Shown here piece by piece: positions 1-64,000 of a DNA stretch of 64,000 nt. This DNA comes from Hydra vulgaris (lineage: Eukaryota; Cnidaria; Hydrozoa; Anthoathecata; Hydridae): positions 38,574,001 to 38,638,000 of the forward strand of contig NC_088924.1 of the NCBI RefSeq assembly GCF_038396675.1, in the 5' to 3' direction. A program made the translations under genes and the position numbers. Below the pieces are notes generated by a model. The model had not been told where the DNA came from. It saw nothing but the letters and a program-made list of their open reading frames with translations, and did not search any database. Within the stretch, counting starts at the first letter, position 1, and each line of letters opens with the position of its first letter.

Positions 1-273
1 TGCTGTATCCTACAACTACCTTCATTGGTTCCCCATTCTGGCGTATATCCTTTATAAATATTTGTTTAGTATACTGACGACATACAGTACATTTTAATGC
101 TGTAACATAGTTTCCATTATTTAATATCTCTAGCCATTCATTTGCATTATATTTTGCAAGAATAGTGTTTACCCATTTTTGAGCTGTTGTTAGCTGTAAT
201 TTTCTACTATTGAGTTTTTTCTTCTTTTCAACAGGTGGTTTTAATTCTGATCCTGCTTCTTAGTTGCCTCCAT
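1..273 (-). pseudogene. N-terminal exon of a transposase-like protein, frameshifted, runs off the left edge
   Basis: Read on the minus strand there is an ATG (271-273) followed by ten codons and a stop near 245. The other frame continues from about 259 to the window edge with a coherent sequence: a lysine-rich stretch, then AQKWVNTILAKYNANEWL, then a CxxC pair in LKCTVCRQY. A short basic N-terminus followed by a Cys pair resembles the zinc-binding N-terminus of TTF/hAT-like transposon proteins (KIAA1586/ZNF862-like families); this is from memory and unconfirmed. The ATG frame and the long frame join only if one frameshift near 245-259 is assumed, so it is probably a broken transposon gene. 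An exon of a domesticated gene is the alternative. Confidence 0.4.
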
Positions 274-684
274 TTTAAAGTGTTGATGTTTAACAATTCT
301 CTTACAATTTAATAATATAAAAAATGTGCAAACTCGCAATTGTTAATTTGAAATTTATTTAAAAATAACTCATTCGTTGCTATGACTTCCGAAATTGCGG
401 GAAAAGGTTACGAGAAAAATAAATGAAAAAAAAAGTAGAAAAGGTTTTTAGTTACATCAATTTTAAATAATAGTTAAATAAGAACTTCAATTGTTACCAA
501 CGTTGAAAAAGAAAAATGATTGCACATTTTATATCTCATTTGTATCATTTTATATCTTTCATTCATTTTCATTTAAAATCATTTTATAAACTGCTAATGT
601 TAATAAGTTGATAATAATGTTAATGTCTCTCGCTGGCAGATGCTGAACTTATATTTAATAAAATCATGACAATCGTTTTATGAA

Positions 685-789
685 ATACGTGTTGTCAACC
701 CATGGAATGCTTTGACCCAAAATGCGGTGAACACAAAGAACCTCAACAATTTCAAATATGAACTTTCTTTTTTCCAGAGTCTTAACTAA
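685..789 (+). pseudogene. C-terminal remnant of a LINE reverse transcriptase ORF
   Basis: An in-frame stretch of 34 codons ends at TAA (787-789) and reads VVNPWNALTQNAVNTKNLN followed by NFKYEL. The pattern 'xVWNsLPxxVVxaxsxxxFKxxL' is the usual last segment of CR1/L2-type non-LTR retrotransposon proteins, just before the stop. Nothing recognisable lies upstream, so this is a short 5'-truncated copy. The call rests on recognition of this C-terminal signature only. Confidence 0.45.
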
Positions 790-1123
790 TTGAAATCTAA
801 AAAATTTATTTTCATCACAGTGGGGCTTGGTGTACGGCTCTTAGTTGATAGTTTGTAAGTTTTGTTGACTACAGATAAATTAAACTAAAAATAAAAAATA
901 AAGGCATTTTTTCATTGCAATTGGCAGCAAAAGGTTATTAGAAAAATAAATAAAATGATATAAAGAAAATATAAATAAAATGTAGGAATTATAAAATGTT
1001 CTTAGTTAATATTATATTATTGTTAAAACAATGATAAAATAAGAACTTCAATCATTTATGAAAAAAGCAGTTATGGTTTTCACCACCAGTAAAATGAAAT
1101 TAGTCTTGATAAGTGAAGCAAAA

Positions 1124-1240
1124 AAAAATTAATAGTTTACGTCATTTATAATACTTGCTAACAAAGCGATTTAAAGTAGCGTACAAACGATAAAATTATT
1201 TTAGAAGCTTTTTTCAAAGATTTACATTTTATGAAATTAT
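1124..1240. repeat. Dispersed repeat, copy 1 of 2
   Basis: About 115 bp starting aaaaattaatagtttacg and ending in ttacattttatgaaatt. It recurs in the same orientation at about 3291-3405 with only a few substitutions. The second copy lies just upstream of the first membrane-gene exon. No coding content and no inverted termini seen; family unknown. Confidence 0.7.
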
Positions 1241-1421
1241 GGTATATGCATCTTCAAAGACATCCTGATAATTTGTCAAACGTTATAAAACTCTTTTTTT
1301 TTTCAACCAGTCAACGTTGACCGGGAAGAATCTATTTTGAAAGGTCAAAATAGCAATTTCAGACATTTCAGGCGGTCATTGACCATTGACCGCCTGTTAT
1401 TTTCCACGCTGATAATAATAA

Positions 1422-1426
<5 letters not shown>

Positions 1427-1511
<85 letters not shown>

Positions 1512-1532
1512 ATATATTATTATATATATGTG
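1427..1532. repeat. (TA)n microsatellite
   Basis: Almost uninterrupted TA dinucleotides. Open frames across it (Tyr-Ile runs) are artefacts. Confidence 0.95.
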
Positions 1533-2473
1533 TGCGTGTGAGTTTTTCTTTAAACCTTTGTTTAATTTTTATTGTGCGTGTCTATTATTTTGTTCTTTTG
1601 GTAGGTTTTTTTTTTATGAGTCAACAAAAAGTAAAAAAGAAAGTTGAAGAAAAAACAGAAGAGTTGAAAGACTATTAAAATTTCGAACAAAGAAAACAAG
1701 ATGAATAAAAAGTTTTTAAGCGTTTTTGAACATTATGAATAGTTACAATGAAAGAATGTGTGCAAGGTTTAACAAGCAAGATTAAGTTTTGGTTTATGGA
1801 ACAAGAGATAAGAGCTGGCTTGAGCAGCAACTATGGTGGTGTAATTACCATAGTAACATTAAAATATATACTAAGAGATTCAAGTTTAGATACTTTACAG
1901 TTTTTATTCTCTGACTTGAAAGTCTTTTACTTTGTTTTGATATTTTGATATTAAATTTTGAAGTAAACCTTGATTTGAAATGGTGTTTAAATTGATTAGA
2001 ATTTAGATAACTGTAAGAAGCAGTCATTACGCTGGTAAAAAAATATGATATGCTTGTTGAAACCATTAGATGGTTTGTAGTAGCAGTTATGAATAAACTT
2101 TTTTAACAAAAAAAAAACTCATTTTGTTTCCATCTGCTTATGTAGCATTTTGTGCATTTGGTTAGAGTTGATTCGTTAATTTGAGCAAAATTAATTTACG
2201 AGGAAAAAGTATTATAGTCCCTATGTGACACTTGCTAAACAGAGCAAATGCAAATAAGTAGATAAAATGCAAATGTTAGGCTTATCCTTTTTTAGGAGTA
2301 ACAATGTTACTGCTCAAATATCAATACAAACTCGTATTTATGCTGTGTTTTTATGTATCTATGTATCATTACTATCAATAAAAATTTGAAACATTTGAAG
2401 TTACTTTTTTGATTTGAATAGATTTTTTAACATCAAAATTTTTTCAAAACATTTTTACTCTTTTTTCAAATTT

Positions 2474-2578
2474 ACAGTATATTACAGGCAACCTTAGTAC
2501 ATTACAAACAACCTTAGTACATTACAGACAACCTTAGTACATTACAGGCAACTTTAGTACATTACAGGCAACCTTATT
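2474..2578. repeat. 21-bp tandem repeat, about 5 copies
   Basis: Units of the form acattacaggcaaccttagt, repeated five times with single-base differences. Confidence 0.8.
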
Positions 2579-3290
2579 ATATTTTTGAGATATACTTATT
2601 ATATACTTGCATGGTAGTTAGGGTTTGGCCTAAGAAATCTTTAAGAAGAAATTCAATTTTTAGGAAATTGAAATTGTATTGCTCTATATTCTAAACTAAT
2701 TTTTAAATAACGATAAAAAATTTTTTACTGTTTGATTAAAAAAGCACATCCACTTTGTTAAAAAAGCACATCCAGTTGTTGCAAAAATATGAAGTAAAAG
2801 GTTAATTTATTTCAATGATAAATAAGATGGAAATAAATATATAAATTTTTAAATTCCTAATATCTCTATTAGTCTACTATAATATATTTTATATTATAAA
2901 TTTTATTTAATTATTAGTTGTAAAAAAAAGTATTAATAAAGTTTCAATTAAAGTTTTAAAGTCCTTAAATTGTTTCTTATCAATTTAAAGACTTTAAAAA
3001 ATTGTTTCTTATCAGTTTAAACAGATTCAGAAATCAGATTCAAAATCAGAAACTGAAAAGTTCCTGATTTTTAAAATTTAGAAAAAATGGTTTACTTATT
3101 TTAGTGAAAACATTATGCAGTACATATCTTTAAAGTTTATTTTTTTTATGTTGTCTAATATTGTTTACTTAGGGATGGGTTCAAAACAATGATGTTATCA
3201 TACTAAAATAAGGAAATCTGAAATATATACTTCAATTGTAATAAGTGTACATACTTTGATTGTTGTAAAACAATCAATGTATGCAACACA

Positions 3291-3405
3291 AAAATTAATA
3301 GTTTACGTCATTTATAATACTCGCTAACAAAGCGATTTAAAGTAGCATACAAACAATAAAGTTATTTTAGAAGCTTTTTTCAAAGATTTACATTTTATGA
3401 AATTT
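3291..3405. repeat. Dispersed repeat, copy 2 of 2
   Basis: Near-identical direct copy of 1124-1240, about 2.17 kb downstream. It ends about 30 bp before the splice acceptor of the exon at 3437. Confidence 0.7.
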
Positions 3406-3436
3406 TATGAAATAATATCTTTTATTGTATTTTTAG

Positions 3437-3814
3437 CACTGTTTTTACATTTCATGGATTCAATGTAGACACATTTGCTTTGACAAAAAAAGAAAAAATT
3501 ATAAGGTTTCAACTTTTTATTGATGATTTAAAAAAAAAATTATTTTGTTCAAAAGACATTTTTTTTAAAAAGAAAAATTTTTACAGCATATTAGACTCCT
3601 CGAAAAGTGATTTATTATTTCGGTTTCGTCATGACTGGAATATTACTGGATGGAATTTAAATGGAATTCCAATTGTTGGAAGTTACACAAGTACCTCCAA
3701 AAAAAAAGAGTCAGATAAAGTAAACCCTATTGTTTATGCAGTCTTGGGTTTTGTTGGCATGATTGTGATTTTTGGCATCATTTTTACTTTAGTTTTGATA
3801 AAGACAAAGAGAAG
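3437..3814 (+). CDS. Exon with extracellular stem and transmembrane helix
   Basis: It opens after the acceptor tatttttag. It encodes about 125 residues: a Lys-rich juxtamembrane ectodomain with one Cys and one N-glycosylation sequon (WNIT), then a hydrophobic helix and KTKR. Read through the donor, the frame would stop immediately at TGA 3816-3818, so it can be mistaken for a complete small ORF. A (TA)n microsatellite begins only about 20 bp downstream of the donor. Confidence 0.7.
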
Positions 3815-3827
3815 GTGAAAATTTAAA

Positions 3828-3913
<86 letters not shown>

Positions 3914-4051
3914 GTACATATATTTTACTACTTGCCTGATGATTGTGGTAACACATGAAACTCGAAGTTGCAATATTAAATTATATTATAAACATTAGTA
4001 TTTAACTAATTCCTGGTAATGCGGGTAACAGTAACATATATATACTGTAAC

Positions 4052-4147
<96 letters not shown>

Positions 4148-7100
4148 TTTAAAATGAAACTTTATACTACAATATATATATATATATATATTTTTAAGAT
4201 TTCAATAGTAGAACCCTTCAAATTTTCCAGCATGCTTACCAATTAACAACTTGAAGTGATTTAGCCAAAGCAAAATTTAGATAAAGTTTATAAAACTATT
4301 GACTGAAACTCTTATTGAACCAAAGTCTATAAGAAAATTGTTATCATAAATGATTTAAAAGAATTAATCTCAGAGCTGTACAGAGGCTTTTTGGATTTTT
4401 CAACTTGATCATAATTATGGATATGGCTTATTTTGACAAACTAATAAATATATTTTTTCAAAGGGCATAAAGTTTTAATTTTTTTATATAAGTGATTAAT
4501 TATTTTTTCTGATTTATTTCTGATTTTTTCTGATCTATTTCAACAACATTTAGAAAATAATAAGTTGATCTTAAGTCTAAGACTTTAGGTTGTCTTTTTG
4601 TTAATGATTAAAGTTGAAGACTTAACAGATTCTTTCATCAAGGAGTTTTTCAAAATCAAGAGTAGATATCATGAAATGCCAAGCACAGTCAACCATAAAT
4701 AAGAAAAAACCGTATGATTATTATTAAAAACAACAACAACATAATTGCATAATTGGGTTGCACAATTATTGACAATATTATTTTTTTCAATAATAATTAA
4801 AAGTTATATAATAAAAAAAATTTGAAAAAAATGTAAAATTAAAAACGTCCAAATAGAAAACAGATAAAATTTTGTTTATTATGAAATTTTTTGAAGATTT
4901 ATTTTTACTATCAAAACTAAAATAAAATCTGTTTTTAAAAAGAAATTTTAAACAACACTATTGATAAAAAATAAAATTGAGTTGCAGTCAAAATAGTTTT
5001 ATTGCAAAATGTTTTGTTTTGGCAAATGTGAATGATTAGAAGTACAGCAATTTCATGACACACATTAATGCGTTTTTAAAAGTTTGCGGTTTTTAGATTT
5101 TTAAAATAAAAAATAAACTTTATTATAATATTGAAATAGCCTAACTGTATTATAAAACTAAGCTTTTCATAATTTAAAAAAATATTTTTACAGATATAGC
5201 TCAAAATACGCGCGTCACAACATGACATTGATTTGTCATGTCATGACGCTCTTAATTGTGCAATAACTTGTAAAATAGAAAGTAAAAAATAAATAAAAAA
5301 TGATCCTAAAAAACACATATTTTTTTACCAAAATAATATAAATTTAAAATATTTTTTATACACATAGATATTATAAAATTGTATTTCCTCGATAAAAGCA
5401 AAACATCGAGGCATGTGAAATTGCTGAGTACTGATTTCCACTATTGAAATTTGTAATAATAATACTTCTGAATAACAAAAACTAATTTTCTGTTGTTAAC
5501 AACTGGTTTTCCAGTAACATATCATCAGAAATAGTGCAAGTCCGCGGATCTACTACAAGTAGGGAGCGCATATCTGCATTGCAGATTGTTTTACAGGAGA
5601 AGGTTAAAACTATATATTTTTTTTATTTAAACAGATTTTGGGCTCATTTTGGCATAAAGACCTTTGTTCATGTTTTTTGTTACGTCAAAATAGCTATTAG
5701 TGTTATAGTTATATATATAGTGTTATAGTGTTATAGTTATAATTTAGTCGCTAGAACACTTATGCGGATTTGATTTCACCACAAGTTCACCACAATGGTA
5801 TCCCATAGAGTAAGTTAAGCGGTATTGAAATCAAACTTGTAATAATATTAAGAAATAATAAATATATAATAATCAAATGATAACATCATTTATATCTTAC
5901 AAGCTTAATTAAAAAAGAAAAAATATATATTCCAAGTCTTCCCGGAAAGCTCGTGTGGTTGCATGCCTTGTACATCCCTGCTTAAAGTAATTTTTTTTAG
6001 ACAACTTGACCACATTTTTATATAGTAAGCGTTTTAAGAATTTACAGCAAAATAAAGCTGTAAGAAACTAAATAATAAATCAGCAATACTCGAAGAAAAG
6101 AACCCACTATAAGTAATAGAAAAACTTAATAAAATAAGTTTAAAAAAATTTATTAATAAAAAAAAAAAATTGTTTCAAAAAAATAATATTATTAAGTATT
6201 TACTGTTTTTTTTATCTTATTTTTAGAGCGTTTGTTATTTTCCACTACCAAAATTGATACTAGTTAAGGAAAAAAGACGATAAGAATATAACAAAAATAA
6301 AAATATTTTTTGATATACAATTTTTCACAACTTTTTTTAGTCAGTATATAAAGGAAATACTTTATAAATGGCGCTAGAAACACAGACAAATTGTAAATTT
6401 GTAAATTTTTTTTTCAAATGTCATTGCTGTTTTTATCAATGCACAGGAAAAGGAGAAACTAATTGCTATTTATTTGTGAAAAATTTTTGTTGTAAAAAAA
6501 TGAAACAATGGTGATGATGAAAAAGTTTTTCGTGTTAAAAAAATGAAATGATGGTGCAAAATTTTGTGGGCTAGTACATTGCTAATTTACTGAACTTTCT
6601 TAACAAAATTATTAGGAGCCTATAAACTTTTGTTTAAGTTTTAAAACACATTTTTTTAAGCAGAGCAATTGTTATGTTCATTATCTCTAGTAACTCGTAT
6701 TAACATTGGAAATTGGGCATTATTGAGAAACAATTTCATACATGCATTAAATGTGGTAAATACATTTATTAAAGAAAATATGTTATTCTTTTATTTAACT
6801 TATTCTGTCATTAACAAAATTTATTAATCAAATAATATTTTTTACAAATAAATAACAATTTATTTTCTTATTTTCCTATTAGATAAGTTTTTAAATGCGA
6901 AAAGACGTAAGACTTTTTTAAATGCGAAAAGACGTAAAAACGTAATAAACAAATAATTGTAATAAACGAATAAACGTAATAAATGAATAAATGTAACAAA
7001 CGAATAAATATAACAATTGAATAGATGTAAGAAATGAATAAACATAAGAAAAAAAATTAACAAAATTTCTTATAGTTCTAGCGTACATAGCAAATTAGTT

Positions 7101-10100
7101 TCTTAATTATATGGACTGATAAAAATTGTGAATAAATTGCATATAAAAACTTTCAATTGCTGTTAAATCGTTATAAAAGATGCTTTTTTCAACAACGACT
7201 CTAAAAAGAAGAATACAAAAGTTGTATAAAAATTTTATTTGTTTTAATTTTTTTTTATTTTCTTTTTTTAATTAATAAGTTTACTAGTTATTTAATTAAA
7301 CTTTTGTTTCTTTTTGCCACGATTTATTGAAATGCTTTATAAGTTAAAAGGCGCAAACTGCTGTGGTCAGTTAGTCTAATAAAATTACTTTGAACGTAAA
7401 AGAACAATGTGTGTGACCGCACACGCTTCCCAGGAAGGCTTGATATTCTGAAATCTCTTTAAAATATAAACATTGATACTATAACAATATTTCAATAACA
7501 GTTTGCTTTAATCTTACATTTTACTCAGCATGGACATTTTACAGCTTGTACTCAGCCTGTATACAGCCTTTTCAATTACCTTATTAGAAACAATAGAGCA
7601 AGTTTTAGAAATAATATCACGAAATAAACTCGTAACAATAAAAGAACATCTTCAGCTATCTAACAAATATATATCTTTATGACTTTATAAATAAATTTTT
7701 ATGATTATAAATTAAGAAAAATGTTACTCATTAACATTAAAATTACAAAAAAAATCAAAAAAGAACTTTAGATATTAAAAGTATAAGAATTAATACTCAT
7801 TAACATTAAAATTACAAAAAACATCAAAAAAGTATAAGAACTATTTCAACTACTCAAAAAATAACAACTGTCATCTTAGTTATAGTTTAGCAGAATAAAA
7901 GAAAATTATTCATTTTTGTGAGGTAAATTTTGTAAGGTCTTTTTTGTGAGGTAAGTTGTCATAAAATTCATGCCAATCTTTGCATATAACACTTTTTAAC
8001 TGTTGTAAATGTTCATATTTTAATTTTGAGGCAATCTTTCAGTAAAGTGTTGTGGTGAAATCACTTGTTGTGGTGGAATCACTGATTGAACTCTTTTTGT
8101 GGTAATTGTTTAAATTGTTCATCATAACTTAGTTTGAAATCTATTGTACCATTGGGATTGTATTTTAGAAATCTGATATTAATCACACATTTTACTCTAG
8201 TACCTCTTCCAGGACGGATTGTATCCTAAATAAGGTAGCTTTTAATACTTTATTCTTTAAAAAATGTATGGTCTACCATTGTTACCTCATATGGAGATGG
8301 ATTGTGCCTAGCTTCTTTGGTAACTAAAGAGTATTGACTAGGTAAAAAGTTTGTGGTGTTTTAACTTTCTATTACCGAATGAACTGAATCCACCTCCATT
8401 TGAATATGACCCTTTTGTCTAAAAATATTTGTTTGATGACTACTTTTTTTCGCATTGCCAATTACAGTAGTGTATTCGAAACTATGGCATTTCTATTTTG
8501 TGATATGCATCCATCAGTGAAAATTATGACTCTTTTGGGGTATATTTCAATGATTTTATTTAAATAATCAACAAAAAAAGAAGCATAAGTTGATGTCTTT
8601 AAATCAGTTGTTGTCTCAAACCAATAACACTTAAATTTATTAGTGCCTAGATTGTATATTGTAAAATAATGAACCATCAGTTTTATTTTAAAAATACATT
8701 GCACTCACTGTCAAGTATGGACAACTTCACTGCTTGTAAATAAGCAGTGATAAGATGAATTGTTCTATTTTTTGCAGGTATTTTGCCTAAAGCTTTTTCC
8801 TGTCTAGCTAAATCTTTTTGTGATACATGTTATTGATACTCTTGCTCTGTAATATTTCCTGTTTTATATGAACAACATAGATAGCATGCATCTTTCTCTG
8901 GTTAAAACAAAGCTATGTTTTCATCTTTCAAAACATCTTCAAATAGTTTTCTGAAAACCAATCTCTGTTCATTTTTTGTAGCAATTTTAACGTAGATATG
9001 ATAGAGCTCACATTTAAACTGTATTATGGGTTCCTTATTTTTTTATTTTCTTTTCTGCAGTAGTGAGAAGGCTATTTAGGCATGGCTTTTAAAAATATTT
9101 ATATACTAACTCTTTCAATGAATGCCAAAGCCATGCAGTATCATTATATTTTGTTGTTGTATCCCTATTAGAATTTTCTCCTAGCCAGTACCTAACTGTC
9201 TACTCTTTAAATAATAGGCTTTTGTAATACTTCCCTTGTATTAGCCCTTTTTATCAGCTAAAGATGAAACAAAGATTTTCTTGGCTATCCAGCTCATCTC
9301 CTAAAATTTTTTTAAAGTATCTAATCTTACACTGTAAACTTTTTGCAGTTAATCACATTACTATTTAAGCATTTGTTTAACTTACAAGCCTCTCCAAGTT
9401 TTTGTCCAGGTCTTACAGCATCTTGTAAAAATTTTTCCTCACCAGTCTTTCTAAAACCTGTGTATTCATGACCTAACATTCTCAAATTCTAATTCCTAAA
9501 TCTTTCTGAAGACATTTGTTCTGCTCTTCGTTTCCTTTCCCTAGATTCAACTGCTACTTCAGTTTCCAAGTTTCTTTCATGAAAAAAATTATTATTGCTG
9601 TCCATTGATTGAATAAAAGCTATCTGTTCAACATATATAAATAGTAAAAATTATATTCAATATATATATATAGTTATAGTAACTATTATTATTAATATAG
9701 GACTATTTATTTACTGTTTATTACTTTTGTTTTGTAATACTTTAATGTAAACTTCAATTTTTAACACTAAATTTACAAATAACTTTGAATATCATTGAAA
9801 AGAAATGATTTATCTAGGCTGCTAACTAATATTTTAAATATAAAAATACATGCAGTATTTTACACAACATACAGTTCTATGTAAAACATACAGTACTCCA
9901 CAGCACATACGATACTTTACACAACATACAGTACTCTACAGAACATGCACTAAATAACATACACTACTTTACAGAATAATTTTTTTAATTCTTTTTTTTA
10001 ATAATAGTTCAACATTATATAGATAGTAAAAATAAGTTAAAAAATGTAGTATTAATCGACAAAAAAATGTAAACAAACACTTTTCTCTTTATAAAAACAT

Positions 10101-10952
10101 GATCGCGCATTATTGGTTTTTAAAAAAAAAACAATTAAACACAATGAGGTTTTTAAAAAAAAAAAACAATTAAACTTTTTTTAAAGACAACTTTTTTTTG
10201 TATGTTAACCATATTTGTAAAATTTGTTTTACAAAAATGGTCAACAAACGAAAAAAAAATGTTTTTTCTTTATTACATTTGTATGTAGATAATAAAACCA
10301 AAACTTACCTAATGATTACTTTCAATTATTTGTTATTATAGTTGATTATTTTCAATTATTGAATTTTTTAACCGAAGTTAACATGTCGAATTAACAACAA
10401 CATTACAGATACGCTCCAGATGATAACCGATCACATACACGGTACCAACATATACTGACCCCAGATACACAGTATTGTTCTTGGGCAATAACTTGCATTC
10501 TATAGGTCTAATGAAAGTAACCTCAATATTAGCGGTTGCCAATTAGAATCCTGCATGCATTGCCCATGAAAGCTCAAATTGACTACATTTATCAGATAGG
10601 ATATCCGATGCTAGTAAAGCGGACTTGCACTATCCCTGACGATATACAAAAAATGTTAATACAATATCCTAAAGATTTTTTTTGTATTTTAATATGATTC
10701 AACAGTCCAAAGTATAGTACAAATTAACAAATTTACATTAGAAACAATATTAAAATCAGTTCTTATATTTAATACAACAGTATTTAAATAAGGGGAATAT
10801 AAGTAAGTATTATGAAAGTTAATTTAAAAAAAAAAAAGAATTTTTGTTTAGAAATGAAAACAATACACCACATACAACTTTGCATGATCTCAGTTCATCA
10901 TCAAAAATGAGAATGTGGTATGAAACAGTATTTTATATTAATTTATTCTTAT

Positions 10953-11026
<74 letters not shown>

Positions 11027-14000
11027 GTGTGTGTGCATTGTTTATAAATACTACAATACTACTTTAATGATTGGGTTCTATGTGTAAAAACTGAACAGTA
11101 TCTTTTAATGATAATAAATCAGCTTCATTCACTTTTTTATGTGTATGATAGTGCTTTTTATTGCATGAGAATTTTGTTTGTTGTAAATAGGTATCAAACT
11201 TAATTTATTGTACTTAAATATTTGTGTAGTATTTGAATTGAATGCAAAAAATTTTTAAAAAGCTTGGTATTTTTAAAACATGTCTCTATCTTTGTTTTGG
11301 CTAAACTTTATTTTTATGTAGTGTCCCATACAGAAAATTTTCATGGAAAATCTATGAAAGAACCCATGGATTTCCCATGGGTATTTAGAACACTTGAAAA
11401 CCATGAGTTTTCCATGGAAAGTCCGTTAGGTTTCCATAGAAAGGTGTTCCAAATACCCATGGAAATTCCATCAGTTTTCCATGGTAAAATAGCACGTTTT
11501 GTTTTCAAGTTTTTTGAAATCTAATGTTATTTCAATTGTCATTTAAACCATAAAACGCAAATTTTATCACACAACTCGCTAATATTTTTGAGTTCTTTTA
11601 ATCTATGTGATCGCTTTTGCGGAATAAAATCAATAAACAAAATAAAACTTCAATCTTGTTGAATCCTACAAATCTTTGAAAAATAATAGCTATAATGCAT
11701 CTAAACATTGAAATTTGACTTTAACACAATATTTAATACATACTTATGTGCATACTGAAAATAAATAAAACAAAAGACTAAAAGTAATACCATACTTTAA
11801 GTAATATACATACAGTGATAAACAAGTGAAATATATTATGAAAACAATTTTTACTGAAAATATAACAATTTACATATTTATTATTTTATATAAACTATAT
11901 GATAAAAATAGTATATTTAAATTTGAAAATTAATAACTTCAAGCTTCAATAAATTTAAAAGAATCATCAATACAACATATTCAACTCAAAAAAATATTTA
12001 GGCCATTTGTATATGCGATTGCAGTGCCAACTGTAGCAGAAACCATTTTGTCATTGAACATGAGCATTGCAGAACCAGGTAATTGTCAAACAAATTACCA
12101 TTCACATTTTGATATTCATTATTGTTTTCACCACAGTTAGTATCATTGTCTGTTTCACCAATCTAGACAATACATCATAAAATTAATATATACATACTAA
12201 GTAATTTTCTTTATTTACTAAATTATTTATACTATTAATCATTATCTATTATAATTAACTTTATAATTATGTATCACAACTTTTTAAATGTTCTATATAA
12301 ATGTTGCCAAATGTTGGGTAACATTTATATAGAAAAAAGGAGTAACAGATTTATCAATATTTGCCCAAGCTATCTGCATGGTGTACTACATCATTTATAT
12401 TTCCAGTCAAGCCTTTCTGCTTATAATGTAGTAATCTGATTAATATAAGTTAAAATAAAAAGATTTATGAACGAACTAATACATATATAAATGTTACCTG
12501 TATGTTAGTAACATTTATATAGAACAAGGCAGCAAAAAATATATTATTACTTATAAATGGTAATTAAAAAAAACTTGCTTCTTCATTTGAACTATCTGAA
12601 AGACAGGTCCCAAAAAGACTCTGGCTTTATATCTATATTTGTTCCTAATCTCTGGTTTCCAGAAGCTCTGAAAATGTTGGTTGACTTATGATCTGCTATA
12701 TAAAAAAACTCGTGAAATTTAACAACTTGAAACTAATTGTTTTTAAGCCTGGAGTCCTAGAGTCCTCGCCACCATTATACTTAAGGATTTCGGGTTCAAA
12801 AAGTGACTTATTCACACACTATTAAATTAAAAAATTTATTATATTTTTACTTAACTATTTAAAACATAATAAATATTATAAATATTTATTAAGTATAGTA
12901 ATGTAAAAATATGATAAATATAAAAGTGTGTGCATAAATTAATTTATTTTTACTTTAGACGAGCACTTCACATTGGTTAAATATAAACAATTAAAAGTAA
13001 TTATATTATAATAAATATTATATATAAATATTATTTTATTATATATTATGTATTTTTTTTTTTTAAATTCACCTCCCCAAGGCCGAGGAGGCCACTACAG
13101 TCGAGGAGGCTACTTTTTTGTGGTTACAACCCTCTCTCAACTCCAAGACACGAACCTTGACGAACAAGGCCGCTGCGCGGAGAAACAAGTTGAGCACGGT
13201 ACTACAAGGGACGTGGTGGGGATTGAACTCGGAACTTCTCGCTTATGAGGTGAGCGCTCTACCACTACACCACTACCGCATTATTGATAATACTGTATTA
13301 TTGATAAACATTACTTTTGTATGCTTACATTTAACTGTGAAGTTATATCTTGCGCATTAATTATTTTTCTGATATTTTTAAAACATTACCATAGTTTTTC
13401 TTCTCCAATAAGTTGTTCTTGGAACATCATTACAATAAGTTGTTCTTGGAACATCATTACAATAAGTTGTTCTTGGAACATCATTACAATAAGTTGTTCT
13501 TGGAACATCATTACAATAAGTTGTTCTCGGAACATCATTACAATAAGTTGTTCTTGGAACATCATTACAATAAGTTGTTCTTGGAACATCATTACAATAA
13601 GTTGTTCTTGGAACATCATTACAATAAGTTGTTCTTGGAACATCATTACAATAAGTTGTTCTTGGAACATCATTACAATAAGTTGTTCTTGGAACATCAT
13701 TACAATAAGTTGTTCTTGGAACATCATTACAATAAGTTGTTCTTGGAACATAATTACAAGTTAAATCCCAAATATAAGGCTTATATCTTTTCTGGTTAAT
13801 TTGAACTCAATTCACTATTTTAATTAGACAGCTTTTGAACTGTTTAAAAAAAAATTATATGCATATAAAATCCGACTATGTTATAAATAATATATATGAT
13901 AAACAACATTGTTTATATTGCCAGTCAAACCTGTCAGCTTATAATGTAGTAATTTAAATAAAATATTAAAGTATAATTAATTTAATTATTCATAAACTTT

Positions 14001-17000
14001 TACATTATTTACATATTCTAATAGTTCTGCTATTTACTAGTAAAGAAAAAACATAATAAATACCCCTACTAGATCTGGTCACTAACTAAATCCCTACTAG
14101 AATGGTCGCATCAACAAAAAGGCAAATTGTTTTAAAACCTAATGAACATTTACCATACAATAAAGTGTTTTAACTTCAAACATCTTTATGTTAACAAAGC
14201 GAAAAAAATTAAAAAAGATAGTACTAGTTATTTTGTGTACATTATCAAATCCAATACACTGTTTATTTATATTTTGCGTACATTAGTTATCAAATCTTAT
14301 CCGATACACTGTTTATCTATATTTTGTGTACATTAGTTATCAAATCCAATACACTGTTTATCTATATTTTGCGTACATTAGTTATCAAATCTTATCCGAT
14401 ACACTGTTTATCTATATTTTGTGTACATTAGTTATCAAATCCAATACACTGTTTATCTATATTTTGCGTACATTAGTTATCAAATCTTATCCGATACACT
14501 GTTTATCTATATTTTGTGTACATTAGTTATCAAATCCAATACACTGTTTATCTATATTTTGTGTACATTAGTTATCTTATCCAATACACTGTTTATCTAT
14601 ATTTTGTGTATATTAGTTATCAAATCCAATACACTGTTTATCTATATTTTGTGTACATTAGTTATCAAATCCAATACACTGTTTATCTATATTTTGCGTA
14701 CATTAGTTATCAAATCCAATACACTGTTTATCTATATTTTGTGTACATTAGTTATCAAATCCAATACACTGTTTATCTATATTTTGCGTACATTAGTTAT
14801 CAAATCTTATCCGATACACTGTTTATCTATATTTTGTGTACATTAGTTATCAAATCCAATACACTGTTTATCTATATTTTGCGTACATTAGTTATCAAAT
14901 CTTATCCGATACACTGTTTATCTATATTTTGTGTACATTAGTTATCAAATCCAATACACTGTTTATCTATATTTTGTGTACATTAGTTATCTTATCCAAT
15001 ACACTGTTTATCTATATTTTGTGTATATTAGTTATCAAATCCAATACACTGTTTATCTATATTTTGTGTACATTAGTTATCAAATCCAATACACTGTTTA
15101 TCTATATTTTGCGTACATTAGTTATCAAATCCAATACACTGTTTATCTATATTTTGTGTACATTAGTTATCAAATCCAATACACTGTTTATCTATATTTT
15201 GCGTACATTAGTTATCAAATCCAATACACTGTTTATCTATATTTTGTGTACATTAGTTATCAAATCCAATACACTGTTTATCTATATTTTGCGTACATTA
15301 GTTATCAAATCTTATCCGATACATTGTTTATCTATATTTTGTGTACATTAGTTATCAAATCTTATCCGATACACTGTTTATCTAAGCTTATCTAATTACC
15401 GGTTACACAAGGCAACAAAATTTTATTTTGTACTTTTTTTTTGCATACATTATGTTATAAAGATATTAAGGTTCAAATCCCTATTTTGCCAATAAATTTT
15501 AAATAAAAATTTTTATGTTTTTTAAAATCTTTGTAAAAAAAAATGCTTTTTTTGAGACCCAGGTTGACATACTTTTGAAGAAGTTTTTTTGTGTGACAGT
15601 ATTAATGATTTTACACCAAATATTAGAGATTTAAACCCTAATATCTTTAAAACTTGTTGTGATAGGAAAAAAAAAAGGCTGCATATTTAAAACTAGAATG
15701 AGGAGTACTATAAGAAAAACATGGTATGCAAAAAAAAAAGTACAAATGTAAAATATTGTTATCTAATATACATTAAAACTAAAATAATTGTAGTAAATAA
15801 ACATTAAAAATCAAACTGATTCACTTGACATACTTGCTATACTGTTGCAAGTTATGCAAAGTAAGCAAAGCTATTGGCAATAGTTAGAATATGCATTTTA
15901 TAATGCATCATAATATGATAATATTAGACCAAGACTAAGACCAAGACATTATGACTCAATACCAAGACTAAGACCAAGACTTTAAGCTTTAAGACCAAGA
16001 CAGTTAAGTATGAGTCTCGAGACATTTCGGGACCAAAATTTAAGTCTTGAGACCTGCATCTCTGATAATATCATATTATGATGCATTATAAAATGCATAC
16101 ATTTATCATATTCTAGCTATTGCAAGAATGTCTAGTTGTTTATGTCTGTATATTTAGTTTGAATCATTAAATGTGATGCATTATAAAAAACATAATTTAT
16201 ATAATCTTATTAATTACAGAAAAACAGAAGTATGCAAGAAATATTATTTAATCAAGATACAAATGATTATAACTTACAAGATGCTACATGAGCTATGAAA
16301 AAAAACCATGATTCACCCATGGGAATTCCATGGGGTTTCAATTTCCATGGGAATTCCCCTATTTTCAATTTCCATGGAAATTCCCCTATTTTCAATTTCC
16401 ATGGAAATTCCCCTATTTTCAATTTCCATGGAAATTTCCCTATTTTCAATTTCCATGGAAATTCCCCTATTTTCAATTTCCATGGAAATTCCCCTATTTT
16501 CAATTTCCATGGAAATTCCCCTATTTTCAATTTCCATGGAAATTCCCCTATTTTCAATTTCCATGGAAATTCCCCTATTTTCAATTTCCATGGAAATTCC
16601 CCTATTTTCAATTTCCATGGAAATTCCCCTATTTTCAATTTCCATGGGAAAACTATAATTTACTCAGAATTCCATGGGATTTCCATGGAATTCTATGGAA
16701 TACCCATGGAATATTTCAGTAAGAGGTGTTCTTTTATTTTAGATACAATTAATTTTAGTTTTATGTACTAAGACCTTTTGCGTAGTCTAAAAATATGTAA
16801 AAAAACTAGTAAGCAGTAAAATTTTTATATTAAATAAAAAAAACCTTTATGTTACAGTAAAGTCATAAACTAATAATAAGTTATTTTATCAAATATCAGG
16901 ATTTAAACTGGTTTTATCAAACATCAAGATTTAAACTGATAATTTTAAACTTCTAGTAAATTGTAACAATATTTTTAAAATTGTAGTAGGTTGTATTAAA

Positions 17001-20000
17001 TGTAGTAAATAAAATATGTATATAAATGAGAAAATGTCTTCTTAGGGACAATGGTTTTGAGTCAGTATCTCAAGTTGGGGAGCCTCAATCTTATATTCAA
17101 ATGACTGGTTTTCTTAATAGATCAACAGAAAAGTATGATTATGATCCTAGCAACATGTACAATGAGGTTAAATTTTTTTTTAATTTATTTGCTATGACAA
17201 TCAGTTTCTTAGGCATGTTAGGCTTTATGCTTTATATTTTTATATATTTTATTTAAAAATTTACATTTTTTTTTTTTTACAATTTGATATATATTATATT
17301 GAAAATTTACATTTTTTTAATTTTATAATCATTTGATATATATTATATTTAAAAATTTACATTTTTCATATCATATATCACATCATCAATAAATGTAGAA
17401 ATATAGTCATAGAAACAAGATTTAGATTCAGTTATAAACTTTTTTACACCAATAGTTTACTTTTAAAAATTTACCATTCATGTCATTTTATAGTTTGCTA
17501 GGGGATTTGACAAGAGTCCTAGCAGTCAGCAAAATTGAATATTTTTTTTTAGATTGATTGTCACTTTCATAAATCAAAGTATTTTAAAGTTGTTTTTAAT
17601 GTTGTTGTTCTTTTAATTTTCTCCATCAGTTATTACATCCACATAGAAGTAAGTGCTGTGTTTGTTTTAACAGATAATGCACCTCACATATTGAGTCAAC
17701 CAGAATTAAATAATCTCGTTTGAGATCTGATCACAGAAAAAGGCAAATCTTCCAACGTCAAGTTGAACCTCTCCAACTAGATGTCACAATTTCACATTTC
17801 ATAAAACAGAAGCATAATCTGTTTCTTTTTTTTTGAGAAGAAAAATAATCTTATTGGTTGGATTATTGCCTTTGGAATAATGTATTGTCCCAGTATGAAC
17901 TATGATTAGGGTAGACTAAATACTGCTGCTTTTTGTGTATGTGGGGCAGTAGAGACAGAAAATCATATTTCAAAAAAGTAGACTGGTAAAAAATCTCAAA
18001 ACAAATGGAAAAAATCGTATTACTGAACCTCTCATTGATCCAAAATTTGTTCTTCTTCCACCCTTCCACCCTTCACCCTAAAATATATCCACTCACTTAT
18101 TAAGCTGTGCTTAATGAAAAGATTTTTAGGTGTTTAAGAAAAAAATTTCCAATAAAAAGTAATGTAAAAGTTAAAGAAGGTGCTTTTGTTGTGCCACAAA
18201 TAATTCAACTTGTAAAGAATCATTTGCCAAGTTTTGTAGGGTCAAGAAAAGGAATGACGTCTAAATAGGTTTTATTTATTATACATTGTCTAACCAAGCC
18301 CTATGGCCAGAACTTTTCAGGTTCCTTTAGTAAATGGTTGGAAAATTTTGTGACAATTTTATTAGGAAGTTGTTTAAAGATACCTCCTATTTGGTACACT
18401 TATTATACTCACTCTTTGTGAGATGGTCATGCCCATTAACAGGGAAAATATCTTTCATTCTAAAAAGGTTGAATGTTGTTTAATGCAGTAAAGCGATATA
18501 CCTTGATATTTGGTATACAAAACAGTGACAAAATAACAGTAATAACCAAAAACAAGGTTAACAACATAAAAGTCTAGATTAAAAAATAATTAAAAAAAAA
18601 GTTTTATCTCAAAGATTTATTCTGTAAACGGAACCATAGGTTGTTAAGCGGTAACTAAATAAAAAAAATCAGTAAAGGTTTTGCCAATTTGCTTTGTTGT
18701 TTGTTGATAACTTGTAACTTGCTTTGTTGTTTGTTGATAACTTGTAGCAGTTGTTGTTTGTTGATAACTTGTAGCATTGAGTATAAAGAGCAATCATAAA
18801 TATATAAGTATAAAGAGAACTGAACAGTCAAACAGGCTGCTGTGAATATTTTTTTTTATTTTAAAACAGAAAAAAAATGTTAGCAATAAGTATTGATTAT
18901 ATAAGCAAATATAAATAAATAATATAATATATTTAATGATAAAATATATAATATATAATAAAATAATACATATATATAAAATAAAAATATATAATAAAAT
19001 AATGTAAAAAACAAATTATATAAATAAACACATTTAATTTTTTATTTATTTTTTTACTAATAACAACGAATGTCTGTTATTTTCTCAAAGTAGTTTGTAA
19101 TTATTATTATTAGGTTGTTATTATGCATATAATTAAGAAATTTTATTTATTTCATAAGTTTTTAAACGATCTCTTTTTTCAAATAATATCAAATAATTAT
19201 TCCTAAAAAATTCCTTAAAATTTTTCCATGCACTTGTTCACTACTTTTTGTAAAATATTTTTTTAAATGTATTTTACCAACAGCATTGGATGGTTAGATA
19301 ACAGATCAAATTTTGTGCGGTAGAAAATATATGTTTTCACATCAAATCTCTGCTTGGGCAGGTCCAAATAGAAATTACCAAGTAAGGCACAAATAAATCT
19401 GGATTGTCCTATTTATTTTTTTGGTGGAGAACCTTTAAACTCAGTAATGCCCACGTACTACTATCTTTATGTTAATTATTGTTATCTATTTTAATCTTGA
19501 GAAAATTCTCACTGTAAAAAGCTGAATGATTTACAATACTTTAATGCTATTGGTATGAAATAGGTCAGTAAAGGCATTCATATCCACTGATAAATGCTGA
19601 CAAATACGGCTTTTACTTTTTTAAAAACAAAAATGCAAGATTCAGTTAAAGCTTAACAAATTTTTTAACTTTCACTTAGCCTTTCACTTAGTTCCTGATT
19701 GTTAAATTTTTTATTCTTTCTACTACTGGTTGTTAATTTAGTAGTAAACGTGAACTGAAACTGAAGGTTACGAATTTGAACAAGTTTTGCATACATACAA
19801 AATTGTTACCTACACTTTAAATGGTAACATGATCTCTGACCGTTAGTAATTGACTAATTAAAAAAAAACTTTTTTTTTAATTTATTTTTCCAAGAAAGAA
19901 AGAAAGGAAGAAAAGCCAGAAGGGCTATTATAGTCAAGGAAATTACTATTTTATTTTTCTTGTTATGCCCCTTTTTTAACCCTGGATATCTCTAGAAATA

Positions 20001-21188
20001 CAAACCTTGGCGAACTTACTACACAAGTTTGTTTGTCTTTAGTTTACTAGATCATGTTAATTCAGTTATCAAAAAATATATTAATCATTCTAGTTTTTAA
20101 AACTTTAAAAGTAGTTTGAAAATATAAGATTAAGATTAAGAAAAAGGTCAGTGTTATAATATCAATCTTTTCTTCCAATTTATGTGTTAAAATTTTACCT
20201 TATACTCTCTAGAGGGAGTCTAACTGATTGCATAATAGTGTCTTTAGCTTTAGATTTATTATGTTCTTTATGATTTATGTTTATTTATTTTTATTATTTA
20301 TCATTTTGTTATTTGTATTAAATTTATTTTATTATCTTATTCAACTTATTATTATTTAAAATTTTAAAGAAATAATGTTTGAATGAAAATAAAAAGAAAT
20401 AAATGTTTGAATGAAAATAAAAAGAAATGATAAAATAAAAATAAATAATAAATGAATAATAATAAATGAATAAGAAATAATAAATGTTTGAAAAATAATA
20501 AATAAATAATAAATCATAAATGTTTGAATGAAAATAAAAAGAAATAATAAATGTTTGAATGAAGATAAAAAGAAATAGCTAATGTTTAGATGTCTTGAGC
20601 AACTCCTAAAAATAGTTTTTATTGCTTAAGTTTTGAAATGCATTGTCATTTTATTGTACAAAACATAGTTTAGTTTACTTTTTTATTATTACATCATTCA
20701 GGTATAATTATTTGAGTAAAATAAATTGGTTTTATGTAAATAAATGAGTGAAGTAACAATTTTTTCAATAAGTTAATTTTCAATATTTTTTTTTAAATAA
20801 ATGCATTTATATAAGATAAATCTCAATTTGATTTTAGAACTGCCATGTTGTAGATCCTTTTGATGCTATCAGAGACCGGTTAAGTTCGCGTGGCTCTACT
20901 GCGTCATCAATATTTGGTGCATCGAGTGTTATGACTGTCTGTAAAGTCCCTAAGTCACGACTAATGCGTTCTTCTAGCGATATTGGGTCAACTACACCGT
21001 TATCTAAAAAGAAAATGTCGTGTATTTTGGAACAGGAACGAAGACGAGCAAATACTCTTTCATTAGATAGACGAGTAAATAGGCAGCCGTTAATAATTTG
21101 TCGCCCTCCAAGCTATGATTATGACTTTGACGAAGAAGTTCATGACGAAAACGAATCACCTTTTCATATGAAACAATTTGAAAATTAA
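3437..21188 (+). CDS. Single-pass membrane protein with PPxY tail (3' three exons; 5' end not found)
   Basis: Three exons join in frame: 3437-3814, 17046-17166 and 20838-21188 (stop TAA). Acceptors are ttttttag, cttcttag and ttgattttag; donors are AG|GTGAAA (3815) and GAG|GTTAAA (17167). Codon phase matches at both joins (2/2, then 0/0), which is strong support for the model. The encoded 283-residue piece has a charged extracellular part, a transmembrane helix near [20 protein letters not shown], a basic stop-transfer KTKRR, and a Ser-rich tail containing [13 protein letters not shown] is a PPxY motif of the type bound by WW-domain ubiquitin ligases (family knowledge). Introns are 13.2 kb and 3.7 kb and are full of transposons and repeats. 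The first exon enters by a splice acceptor (1 nt completes a codon), so earlier exons exist but were not seen. I do not recognise the family. Confidence 0.7.
3833..3905. repeat. (TA)n microsatellite
   Basis: Pure TA run directly after the donor of the exon at 3437-3814. Confidence 0.95.
4056..4143. repeat. (TA)n microsatellite
   Basis: Second TA run in the same intron, with short satellites of TA on both sides. Confidence 0.95.
5519..5545 (+). repeat. Left terminal inverted repeat of the 5.1 kb transposon
   Basis: 27 nt matching the reverse complement of 10619-10645 at 24 positions. Confidence 0.75.
5933..7442. mobile_element. Nested 1.5 kb non-autonomous element with about 30-nt inverted termini and a 6-bp target duplication
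   Basis: The left end reads CAAGTCTTCCCGGAAAGC and continues TCGTGTGGTTGCA. The right end, reverse-complemented, reads CAAGCCTTCCTGGGAAGC and continues GTGTGCGGTCACA. ATATTC lies immediately outside both ends, a perfect 6-bp direct repeat. The interior is AT-rich with no convincing ORF, and contains a short tandem array at about 6890-7050. The 6-bp duplication excludes Tc1/mariner (TA) and typical hAT (8 bp). I cannot name the superfamily. Confidence 0.7.
6890..7060. repeat. Degenerate short tandem repeats inside the nested element
   Basis: Repeats of aaatgcgaaaagacgtaa and of 'gaataaacgtaataaa' type units (11-14 bp). The minus-strand ORF across them is an artefact. Confidence 0.6.
7910..9605 (-). 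pseudogene. Degenerate transposase-like gene (QNRN / GRG family) of the 5.1 kb transposon
   Basis: From an ATG at 9603-9605 to a stop at 7910-7912, fragments in several frames follow one protein in order: an N-terminal block [20 protein letters not shown]; a Cys-containing block [16 protein letters not shown]; the core [20 protein letters not shown] followed by [16 protein letters not shown]; then [28 protein letters not shown], and a C-terminus [14 protein letters not shown]. This is the layout of a large uncharacterised transposon-derived family in cnidarians and insects (recognised from memory). The Asp in FTDG and the QNRN segment look like part of an RNase H-like catalytic core, which is inference. 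Many stops and shifts make it non-functional. Its placement inside matched termini at 5519 and 10645 suggests it is the element's own transposase. Confidence 0.65.
9850..9975. repeat. Degenerate tandem repeat, about 20-bp units
   Basis: Repeats of acaacatacagtactctac type, with variation. Confidence 0.5.
10619..10645 (-). repeat. Right terminal inverted repeat of the 5.1 kb transposon
   Basis: Inverted partner of 5519-5545, including GCGGACTTGCACTAT exactly. Confidence 0.75.
10963..11025. repeat. (TA)n microsatellite
   Basis: Pure TA tract followed by TG dinucleotides. Confidence 0.95.
11325..11490. repeat. CCATGG-rich foldback sequence
   Basis: Several copies of ttttccatggaaa and acccatgg(g/a)tatt in inverted orientation around a centre near 11410, for example cccatgggtatttagaacac against ggtgttccaaatacccatgg. 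The same motifs flank the 27-bp array at 16339, so both look like members of one palindromic element family. Confidence 0.5.
12395..12436. repeat. 42-nt dispersed repeat, partner at 13916-13957
   Basis: It reads cagtcaagcctttctgctta then taatgtagtaat. The second copy differs at a few positions. On the minus strand both encode LHYKxxGLTGNINxVVxH, which could be a duplicated exon, but no splice sites are convincing. Confidence 0.45.
13045..13279 (-). mobile_element. tRNA-derived SINE, family B, copy 1
   Basis: A GC-rich block in AT-rich surroundings. On the minus strand it starts with a tRNA-like head: an A-box-like GTAGTGGTAGAGCGC (13254-13268) and a B-box-like GAGTTCAATCC (13220-13230). A unique body follows, and a poly-A end (poly-T at about 13050 on the plus strand). 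A second, headless copy of the body is at 19866-20016. These are the hallmarks of a Pol III-transcribed SINE. It cannot be a tRNA gene because it has no cloverleaf acceptor pairing and a long extra body. Confidence 0.65.
13406..13756. repeat. 27-bp minisatellite, 13 copies
   Basis: Unit caataagttgttcttggaac plus atcatta, 13 copies, with one C/T variant near 13526 and a decayed last unit. Each unit holds a small inverted repeat TGTTC-ttg-GAACA. Since 27 is a multiple of 3, three open frames run through it; none is a gene. Confidence 0.95.
14246..15384. repeat. 45/50-bp minisatellite with higher-order structure, about 24 copies
   Basis: The basic unit is 45 bp (cattagttatcaaatccaat, acactgtttatctatatttt, gtgta). 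A variant carries cttatccgata and is 50 bp; another has cttatccaata. The order of unit types around 14427-14840 reappears at about 14840-15350, so blocks of several units were duplicated together. Confidence 0.9.
15892..16097. mobile_element. Foldback element with accaagac core
   Basis: Arms atgcattttataatgcatca + taatatgataatat (about 15892-15925) and its near-perfect inverse (16064-16097) flank a core with repeated 'aagaccaagac' on the left and 'gtctcgagac ... gtcttgagac' on the right. This looks like a MITE or foldback element; no clear target duplication. Confidence 0.5.
16339..16635. repeat. 27-bp minisatellite, 11 copies, CCATGG palindrome in each unit
   Basis: Unit caatttccatggaaattccc + ctatttt, 11 copies with a few substitutions. 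Each unit contains the palindrome ATTTCCATGGAAAT. It is embedded in further ccatgg-rich sequence (16308-16705) resembling 11325-11490. Five overlapping ORFs on both strands are artefacts of the 27-bp period. Confidence 0.95.
17046..17166 (+). CDS. Exon of the membrane gene: start of cytoplasmic tail
   Basis: 121 nt between cttcttag and gttaaat. It encodes [19 protein letters not shown] and then [22 protein letters not shown]. Incoming phase 2 completes an AGG Arg codon started at 3813-3814; outgoing phase is 0. Tyr residues in acidic or Asn contexts (SYIQ, EKYDYD, MYNE) look like possible phosphorylation sites, but this is inference. Confidence 0.7.
17700..18420 (+). pseudogene. Degenerate transposon gene (KYCCFLC / LLPP / KEGxFVxPQI family)
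   Basis: Fragments in changing frames on the plus strand keep the order of a transposon-derived protein widespread in cnidarian and arthropod genomes (recognised from memory): [20 protein letters not shown], then KVDW, then [13 protein letters not shown], then a Phe/Leu-rich block, then [19 protein letters not shown]. Stops and shifts are frequent. It sits between exons 2 and 3 of the membrane gene. The function is unknown; presumably mobile-element encoded. Confidence 0.5.
18660..18780. repeat. Tandem repeat, about 3 copies
   Basis: Repeats of ttgttgtttgttgataactt + gta. Confidence 0.7.
19866..20016 (-). mobile_element. SINE family B, copy 2, headless
   Basis: It aligns by eye with the body of the SINE at 13045-13279 (gccagaagggctattatagt against gccgaggaggccactacagt, and acaaaccttggcgaac against acgaaccttgacgaac). 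The poly-T side is at the left and the tRNA-like head is missing. Confidence 0.5.
20838..21188 (+). CDS. Terminal exon of the membrane gene with PPSY motif
   Basis: It opens in phase 0 after gattttag. It encodes 116 residues: [15 protein letters not shown], a Ser/Thr-rich region with SRLMRSSSD (basophilic-kinase-like), a basic helix [16 protein letters not shown], then [13 protein letters not shown] and an acidic end. RRANTLS also resembles a 14-3-3/AGC kinase site. Its base composition is clearly less AT-rich than the flanks, as expected for coding sequence. AATAAA-like sequences follow at about 21376 and 21462. Confidence 0.75.
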   Translation, partial: NCHVVDPFDAIRDRLSSRGSTASSIFGASSVMTVCKVPKSRLMRSSSDIGSTTPLSKKKMSCILEQERRRANTLSLDRRVNRQPLIICRPPSYDYDFDEEVHDENESPFHMKQFEN

Positions 21189-21539
21189 TTAATTTTTTTT
21201 TTAAATATATATTGTAAATGTGAAAAGATGGTTGCAAACCTACTGAAAAGAATACAATTTGAAACGCTTGCATAAATTATTTCATAAGTAATTTCATAAA
21301 TTATTCAGCGACAAACAAACAAAACCAAACCACCACGCTACCTCAAAATCAAATTGTTTTCAACTCACGTACTCTAAATAAACAAGGGAAGGGGAGGGGG
21401 AGAGAGGAATCGTACTTAAAGTGGGGGTTAGCACTTTCTAAACTTTCAAAATATTTTCATAATAAAATAAAAGTTAAATATGTAACATCTGACTTATATT
21501 TAGCTATTTATATCAACGTTACAAGAAAAACTTATATTT

Positions 21540-21650
21540 TTATATTTTTCAATCAAAGTTACAAAGTTATATTTTTTCAATCAAAGTTACAAAGTACACT
21601 TAAGTTTTCATATTTTTTAATCAAAGTTACAAAGTAAACATAAGTTCTCA
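21540..21650. repeat. Short tandem repeat 3' of the beta-trefoil gene
   Basis: Four copies of 'tcaatcaaagttacaaagt' spaced 25-45 bp, in the expected 3'-UTR or downstream region of the minus-strand gene that ends at 21648. Confidence 0.6.
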
Positions 21651-23616
21651 ACTTATTTCATTTAGGCCATCGTCTTCAGTAACGCTGTCGTCTATAACGA
21701 TTAGTTTAAAGCTGGCATTCTTTCTGTATAGCTCATCCTCAATGTCTTCTTCTTGTAATTTCAATACGCAAACTTCATGTCGAATAAAGTATCCAGAATA
21801 TTTAGTTGATTCAAATGAAACGCAACCTGGATAGTATCTATCTTGGTGGACTATAAATGATCCAGCATTTCTAAACGACACGGTATTTTCTAATTTGTCT
21901 AGTTTAATGAGAAAAGATTGATTTCTCAAGTAGCTATTTGTACTATCGCTCAAACTCAGGGATGCAGCGCAAAATCGTCCATTGAGAGCTAAAGAAAAAA
22001 AATATTTGCTATTGTTTAAATAACATTGTTTATATTTCACATATACAATAAAACTACTGGTTTAAAAATTTGACCTACTTACACTTTGTAAAAGTAAACA
22101 TAACTTGGTCACCAGTAACAATAGCAGTTGTGTTGTCAGGCTTAACGCTAATACTATATTGTGGATAGTTATAGGAACCCAATTGGTAAGATAAGCCAAT
22201 GTATCTCGCACCTGGAAAGAGTAGTTATATCAGAATAGTTTTTGTAGTACAACATATATTGCAGATAAAAATAATTCAAATTACCGGTTCAAGATTTTAC
22301 TATTTTTTCTTACCGTGTGGTACTAGCCTAAAGCTTGCGCTTTTTTGGAACGCACTTAAACTGACTTCTTTTTGAACCGAAAGAGATCCATCATTTTGAG
22401 TTGCAATGAAGAAACCTGAGTTTCTCGTTGATTCAAATGATGCGTAGCCAGGAAAGTATTTCTTTTCACGAATAAAAAATGATGCTCCATTTTTTATTTG
22501 AGCTGTATTGACAAAACTAACCATTCTTAAGATAGAGTTCTGTTCACATAAGTACATGCTCTCATTTGCAACCAATTGAAAAGATACACTGTTAACCTGG
22601 CCATTTAAACCTAAAAAATATTTTAACTTCAACATTATGCGGGAGAAAACTTTAGTTGAGATGGTTAAAAAAAACACCTTTTTTACTTAGTTAATTAATG
22701 ATGAGACTATCTGTGAGAGAATATTGCCAGGGCCGTCCTGAGGGGGGAGAAGGGTGGTGTTTAGCCCCCCGACGAATTTTATTAGTCGGACACTTTAAAT
22801 TATTAAATTGGACTCTAGAGTCGGCAAAACTAGAACTATAGTTGGCAGTCAGCAAATCTCGGCCAACGAGGACCTATTTTTTATTAAGGTAAGTTAGTCG
22901 GCGAAAATATTTCTTGGGGCTTTAGTCGGGAAAAAACAGATACGATTTACCCCAATTAAAATCTCTTCGGGACGGCCCTGAATATTGCATTACAATTTTT
23001 GTCATTAAAAAAATGTTTATCTGTACTTGGCACTCACAGTTTATATTTGAATGCAATTATAAGTTTATATTGTATTTAAATTTTCATTGTCAAGTACAAC
23101 TTTCAAATTGTAATTTTTTAATACAAATTTCATAAAATGAAAAAAAAATTAATAAATGTTTTTTAAAATATGTATATGCCTAAAAGAAAGTTTATACGAT
23201 ATAAATATTTTTCTTAAGTGATACGATGAAAACTGCTTAAGCTAATTCTTAGAATAATGATACCTCTTATAAAATATCTGATAACAGAAAGAAAACAACA
23301 ATGTAAGTTAATAAAAAAATACAAACAATTAAAAAAAAATGTTTACGTTTTTATCAAAACAACTTTTAACTAAAAAGATAAAAATATATAAAAGTAAAGA
23401 ATTATTAATTTTGATTTAACGATTTGGAATAATTCATCGATAGAAACTTTAGGAAAATAGAATAGAAATAATTGTAAGAAAGGAAAAAATAAAATTAATG
23501 TAGAAAGAAACAAAATAATTTTTTTTTCATATTTACAGTGCCAAAAAATGACAATGAAAATAGAACAGTAGTTGTCTTAAGCGCAGATGTTAAAAACTAC
23601 GACATTTTCAAACAAT

Positions 23617-23683
<67 letters not shown>

Positions 23684-26257
23684 AACAATAATGACCCAAA
23701 CAATGTCAGATATGATATGATAAATATTATTACTATGCACTGATTCATACTTTTGTCGTAGTTGTTGTTGTTGTAGTTGTTGTTGTTGTTGTTGTTATTA
23801 GTATTTAATATTAGTTCAACAACAATTATTGTTATTAATATTATTATTGTAACTATTATAATTTATCAACATTATTATTGTATTATGGTTAATATTACTA
23901 TTATTGCTTTTTATGAGTTTTATCTCACCTTTCACAATAGTGAATTCATCCACACCCATATAAATTAAGGATAAAGTTAAGTCCTTGTTTACACCAATTC
24001 GATATTGAATAGCGTTATAAGATTCAAATGAAAAGGAATATCCAATTTTATTTGTTCCTAAAATGTACCAAAGCAATTTATATATACAAAAAATTTCAGT
24101 TGATCTGAAGTAATGACAAATATTCAATATAAGCCAAAGCAGTTTTTATAACCAAAAAATTTTAGTTGATCTGAAATAATGACAAATATTCAATATAAGC
24201 CAAAGCAAAAATATAAGACATATATTACCACATTGTAATGGTTGGAAGCTAGCATCCATTATGTAAGATTCCAAGTTCATTTCTGATTGCAACACCAAAT
24301 TAAAATTTTGTTGTCGTAGAAAATAATTAGGATAATTAGTTGACTCGAAGGCAACGTAATCTTTAAAATACTGATTTTCGCGAACAAAAAACGACGCATC
24401 ATTTTTAAAAGAACTAGTGCTCTCGTATTGATGAAGCTTTAAAGTAAAACTTTGATGACGTAAATACTTGTTGCTGTCTTTAGCCGACTGAAAAGATACA
24501 GTCCCGTTTTGTCCGTTCAAACCTTTAAAGCAAATAGTTAGTAACAAATGATTCAAACAAAATAAAATAAATTAAAGTTTTGCAAAAAAAAAAAATTTAA
24601 AGATTTGAAAAATGAAAAAACATTATTTTGCAAACAACATACCTTTTGTAATTACATATTCATCAGCACTCATATATTTAATTCCTACAAGCACTCCGTC
24701 ATCTTTGACACCAATGCGATAGTCTTGATAAGTGTAGGAAGAAAATGTGTATGTGTTTCCAATGTATATCAAATCTTAAAAAATAATTTTAAATCGGTTT
24801 TTAAGGTTTTTCTTTTCAAAATTATTTTTTTTATTTTAAAATAAAACAAAATGCCTATTGATCAAATTCTAAACAATAAATTGGGAAAAGTCTTCCAAAA
24901 AAAATCCAAATAAATTTCTTTTTCAAAAGATTTTTTTTTTTTTTTTTTTGTGTGTTTTTCTTTTCCAAAAGCTGTTCTCGTTCTAAAAAAAACTGCTTAT
25001 GACTCTTCTAACATGAAAAAATTAGTTTGATGCAATGAGGTTGTGTTTTTAATCCGTATTAATTATTAAATCCAGTTTAATATATAACTTTCATTTATAT
25101 AAATATTGTAAAAAGTTTACCGCTAGGTGTAAGTTTAAAGCTAGTTTCTCGTCGGTAGAAATCCATGTCGGCTTTTTCTTCGTTCAAGACTAAAACTGGG
25201 TTCTGGTATCGTAGGTAACGACCACGGTAACATGCGGATTCGATGGAAACATAGTCGGGAAAATATTTTCTTTCTCGTATAAAAAAAGAAGATTCGTTTC
25301 TAAACAAAGCTGAGTCTTCAAACTGATAAGTCTTGACGTCATTATTTTGATGACGGATATAGATGTTGGAATTTTTCTTACTTTGAAAGGATACTGTGTT
25401 AATCATTCCATTCAAGCCTGAAAAAATGTTTTTAATCTACTTAAAAATTGAAAAATTGAACATTGAATGCTCATTCAGGTGTTTCTTTGAAATTTTGAGG
25501 GTAGTTCTTTGAAATTTTGAGGGTAGTTCTTTGAAATTTTGAGGGTAGCTTCTTTAAAATTTTAGAGAGTGCTACTTTAGATTTAAACAAAATTATTTGG
25601 AACTGTCATAAAACATTTGTTTAAATGCCATACAATTTTGTGAGTTAACTCATATAATAAAAATTAAAAAATACTTTTTAAAAACGTAAAAAGTTTAATT
25701 TGAAAAAATTACTGAAAAAAAGTCATATTTTTAATACCATATCATATAAGATTTAGCTTTCAGCGCTATTGGAATTTGAACTTAATGTATATTTGTAGTT
25801 TTTGCTTATATATCAACAGTTTTTAAAATTCAAAAAGTTGTTCCAAATCAAGAATTGATTTGGAACAACTTTTTGAATTTTAGAAACTGGGTTTGGATTA
25901 TAATCTTTTTTTAATTCAATTTAAAAAAGGCGTTAGATAATAAATTAAAAGGGTGTTAAATGGATGGTGTCGTATAAGCTTACCTTGTACTATTTTAAAC
26001 TCTGTTTCGTCCATAGAAGCGTCATCGGGGTTGACATTATTTTTAACGCAAAGACTTTGTTGTGGTGTATGAAAAGGCTCAAACGAGTAGTTTTCTTCCT
26101 TATTCCAGCCGGCTAATAGAAATAAGTTGTGTTAATGAAGAATAAATAGTTAAAAAGAAAAACCATAAATAAGTCTTAGATTTATTAAAAGTAATAAAAA
26201 GGTTTTACCTTCACAATATGCAATAAAAAAACTAATTAAAATGGCTAATAGAGTCAT
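21648..26257 (-). CDS. Secreted four-module AbfB-type beta-trefoil protein, PPOD-like (complete, 9 exons, 598 aa)
   Basis: Exons on the minus strand: 26209-26257, 25984-26112, 25121-25417, 24643-24774, 24229-24522, 23929-24057, 22314-22610, 22083-22211, 21648-21988. All donors are GT and acceptors AG, every intron is phase 1, and the total is 1797 nt. The start MTLLAILISFFIAYCEG is a short signal peptide. Exons then alternate between about 43 residues (one trefoil repeat, e.g. YSFESYNxxQYRIGV) and about 99 residues (two repeats, e.g. GLNGxxxxVSFQS...LRHQ, then ASFFIRExxYFPGYVSFEST), four times, so each exon pair gives a three-repeat trefoil. The FxSxNYPxYxLRHQ and ASFFIRE signatures are those of the AbfB arabinose-binding beta-trefoil (Pfam AbfB). 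Hydra PPOD cuticle proteins carry such domains and are thought to derive from bacteria (published family knowledge); membership is inferred. A secreted carbohydrate-binding, surface role is likely. No catalytic domain is present. Confidence 0.85.
22728..22980. mobile_element. 253-bp hAT-type MITE in an intron of the beta-trefoil gene
   Basis: The termini CAGGGCCGTCCTGA and TTCGGGACGGCCCTG are inverted, flanked by a perfect 8-bp direct repeat AATATTGC (22720-22727 and 22981-22988). An 8-bp duplication plus CAGGGCCG ends is typical of non-autonomous hAT elements. No coding content. It lies between exons 6 and 7. Confidence 0.85.
23614..23682. repeat. (TA)n microsatellite
   Basis: TA tract in the intron between exons 6 and 7 of the beta-trefoil gene, followed at 23758-23900 by TTG/TAT triplet-rich sequence. 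Confidence 0.95.
24066..24215. repeat. Tandem duplication (about 66 bp, 2.2 copies) in an intron
   Basis: The block from ccaaagcaatttatatatac to caatattcaatataag is repeated head-to-tail with a few differences, between exons 5 and 6 of the beta-trefoil gene. Confidence 0.7.
25825..25881. repeat. Perfect hairpin, 27-nt arms, 3-nt loop
   Basis: Left arm 25825-25851, loop gaa, right arm 25855-25881; the arms are exact reverse complements. It lies in the intron between exons 2 and 3 of the beta-trefoil gene. Confidence 0.95.
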
Positions 26258-27350
26258 TTTTATTTTCTAATGATAATTCTTTGCGACAACTGTACAATTA
26301 TTTTAAAATATAATATGTTCTTATGAAGAAATTGTACCGCAAAAAAAAAGTTCGTTAAGTAGTCTTTGAGATACTGTCTTTTTATTTTGTTTTCATTTAT
26401 TTTATAGTTACACAACTCATTTACGTCATAAACGTGATAGGATATTAGGCAAATCGACATATTTAATACACTTCTGGTTGATTTTTTTCTAATTTTTATT
26501 ACTAGAGCTAATATCCATTCCTGATTTTGTAACTCACGACAATCTCAATTTCATATTATGTAACTCTTTATCTCTATGTTAAATGACGCATAAAATCCGA
26601 TTATTTATGACGATTACTTTGTTCCGAGACAAAACAACCGTCTCCGATAGATACAAGCAGTTTACTGATGTAAAAAAGTATAATCGCACAAAAAAGCATT
26701 TTCATGTAAGGTCAAAAAATAAATATTTAAAAAAAAAAAAAAGAAAACGTAACCAAATAAAATGTTGTTGCATGAAATTATTTAATAATATCCTGAAACT
26801 TCACATAAAATATAGCTTATATAATTATAACTTTTTATCAAAATCATTAGCACTAATACTATATCAAATATTTGAAATTAATTTTATTTTTATGTTAAAA
26901 TGATACAGATCTATTACCAAACGGTTAAACACTCAAACCGCGTTTTGCGTTAGAAATATACAAAACTAGATAAAAACAGTTTACAAGAAATAATAAATTT
27001 AAGCAGTCGTTTACAGAAAACTTTAACATATAAAAACTCTGACGCATTATATAAATGTTAAATAAGAAACGTCTAACGTTGCATGACTTTAAAACAATAA
27101 TTCGATTTGCTATAATTTAATATAAAGGTAGAGGTTTCTTAGAAATGTCCCATGTATTAGAAACTTTTATCTGAAAGCCAAAAAAAAAACATTTGTATAT
27201 CTAAAAACATGTCTTATTTAAGGTACTTTTTCAAAATTTATGAAAACCTTTTTTTGTTTTGAAGCTTCTAGATTAATTTTAACAACCAAATTTAACCTTC
27301 TTCTTAAAAAAAAAAAAAAAGAAAAGAAAACTCTTTTTAATTTTAGATAA
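26258..27350. other. Stretch upstream of the beta-trefoil gene without a recognised gene
   Basis: This should hold the promoter of the minus-strand gene. On that strand, TATTATATTTTAAAATAA lies about 50-70 nt before the ATG. The sequence cattag just upstream of the ATG could be an intron or trans-splice acceptor. Neither can be confirmed here. Confidence 0.35.
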
Positions 27351-27352
27351 AA

Positions 27353-27816
27353 ATCTCTCCGTAAAAGTTGCGATTAATAACATCTCTCCGTAAAAGTTGC
27401 GATTGATAACATCTCTCCGTAAAAGTTGCGAATAATAACATCTCTCCGTAAAAGTTGCGATTAATAACATCTCTCCATAAAAGTTGCGATTTATAACATC
27501 TCTCCATAAAAGTTGCGATTAATAACATCTCTCCATAAAAGTTGCGATTAATAACATCTCTCCATAAAAGTTGCGATTAATAACATCTCTCCATAAAAGT
27601 TGCGATTAATAACATCTCTCCATAAAAGTTGCGATTAATAACATCTCTCCGTAAAAGTTGCGATTAATAACATCTCTCCATAAAAGTTGCGATTAATAAC
27701 ATCTCTCCATAAAAGTTGCGATTAATAACATCTCTCCATAAAAGTTGCGATTAATAACATCTCTCCATAAAAGTTACGATTAATAACATCTCTCCATAAA
27801 AGTTGCGATTAATAAC
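27353..27816. repeat. 29-bp minisatellite, 16 copies
   Basis: Unit atctctccataaaagttgcg + attaataac (variant ccgtaaaag). Exactly 16 units fill 464 bp. The array resumes after the LINE at 28515. Confidence 0.95.
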
Positions 27817-28513
27817 AATAACGATTAATAGCGTGAACACGCTAAGCCCTTAATGAAAGATATGAAAATGATGAATGTGTTTGAAATAAATATCTACCAG
27901 CATTTAATTTTCATGTACCGTTATAATCACAATATCTCTCCTATAAGCTTTAATAACAAGTTTAAAATAAATAAAAATGATAGCTATAATCTTAGAGCGA
28001 ATATGTCCAACACATATAAACTGCCTCGGATAATAAACAAATATTCAGAGTACAGCATTCTATATCGAGGTCCAAAAGTATGGAATACTTTTCAAAAAGG
28101 ATTCAAAGGTACGGTAAATTCGTTAAGTTCATTCAAGTTTTTAACAAAAAAAGAAATTTTTAAAATATAAGAAACGTTTTTGGTTATTGATACTTTGAAT
28201 AATTTCTCATAAATCTGTTTTTGTTTTTTATTTCTACTTTTGTTGGTTGCTTATCAATTTTATTAACGAATTACGCGTTTTATTACGATATTTTATTGAA
28301 ATCTTATTACGCATATTGTAACATATTACGATATTTTTTTGAAATCTTGTTATAGGGGCTCTATGAAAAGATTGTGATAACGTACTGTCATCCTCATCTT
28401 CTTTGAGCCCCTATCTGTTTTACTTATTTTATTTATTGAAATTTTATATTACGAAGTTGTAAAATCTTATATTATATTAAAACAGAGAAAGAAAAAAAAA
28501 AAAAAAAAAAAAA
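27817..28513 (+). mobile_element. 5'-truncated LINE inserted within the 29-bp minisatellite
   Basis: It holds the last ~105 codons of a reverse-transcriptase ORF (ends 28170) with a C-terminus of the form NVFEINIYQHLIFMYRYNHN ... YSILYRGPKVWNTF, typical of CR1/L2-like non-LTR elements. It continues with a ~315-bp 3' UTR and a terminal poly-A of about 25 nt (28488-28513). The 3' UTR contains a perfect 10-bp stem ATAGGGGCTC / GAGCCCCTAT (28352-28361 and 28404-28413), a plausible template-recognition hairpin. The minisatellite units on both sides show the target was the array itself; repeat context hides the target duplication. Confidence 0.8.
27853..28170 (+). pseudogene. LINE ORF2 C-terminal fragment
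   Basis: An open frame of 105 codons without upstream RT motifs. It is open only because the truncation left the very end of the ORF; the WNxF and SSFKFLTKK end fits the family pattern. Confidence 0.7.
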
Positions 28514-28514
28514 C

Positions 28515-28624
28515 ATCTCTCCATAAAAGTTGCGATTAATAACATCTCTCCGTAAAAGTTGCGATTAATAACATCTCTCCATAAAAGTTGCGATTAATAA
28601 CATCTCTCCATAAAAGTTGCGATT
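28515..28624. repeat. 29-bp minisatellite, distal part, 3.8 copies
   Basis: Same unit and orientation as 27353-27816, cut off by the LINE's poly-A. Confidence 0.95.
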
Positions 28625-28807
28625 GCAATTTGGTTTTGAAGTATTCTTATTGTAGTTGGTATAATTAAATTAGTTTGTCGGACGACTTTGTAAAACAAAT
28701 AAAAAAACTCCTATAAAACTGTTTAATGTAAGGATTGAAAAACCAGAAAATAAATTAAAAACAATGATGAGGATCCAAATAGAAGTTAGGCAATCTTAAG
28801 TTGTTGA

Positions 28808-28935
28808 ACTCAGGAGTAACTAAGAAAGTAAGGAGTAACTAAGGAGTAACTAAGGAGTAACTAAGGAAGTAAGTAGTAACCAAGGAGTAACTAAGGAGTA
28901 ACTAAGGAAGTAAGGAGTAACTAAGGAGCAAATAA
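28808..28935. repeat. 11-bp tandem repeat
   Basis: Repeats of aaggagtaact with interspersed 'aagaaagt' units. Confidence 0.85.
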
Positions 28936-30579
28936 ATGGTATGAGCAGATAGCTGCTGAACAAGCAGATCATAAAAAATAAAACTTAATCAAAACATCGA
29001 ATAACAATGAATTTTTGTGCTCTATTTCAAAACCTTTTTTTTTTCAAACTTTAGTTTTCAAGAAACTCTGCAATTAAAAAAGCCCATTAAGCTGGAAAGA
29101 AAGAACTAGATAATTAATTACAAAATCTGACCATTTATAAAAATTAAAGACAAAAACATAGAAAATATATAACAATTAAATTACGGACTCAGAAGTTTTA
29201 AACGAGGAATATAGTGCGCGTACGCTGGGTATGTGCTAACGCTGGGTTTGCAAAGAAAAAAACAACAAAAAAAAAACAACACTTCCCTAAAAAAATGCCT
29301 AATTTTAAAAAGCTAATGCAATTTACATTATTATGTGAAGAAAGAAATTTTAATTTTTAGTAAGAAGTTTGTAATCTTTAAATATAATTTGCTTTATAGA
29401 AACATAATGTAGTTAGACCAGAGCTGTTAGTCCTTAGCCTAACTCTGAGTTAGACTGGTGTTATGTTTTTTTGTTTTTTACTGATTTTGAACTCTTGGTT
29501 TTTAAATTATTTTGATAAGCAAAAGAATAATTTTAGTGGGCGGTAATATTTTTTATTTAAATCTACTTTTAATTTATCTACCTATATTAACTTTTAATTT
29601 GTTAACATATAAATTTACTTATTTTAAAAAAAATTTATCTACTTAATGGGGGAGCTGAATTTAGACTGTTTTCAGTATCATGTAAATAATGGATTTAAAA
29701 AATTGTGTAATTGCATATTTGCTAATGGAAGGGTTCTTTTGATTAGCAAGCCGAGCAAAATTACTCAACAGCATGTTTAAATGAAAGTATATAGATGTTT
29801 TTAAAAAGTCATAAAAAAAAAACATAATTAAAAGTGACATATGTAATAAGTTGGGGAGAGTGGGGAGAGGTGGTACATTAATAAACCTTTCTAGAGCAAT
29901 TTTAATCTATTTAAATAATGTATTGCACCAAACAATAACAAATTAAGAATTATTTTGGGCACTGATTCCATTGCGAAATATTGACAGCAGGTTATAATAA
30001 AAAAATATATATATATATATATTTGATTTTAGAAGAACTGTCATTGGGGTAAAGTGGGACAGGTATGGGTTAAAGCCGGACAAGCGAGTAACATTAAGAA
30101 AAATTTAACATGACATTAACAAAAATTATAAACTAAAGTTGTAAATCACGTAATCTTTATCAAAATATACATAAGATTTCCACAATACACAAGTATAATG
30201 TGCACAATACACAAGTATAATGTACACAATATAACACGAAAGTGATATGGGAGAAATAAGAGATTGATCAATTTTCTTTATTCCACTTCTCACTTCGTTG
30301 AATTTTAAATTAACTAAATTTAATTTAAAACTCAACGCTAAAAATTTTAAATCAACTAATTTACCATAAAATAAGTTTAAAATAAAATAATTAAATAAGT
30401 TCTTAAAAATACTGAACAAATGAAAATAAAATTCATTACAAGAATTATTTTAAACTTTTTGAAGAGGAATACAAAACAAAAACGTTTGTTTTAATGTAAA
30501 TTTACTTAAAAATTTAAGAGTAGTTATTGGGAGTAACAAATTTACTTAGGGATTTTGCTTAAATTACGTTTACGTAAAT

Positions 30580-30720
30580 TTTCACTGTTTTCAACCCACT
30601 CCTCCCCCTCAATACAACATCATAACTAACTTTAGTTACAAGTCCCGTACAAGTCGTCACAAAACCACTTTTCCCTCCCCCCTACCCTAGACCGTGAAGT
30701 AATTTACGGACAACCCCGCA
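30580..30720. mobile_element. Right end of a MITE-like element (CGGACAACCCC terminus)
   Basis: A GC-rich block ending gtaatttacggacaacccc. Ends of the form GGGGTTGTCC(A/G)TAAATTA are common MITE termini. A similar end, gcggttgtccataaattat, starts at 30847 in the opposite orientation. The other termini were not found. Confidence 0.35.
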
Positions 30721-30944
30721 GCACTCTTTGGCATATACATGCTTTAAAAACAACTTATTTAATTTGAAGAAAATAATTTCACTTCAATTTAATGAAAAAA
30801 AAAAAGGATCAAAGTTTGAAGAAAAAAAAATTGCTAATTAAAAGAGCGCGGTTGTCCATAAATTATTAAAAAAATCAAAAAACAATAGCCATGATGCTGA
30901 GAAAAAAAACTGTACGTACATTAAAGATAAAAGTCAATATTTTT

Positions 30945-31024
30945 TCACTGTTCTTTAGATAGATAGCATTTAGATAACATTTTATCAAATGCTATCTAAA
31001 TGCTATCTATCTAAAGAACAGTGA
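30945..31024. repeat. Perfect hairpin, 32-nt arms, 16-nt loop
   Basis: Left arm 30945-30976, right arm 30993-31024, exact reverse complements. Confidence 0.95.
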
Positions 31025-31752
31025 TTCATTTTTACACCATATTACTTAGACATTTTCTCTTTGCTTTAGTTTTTGAGTATTGTTTATTTAACTTAAAAGA
31101 GAAAGTATTGGCTTCTTCGCCATTATGATTTGTTAAGTATTGACTTAATCACCATTTTAATTGAATTAAAAATTATAAGCAATATATGGTAAATCTCCCT
31201 TACGTTTGTTTAACTTGAGTTAAGACCCCCTCTTTTTATTAATTTTTCCAAAACTCATTCTCTTTAATACTATTTTAAAAATGTTCCCCGTTTTTAAGAC
31301 ATCACCTTTTTTCTTATAGGTTTATAGAATATTGGATTAGTTTGTACGGTTGAGCTATAGTTTTCTAAATTTTATTAAATTTTATTTAATAGTTTGATAT
31401 TTCATCATCTAGCTGCTTAATTCAGTTTAACAATTTTCTGTATTTTTTTTAATTACATTTATTACATGTCATATAGTATAAACTTGATATCTGGAAGAAG
31501 ATCATACTGATCTTGTCGCCAGAACCATATAAAAAATGAAGTATAGTTATAATAAAATACAATTAGTTAATATCAAAATATAGTTAATATGCAAAAAAAT
31601 GCTTTCTAACAAACTTTCTAATGACTCTTGAAACCTTAAATATTAACCTTAAATAACTTTAAAAACTAAGTGAAAAAATAACTTTTTAAATCCTATTTTT
31701 TACATTGTATTACCATTAAATCTGAGAACATGTTAAAACATGTTCATTACAT

Positions 31753-32077
31753 GGTGAGTCAGAATTAGTTTCTGATTATAATTTAGAATACTCTTTAATG
31801 TCTTTTGCTTCATTTTTTTTAGCAGAATATTCTCATATAATATTTACTAGTGCTTTTTTGTAATTTTGTTTTTAGGAAACTGAAATGATTATTTTTTTAT
31901 TAATAATTTTTTTTTTTTCAAATGATTGTATTTATACTTTTATTTATTTGAGTAAGAACTTCTTTCCCTAGATTAAGATATGATCAACTAATAGGTTTAT
32001 TATGAAAATCTTATTTACCTCTAAGTTTATCATTTATTACTATTATAAATTCTTTACTATGAGCTTTTTGAGGTTAA
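31753..32077 (+). pseudogene. nad1: nad1 3' fragment (NUMT)
   Basis: It starts at GESELVSDYNLEYSLMSFAS and continues FFLAEYSHIIF, the conserved ND1 segment ExESELVxGYNxEYSS...FLAEY. It ends VRTSFPRLRYDQLMGLLWKS YLPLSL...LLWAFWG, stop at 32075-32077. A stop and a small shift lie near 31862. About the last third of ND1 (NADH dehydrogenase subunit 1) is present. Confidence 0.85.
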
Positions 32078-32079
32078 TA

Positions 32080-33412
32080 AATAATGATATGAAAAGTGTT
32101 TAATCTGCTGCACAATATAAGTAAAACCAATAAATGATGTATATTACTTTTCTTTTGTCAGTTCCATTTTTTAGGCATAATAAATAGTTTAGTAATTAAA
32201 AGAAATAATAAATATATTTTAATATTTCTTTATTTTGATCTTTAGAATTAATATTTTACTTTGTATTATTTTTATCTTAAATCATAAAGTTTTAAATTTA
32301 GCATAAATTTTAATTGATTATTAATCAACTCAATTTTTGTTAATTGAAATAATTTTATTCTTTCTATTGATGGTTTATTAATATTTTTTTATAAGCTTAA
32401 GTATTTTATTAATTTCTATATGTATATTAATAAGTTTAAGATCGATAAAATATTTAAAAAAAAAGATTAAATATATTATTATTTATATCAGTTATTTTAT
32501 TAATCGGAGTATTTTCTATTTTGGGATATTTTATGATTTTATATTTTATTTAAAAGTATATTAATACTTGTATTTATTATGATTAGTATATGAGGGTATC
32601 AAGAAGAAAAAATAAAAGCTGCTTTCTTTTTTTTTTTTTTTATACCCTAATAGGATCTTTATTAATGTTGATAAGTATTTTTAAAATATATTCATTAACT
32701 GGAACTACTAATTACGAAAATTTAATCATTATAAAAATCCCATATAATATTAAGTTTTGATTATTTATAGGATTTTATTATAGGTTTGGCACCATACCCC
32801 CTACAATAAGAATACTTCAAACCATACCCCCTATGAAAATAGGGGGTATGGTTTAATTAGATTTTGCCATCCAATCTTCCCATTAGCCTCTCAATTTTAT
32901 AATCCATTAATTATTATAATGAGTATTATAGCTATAGTTTATGGTGCTTTAACCACATGTTGCCAAATAGATTTAAAACGTTTAATTGCTTATTCTTCAG
33001 TTTCTCATATGGGTTTAGTAACTACAGGTATTTTTTCACATTCTATCGAAGGACTAATTGGATCAATACTAATGATGATTGCTCATGGTTTATACTGTTC
33101 AGGTTTATTTATTAAAACTTCAATTGTATATTTTAGATTTCATTCTAGAATTATAAAATACTTTAGAGGTTTAATAATTACTATGCCTATTTTAAGCATA
33201 ATTACGTTTATCTTAATTTTAGCTAATATTTCATTTCCTGTAACATTAAATTTTAGCTATTAATTAAATTTTATTATTGAATTATTTTTAATAATTTCAA
33301 CTTTTAAACTTTCTCTATTTATAATCTTATTAGCTTTATTAGAAGTTTTCATAAGTCTAATTTACTCTTTATGAGTTCATAATAGAATGTTTTTTCTAGT
33401 TCATCCCATTTA
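32080..33412 (+). pseudogene. nad4: nad4 copy, interrupted by a hairpin insertion and truncated (NUMT)
   Basis: ND4 landmarks in order: IDGLLIFFISLSILLISI (about 32370), WGYQEEKIKAAFFFFFFYTL (about 32600), KFWLFIGFYY (about 32755), then an insertion at about 32785-32857, then RFCHPIFPLASQFYNPLIII and the open piece 32919-33263 with QIDLKRLIAYSSVSHMGLVT. The tail LLALLEVFISLIYSLWVHNR stops at about 33410, short of the usual ND4 end. The open piece is only a surviving fragment of ND4, not a separate gene. Confidence 0.85.
32785..32857. repeat. Hairpin insertion inside nad4 (16-nt arms, 4-nt loop, plus a direct partial copy)
   Basis: Left arm 32820-32835 and right arm 32840-32855 are exact reverse complements (aaaccataccccctat). 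A further direct copy of ccataccccct sits at 32793-32803. It replaces the part of nad4 that normally encodes the conserved 'KIPMIPFHIWLPEAHVEAP' region. Confidence 0.85.
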
Positions 33413-33417
33413 AAATT

Positions 33418-34373
33418 TTCGAGAGATTTTTTGCTATGCATGTTGAGATACAATTTTAGCTTTTAAATCTTAAACTTTTGTTCATTTATGTAGAGAGGTA
33501 AATTATGGATTTTAATTAAAATCAATTCATGCTAATAGAGCTTCTTTTTTTTTAATTTGCGTTTATATTCATATAGGCAAAAGTTTGTATTATGGGGGTT
33601 ATCAAAAAAATACCATTTGATAAATAGGTATAACTATATTTATAGTGATGGTGATTACTGCTTTTATATGTTATGTATTACCTTGAGGACAAATGCCTTT
33701 TTGAGGGCCACTGTTATTACAAATTTCTTATCTGAAATTCTTATCATTCTTTATAATAGGAGATGAAGTAGTTCAATTAATTTGATTTGGTGTATTTGAT
33801 ACTTTAGATAGATTTTTTAGTTTGCATTATTTATTTCCATTTGTATTAATTCATAATGTTAGATCTAGTAATCCTTTAGGAATTAATAGTAATTTTGATT
33901 TCCATTTCATTTATATTTTGTCAACATATTAATGGATTTTTTATATTAATATTTATTCTATTATTTATAGTATTTTTTTACACTAATACTTTAGGTGATC
34001 CAGAAAACTTTATAAACACTAATTCATTAGTAACTCCTGTTAACATAATGCCAGAGACTTTTTATTTGCTTATGCTATATTAAGATCAATTCCTAATAAA
34101 TTAGGAGGAGTTTTAGCTTTAATTTTAAGTATAATAATCTTATTCGTTATCCCGTTTTTACACACCAATAAATTTTTTTCATTAACTTTTTGACCTATAG
34201 GAAAATTATTATATTGAGTGTTTATAGCTAATTTTATTTTATTAACTTGATTAGGTTCTAAACCTATAGAAATCCCTTATATATTAATCAGTATAATTTC
34301 TAGTTTGTTATATTTTATTTTATTTTTATTTATTATACCATTAAAAGGAAAATTAGAAAATTATTTTTTTTAA
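33418..34373 (+). pseudogene. cob: cob (cytochrome b) copy, 5' deleted and frameshifted (NUMT)
   Basis: It begins abruptly at a FFAMHVEIQF-like segment (normal FLAMHYSANIELAF), so about 30-60 N-terminal residues including the start are lost. Then [83 protein letters not shown], and [20 protein letters not shown] follow in changing frames. It ends KGKLENYFF, stop 34371-34373. These are the conserved heme-binding and Qo-site regions of cytochrome b. Confidence 0.88.
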
Positions 34374-34778
34374 AAATAAGTATATATCACACTTATGAAT
34401 TATTGAATCACACATTGAATGTTTTCTACTAGTCACAAAGATATAGAAATTTCATATATAATTTTAAGGGCATTTTCTGGAATCATAAGGACTGCTTTAA
34501 GTATGTTAATTAGAATGGAACTTTCAGCACCAGGAAGAGTAATATGAGATGATCATTCATATAATGTCATAGTAACAGCTCATGCTTTTGTAATGATATT
34601 TTTTTTAGTTATGTCAGTTTTAATAGGAGGTTATGGAAATTGATTTGTACCTTTATACATAGGAGCACCAGATATGGCCTTTCCTAGACAAAATTATTTA
34701 AGTTTTTGATTACTTCCTTCTGCATTAGTTTTACTTTTAACTTCATCTCTAGTAGATCAAGGATCAGGAACAGGTTGA

Positions 34779-34925
<147 letters not shown>

Positions 34926-35107
34926 TAAACATTTGATAAACTTCCTTTATTTGTATAATCTGTATTAATAACAGCATTTTTATTACTTCTTTCTCTTCCT
35001 GTATTGTCAGGAGCAATTACTATGTTTTAACTGATAGAAATTTTAATACTACTTTTTTTGACCCACCTGGAGGAGGTGATCCTGTTTTATACCAATATTT
35101 ATTTTGA

Positions 35108-35373
<266 letters not shown>

Positions 35374-35421
35374 TGATTAGCAACAATGTATGGAGGAAAA
35401 AATATTTATCCTATGTTATGA

Positions 35422-35859
<438 letters not shown>

Positions 35860-35919
35860 TGATTTGGAAAAATTTCCGGATTTGTTATTAATAAAACCTT
35901 TGGTAAAATTCACTTTTGA

Positions 35920-36021
<102 letters not shown>

Positions 36022-36295
36022 TGAAATACTATTAGTTCATTAGGTTCAATTATTTCTATTATAGGAGTAGTGTGATTTATTTATGTAATTTTTTATGCTT
36101 TTTATTCAAAAGAAAAGTTTATTTCTTAAAACAATTTAAACATTGAAAAAACAAATACTTTAGAATAGTCATTAAACTGTCCCCCTAATCATCACATTTT
36201 TTAAGAATTACCTTTTATAAATCATTCAAGCCATTAAAATTTAGGGAATAAAAAGAAAAACAACAACCCAAAATGTACCAAAGTCTCTTTTTCCG

Positions 36296-37145
36296 TCAGT
36301 CACTACAGGTGGAGAAACCACTCAAGTATTGACCTGCTCTTAGAAAATTTATGTAAAAAATTGGCTCTACCATCTTGCTGCTTGATGTTTCTTGATGTTC
36401 TAACATCTTGGTGCTTGATGTTTGTCGTAAAGCGCTTACAAGTTTCTTTAATCCGTTGTTTGACAGACCTGTATTTAATTTTACATTTACTAGAGCGGTC
36501 ACTTTTGGAATGCTTGATTGTGACTGGGCACTACTTTAACCTAAAACCTAAACGTATATATTTTTTGTTTATTATTAACTTTTTTTAGAAAGTATGTGTA
36601 AAACTTTCAAATTGTATGTTTTTAAAAAGATTAGAAACTTGTCAAAAATATATATTTCCTGAAATCTATTTAGTCTTATTTTTTAATAGTCAAAACCTTC
36701 TTTCAAAATGCATGCAAAAACTATTTAATTGTAAATATTTACCGAGGGTAATTGTAATCGGAGGCCCACTGAAAAGCTAGATAATTCACCAAGATAATTC
36801 TTTATTGGAATTAACTCAAGATGCAACTTGTTCGACTGGTTTGGCATCCTTATATGCTAAAGATTGAAGGTTTTCCATGAACTCTATTAAAGAGCTTTGG
36901 TGTGCCAAACATTTTCCTAAAGGGCTGAAGCCTGTGCTGCAATGCACACTTAGTTCTTTCTCAATAGTGGTTTGCTCTTCAAGAGGATGTTTGATTGCAG
37001 CAATGAACGACCAATTCGGCAAATTAAGCAAAAATGCGTGGCGCTTTTTAGTTCATGCCTCACTTGTATTGACTTAAAATCAAAAGAAGCAGGGAGAGCA
37101 ACTAACTTTCTTTTTTTATTTTCTGCAGGAAAGTTCTGCACTATT
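36296..37145 (-). pseudogene. Transposon gene fragment (FDFKSIxVRHELKSATHFCLIC family)
   Basis: On the minus strand from 37145: RKLVALPASFDFKSIQVRHE, LKSATHFCLICRIGRS, a frameshift, FIAAIKHPLEEQTTIEKELS, CSTGFSPLGKCLAHQSSLIE, then further down (36502-36296) GLSNNGLKKLVSALRQT and FLRAGQYLSGF. A Cys-rich block followed by GLxKLxxxLR is a layout I recall from a large hydra/aphid transposon-derived family. Several Cys of the metal-binding block look mutated (CSTGFSPLGKC). Frameshifts make it non-functional. Confidence 0.5.
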
Positions 37146-37429
37146 CGCAGTAAAGTAGTTCTGTACTATTTGCAGAGTCTTTGTGGTACCCGAAGTAAGC
37201 TGTATTTAACATTATTTCAGAAGAGCAGGCTCACAAACATTCAATTTTCATCGTGAACCTTGGCATTTTGACATTACTTTAAATCTAACTTCACTAAATC
37301 AAACTTTGCCTTTTACAAAAGTTAACTTAAATTTATATCAAACTGTAAGTATGTTAAGTGGATAACAATCCATTTAACATACCTAAAAATTTATTAAAAA
37401 TTAATAAAATCAAGAAAATATTTATTTAA

Positions 37430-37510
37430 ATTACAAGGAACTAGTTCTTGAACAACTCTGTTCTTACAAAAAACTAGTTCTTGAATAATTCTGTCCTTAC
37501 AAGGAAATAG
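37430..37510. repeat. Tandem duplication, about 37-bp unit
   Basis: Two diverged copies of 'aaactagttcttgaataatt ctgtccttacaa'. Confidence 0.6.
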
Positions 37511-37909
37511 TTATTTAAATTAATGATACTAGTCACGCTTACTGACAATTTTGATAAGATCTTATTTTATGACACTGTCCAAAACCGATTTTTACTGTTC
37601 TTCAATAAACTATTTTCCCTTTCATAGTACCTTTCTCTTTTTTTATAAAGATTTTCTCTTTTTATGCTTTTGCAATTATTTTTATCAAACTTATACAAAT
37701 TTTGTTGCAAAATAACCCTAATCTGTAAAGATTAATTTCAAAAAAGTCAATTATCATCATCGTTATAAAAAAATATTTGGTTTTCTCATAGTTTTTCTGT
37801 TTTAAGATAAATAAATATTTTTTTATTTTCAAGTATACATACAAATATTATATTATATAAATACCTGTTATATCAGTTTTAAACAACAATAAAATACACG
37901 TTATTTAAA

Positions 37910-38061
37910 AGGAGTTTTCCTCTCACGTAACGGCTAATTGGCGTTATGTTTAAGGCAATTTTGCTATGAAAAAACATAACGTTAAAACCATTATGTTATT
38001 TTCATACATACTAAGTATTAAACGTAACGGCAATTAACCGTTATATGCGAGGAAAACTCCC
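37910..38061. mobile_element. Foldback MITE, about 43-nt imperfect arms
   Basis: Ends ggagttttcctctcacgtaa and (inverse) ggagttttcctcgcatataa. Pairing extends through taacgg(c/t)taattg(g/c)cgtta(t/c)gtttaa. The core is AT-rich. No target duplication resolved. Confidence 0.6.
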
Positions 38062-38597
38062 GTTGTTTTTTATTTGCTATGTAGGTATCCCTAGAAAATC
38101 TTTTTGACCATAGAATATGATTTTTACTCTATGCATAAACCAAGTCAAATAACGCTTTAAATGACAATCTTTAAATGACAAATTAATATTTTTTTCTATA
38201 AATAAAAATGGAACTTGTATCAATAAAAGAAATGTATTAAAAATTGTTGTTATTACATAATAGAGCACTCACGCAACCATCATTTTAAAAATAGTGATCG
38301 AATATCACAGTGGTTGGTAACATTTTGAAGTATAAGTAGCAAAACATTAATTAAATAATTTTTTGGTACAGTAAAAGACACTTTGACGTAAAAAACTTCG
38401 ACTCCTTTGCTTCCTTTAGGTTTAATTTAACATTTTATGTAATTAACCCACAGAATCTACAAAAATTTAACAAAAGATTCTAAATAAAATCAGTGAAAAC
38501 TTGTTGTTTTTTTTGTGTGAAGATTTTGTCTTATTTTTTGATTTTTAACATTTCTAGCGTATATTGGAATCTAAATTAAAAAGTATGTTTTCTTTTA

Positions 38598-38675
38598 AAT
38601 CTAAAACTTAAAGTTTAAAAAAAGGATATACCGTATAAATCTAAAACTTAAAGATTAAAAAAAGTATATACCGTA
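38598..38675. repeat. Tandem duplication, about 42-bp unit, 2 copies
   Basis: Two copies of taaatctaaaacttaaag(t/a)tt aaaaaaagtatataccgta. Confidence 0.6.
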
Positions 38676-38874
38676 TGATACTTTAATGAGCGCTAAGTAT
38701 ACAGCTTTGCTACAAGTATTCTATATTTCATTATTTAAATTATTTTCTTTTAGCTTCGATTTGAAACTATTTATAGTTGTAAGCCTTTTAATCTAATAAT
38801 TGATTATTATGTACCATGATTGAGGACTTCTGGTAGTAATTGAAAACTTGGTAGTTTCAAAATAAGTTTAAATA

Positions 38875-39037
38875 GCAGCCGTGGCGCAGTGATTAAAGTT
38901 CTGGCTCAGAACCCAAAGGTCCCGGGTTCGACGACGGCCCTAGCCCAATAAGCGACATTGGTAAGTAAGGGGCGTGAACCTCAAGTTAAATCCGTGATAT
39001 GACCGTAAGGACTTCTGGGAGCACTTAAAAAAAAAAT
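38875..39037 (+). mobile_element. tRNA-derived SINE, family A, copy 1 (with head)
   Basis: The head gcagccgtggcgcagtgatt has an A-box-like TGGCGCAGTGA (38882) and a B box GGTTCGACGAC (38925-38935). The body includes ggggcgtgaacct and ends gaccgtaaggacttctggga gcactt + poly-A. The same 3' body occurs at 39552, 55129 and 56287. It is not a functional tRNA: the acceptor ends do not pair. Confidence 0.75.
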
Positions 39038-39329
39038 TATAAGGAGGATCGAAAAAATTAAATTTTTTATGACTCTTATGGGATAGAGTGGAAAGGTTAT
39101 ACATAATTAACCTCTGTTCAACATTTCACCGCCCTGAAATAATGTTTTGAAATTTCAAGTCTTATGCGAGGCATGGAACTTGAAATTTCAAAAATTCAGT
39201 TTGTCTCCACTACTTTTTTACAAAATTTTCAAATGTTACAGCAGGTTGTATGCAATAGTTGCCCGGTTGTATTTGCGCGGTTGATTACGTAGCAAAGTTT
39301 AAAGCCCTGCAGAAATACACTGTTCATTG

Positions 39330-39407
39330 TTTTACTACCATTTATTCAACATAAACTTGAGCCGTCACTAGGCAGTTCAAGTTTATGTTGAATAAATGGT
39401 AGTAAAA
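39330..39407. repeat. Perfect hairpin, 31-nt arms, 16-nt loop
   Basis: Left arm 39330-39360, right arm 39377-39407, exact reverse complements. Confidence 0.95.
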
Positions 39408-39551
39408 TAAATAGATTATATATGAATTGAGAAATAAGTATTTAAAATTAAAAGTAAAAAACTTTGTGTTTTAATAGGTTTTTAGATTTTGTACTGTCTC
39501 TAGTACAAATATAATTGCACAAATGCAATATATTGCATAAATAGTCACCAT

Positions 39552-39668
39552 TGGGCAAGTTTTATAATATCGGTAAGGAAGGAGGCGTGAACTTCCTTTC
39601 AAATGCTCTTCCGCGTTGTTCTGAGATAAAACCATAAGGACTTCTTGGGGAATCTAAAATAAAAAGAC
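39552..39668 (+). mobile_element. SINE family A, copy 2 (headless)
   Basis: It matches the body of the copy at 55129: gggcaagttttata, aaggaggcgtgaacttcctt tcaaatgctcttccgcg, aaggacttcttggg, A-rich end. The 5' tRNA-like part is absent. Confidence 0.7.
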
Positions 39669-40387
39669 AAAACAAAAAATACAGACAGCTTTTTCTGATT
39701 TCAACGTGGAACAAATAAACCCATCCCGTTTGTAATAATCACACACTTTATTTGAGGCCACTGAACTTTCAAATCTCAAAGTGTCCAATCATCTCACCTG
39801 ATTCTTGTACCTTTATGAATCATACATGCCAAGGAGTCTGATTTTCATTATTTTCATCTTAACATTCAGCATCGTGAGTAGAATGTTTTCTAGAGATGCT
39901 AAGTAAGCATTCCAAGAAGTCACTGGGTCTATGACGCTGTGTTTAATTTGATCCAAGTATCTGGATGACAGAATGAAATGGTAAAGATGCCGAGCTCCAT
40001 TAATTAAATGGTGGATTTTGATGCGGATATATATTTTACAAAAATATGCTAACAGAATAACTTATGTCCAAAGAACATTTTTAAATCCACCACAAACATT
40101 AAAATATGTTACATCAACTGTTTCAATATAAAATAATGGCTTATTGTTATTCAAAATTATTTAGCAATCAAAATTAAGTATTATATCATGCTAAGTAGCG
40201 ATTAATTACACACCTTGTGTAACTGAAAGCAGTACCTCATGTATCTATCCGAGTCTTGAACTACCTTTTAGCTTTGACAAAAATCTCAATAACCAAATTT
40301 TATAATTGCTTAAATTATGCCAGCCATTTTGACAATCTATAAAAAGACTAGTATGCGTAAAGAAATTCATAAGATTTTGCTTAGGTA

Positions 40388-40636
40388 CCCAGGAAAATAA
40401 GTTATATAAAATTTCTATAAGCGTTTGATTCATATGGCCTATAGAAACTCTATATTTCTATAGAAATTGCTATGAAACATTTTTTTCCATAGAAAAAAAA
40501 GCAGAAAAAAATTTTCTATAGGAATTTTTATAGAAATTAACAGAGATTCTATAGAAATTCTACAAGTTCTAAAGAATTTCTGAAGGCCATATGTTTCAAA
40601 AGCTTATAGATGTTCTATAGAGTTTTTTTTCCTGGG
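40388..40636. mobile_element. 249-bp MITE with TA target duplication
   Basis: Ends CCCAGGAAAA and TTTTCCTGGG with inverted arms of about 52 nt (about 80% matching, ending at catatggcc / ggccatatg). TA lies on both sides (40386-40387 and 40637-40638). The interior is full of 'tctatagaa' palindromes. A TA duplication suggests a Tc1/mariner-type non-autonomous element. Confidence 0.75.
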
Positions 40637-43600
40637 TATAACGCTCCTTGAGATAAGGTAGTTGCGACAATCAATATTTTTTTTTTGCTTGTGAAAATTC
40701 ACACATAAAAAAATTATATATACGGTCCATTTCCAAATATCTTAACTTAAAGGCAAAAGAAGTTTTTCAGCTCATATAAAAAAACTTTAGGAGAGTTTAG
40801 CTCAACATAAGTTGTCTGCATTATTTTTGCTGAATATTAAAAGCGATACTTACAAAGTACTGTAGAACAGCTAGATTGTAATAACATTGTTAACAAAAAT
40901 TGCCACGATGCAATGCACGAAAATTCCAATTTAATTTTAACCTGTTTAATCAAACTTATAGTTGTTGTTATTATTTTTTAATTTATACACTCCTGGTTGA
41001 CATTATAAAATTTATGTAACCGAAAAGCAATTAAAATTGAATAAAGCAATAAAAAATAATTACGGTTAAAAATATCAAAATTCATTGTAATCGCTTGCAT
41101 TACCTTGTATATATTTTACAATTGAACTTAACTCCTACTTGGAGGGAGCCCGCTACATATGTATGGCATAGAGACTTTACAATTCATAAAACGGCTCTGG
41201 CTGTGTTTGAAAAAAAATTGAAATAATTACCAATTTAGGTCAAAAAAGCTATTTAATAAAAAGTCCGATTTATTTTATTTATGTAGAAATGAATATAATG
41301 AATATAAAATATTACTTATAACAGTAATACTATTTAAAATGTTATGCAACATGAAAGCTACACAGAAAAAACAGAAACGTACAACGAACAAAAAAAAAAT
41401 TTAGACTTAGCACAAATAGACTTATTTCAAGTTGTTGAACTGGGCATTAAACAAATAGATTTGATAACCATGAATGCAATTGTCTGAAAAAGTCAGAAAA
41501 ATTTTGTTTTGTTATACTATGAAAAACCTTACCACAACCAAAAGCATTATTAATTAACATCCTAACATATCGATAACAACAGTTATTAGTAATTAAATTG
41601 TTTAATTGCTATTTCCTATATTTTTTTAAAACAGATTTTTCATTATGATAACAAACACTATTGATGATTTTCTAGATGGTCTCTATTACTAAAAATAATT
41701 AACTTATATTTAATTTACTTTATATTAATATCTTTTTGTAATAATTACAGTCAGTGAAAATAAAACAATGAAATAGATTAATTAATACAATTAACTTCAA
41801 AAATAATGAGATAAAGTTAAAAACGTCTTAACATTTTTTGTTAGAAAAGAACTCATTGTCGAGCGTGTATTTTATATTGAACTCAAGGTTGGTGTGTTGA
41901 ATTTTTGCATGAAAATCATAGGTCATTTTCTATGTCAAAAAAATACGTCACCAAAGCTGAAAATTTTTGGCGTCTTATTTACAAAAATTTCATAATACTG
42001 CTTTGCTTTCAATTGATATTAAAAAAATTGATCAATCAAAATTAAAAATTGCTCAAGCTTTTTAAGTACCAACTCAGCCTACTTCGTTATCTTCGTCCTG
42101 CTTCGTTGATATTAAGTACATCCGAGGTGCTTGAGAAATTAAAAAAAGAAAATGAATGCAAAAAAGAAAACCAAGTAAAGAAACTTTAGATGAATTATTT
42201 CAAGTAATATACTTTTCATTTGTTCATAGTTATCTTTTCTTTTGAGGTATTGCATGGGGAAGTACCAAAATACATGGGGAAGTACCAAAATTTTTCATAA
42301 GTACTTCCACAAAACTTTTCATAATTTTGTCGCTTCAAAATCGTATTTAAAACTTAGTTCATTTCTAGTTCAATATTGCGGACCATTTCTATTATAAATA
42401 TTATCAAAAATAAAACTCTTGATTATAGTTGAAAAAAGAAAGCATTTCTTGTTAGAAAAAAAAATTGGATTTTAAACATTTTTTTTAAATTAGTGCTTAA
42501 GATGATTACATTGAAATAAGTCATCATTACTCGATTATTTTGTCTTAACCTTACTTATTTCTTATTAAAATAAAAATTCATATGCTATTGTTTATTTATA
42601 AAATCTGATTTTACATTTTATCGTTTGTAATATCTGTGTGGAACTATATTGTATTTTACTTTTTAGTTTTCAAAACTCTTCAACATTATAATTTTTACTT
42701 TGTTGCATAAACTAAATGTGAAAATGCCGAAGGGGCTCCAAATGAAAATATATGTCGTCTCCGTGCTCCGGCCATTAGCTTTATATGTACGATCTTTCTT
42801 ATTGTAAATGTTATTATACCACAATTAAAATTAAAATAATAAGACGAAGATATCAAGAGATGAGAAAGTGCTGTGGAGCTTGGAAAGAAGCATTACTATC
42901 TCAAAACAACATGTGCAACCAATGTAAAGTCCAACATGTGAATCTTCTACTTGCAAGTTTTGTCCTATTTACCCTAAAATTAAAAAATTATGGAGATGCT
43001 TTTTGCATGAAAAAATGACGCGAACCTGTTTTAAAAATGATTAGTAGTGATCTTTTTGGTAATGTTTTAAGATTTTGTAATAAATAATATTAATTACATA
43101 TTGCTACCATTTGTATCTTGTTTGATGAAATTGTAATCGCATACAGGAAATCTTAGATAAATGTGTCATGTTTTTATAATTTTAAATGTGTTAATTAAAT
43201 ATGTCAATTAAATGTGTCATGGTTTTGATTGTGAAGATGTTTTTTATAAAAAAAAATGTTTGGTTTTAAAGCTTAAGAAATAGAAAAATTTAGTTAAAAA
43301 GTTAAATGACTTTATTGTGGGTGCGTTGATAGGTATAAACATGATGGTCAAATCTATTGGTTGTTAGCCCAGCAGCAATATTCACATTCTTTCCTTAAGT
43401 TTAACGGAGCTTTTGTCGAAAATTTTATTACAATATTTCTGAGTAAAGAATTGACGAAAACTTTATTTAAATTTGTTTAAATAAACTAATACTAAAATAA
43501 AACAATTTTATTTAAAAAATTATATTTTTAAAGATTTTTTTTATTAATGTAGTTAAAAAGAAATATTTGACTAACGCTCCGTTAAGCTTAACGGATAGAT

Positions 43601-43867
43601 GAGAATATGGCTACTGTTCTCCAACTAGAAATATGTCTGTTAATACCAAATCTTAAGTTGTTAGTTTTAGCAGTATATGCAGCTTGTTTATTACATGATA
43701 AATATTTAAGTTATAAACTACATTTTTGCCCTTACATGTAATATTAATTTCCAAATAGTCCTATCAAATTTTTTAAACTAATCTAATTTATCACCATTCA
43801 TCTTTGCATTTAAATAATCTTATCCTTTTGTTAACTTCTACAATATTTGAAGAATGTAAATAATTTA

Positions 43868-43904
43868 TGATAATTTATGAAGAATTTTTCTTCATAAATT
43901 ATCA
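43868..43904. repeat. Perfect hairpin, 17-nt arms, 3-nt loop
   Basis: Arms 43868-43884 and 43888-43904 are exact reverse complements. Confidence 0.9.
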
Positions 43905-44014
43905 AGGTTGTTTACAAGCCTTGATGGATATTAAAATATTTTTAATTCTTTCATTTGAAGATACTTTAAGTAGAAAGTTTCAGTTACAAAAGAATGACAA
44001 TTAAGATTATGACG

Positions 44015-44115
44015 TCTGTTTGTTACTTGAACCTGTCATTGCCAACAACAGCATTACTGATAATATTTTGTTACTTGAACCTGCCATTGCCAAAAACAGC
44101 ATTACTGATAATATT
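44015..44115. repeat. Tandem duplication, about 54-bp unit
   Basis: Two copies of ttacttgaacctg(t/c)cattg ccaa(c/a)aacagcattactga taatatttt. Confidence 0.85.
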
Positions 44116-45879
44116 TTTTTAGGTCTCTACTGCTTGTATTAAAATATTTATTAAAATATGTGTGTTTTTGATATTTAACTTTAGTTTTAATATAAATCCT
44201 TTTGAGATTTTGTTTACCGATTTGACAACATTTTACATATCGATTCGGATATAAAAGAATTCACTCGGAAATGATTCAGAAAATCGTAAAATGACATTTA
44301 ATATTGTTAATCCTTATCCCAACACTCGACGTAATCTAGAGATAAAAGCCATAATGTTCTGGATAGAAAAATATAAAGATTTACACCCAAGTACATGATA
44401 AAGCCAGCGTCCTTTATTTTATATTACAATATTAATGAACAGTTATTTCACCAAAAACCGTACATGATTTTGGTATAGATGGTATGGTACAGCCATGGTA
44501 CAGATTTTGCATCTGATTATGCATATCTTGCTAATAATTTTTAAAAATTGAAAAAGCTCTAAAAATAATTTTTATAACAATAAGTTGATCTTCTTAAAAA
44601 CATTTTTTTTTCAACTTAGTGCAAGTGGATGACTTTACGTATAAAACACAACTAATCAAAAAACCTTTAGACTGTAGGACTTAGGCTAAGATAAGTATTT
44701 TTTTGGATTCCAACGTTCGCTAGGTTATCTTTTGCATAAAACATTTATCTATTGCTTGCTAATATTGCAAAAAAAAAAAAAATTTAAATAATATAAAAAA
44801 ATCATTAATGTAAAAAAGAATCATTTAAACGGTGACTGCAACACAATATAGTTTGTATATATAAATTTAATTTATATATGATTAATATTAGTATTAAAGA
44901 TTAATTGAATAATACTATCATCATAATGAACATGCTGTGTTATCATCAGATTCAGTGTGATCATCAGATTCAGTGTGATTCAAAGGTAAGAATAAAAAGT
45001 TACTGTAAAGTACCTAAGTAAAAATGTTTCAAAAACAAAATTAAAAAAAAATGTCTTTATTATTAAATGCATATGTTGATAAAATTTGCTGTTGGTATTT
45101 ATTATTTATTGTTTAAATGCATTTTGCAATATCAGTGCTCCAAAAATTTACAAATAACGTAAACATCAGTTACGCTAAAATCAATTTATGACAATCCAAA
45201 TAATAAAAAAACGCTAGCTAAATTTGAAACTTGTTGTTCAAATTTAGCCAGCGCCAACTAAGCGCTTAAGTAGTATTTCGTACGCAAAAATATTGATCAA
45301 TATGTTGAAGTCTATTCGGCTTTCCGCGAATAACCTATTGGTTATAACTATTTCCTGCGATGCTTTGTATGTTTAAGCCATGCTCTTTATATAGTTTTTA
45401 TAGTTCATGTTAGTTTAGCTTCATGTTATCTTCTCATCTTCTTCTTACTTACTTTATAATATATGATAGTAACTAAAACCTGTAGTTATTTATATACGTA
45501 AGCCGTTGAGTAGATTAAAGTACTCAATACAATAACGGACGCTACTTTGGATTCGTCTTAATGACTATTTGTGGCTGTTTCTATGCTAAGCTGCTGACAA
45601 TACCTTCAGATAAAATAGCTTTGTATATCACATTAAAGCAAAATGTAGCATGAAATTCAAATAAATAAGATTTTTAAGCATTTTTATTTAATAAGTTTTT
45701 AACATCAGCTAATAAAATACTAACTTTTTTTGAAAGTAATGCTTAGAAATATATCTATAAATGTTATAAATGTGCGAATATAGGTATATATTTAATAATG
45801 CAATCGTGTATGAGTAAACAAAAAAATTCTAAATGTCAGTTGTAAAGTATTGTAAACCACAGTTACTAAGAATTGTAAC

Positions 45880-46162
45880 CTAGCAAACATGCTCTAGCGG
45901 GTTCTCAGTGGACCTATATAGACATTTTTAGCAGACCACTGTAGTTTTACTCATCGGTTATTTAGTGGACCATTATTGGCAGCCGCCAAAAGTGGCTAAC
46001 CAATGATTAGTCACTATTAAAATGTCGAAAAATTATCGCCTTGACATTTATAGCGGATGCCACTAATGGTTCATTTAGTAACAGATGAGCAAAACTCCAA
46101 TGAACTGCTAAAAAATGCCTATACAGGTCCACTGTAACTCCACTAAAACAATGCTTGCTGGG
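45880..46162. mobile_element. Foldback MITE family M, copy 1
   Basis: Termini ctagcaaacatg and cattgcttgctgg-like inverse; about 95-nt inverted arms share cagtggacct(a/g)tata(g)gcatttttagcag...ttttgctcat. Two further copies lie at 48230 and 48639. No ORF. Confidence 0.75.
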
Positions 46163-46249
46163 AAATGTCTTTGACTAAGTATTGTTAATAACGAAGTATT
46201 GAAAATGTCATTTATTAAATTAAAGTTTTACTACACCTTTTCAAGATGA

Positions 46250-46480
46250 AATTGAGAACTTAAAAGTTGTAATTAAAAAAAGTAAGATGTAATTGAGAAA
46301 TACAACATGTAATTTAGAATTCGTAATATGTAATTAAGAAACACAACATGTAAGTAAACCCACAGCATGTAATTTTAAAATGTAATAGAGAAACCCAACA
46401 TGTAAATAAGAAATAGCAATATGTAATTAGAAAAACAAAAGTTGTAATTAAAAATCGTAATATATAAATGAGAATACATT
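46250..46480. repeat. Degenerate repeats of aacatgtaatt(g/a)agaa
   Basis: About ten irregularly spaced copies with drift. Confidence 0.5.
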
Positions 46481-46799
46481 ATTTTTAATTGCGAATTTAT
46501 AATGTAAGCTTAAAGGTCATTATAAAAGATCTTCTTGAACATGCATTTTAATAAATTAATAATATCAAATGTAGCATTTGTATGCAGCAGCAATACAGTA
46601 ATGGATTTGAAAGATCGTTATGTTACTAGTCAATATACTATGAACAGAAAGTCTGTTATTAAATTGAATCCATGCAAGCATTTATTTCACCAAATTTGTT
46701 AACATCTACTTCTGGAACGACCAGAACCAACTATGTTGACAGCTTCAGAACCAACTTTGTTGACATGAAACACATACAACTGAACTAGTTGAAAGAAAA

Positions 46800-47048
46800 C
46801 ATTACGCTTTATCTTTATCGAGTAGATGAAGAGTTATTAAATGTGCTGAGAAAAATGAAAATTGTGTGACTCTGGCGAAAATTTCAGGTGTCAAATATAA
46901 AACAGCTTACAATTGGGAAACGCTAACATGGATTGAAAGTGATTGTTTTTTGACATTAGCGACTATCAAAACAAAAGTATTAGGACACTTTAATATTAGT
47001 GTCTGCGCAACAACAATCACCAATTACCTCAAAGATTGTTTTCATTAA
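46800..47048 (+). pseudogene. Tc1/IS630-like transposase N-terminal remnant
   Basis: It reads RKHYALSLSSR, then RVIKCAEKNENCVTLAKIS GVKYKTAYNWE, then WIESDCFLTLATIKTKVL and FNISVCATTITNYLKDCFH. A helix-turn-helix (GVKYKTAYxW) followed by 'LTLxxIKxKVLxxFxIxVxxTTIxNYL' is the bipartite DNA-binding region of IS630/Tc1-type transposases. The linker between the halves is deleted and no DDE catalytic part follows. Confidence 0.55.
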
Positions 47049-47932
47049 AAAGAGTCACATATATAGTTTCATGTTAATTTAATGTACATAATATTCACGA
47101 GCAGTTCTTGATGATAAGACCTGAAAGCCCTCTGCGAGTCTCCGCGTTCTTTTTTTGTTTTTATTTTTATACCTGTATATTTATTTATGTTTTTTTATTG
47201 TGTTACGATTTTTATCTTAACTACCTTATTGTAAAAATTTATTGAATATTTAAGAAAAAAACAAAAAAACAAAACAAAATTGAAACTCCAAAAGGGCTTG
47301 TAAAGTTTTTTTAAAGGTTTTTAAGCTCTTATTACAGAGACAAATTTTCTAAAATAATTTTAATAAATCACAACGCACAAATTTTATACAATTAAATAAT
47401 GAATTACAAAACTTTTATGAACAGAAAGCAAATAAATGTTAAAAACTCCTTTTTATTAGGCGCATAGAAAAACAGTTATAAAATTTAAGCTTTTGTGATT
47501 TGACTTTTTGGCTTTTTTGTATGTCATTTTTTTTCTATGATCATTGCGACAAGCATCTTCAAGGCTCTCATCTTTTATTGTAGATACTTCACTTAGTCTT
47601 GTATTAGCTAGTTATTTTGGAAAAATAAATAGAAGTTTCGAAAAAATTTTAGTTTTATTCCAAGATTCATTATTTCCAATAGGTAGCACAACGAGCTGAG
47701 GAGTTAGGCAAATTGTTAATCGTTTTTATCTTTTCACTGTCTTCAAAGTCATCGTCTCTAATCGTTAGCCCAACGAGATGAATAATTCGAAAAATATTTC
47801 AAAAAAAATTTTTTTGGTTCGAGAACGAGACCAAGAGTATCATTTTATAATCTTTGTTAAAACCTTCTTTTCTGGACCGCATTTTCTTCTTTTTCTGAAA
47901 TTTAATTTTAACACTTTTTGTCATTTCCAATG

Positions 47933-47994
47933 TAAGCAGGTAAAGTCCAGCATCTGCTTTAATATAAAAGCAGATGCTGGACTTTACCTGCTTA
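47933..47994. repeat. Perfect hairpin, 28-nt arms, 6-nt loop
   Basis: Arms 47933-47960 and 47967-47994 are exact reverse complements around aatata. Two overlapping ORFs across it are artefacts. Confidence 0.95.
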
Positions 47995-48229
47995 AGCAAA
48001 AGTTTAATAAAATTAGTTTTCATTTAGATTTGTTATTTATTAAATATGCCTTCATAATATTAATTATTTGTTATTATATATACATTAAGTAATAATAATA
48101 TACTAATATTAAAGTTGTTCTGAAAATGAAATAATAGCTACAAATTTTAATTCAACAATAATTTGTCATAATTATCATTTGCTGAAAGTCAAAGTTGCTG
48201 TCGGGTGTTGAGTCAGAGTCGGGTGTTTA

Positions 48230-48506
48230 GCAGCAAACATTCTATAATGGAGTTTCAGTGGACTTATATAGGCATTTTGAGCGGACCGCTGTAGTTTTAC
48301 TCATCGGTTACTTACTGGATCAATAGTGGCAGCCACCAAATAGTAGCTAGTCGATAACTAGCCACTAGTAACATATCAAAAAGTTGTCGGTTTTTCGTTT
48401 ATAGCGGTTGCCGCTGATGGTTCACTAATGAACCATAAACAAAACTCCAATAAACTGCTAAAAAATGCCTACATAGGTCCACTGCAAATTAAAGCAATCT
48501 TTGCTG
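48230..48506. mobile_element. Foldback MITE family M, copy 2
   Basis: Ends cagcaaacattctataatgg and, inverted, cagcaaagattgctttaat. Full-length relative of 45880-46162, with the same order of conserved blocks. Confidence 0.75.
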
Positions 48507-48638
48507 TTTATGAACTAATAAGTTAATAAATCCGAGTACGTACCTAGAACAAATTTTTCAGTTTACTGATTACCTAACGTAAGCTCCCTTCTGACTATAA
48601 TATCCAAAGTCTGCTTTGGTCCACTCAGAAACAACTTT

Positions 48639-48836
48639 CCCAGAAAATATTGTTTTAGTGGATTTGCAGTGGACCTCTTTAGGCGTTTTTTAGCGGTTCA
48701 TTGGAGTTTTACTCATACATTACTTAGTGGACCATTAGTGCCAGCCACTATAAATGGAAAGCCGATAACTTTCTGTAATGTTAAAAGTAGTTCGTCATCG
48801 GCTAACCACTTTTGGCGGCTGCCACTAATGATCCAC
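48639..48836. mobile_element. Foldback MITE family M, copy 3 (right part truncated)
   Basis: It starts cccagaaaatattgttttag tggatttgcagtggacct and retains the left arm and part of the right arm up to ggctgccactaatgatcca. Confidence 0.65.
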
Positions 48837-49089
48837 GATCCATGATCTTTTAACATGAATATTGCTCTTGAAGTGTTTCTTAAACTAATTGTTATTCATT
48901 TTAGATTTATAGTTTCCAATAAGTAATTTGTAAAGTATACATATATAATACGGTTATTGCAGATACGTGCGATTGGGGCTCGGTAATAAGATAAATATTT
49001 TTATATATTTTAAAATTGTAAATGTTATAAAACGGTGAAATAAACACACAAACAAAAAAAAACTCTGTTTTAAAAGATTTTCATTAGTA

Positions 49090-49410
49090 AGCATTTGTTA
49101 CAAAATTATTCTTTTGAACATTCCTTATTCTTGTCTAATAAATTCATTTGTTATAAAGTTGGAATTTTGAATATTCCTTATTCTTGTCTAATAAATCCAT
49201 TTCTTAAAAAGTTGGACTTTTAAACATTTCTTATTTTCGTCTTATAAATCCACTTGTTAAAGAGTTGGAATTTCAAACATTCCGTATTCTTGTCTAATAA
49301 ATCCATTTGTTTTAAGTTGGAATTTTGAACATTCCTTATTCTTGTCTAGTAAATCAATTTGTTATAAAGTTGGATTTTTGAAAATTTCTTATTCTTGTCT
49401 AAGAAATTAT
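49090..49410. repeat. Tandem repeat, about 53-bp unit, 6 diverged copies
   Basis: Units of the form attccttattcttgtctaat aaatccatttgttataaagt tggaattttgaac. Confidence 0.85.
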
Positions 49411-49727
49411 TTTGCATCAATACAAAACTTTTTTTTATTGGAAAAAAATGCAAAAATAAGAAAAACATGGTAAAATGCTGTTATATCCAAATTTCCACTA
49501 GATAAATCATAACTTATGAGTATTAGGGTGATTCAGATTGTAATAGAAAAAAAAAAGTTCACAAAAAGCATTCTCCTCAAGGTTGCCTGTGTTCATTTAT
49601 CACCTAGGATCATGTGTACCAAAAATTAGACTAAAAGAAGCAATTTTAGGGGTTGCCATGTTTTATAAGATGATTTAACCATTGGTAAAACTTTGTGATT
49701 CTCTCAAATTTTGCAAATTTGTTTTTT

Positions 49728-49958
<231 letters not shown>

Positions 49959-49985
49959 AACAATATATTTTGAATAGAAATTAAT

Positions 49986-52203
49986 ATGGCAACCACTAGA
50001 TCTTTTGCTGTGGTGTGGTTTGTTGGTAAACCTATACAAACTCTGTCGACTGCCAGACTTCCTTCAAGAGGAGATGTTCTTCGGAGGTTGCTCTTCCATC
50101 ATACAGAAGAGAAACAAGAAGTGAAAAAAAGTATTCGGGCAACAATTGAAGCAGTTCTTGTTATATAGGAGAGAGGAAGAATTCCAACTCAAAGAATTGA
50201 CAATGCAGAAAGAAAGTTAAAAAAACTTTATGGCGAATATTTGCTGCTGAAAAATCACCGACGATCAAAATTGGACAGCTGTCAAATGAAAGAATGACTT
50301 TTCCATGCTGACCTTGAAGAACTTTTTGATATATCAACCAAAAATGCATCAGAAGTTATGAAAAACGATGAAGGTAAAGCATTTTTACATCAGCAGCAAG
50401 AAGATCCATTAAGTTGTAGCATGGCAGGAATTGATCGGAATTTAACAGCTAGGGAGGCACGGAAACGAGTCCGAGAAACTAAAATGGAATTTAGGCGTCA
50501 AAGCAGTAAAGTGGAACTGATGGAAAAAACAGAACTTATTTCTTCTTCATCAGCAGTTGACATTGTGAGTGAAAGTAGCTCAAGTTCCTCGGATGATGAT
50601 GAATGTCAGACTCTTTCTGCTTCCAGCACACTGAGCACAAATGGTTCAATGAAAAAGTAGATGAAAGTTCTAACAAATAATGTTGTATTGTCTCTTGATC
50701 GTGTTAATATTTCTGATCGCCGTGCACTCTTCGTGGTTGGAATAGTTGCTCAGGCTCTTGGTCACTCTATAAAAGATTTATCATTGTCGTACAGCACAAT
50801 CCGCAGAAAAAGGTGATCTGTTCATGAAGCACTGACTACAGCTGACAAGGTTGATTTCTCTCCTAATGGTCCACTTCTTCTGCATTGGAATGGAAAGCTC
50901 TTACCTGATATCACTGGTGGTCAAAAAAAAGTGGATAGAATTGCCATCCTTGTGACTGGTGGTGGGATGGAAAAATTGCTGGGCGTTCCAAAGATTGATC
51001 GAGGTACAGGTGAGCAACAGGCTGATGCTTGCATGAAGGCTCTTAAAGATTGGAAATTGGAAGAACTTGTTCAGGGACTGGTTTTTGACACTACTTCATC
51101 CAACACTGGTTTAACATTGGTGCCTGCACAATAATAGAGCAATAATTGACCGTAATCTTATATGGGTAGCATGCAGACACCATGTCTTTGAAGTCATGCT
51201 TTCCACCATTTTCATGATTGTATTTGGAAGCAGTGGAGGACCTGATGTTGGAATTTTTAACCATTTCCAGAAGCAATGGCCAGCAATCAACAAGGAGGTG
51301 TTCACTATAATGAAGAATTGTATAACTGTGATTTTTTTCTCAAACTCCGTGAAGAAATGGTAGTGTATTATGGTGAAGCAATTAAAGGTCAATAACCCAG
51401 GGATGAATACTTAGAACTTTTGAATTTGTGCCTTATTTTTCTTGGAGGATCAACTGCAACATCGGAGTTGAATGTAAAGTTTCAGGCACCAGGTGCAACA
51501 CACAATGCACATTGGATGGCAAAAGCTATTCATTATATAAAGATATATTTGTTTCAGGATCAATTTGTTATTACTACAAAGGATAAAAAAGGAATAACAG
51601 ACATAAGTCTTTTTGTGGCATTTATATACAAACAGTTTTGGAATGAAGCCCATTAAACTGAACGTGCACCATTCAATGATGCTAGGCTTCTTCAACGAAT
51701 TCAAGTATATCCAAATTGTACAATTGCAACTAATGCAGCAGAAGCTTTTCATCGCCATCTGTGGTATTTTTCTGAACATCTAATAGGATTGGCTTTGTTT
51801 GATTCCCGTGTCGACAACAACACCAAGAGAGACATGGCAAACAACCTGAAACAACAGCCGAAACAGAAATCTCTCAAAAGACTTGATGCTACCACATTCA
51901 ATTGTCACAGTTCATTGTCTTCCTTCATTACACAACGCACCGCAGAACTTTTCGATCTAATTTTGAAGAATGGCAAAGAAAAAGCTGAATCATATTTAAT
52001 GAAAGAATCTTCAGAGTGGGTCTAACATATCTTGAAACGAAGCACAAGGTTTGTCAAATGAAGGTTGTCAACGATTGTGCGGAACGAGGCATAGCACTTA
52101 TAACATACTTCAACAAAAACGTTATGAATTGGTTGATCTTCACTGGAAGGAATTTCCAGTTGCATCAAAGTCTACCCTGATGAAGATGACTGTTGAACGA
52201 TGA
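49986..52203 (+). pseudogene. Transposase-like gene of the 8-bp-TSD transposon, few stops and shifts
   Basis: Start ATG 49986, [20 protein letters not shown]; linker and Ser-rich region to 50657; then LSLDRVNISDRRALFVVGIV, LHWNGKLLPDITGG, VDRIAILVTGGGMEKLLGVP, LVFDTTSSNTG, RHHVFEVMLSTIFMIVFGSS, FQAPGATHNAHWMAKAIHYI, FHRHLWYFSEHLIGLALFDS and near the end MKVVNDCAERGIALITYFN. This is an uncharacterised transposase-like family I recognise from cnidarian and insect genomes (Asp in xxFDTTxxNTG, RHH and the LWYLSEELxxLALF block). Stops at 50166, 50658, 50817, 51132, 51655 and 52023 plus frameshifts prevent expression as one protein. Low decay suggests fairly recent insertion. Confidence 0.75.
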
Positions 52204-52888
52204 AAATGATTGATCTATTATTGCCTAGTGTAATTACATAGTAGTACAGTACTATATTATTGTTTGTTTAACATTAAACATCCACAATCCACCACATAAT
52301 AATAAGTAATTAATAACAAATAATTAATAAAAAAAAATATTTTTTTCACTTTTTTAACCTCATTCCAAAATGTGACAAAACATGGCAACCCCTACACATC
52401 ATCCGATTTGATTCAAATTTTGGAAAATAATAACTATTGTCATATAGAACAAGGGCAGGCTTGAGGACAACTAAAGTTTTGAACCCAAAAATTTTGCATC
52501 ACCCTAATGAGTATTTTCTTTTTCTACGGACTAATTCCCAAATCTTTAAGGGTATTGTCTCTTTTTTTTTGTGGACACTCTAAAAAGTGTGAAGAAACCT
52601 AAAAGGCTAAAGACATTTTTTAGTATGCAATCTTTTAATTTGATTTTTTAATTTTGCATGATGGAATAAAAAGTTAAAAAAACTATAAACCGCTGTAAAT
52701 CATTGAGGTGGCTCAGTAAAAATGACCCACCAAATAGAAATCAAAGATCAACCATTCCAATAATCTAACAGTATTGTAAAATGAAACTGAAACACTTTTG
52801 TAAATAAATTGGTATTGTATTTTTTAGACAAAATACAGTAAAAATATCCAACTGACTTTAATAATTGGTAATTTTTGGTTATTGGTAA

Positions 52889-52928
52889 TTTTGTTGAATA
52901 TCATGTTCAATCATGATATTCAACAAAA
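52889..52928. repeat. Perfect hairpin, 17-nt arms, 6-nt loop
   Basis: Arms 52889-52905 and 52912-52928; right arm is followed by further copies of caacaaaaatct-type sequence. Confidence 0.85.
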
Positions 52929-53044
52929 ATCTCCAAAATAAGTGGAGATCATGTCATTCCAAAAAAATCTCGAAAATAAGTGGAGGTGTTATTCCACAAA
53001 AATCTCGAAATAATGATTGATTGTTGTGAATGTTAAAATAGTCA

Positions 53045-53210
53045 TAGTAAATAACTTTTTAACCATTGATGAGACTTTTTTCAGCCTTTTTATCAATTGA
53101 TGAAACTTTTAATTTTTAAAAATCGATGAGAATTTTTCCAGCCTTTTTATCATTTGATGAAACTTTTAAATTTTTAACAATGGATGAGACTTTTTCCAGC
53201 TTTCTATTTT
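53045..53210. repeat. Tandem repeat, about 55-60-bp unit
   Basis: Repeats of aaccattgatgagacttttt (c/t)cagcctttttatcaattgat gaaacttttaa. Confidence 0.7.
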
Positions 53211-53588
53211 ATTAAACATATACCTTCTTGTTTTTTTAACATATATTTTTATTTTTTTTATTTTTAATATTTATGTTTGAAGTCGAATGACCTTTAACAC
53301 ATAAAATCATGCTGGAAAACTTGGATAATTATATTAATTAATTTTAGTTAATAAAATGAAAAATAAAAAAATACAGTTCAGATTTGTGTTGATAACGCTA
53401 TAAATCAAGTTTTTTATTTTTAAGTCATTCTTAGGTTGAAGCTTTTTTTTCTAAATCTTTTAAAAAAAGAAGATTTAGGAATTTAAAAATATTTCAAATC
53501 TTTTTTTTCGTCGATCATCAAAAATTTTGATTCCGTAATTTGTCTTATTTTAAGATAGATATCAATGCGCATCATATACTGAGCATTA

Positions 53589-53665
53589 TTCTGGAACATT
53601 CTTAAACTGTTAGAGTTGTCTAGAAGCTCTGAGAACTACCTAAAATATTCTAGAACTTTCAAGAA
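53589..53665. promoter_or_regulatory. Cluster of heat-shock-element-like sites
   Basis: 53589-53601 reads TTCTGGAACATTC, i.e. TTCnnGAAnnTTC. 53648-53665 reads TTCTAGAACTTTCAAGAA, i.e. four perfect alternating units TTCnnGAAnnTTCnnGAA. In between, gtctagaagctctgagaa (about 53618-53635) is a degenerate version. This is the HSF-binding consensus. No recognised gene starts within the next kilobase, so the target is unknown, and chance in AT-rich DNA is possible although the four-unit site is improbable. Confidence 0.45.
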
Positions 53666-54639
53666 ACTTTTAGAACATTTTTTAACGTTAATTGAACCAA
53701 CATTTCAGTAAGTTTTATTAATGAATAAAGAAAAAACAAATCGTGATGGATGAGGAACTATTTAATTTGAATGGCATTAAAAGTTTGTTAACATCAAACA
53801 GATGCATTTTTTTACGTGTGTGGACAAATTTATAAAGACAAGATCAAGGCATTCGTGGAAGCAAGTCGTAAAATGAATAAGACTAGTCGCTTGAATCATT
53901 TATTTAAATTGAATCATTAAATTTATTTAATCTAAATAATATAGAAGATGCATGTTTTCAAATAGAAGATTAAAGTTCTCAAATAAAAGACACAAAGTAG
54001 CAATTTAAATCTTCAAATGTTTTCTAGTTTTTTACTCAAGAATAATGAGTTTTTTAAAAACATCTTTTAGACATATAAAATACTTGTTTAACAATTATTA
54101 CATTTGTATTTGTGTTTTACCAGGGAACAACATTATCCAAGGAATCAAAAGTTATACTATAACTTTGTTCATTTGCTAAAGTGTTTAAGCAATTATGCTT
54201 AAGTGTTATCAAATGTCCAGTGACGGACTAACACAACTTAGTAGCTATTTATCTGCTTACATTACTTTTAAATCTTTCAATGGAAAACCACTCAACCAGT
54301 AACTAATATTGCTATAGTAACTGCACGCATCAGATAATGCATATATTTTCTCCTGTCTAAAGTTAAATAATTTGAAACTGGAGAAACAACAAACAGCTCA
54401 ACATTTTATAGATTAAATAACTAATTTTAATATTTAATATTTATTAATTTAAATAAATGTTTATACACATAGCAGTATTACATATTAATACATAAATAAC
54501 TTTTTAGTTATAATAATAAACCTAGGGAAATCCTGAAAGTCAACAATATGGCAAATCGTATAAAATTGATCGATCCTAGCAAAATTTGCATAAAAGAATA
54601 TAGCTTTGGTTAGAATTTATGTTGCATATGTCAAAAAGG

Positions 54640-55092
54640 TTGAGAAAAAAAACTTCAATGTCATTTTAACGTTGCACGTTTAGTTAGTTTACATCCTATG
54701 GAATTAGATTTTTCCAGGTTAGATAAAGGTTGCGGTAAATCTAAGTATACCGTTTGTTGGTATAAATCTTGTGGAAGAAAACTTTAAACAGCAATGCGTG
54801 AGACGGAGAAAAAAGAAAAGTTTTCAATAATGAAGAGCATGCGCCAACACTAGGTAGTCCTCATAAATAGACACGGTCTGGTGAGTCAGACTGTTTGGTG
54901 AGTCAAATATTTCAATGGTTCTTTTTTTTTTTCAGAATTTCGGTTAGAAAGTTGTATTTAAATTGTGCCGTGGAACTTCAAGACTCAAAGCTATTAACAA
55001 AACTGAGCGCAGGTGACATCACTGCAAAAGAGTATTACCCCAAATGTATTGTAGCGCCATATAATGTTGCTACGTCAAAAAATAAGTCTTAG
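54640..55092 (+). pseudogene. Transposon gene fragment (VRxCAxxLQDxxLLxKLSAGDxxA family)
   Basis: Plus strand: a segment TRSGESD, then ISVRKLYLNCAVELQDSKLL, TKLSAGDITAKEYYPKCIVA, PYN. The pattern 'CAxxLQDxxLLxKLSAGDxxAxExxYHxxCLxxLYN' is one I know from repeated transposon-encoded proteins of hydra and corals. Only this block is preserved; stops occur upstream and at 55090. Confidence 0.5.
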
Positions 55093-55128
55093 ACAATCAA
55101 CAAAAATCAAATTGAAAGTATTTCCTTT

Positions 55129-55303
55129 GCGGAGCTTGGTGATTGGTTAGCACGCTTGCCTCAAGAGTTAGGGATCCGTGGTTTTCTGGGCAAGTTTTAT
55201 ATCACCGGTAAAGAAGAAGGCGTGAACTTCCTTTCAAATACTCCTCCGCGGTGCTCTGTGATAAGACCGTAAAGACATCTTTGGGCACTTAAATAAAAAA
55301 AAG
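55129..55303 (+). mobile_element. SINE family A, copy 3 (with head)
   Basis: tRNA-like head ggagcttggtgattggttag cacgcttgcctcaagagtta gggatccgtggttt, followed by the shared body (aaggcgtgaacttcctttca, ctccgcggtgctctgtgata agaccgtaaagac, gggcactt) and poly-A. It gives the fullest version of this family in the window. Confidence 0.75.
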
Positions 55304-56286
55304 TATTATTATCAAAACAACAAAGTTTCCCGATTATTCGGTGATACTTTGTTATTTTGAGAGTTCCGACCTGGTTCGATGAAGTGCATATCGTGGGTAT
55401 ACTGCAAAAGACGTTAAAACAAAAAAATGACAGTTTTGATTTAATGATGCAGTATTTTAAAGTTTACAACGCTCTACCAACGGGCAAAGTACACTAAGTT
55501 AAATAAAACATTTTCTTTTCTCTGGTTATAAAAGTACATCTAACGTTAACTTATAAAACGGATGTTTTATTTAGGCTGAAAGATTATAAATTAAAAAAAT
55601 AATAAAACCTATAAATATTTTTTTTAAATAAACACTTAACATTATGGTGTATTCAATTGGGCAACACTAGATGTAATTTTATAAGATTAGAAAAGTTTCA
55701 AATTGGAAGAAAACTTAAATGATTGATTTCTCTTAACAGAGATTTTTGAGTTCACTTTTTTTTTCCAGAATACCCACATTATGTTAACTAAGCTGTGGGC
55801 GTTTTTGTTTAACTTATGATTTGGCTGTGTAACAACACACATTAGTTGTTGACTGCTACATCATTCTGATTTAACTATAGTTATGTATAAACGCATCATA
55901 CTCTTCATTCAGCTTTGCTTCGTAAAAAAAAGAAATGTAAATGAAAACGATTAAACTAATCTCTATAAAAAAATGCACACATATGAAGATGTGAGAAAGA
56001 ATAGTTCAAATTGCAAACGATATTAGTTTTTACATGAAACCTTTCGCTTAAACTGGATATCAAACCCATAAAGTGTTGGTCAACAAACGCAAAACATTAT
56101 CCTAACAGAACTTACTAAATTATTTGCTTATTATTTTGAAAATTAAACTTACTTATTATTTGCCGGTAGCAGTGTAAATAGTGAATGGCTATTTTAGGAA
56201 ATATAACATCTCTAATTATAACTATTACCTATTTTTTGTTTACTCTCTTTTCTATCTATCTATTCATAACATATTAACATTATTCA

Positions 56287-56345
56287 TGCTCTTCTCGTTG
56301 CCCTGTAATAAGACCGTAAGGACTTCTGGGAGCACCTTAATAACT
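56287..56345 (+). mobile_element. SINE family A, copy 4 (3' tail only)
   Basis: tgctcttctcgttgccctgt aataagaccgtaaggacttc tgggagca followed by an A-rich end. Confidence 0.6.
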
Positions 56346-57225
56346 ACAAAAAAACAAAAAAATTTGATTTTCATTAATACTTTCATACAGGGCCGCTTTA
56401 AGCTGGCTCGGGGCCCTGGAGCAAAATTAAGTTGTGAAGTTCCACAATCTAAATGTTCTATACGATCACATTGTAAATATAATTGTTAAGACTTTAATAT
56501 ATAGCAAGTATTTTCGGCAGCCCTCAAACCATTGGGGTCTGGGAATATATTGTTCAGTTGTCGGAGCGTTCGTTCTCTCATATTTTTTTGCTCCATTAAC
56601 ATTAAAATGATATGATGTTAAAAAATAGAAAGCGAAAATAATTTAATTAATTATTTTTATGATAATTTATTTCAAGAAAATAAATTATTCCCATATTTCG
56701 ACTAAATTGAATTTAAGTCGACTTTAGAAAATATATTAGTCAATTCAGTTGACAGTCGAATTATTTAATAGTCGTAACACTACTAGTGACGACTCATACA
56801 GAGCGTGTTACGAATTACGTGACGTAGTTTGTGAACGGCCCCTTTTTTCTTTTTACCATCCAGATAATACTCGCTTTGGAATTCCATATTTCTTTGATAC
56901 CGATACAGATGATTCTCTTTTGTTTTGTTCTTTAGTATTATACATTGTTCTGTTATAGTTCTACGTGTTAGCTTTGTTTTAACAACCTTTAGCATTTTTA
57001 ATAAATAAAATTTATTTGAAGATTACCCAATTGAATTAACCAATAAAAATGTTTAGTTTCAGTGAAAAAGTTTAAGTTTCAGTGAAAAAGTTTAATTTCA
57101 AAAGTTTGTTAAATCATATTTGACGCAAAGGTATTTAATTTTTGAACGTTCTAGTATTTGCATTTTAATCGATATTTTTAAGTTTTTAATATAATAGCAG
57201 GGCCGAAAACGCCGGGGGGGACATG

Positions 57226-57312
57226 TTGTCCCACTTTATTTCTAAAAGAAATAAAGTGGGGCAAAAGAAAATACATCTCATAACACCAGGCTGGTGTTAT
57301 GAGATGTATTTT
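57226..57312. repeat. Two adjacent hairpins
   Basis: First: arms 57226-57243 and 57247-57264, one mismatch, 3-nt loop. Second: arms 57268-57288 and 57292-57312, perfect, 3-nt loop (ggc). They lie only 3 nt apart, and cagggccg at 57197 precedes them. Confidence 0.9.
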
Positions 57313-57319
57313 TATTAAG

Positions 57320-60280
57320 AACACTTTAGTTACGCAGAATTTATTACTAATTTAATTATACAGGAAACATTTATGATAAAATTTTAATATAGAATTTCCG
57401 TATGAAAAATAAATTTACAATACTTTTTTAACGGAATTTTTTATTTTTTAAATATAATCATTTCGTCGCCATCATATTATTATTTTTAATATATTTTGAA
57501 AAAGTATTATTCATAAACCCAAGCAACAATGTAAAATTTAAGCAAATGGTGTAATGTTAATTTTCTCATATATCAAAAAATACAAGGACCTTTTTAAATA
57601 TCTATTAACAAAGGTTTATGCTCAGTTGCCTGAAAGGTTACGCTGTTTAAAAATCGTTTGCTAAAGGCATTGTCAAAGGCTTTTTTTAAACGTTTTTACC
57701 TGACTTGATGTTTTATGTTAACGTTTTTGTTCTAGGAAGTATTTAGGAAACTAAAAAAAAATACTTTCATGAAATTTAGGAAGTAAAAATTACATATCAA
57801 AAGCATACATAAAAATCTTCTTATATATTATCTTATTTATTTAAAAATATTTTTTTATTGACCATCAATCAAAACCACATAAAACAGATTTAAACTAAAA
57901 AATTGTTGTTGTTGTTTTTTTAAGTCTTTTTAAAATTGTAGTTTGAGGTTAATGAGTTTTGAATACATTAATTTTTAAATGTTGGTTATCGATTTGATCA
58001 AAGAAAAAATTAAAGAATAATATATTTATATTAACGTCTTCATTTGATCTTTGATGATTTTATCTTTTTTTAGTCTATAGTTAAAATTTACCTGTTTTTA
58101 TTCATAAATTTATTTTGCTTTTTTAGACTCGAATTTTTTTTGACAGTATCCTTTAAAGATTACTTTTTCAGTTTAATCGAGGCAAAATTACAAACAAGTA
58201 AATTGACTTGCAGATGTAAATAACTTTATTAAAGATACTCTTTTGTCTAAAAAGAACCAGCTGTCTCTAGAACATATATATAATATAAACATATCTACAG
58301 CAGAAAACAAAACAAAATTTTAAGCGTTCATAAAACATGGATTATCAAAGTCAGTTTTTAGGAAACCATTACAAACATTTAAAAAAAGTTAATTTTTATT
58401 AGTTTTCGTAACACTTGAAAACGAATATTTTTTATTAACTCATTTTATTGAACTATTTTAAACATTTTTTATACCGTTTGCAGTTTTAGTTGTTTTTTAA
58501 ATAAAACTGTCATTTCGATTTTGAATATTAGCTTTTGATTGGATGATTACTATTTTTTTGTAAGGATTTTACGAAAAAGCTTTTTATTAGTTTTTGTTTA
58601 GAACAATAAACCAATCAAAATCTCTTTTCGTAGAGCGATAAAGTATTGTGAAACAACGAATTGTAAAAAAAAAAAAAAAAAAATAACACAAACAATAACA
58701 TCACAACTGTCTGAACAAGATATTAGTGAAAAGTTTAATATTCAGGGACTATGTATTACCTCGTTGTTTTTTATTTATTTATTTTTAACTATGTAAATTT
58801 TACTATTAAATACTTTTAATTTAAACTATTAAAAACTTAATTTCCGAAATTATTTCAATAAACGTTTAGGGTTTTATAAATTAATCAAAGTTTATTTTTA
58901 AAAAGTTTTATTTGCGATAAGTTGATAAGTTTCATTTGTAATAAGTTGATAAGTTTGATTTAGACCTTTTTAAAAAAAATTTACAATGTTACAAACATGA
59001 CACCAACGCCCGTTGAAAATGGGTGCAAAGTACAAAATTATGAAAGGCGACGATGACGAAAGAGAAGATGGAGAACAGTTACTGAAGTTAGTAATGTTTT
59101 TTACTATAAACAAAAAAATTCATTAGATTATATTTAAACTAGCATCGTAAACCCTTGAGTTGTTTATACTGCAAATTTAGCTGTGTTTTTTTTAGTTTCA
59201 ATTTTTTTATTAATAAAAAAAATGACTAAGTGATTTTCCATTGTTTAAAACTTATAGATGTGACATTAGATGATCTCAATTCCGCTTTCATTTAAAATTT
59301 TTAAATAATACTCAAATCTGAGGCTCATAAACGTAGGTTGCTTTAGTACAATTAAAAAATATTTAGGGGTGATAAAAAATAATTAATTACGCGAATATAT
59401 TTTTTGTGTGGTTATTAAGATGTTCCGATAAATTTAGTTGAAAGTTGCACTGTCGGTTTCATCTTATATTTGAAAACTTTCAATATTTTATAAGTCGTTG
59501 CATAAAGTGTAATTTCACGTACTAGTAAAAAGGTAAATTGTGAAAATAATATTCAGATGCCTTAAATGTAGTAATTATAAACACGCACGTCGCACAGTGG
59601 GGCAGAATAGCTTTATACTGGACAAAATTAATTTTTTTGCTTTCGATTTTTAAGTTAAATAATTATTTTAAGGAAACTTGATAGACTAAAGAAAAATACT
59701 CTATAGATTTTTAAACATTTATTTACAATTGTCAGAAGTTTTTAATGTATTTTCGAGTAATTTCGAGTAAAGTTTAAAAAAAAACACGGTGATAATAGAA
59801 AAAAAAAAAAAAAAAGTAAAAAGCTTGCATAAATAAATATTATTAAAATATATTCTAATCGGTTCATTAAAATAAATTACATTAATTCAAATTTAATTTA
59901 AAAAGTTACAAAAAAAAGTTACTCGAAAACTCGATTAGTTTTATTCGTTTAAATTTGCTCAAAACAGATCTAACAAAAAAAAAAGTCATTAGTTCAAGTG
60001 TTCATGACCTGGTTTTGTTACCACATTTCTATTGATGTAATTGACATTTTCCCTAATACACACGAAAGGGCTCAATAAGTGCAAAAAAAAAAAAGTTTCA
60101 CAATCTGTAATCATCAGCAATTTCATTAAAAAAAAAAAAAGTCTAAAACTGCATCTAAGTGAGGACATAAACAAAAAGCGCATTGTTTGAAAAAATTAAC
60201 TCAAGATAAAATATTTTCAATGCACTTTTTTTAAAGACCTATTAATGTATATTTTTAGCACTTTAAAATTATTTTTTTCA
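57320..60280. other. 3 kb without a recognised gene
   Basis: Very AT-rich with poly-A tracts; no coherent coding signal on either strand. Confidence 0.5.
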
Positions 60281-60284
60281 TTAG

Positions 60285-60385
60285 CGGCAAACCTAAAATT
60301 GATTGCGGCATTTTCATTAGCGGCAAACCTAAAATTGATAACCTAAAATTGACCTAAAAAGATAGCTGCAAACCTAAAATTGAAG
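60285..60385. repeat. Short direct repeats of gcaaacctaaaattga
   Basis: Three to four copies within 100 bp, two of them preceded by ttcattagcg. Confidence 0.75.
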
Positions 60386-61899
60386 AGTTCCTGAAAAAAA
60401 TTTGGAACTTTTAACAAACTTCAGCTTTAACACTATTTAAACAAAGTAGTACTGATAACTTGTGCAAGCGAGTTATTTTTTAAACAAAAGAATCGAGCTA
60501 GATTATGGGTTCTACAGGGTTAAAGGTCAGTTCTACCCTAAAAAAAACACGTGGGTAAGATGGACTAGAGACTCTTTTATAGATTACCACCAAAAAATGT
60601 TTCATACCGCCTCTTTCCATTATCGTCAAATGTCCAGTTTTGAAGCAATTCTGTCCCACTGTGCGTGGTTTCGTGTCGTAATTCGCTGTTCAAACTTAAG
60701 TAGAATTTTGAGTAATTTTTTAAATGAAAAGAACATGTAAAACATTTAAGTGAAAAATGCTTTACGGTTCCATTTTAATTCATAATTTATTATTTACTTT
60801 TTTAAATAATTTTTATATATTACATGATTTTATTAAATTTCCATTGTCCCACTGTGCGTGGTTTCGTGTCGTAATTACATGATTTCATTAAATTTATATA
60901 CTTCACATTTTTAAAAACTTCAATCAGTGAACAAAAAAGGCTCAGGTTAAAAAATATTTAAGAACAAAAAAAAAATCCTGAATATGGATATATTCGGTAC
61001 TCGACTGACATTGTCTTGACAACACGAATCATCTTCGTCGAAAATGGAATATTTTGAGAGCATTGTTGACTAAAAATTTTATTGCAATATCATGTTATTT
61101 TAAGAATAAATAGTTAATCAGATTAAGTATATACGAGAAACTATATTGAAAATTTATAATTTAGACTGTTAGATTGAGGTATTGTGTGTATGATTGAAGA
61201 TAAACCAGTATTGCATTTTGAGTTGAGTGTACTTTTTTTTAAGTACTAAAACCATTTTTTAATTTTAATAATTGAAAAAAAAGACCATCATCATCTAACA
61301 TAAAAAAATTGCTCTTAGTATATTCAATCTCTTAAATAAAATTGTCTTTAATATTCTTTCGCAACATAATATTATTATTGATGAAAATATACTCTCATAC
61401 CATAACACTAAGATGCCTAGGGAATTACTTTTTATTATTTCAATTTATTTTTTATTATTTTCTTTTTAAAATTAGGTTTAAGTGTATTTTTTTCTTTTTT
61501 TTTTTTTACTTTTCTGTGAGTTTCAAAGTTTTGCATTAACAAGTTAGCTTGATATGATGCAAAAGTTTTACTTAAACATTCAGAAGTCACGTGGTGACGA
61601 TGACATATGTAATGAATAGTATTAGAAAACCTTTTGAGAATTATATCTTTCATGATTAAATAAAATCAGCTAAAAATTCATCCAATTTTAAAATAAGAAA
61701 TTCCTTATTCTTTTATTGTCTCTAACAATCGTCTAATTTCTCTTATCTATTTATTTTCTATTATATATATAAATATTTTATATATATATATATAATATTT
61801 GAAAGGGTAATTTACAATAGAATTTTTAACTACTCTACGTTAAATTCAATGCGAAAATCAATTTCGTTTGCAAAAATAATGTTTTACTGAACATATCAT

Positions 61900-62035
61900 A
61901 TTAGGGGTCATCCATAAATGATGTCAGAGTTTTTTCTCAATTTTTCGACTCCCCGTCCCCCCTTTGTCAAACTCTGTCAATTTCTGGCTAACCCCCCGTT
62001 ATATATGATGTCAGTTTTTGTGTACTCCCCTCCTA
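61900..62035. mobile_element. Terminus of a MITE-like element (GGGGTCATCCATAAATGATGTCA type)
   Basis: ggggtcatccataaatgatg followed by C-rich sequence (ccccgtccccccttt). GGGGTCATCCATAAAT ends are frequent in invertebrate MITEs. The opposite end was not found in the window. Confidence 0.35.
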
Positions 62036-62143
62036 AAAAACATTAAAAATGCTTAAAAACCATTGATTTTTTTTCTGACTAAATTATACATTTATATAAT
62101 AGTAGATCTTATCAAATTATATTATATAATAGTCGATATCTCA

Positions 62144-62966
62144 TTAAATATGATCTTCCCATGGGTTGTTGAAGTGATCATCGATTGAAACAATAGGTAG
62201 TGAATGCTCTCCGCGCTCTAAAAGGATATCGTATTCTTGAGGTACAATCAAATTCATTGCGTCAACTTCATTTTCATCTAACCATTCAGCAGTTTCCGAA
62301 CTCTTCTGCATGGCGATGACTGCCAAAAATTCTGTCTGACGCTTGGCAGTGTTACGAACAGGTTGGACCCTATTAATTAGAGGGAGTGTTAGAGGAGAAG
62401 AATAGATAGAAGCGTGCTTTTTCAACATAGCTTGAGAGGTAAAGTAGATATTGCACTTTTTACAGATTCTATCAGCTAGGCTAGACTGCATTGATGGACA
62501 AAACGCATCATACGACAAAATTGGAAATCCTTTGGTAGTACGAGGAAGAATACTTTCAATGTTTGATGTGATGAGCATAAAGACGGATGATGGAAACCAT
62601 TCTTTTGCTCCTTCTGAGACATCTACTGCTTTGAGCCCGTCTCTCGTTTGGTTGACAGGAACAGGTGGTGGAAGAAATCTTGCTCTAATTAGAGTAAAGT
62701 GAGAGCTTCTAATAGTCCGACAACAAGAACTATTTTCACATTTCACAATTTGAGTAAAATATTGACTTGTACGAAGATGATTGGCAATCCGACGTTGATC
62801 CTGTAATACAAGGCTCCTTGACTCTAGCTCTGATTTGTCTGGATCAATATACTCTGCAATGGTTGGATAACCGTCAATTTGTAGATCAGACCAAATATCA
62901 GCCAAAGCTTGTCCAGCAAAACCAAAATTCTGTTTTTCTAAATTTTCAACTATTGTCATGCCTGAT
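62144..62966 (-). CDS. Long open 3' exon of the VDGGPDENPR-family gene
   Basis: About 273 codons without a stop, from the acceptor (aaatcag|GC) to TAA at 62144-62146. It contains CENSSCC and CKKCxIYFxSxxxLKKHA (C2H2-like, second His not at standard spacing) and an acidic C-terminus ending NNPWEDHI. The open frame and GC-richer composition suggest recent activity or selection, in contrast to the upstream exon. Confidence 0.55.
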
Positions 62967-63895
62967 TTAAAAAGAAATGTTGGTTATTATAGGTTAAAAA
63001 TTATATTATTTTTACAAATTAACTTTTGTCAATGTTAATATTAAAATTTGTCAAATCACCTTGAGAATCAAGATGAGTTCCGTAATGTTCGTGCGGAAGA
63101 ATCACCCCAGATAATTCTTTACTTAGAGGTGCCATTCATCTCTGTTGAATGCACTGCGGCCTGGAGCGTTTGTCATGATGAAAAGAGCGTCAAGGTTATT
63201 CTTCAAGAAATGGTAAATCCCGATTTCAATTACTTTCTGGTATCTGGGATTTTCGTCGGGTCCTCCATCGACGCTAAACACAACGATAGGCTTAACCATA
63301 TTAGTTTGAGGATCTCTGGTAATAGAGTCGAATTCTTTGATATCCAAGAGCCGCTGAAAGTCTAATCCATGAGCGAAGGCGGTCAAGGATGCGCATTTTC
63401 CTGATCGAACATCAATGTAGGTAGGTCCAGAATAAGTAACAGCATCTGTTTTGCGAGACCATCTTTTTTGATCTTAATTTCAGCGTATACAGATGGTATA
63501 AGCTTGTGTTTAGCAGCCACGACCCAGTCGTGGTCCGGGAGAGTTACCCGTTACTTCAAATGCATCAACAACGGCGCCTGTTTTTTGGCTGATGTGATTT
63601 CAATTGACACTCTAGCCTTATCGTTTTGGCTAATGAAAGACACTTTATTTGACCCTAAAATAAAACAAACTTCTTCCAAATATTTTATAGTTGAACTGCA
63701 AAAGAGTTCGTCAACATGTTTTAAATGAGATTCATTCTGAGGACTGATCAATCTAACAGGGACTGTTTTGACGTGCCTTTTGCCTTCTAATGTTCCGTAA
63801 CTTCTCGGAAGTAGACGAGTATAGAGAGCGCTCTTGCTGATTGCAAATCCAATTTTGTTCATCTCGGATGTCAATTCGTCAAGAGTTTTAATGCT
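62144..63895 (-). pseudogene. Transposon-derived gene (VDGGPDENPR / TNAPGRSAFNR family), spliced, frameshifted, 5' end beyond window
   Basis: Two exons on the minus strand: 63061-63895 (acceptor atgatttag at its start, so an earlier exon lies off the window) and 62144-62966, separated by a 94-bp intron (gtgattt...aaatcag). Conserved blocks: MNKIGFAISKSALYTRLLPR, LPDHDWVVAAKHKLIPSVYA, TYSGPTYIDVRSGKC, VFSVDGGPDENPRYQKVIEI, IMTNAPGRSAFNR, LSGVILPHEHYGTHLDSQG | NLEKQNFGFAGQALADIW, LRTSQYFTQIVKC, RFLPPPVPVNQT, and a zinc-finger-like RICKKCNIYFTSQAMLKKH. I recognise this as a repeated, uncharacterised family in hydra and other invertebrates. The acidic VDGGPDE and N...E pattern could be an RNase H-like integrase core (inference). 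A TAA in the LMHLK-RVTL region, and shifts near 63455 and 63135, break the frame. The last 271 codons are fully open. Confidence 0.65.
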
Positions 63896-64000
63896 CTAAA
63901 TCATAAAGAAATATATTTGGATATAATTAACTTTTTTACAGAAAACGGGATTTATTTCGTAAATTATGTTCAAATCAAATCTTGAAATTAGTTGTTAATA

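Follow-up and report, generated by a model that had tools for sequence, protein, structure and literature searches.

What kind of protein arises when one beta-trefoil module is repeated four times in a Hydra gene, how might such a gene have come about, and what might its product do for the animal? These questions are raised by a locus in a 64,000-nucleotide stretch of Hydra vulgaris DNA (hereafter the window), which is part of contig 5 in a genome of 911.5 Mb and 15 contigs. On the minus strand of the window, from 26257 to 21648, the genomic sequence yields a gene model of nine exons that join into 1797 bases, that is, 599 codons including the TGA stop, with neither a gap nor an internal stop; the encoded protein has 598 amino acids. 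All eight introns run from GT to AG, and all eight lie in phase 1. A signal-peptide exon is followed by four exon pairs, each made of an exon for one trefoil lobe and an exon for two (Table 1). Exon joining thus reproduces exactly the nine-exon model with uniformly phase-1 introns that an earlier note on this DNA had put forward, and the proposed split of each module over exons of about 43 and about 99 residues is found in all four pairs. The exon/intron pattern is far beyond chance, yet the introns cannot be counted as eight separate events, because the exon pairs were copied. A small inverted-repeat element lies inside intron 6, at 22728-22980, and an Rfam scan of the whole 64-kb window returned no match.

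Table 1. Features of the four-module gene in the window (positions counted from the first nucleotide of the window)
Feature	Position	Strand	Content	Basis
Exon 1	26209..26257	-	start codon and signal peptide (MTLLAILISFFIAYCE), 16 residues; donor in phase 1	exon joining
Exon 2	25984..26112	-	module 1, lobe 1; 43 aa	exon joining and lobe-1 profile
Exon 3	25121..25417	-	module 1, lobes 2-3; 99 aa	exon joining and Pfam
Exon 4	24643..24774	-	module 2, lobe 1; 44 aa	exon joining and lobe-1 profile
Exon 5	24229..24522	-	module 2, lobes 2-3; 98 aa	exon joining, Pfam and pocket alignment
Exon 6	23929..24057	-	module 3, lobe 1; 43 aa	exon joining and lobe-1 profile
Intron 6	22611..23928	-	between exons 6 and 7; longest intron of the gene	exon joining
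Exon 7	22314..22610	-	module 3, lobes 2-3; 99 aa	exon joining and Pfam
Exon 8	22083..22211	-	module 4, lobe 1; 43 aa	exon joining and lobe-1 profile
Exon 9	21648..21988	-	module 4, lobes 2-3, followed by an acidic C-terminal tail and the stop; 114 codons in all, stop included	exon joining and Pfam

To which family do the modules belong? AbfB (PF05270) is a binding module (CBM42) and not the catalytic one. Its Pfam profile matches the whole window protein with 190 bits (E 2.5e-56) and modules 1 to 4 with 63.0, 76.9, 29.6 and 52.7 bits, all above the curated cut-off of 22.8 bits, and the AbfB identity suggested in the earlier note therefore holds for every module. Each module comprises the three lobes of an AbfB domain, of which the first has an exon to itself and the other two share the following exon, and from the profile matches a beta-trefoil fold is predicted for all four. 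When Pfam matches were inspected at E up to 1, the other match of the whole protein was IL1, below cut-off; no catalytic family was among them, including the arabinofuranosidase catalytic domains GH54 and GH43. The AbfB modules occupy residues 17 to about 580 of the 598 and leave no room for a catalytic domain. Against the PDB, module 2 matched nine sequences at E up to 0.001, namely arabinofuranosidase or GH43 entries and RsgI5. The window modules align to the solved CBM42 chains mainly over lobes 2-3, and weaker matches of the whole protein, at E values between 0.12 and 0.55, were interleukin-33, interleukin-18 and two fusions with tropomyosin.

A protein of this description has been reported from the Hydra basal disc. 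The transcript HYRNA1402_5493, annotated as AbfB and 588 aa long, is given as 100% identical to the 598-aa H. vulgaris protein XP_002159690.1 (LOC100202073), has a log2 enrichment of 4.80, and belongs to the 21 transcripts of the basal disc for which mass spectrometry of the secretion gave a match (Rodrigues et al., 2016, PMC5080974). Judged by the agreement in length (598 aa) and family (AbfB), the window gene is most likely this LOC100202073 / XP_002159690.1 / HYRNA1402_5493. A hint at basal-disc expression in the earlier note thereby finds a published counterpart, tied to the window gene by length and family, and expression in the basal disc and presence in its secretion are most likely. 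What was known already would then most likely be a glue transcript of the basal disc, uncharacterised and labelled as a sugar-cutting enzyme. The results and discussion of Rodrigues et al. (2016) indeed propose AbfB as a de-adhesive glycosyl hydrolase of the basal disc, a glycosidase that would aid release of the foot, and two later papers citing that work repeat the glycosyl hydrolase label. For the window protein we reject this reading on domain content and hold it to be very improbable: PF05270 is the CBM42 binding module, no catalytic family accompanies it, and hydrolysis is unlikely because the protein is made of binding modules alone. Nor was the GH54 catalytic family PF09206 found anywhere in the genome, an outcome that weighs little since the control genomes were equally silent.

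Might the window gene instead be a PPOD-type cuticle lectin that descends from the PPOD transfer event, as the earlier note pictured it? Both are beta-trefoil proteins of Hydra, both families appear in the list of the basal-disc secretion (PMC5080974), and the account of the PPODs, which describes PPOD-type genes as reported only from Hydra and makes the case for their horizontal transfer, places AbfB in the PPODs' Pfam clan, the only relation under which it names AbfB (PMC3531485). PPOD-like genes were found in the present genome through a published 22-residue stretch of PPOD4; the best match was 86%, and the strain may accordingly differ from that of PMC3531485. Neither a profile of FRG1 (three places on C9) nor one of Fascin (eight places on C2) pointed to PPODs. 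In the PPOD-like frames at C5:4.20 Mb and C5:3.55 Mb, two modules lie within one open frame, with a separate signal exon possible, and PPOD modules have conserved W and N-R positions. The C5:4.20 Mb gene matches the Pfam families DUF7910 (1e-36), FRG1, Fascin and RicinB_lectin_2. All three frames, which include the one-module L075, match DUF7910 and Fascin, the first two match FRG1 as well, and none matches AbfB at E up to 1; in the opposite direction, none of DUF7910, FRG1 and Fascin matches the whole window protein. An hhalign comparison of the AbfB modules with PPOD modules taken from L075 and from the gene at C5:4.20 Mb gave a probability of 0.5%, that is, no similarity. The notion that PPOD proteins carry the AbfB domain is not supported by these results, and PPOD as a relative of the window gene is rejected by both Pfam family and profile comparison. 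We regard membership in the PPOD family as refuted, and descent from the PPOD transfer event as scarcely credible. The published transfer case does not carry over to the window gene, because the PPOD-like frames lack both an AbfB match and profile similarity.

If the module has its own history in Hydra, did it gain its intron at the window locus? An AbfB profile search of the genome found at least 53 places, whereas none of 14 control genomes gave a match; among open-licence papers, none on AbfB in other cnidarians or metazoans came to light beyond the Hydra PPOD and Hydra glue papers. Lobe profiles built from the window and its relatives were applied to the window, to an array on C13 and to 17 other loci of the genome (E <= 1e-3). 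Of 57 lobe-2/3 matches, 48 reach the first position of the profile, and an acceptor AG stands at the exact predicted phase-1 place in all 48 (25 of 25 distinct); 41 of 44 lobe-1 matches reach the profile's end, with a donor GT at that place in all 41 (20 of 20 distinct), where the background of each splice dinucleotide is about 4.6%. The four of the window itself and numerous identical copies from the array are contained in these totals. Splice sites were scored in matches that reach the profile edge, not in the broken or divergent copies that fall short of it (nine lobe-2/3 and three lobe-1 matches; by locus, two and three, respectively, in the C13 array, three in L018, and one each in L015, L027, L028 and L070). 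Since all scored paralog exons carry the intron, and at identical phase, the within-module intron is not special to the window gene and predates the four-fold gene; the window is not the place where the domain acquired it, as had been supposed. The other part of that proposal, multiplication by exon pairs with symmetric phase-1 introns, is upheld, and the paralogs have equal exon pairs and phases.

These paralogs differ widely in module number. Upstream of three two-module genes (L014, L016 and L017), a permissive scan returned signal-like open frames with a phase-1 donor, along with other candidates. Identity among the window modules is 30-39%, and with paralog modules it reaches 54% (31-54% for L014 and L016, the two-module genes that were compared). 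A cluster on C14 at 2.67-2.70 Mb is a possible further gene of several modules, and the window gene may therefore not be alone in having four. The longest series lies at C13:17.853-17.879 Mb, with 28 AbfB modules in a row on one strand. Among its 56 exons, five have no acceptor in the phase expected, and three that encode lobe 1 are truncated; small indels account for some of these cases. Seven of its two-module units, of 1683 bases each, agree in every base of exons and introns alike; another four show 2 to 18 substitutions and as many as 19 inserted bases, and a twelfth, whose end was set by the period, carries 217 substitutions. Copying or homogenisation in the very recent past would explain the identical units, as would an error of assembly. 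Bearing on whether the array is one gene or several, a good donor closes the second-position exon, but the 427-base spacer contains a signal-like open frame.

In what order were the modules copied? A first tree combined 15 Hydra modules with 29 bacterial ones, the latter drawn from 27 of 29 motif-picked loci (L040 and L042, which hold no full module, were omitted), and placed the Hydra modules on one side of a branch with support 100/99. Modules from the array and from genes with two modules split into first-position and second-position groups in this tree (80/73 and 92/89), and again in a second tree with eight bacterial rows (71/74 and 98/93). Window modules 2-4 group weakly in the first tree (91/66), with module 1 outside; in the second, the four stand apart from both position groups (91/89) and are not resolved as a clade. 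Derivation of the window modules from the paralogs' two-module unit, with modules 1 and 3 in first position and 2 and 4 in second, was disfavoured (p-AU 0.026 and 0.083), and one separate origin of all four was not rejected (p-AU 0.387). The four modules may thus share one separate origin, a reading that is provisional because of long branches.

How might the modules function without an enzyme? AtAbf43C binds arabinose in its CBM42 through His, Tyr and Asp residues of lobes 2 and 3 (H70/Y73/D89 and H118/N120/Y121/D136; PMC12493170). We scored His and Asp alone, because the strict triad, with an aromatic residue three residues after the His, fails in most bacterial rows (it holds in 6 of 29 for lobe 2 and 10 of 29 for lobe 3). 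Among the same 29 rows, His is kept in 27 (lobe 2) and 28 (lobe 3), and Asp in 29 and 14, the last count making the lobe-3 yardstick a weak one. In the alignment rows of the window protein, His and Asp are kept together in only one of eight lobe-2/lobe-3 sites; lobe 2 of module 2, in exon 5, is also the only pocket to keep His, aromatic and Asp. The count drew on 28 distinct exon pieces, copies not reaching the profile's start being excluded; of these, four fragments or truncated pieces (L015, two of L018, L069) were omitted. The 20 distinct paralog exons keep both residues in 15 lobe-2 and 15 lobe-3 sites (30 of 40), L014, L016 and L017 do so in 12 of 12, and L019-L024 and L026 have also lost some pocket residues. 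By profile and descent the window protein is a member of AbfB, yet it is unlikely to bind arabinose. That the arabinose-type pocket has been lost does not, however, show that sugar binding is lost altogether. Conceivably, the altered pockets bind other sugars, such as those found in the glue and the footprint, with the four modules acting as cross-linkers of glycans, which would make the protein a multivalent lectin of retuned specificity; a beta-trefoil offers up to three sites per module, and the sites kept in the three two-module paralogs also speak for it. We consider this possible but unlikely, because the seven window sites without His, Asp or both have no replacement common to all four modules, which looks more like loss than like one new specificity.

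We therefore lean, with some reservation, towards a secreted four-module AbfB (CBM42-type) protein without an enzyme domain that serves as a structural or lectin-like component of the glue. We envision that the 598-residue protein would be secreted by its signal peptide and would act through its four AbfB beta-trefoils as a multi-module part of the glue. The trefoils would serve as a repeated scaffold in which at most one canonical arabinose-type pocket remains, and binding partners would probably be other glycans or proteins, contacted via the changed pockets; we infer from this a role as scaffold or cross-linker. The gene itself probably arose when pairs of exons, flanked by phase-1 introns, were duplicated in a family whose single module already contained the intron. 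From a wider perspective, and only tentatively, Hydra might possess a second family of surface beta-trefoils that is independent of the PPODs, in which a microbial sugar-binding module gained one intron per module, was expanded through exon-pair copying along separate lines to forms with two, four and up to 28 modules, and now provides enzyme-free parts of a reversible underwater glue. A candidate glue protein of a model animal hereby receives a gene structure, a domain layout and a corrected function, that is, binding or scaffolding rather than hydrolysis. The AbfB family also makes exon-pair duplication traceable within one genome from two to 28 modules, and its separation from the PPOD family means that horizontal transfer has to be judged for each on its own.

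How does the window gene compare with known systems? Its closest described counterpart, LOC100202073 / XP_002159690.1, agrees in AbfB annotation, in length and in the kind of animal, a likeness drawn from its description; the passages of PMC5080974 on this protein read it as a glycosidase and give no gene structure, whereas here the structure is resolved and the modules are binding modules. Bacterial and fungal arabinofuranosidase modules of the CBM42/AbfB type (PDB 3akf, 3kmv, 9nxi, 1wd3) are likewise three-lobed, have the Pfam family in common and can be aligned over lobes 2-3; the window gene differs from them in having four intron-split modules, no enzyme, and His or Asp lost in seven of eight sites. 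The Hydra cuticle lectins PPOD1-5 (PMC3531485) resemble the window protein as secreted Hydra beta-trefoils with tandem modules, but belong to other Pfam families, have no profile similarity, and hold both modules in one open frame. Within the genome, the two-module paralogs L014 (C13:17.68 Mb), L016 (C1:60.38 Mb) and L017 (C1:60.47 Mb) have the 1+2 exon pairs and phase-1 introns at matching spots, but only two modules each, and retain the pocket His and Asp. The C13 array is again alike in exon pairs and phases, and is set apart from the window gene by its 28 modules, its seven identical units and some broken exon edges.

Twenty-eight consecutive AbfB modules are found on contig C13 of the same genome (loci L009-L012 and L001-L008), where seven copies of a 1683-base two-module unit have the same sequence, introns included, and in other units there are small indels, and exon edges are broken. 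Recent copying, homogenisation or a fault of assembly may lie behind this pattern. On contig C1, a two-module AbfB gene copy (L018) is disrupted by frame breaks and stops; it lies ~230-320 kb from its relatives at C1:60.38 and 60.47 Mb.

Intron 6 of the four-module gene contains a small element whose two ends are inverted repeats of 14 bases (CAGGGCCGTCCTGA); it resembles a non-autonomous element, putatively of the hAT type. Upstream of the gene, ~1.1 kb from its start codon, begins a 29-base minisatellite. The window also holds fragments of mitochondrial-like sequence, with a match to Pfam Proton_antipo_M (E 1.8e-26) and pieces of cytochrome b and cox1 recognized by eye under code 4. This stretch probably represents mitochondrial DNA that was copied into the nuclear genome.

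Positions of the features in the window and on contigs C1 and C13
Feature	Location	Detail
Inverted-repeat element	window 22728-22980	
29-base minisatellite	window 27353-27817	~16 copies
29-base minisatellite	window 28512-28624	~4 copies
Other minisatellites	window 13406-13759, 14242-15361, 16336-16647, 35448-35716	24-45 base units, 90-100% matches
Mitochondrial-like fragments	window 32590-34928	
Proton_antipo_M match	window 32919-33263	
AbfB array	C13:17853083-17878514	minus strand
L018	C1:60.15 Mb	
L075	C1:12137236	133 aa

Locus L075 is an open frame resembling the PPODs, the Hydra cuticle beta-trefoil proteins, and comprises one module only; in this it resembles the one-domain ancestor inferred for that family.
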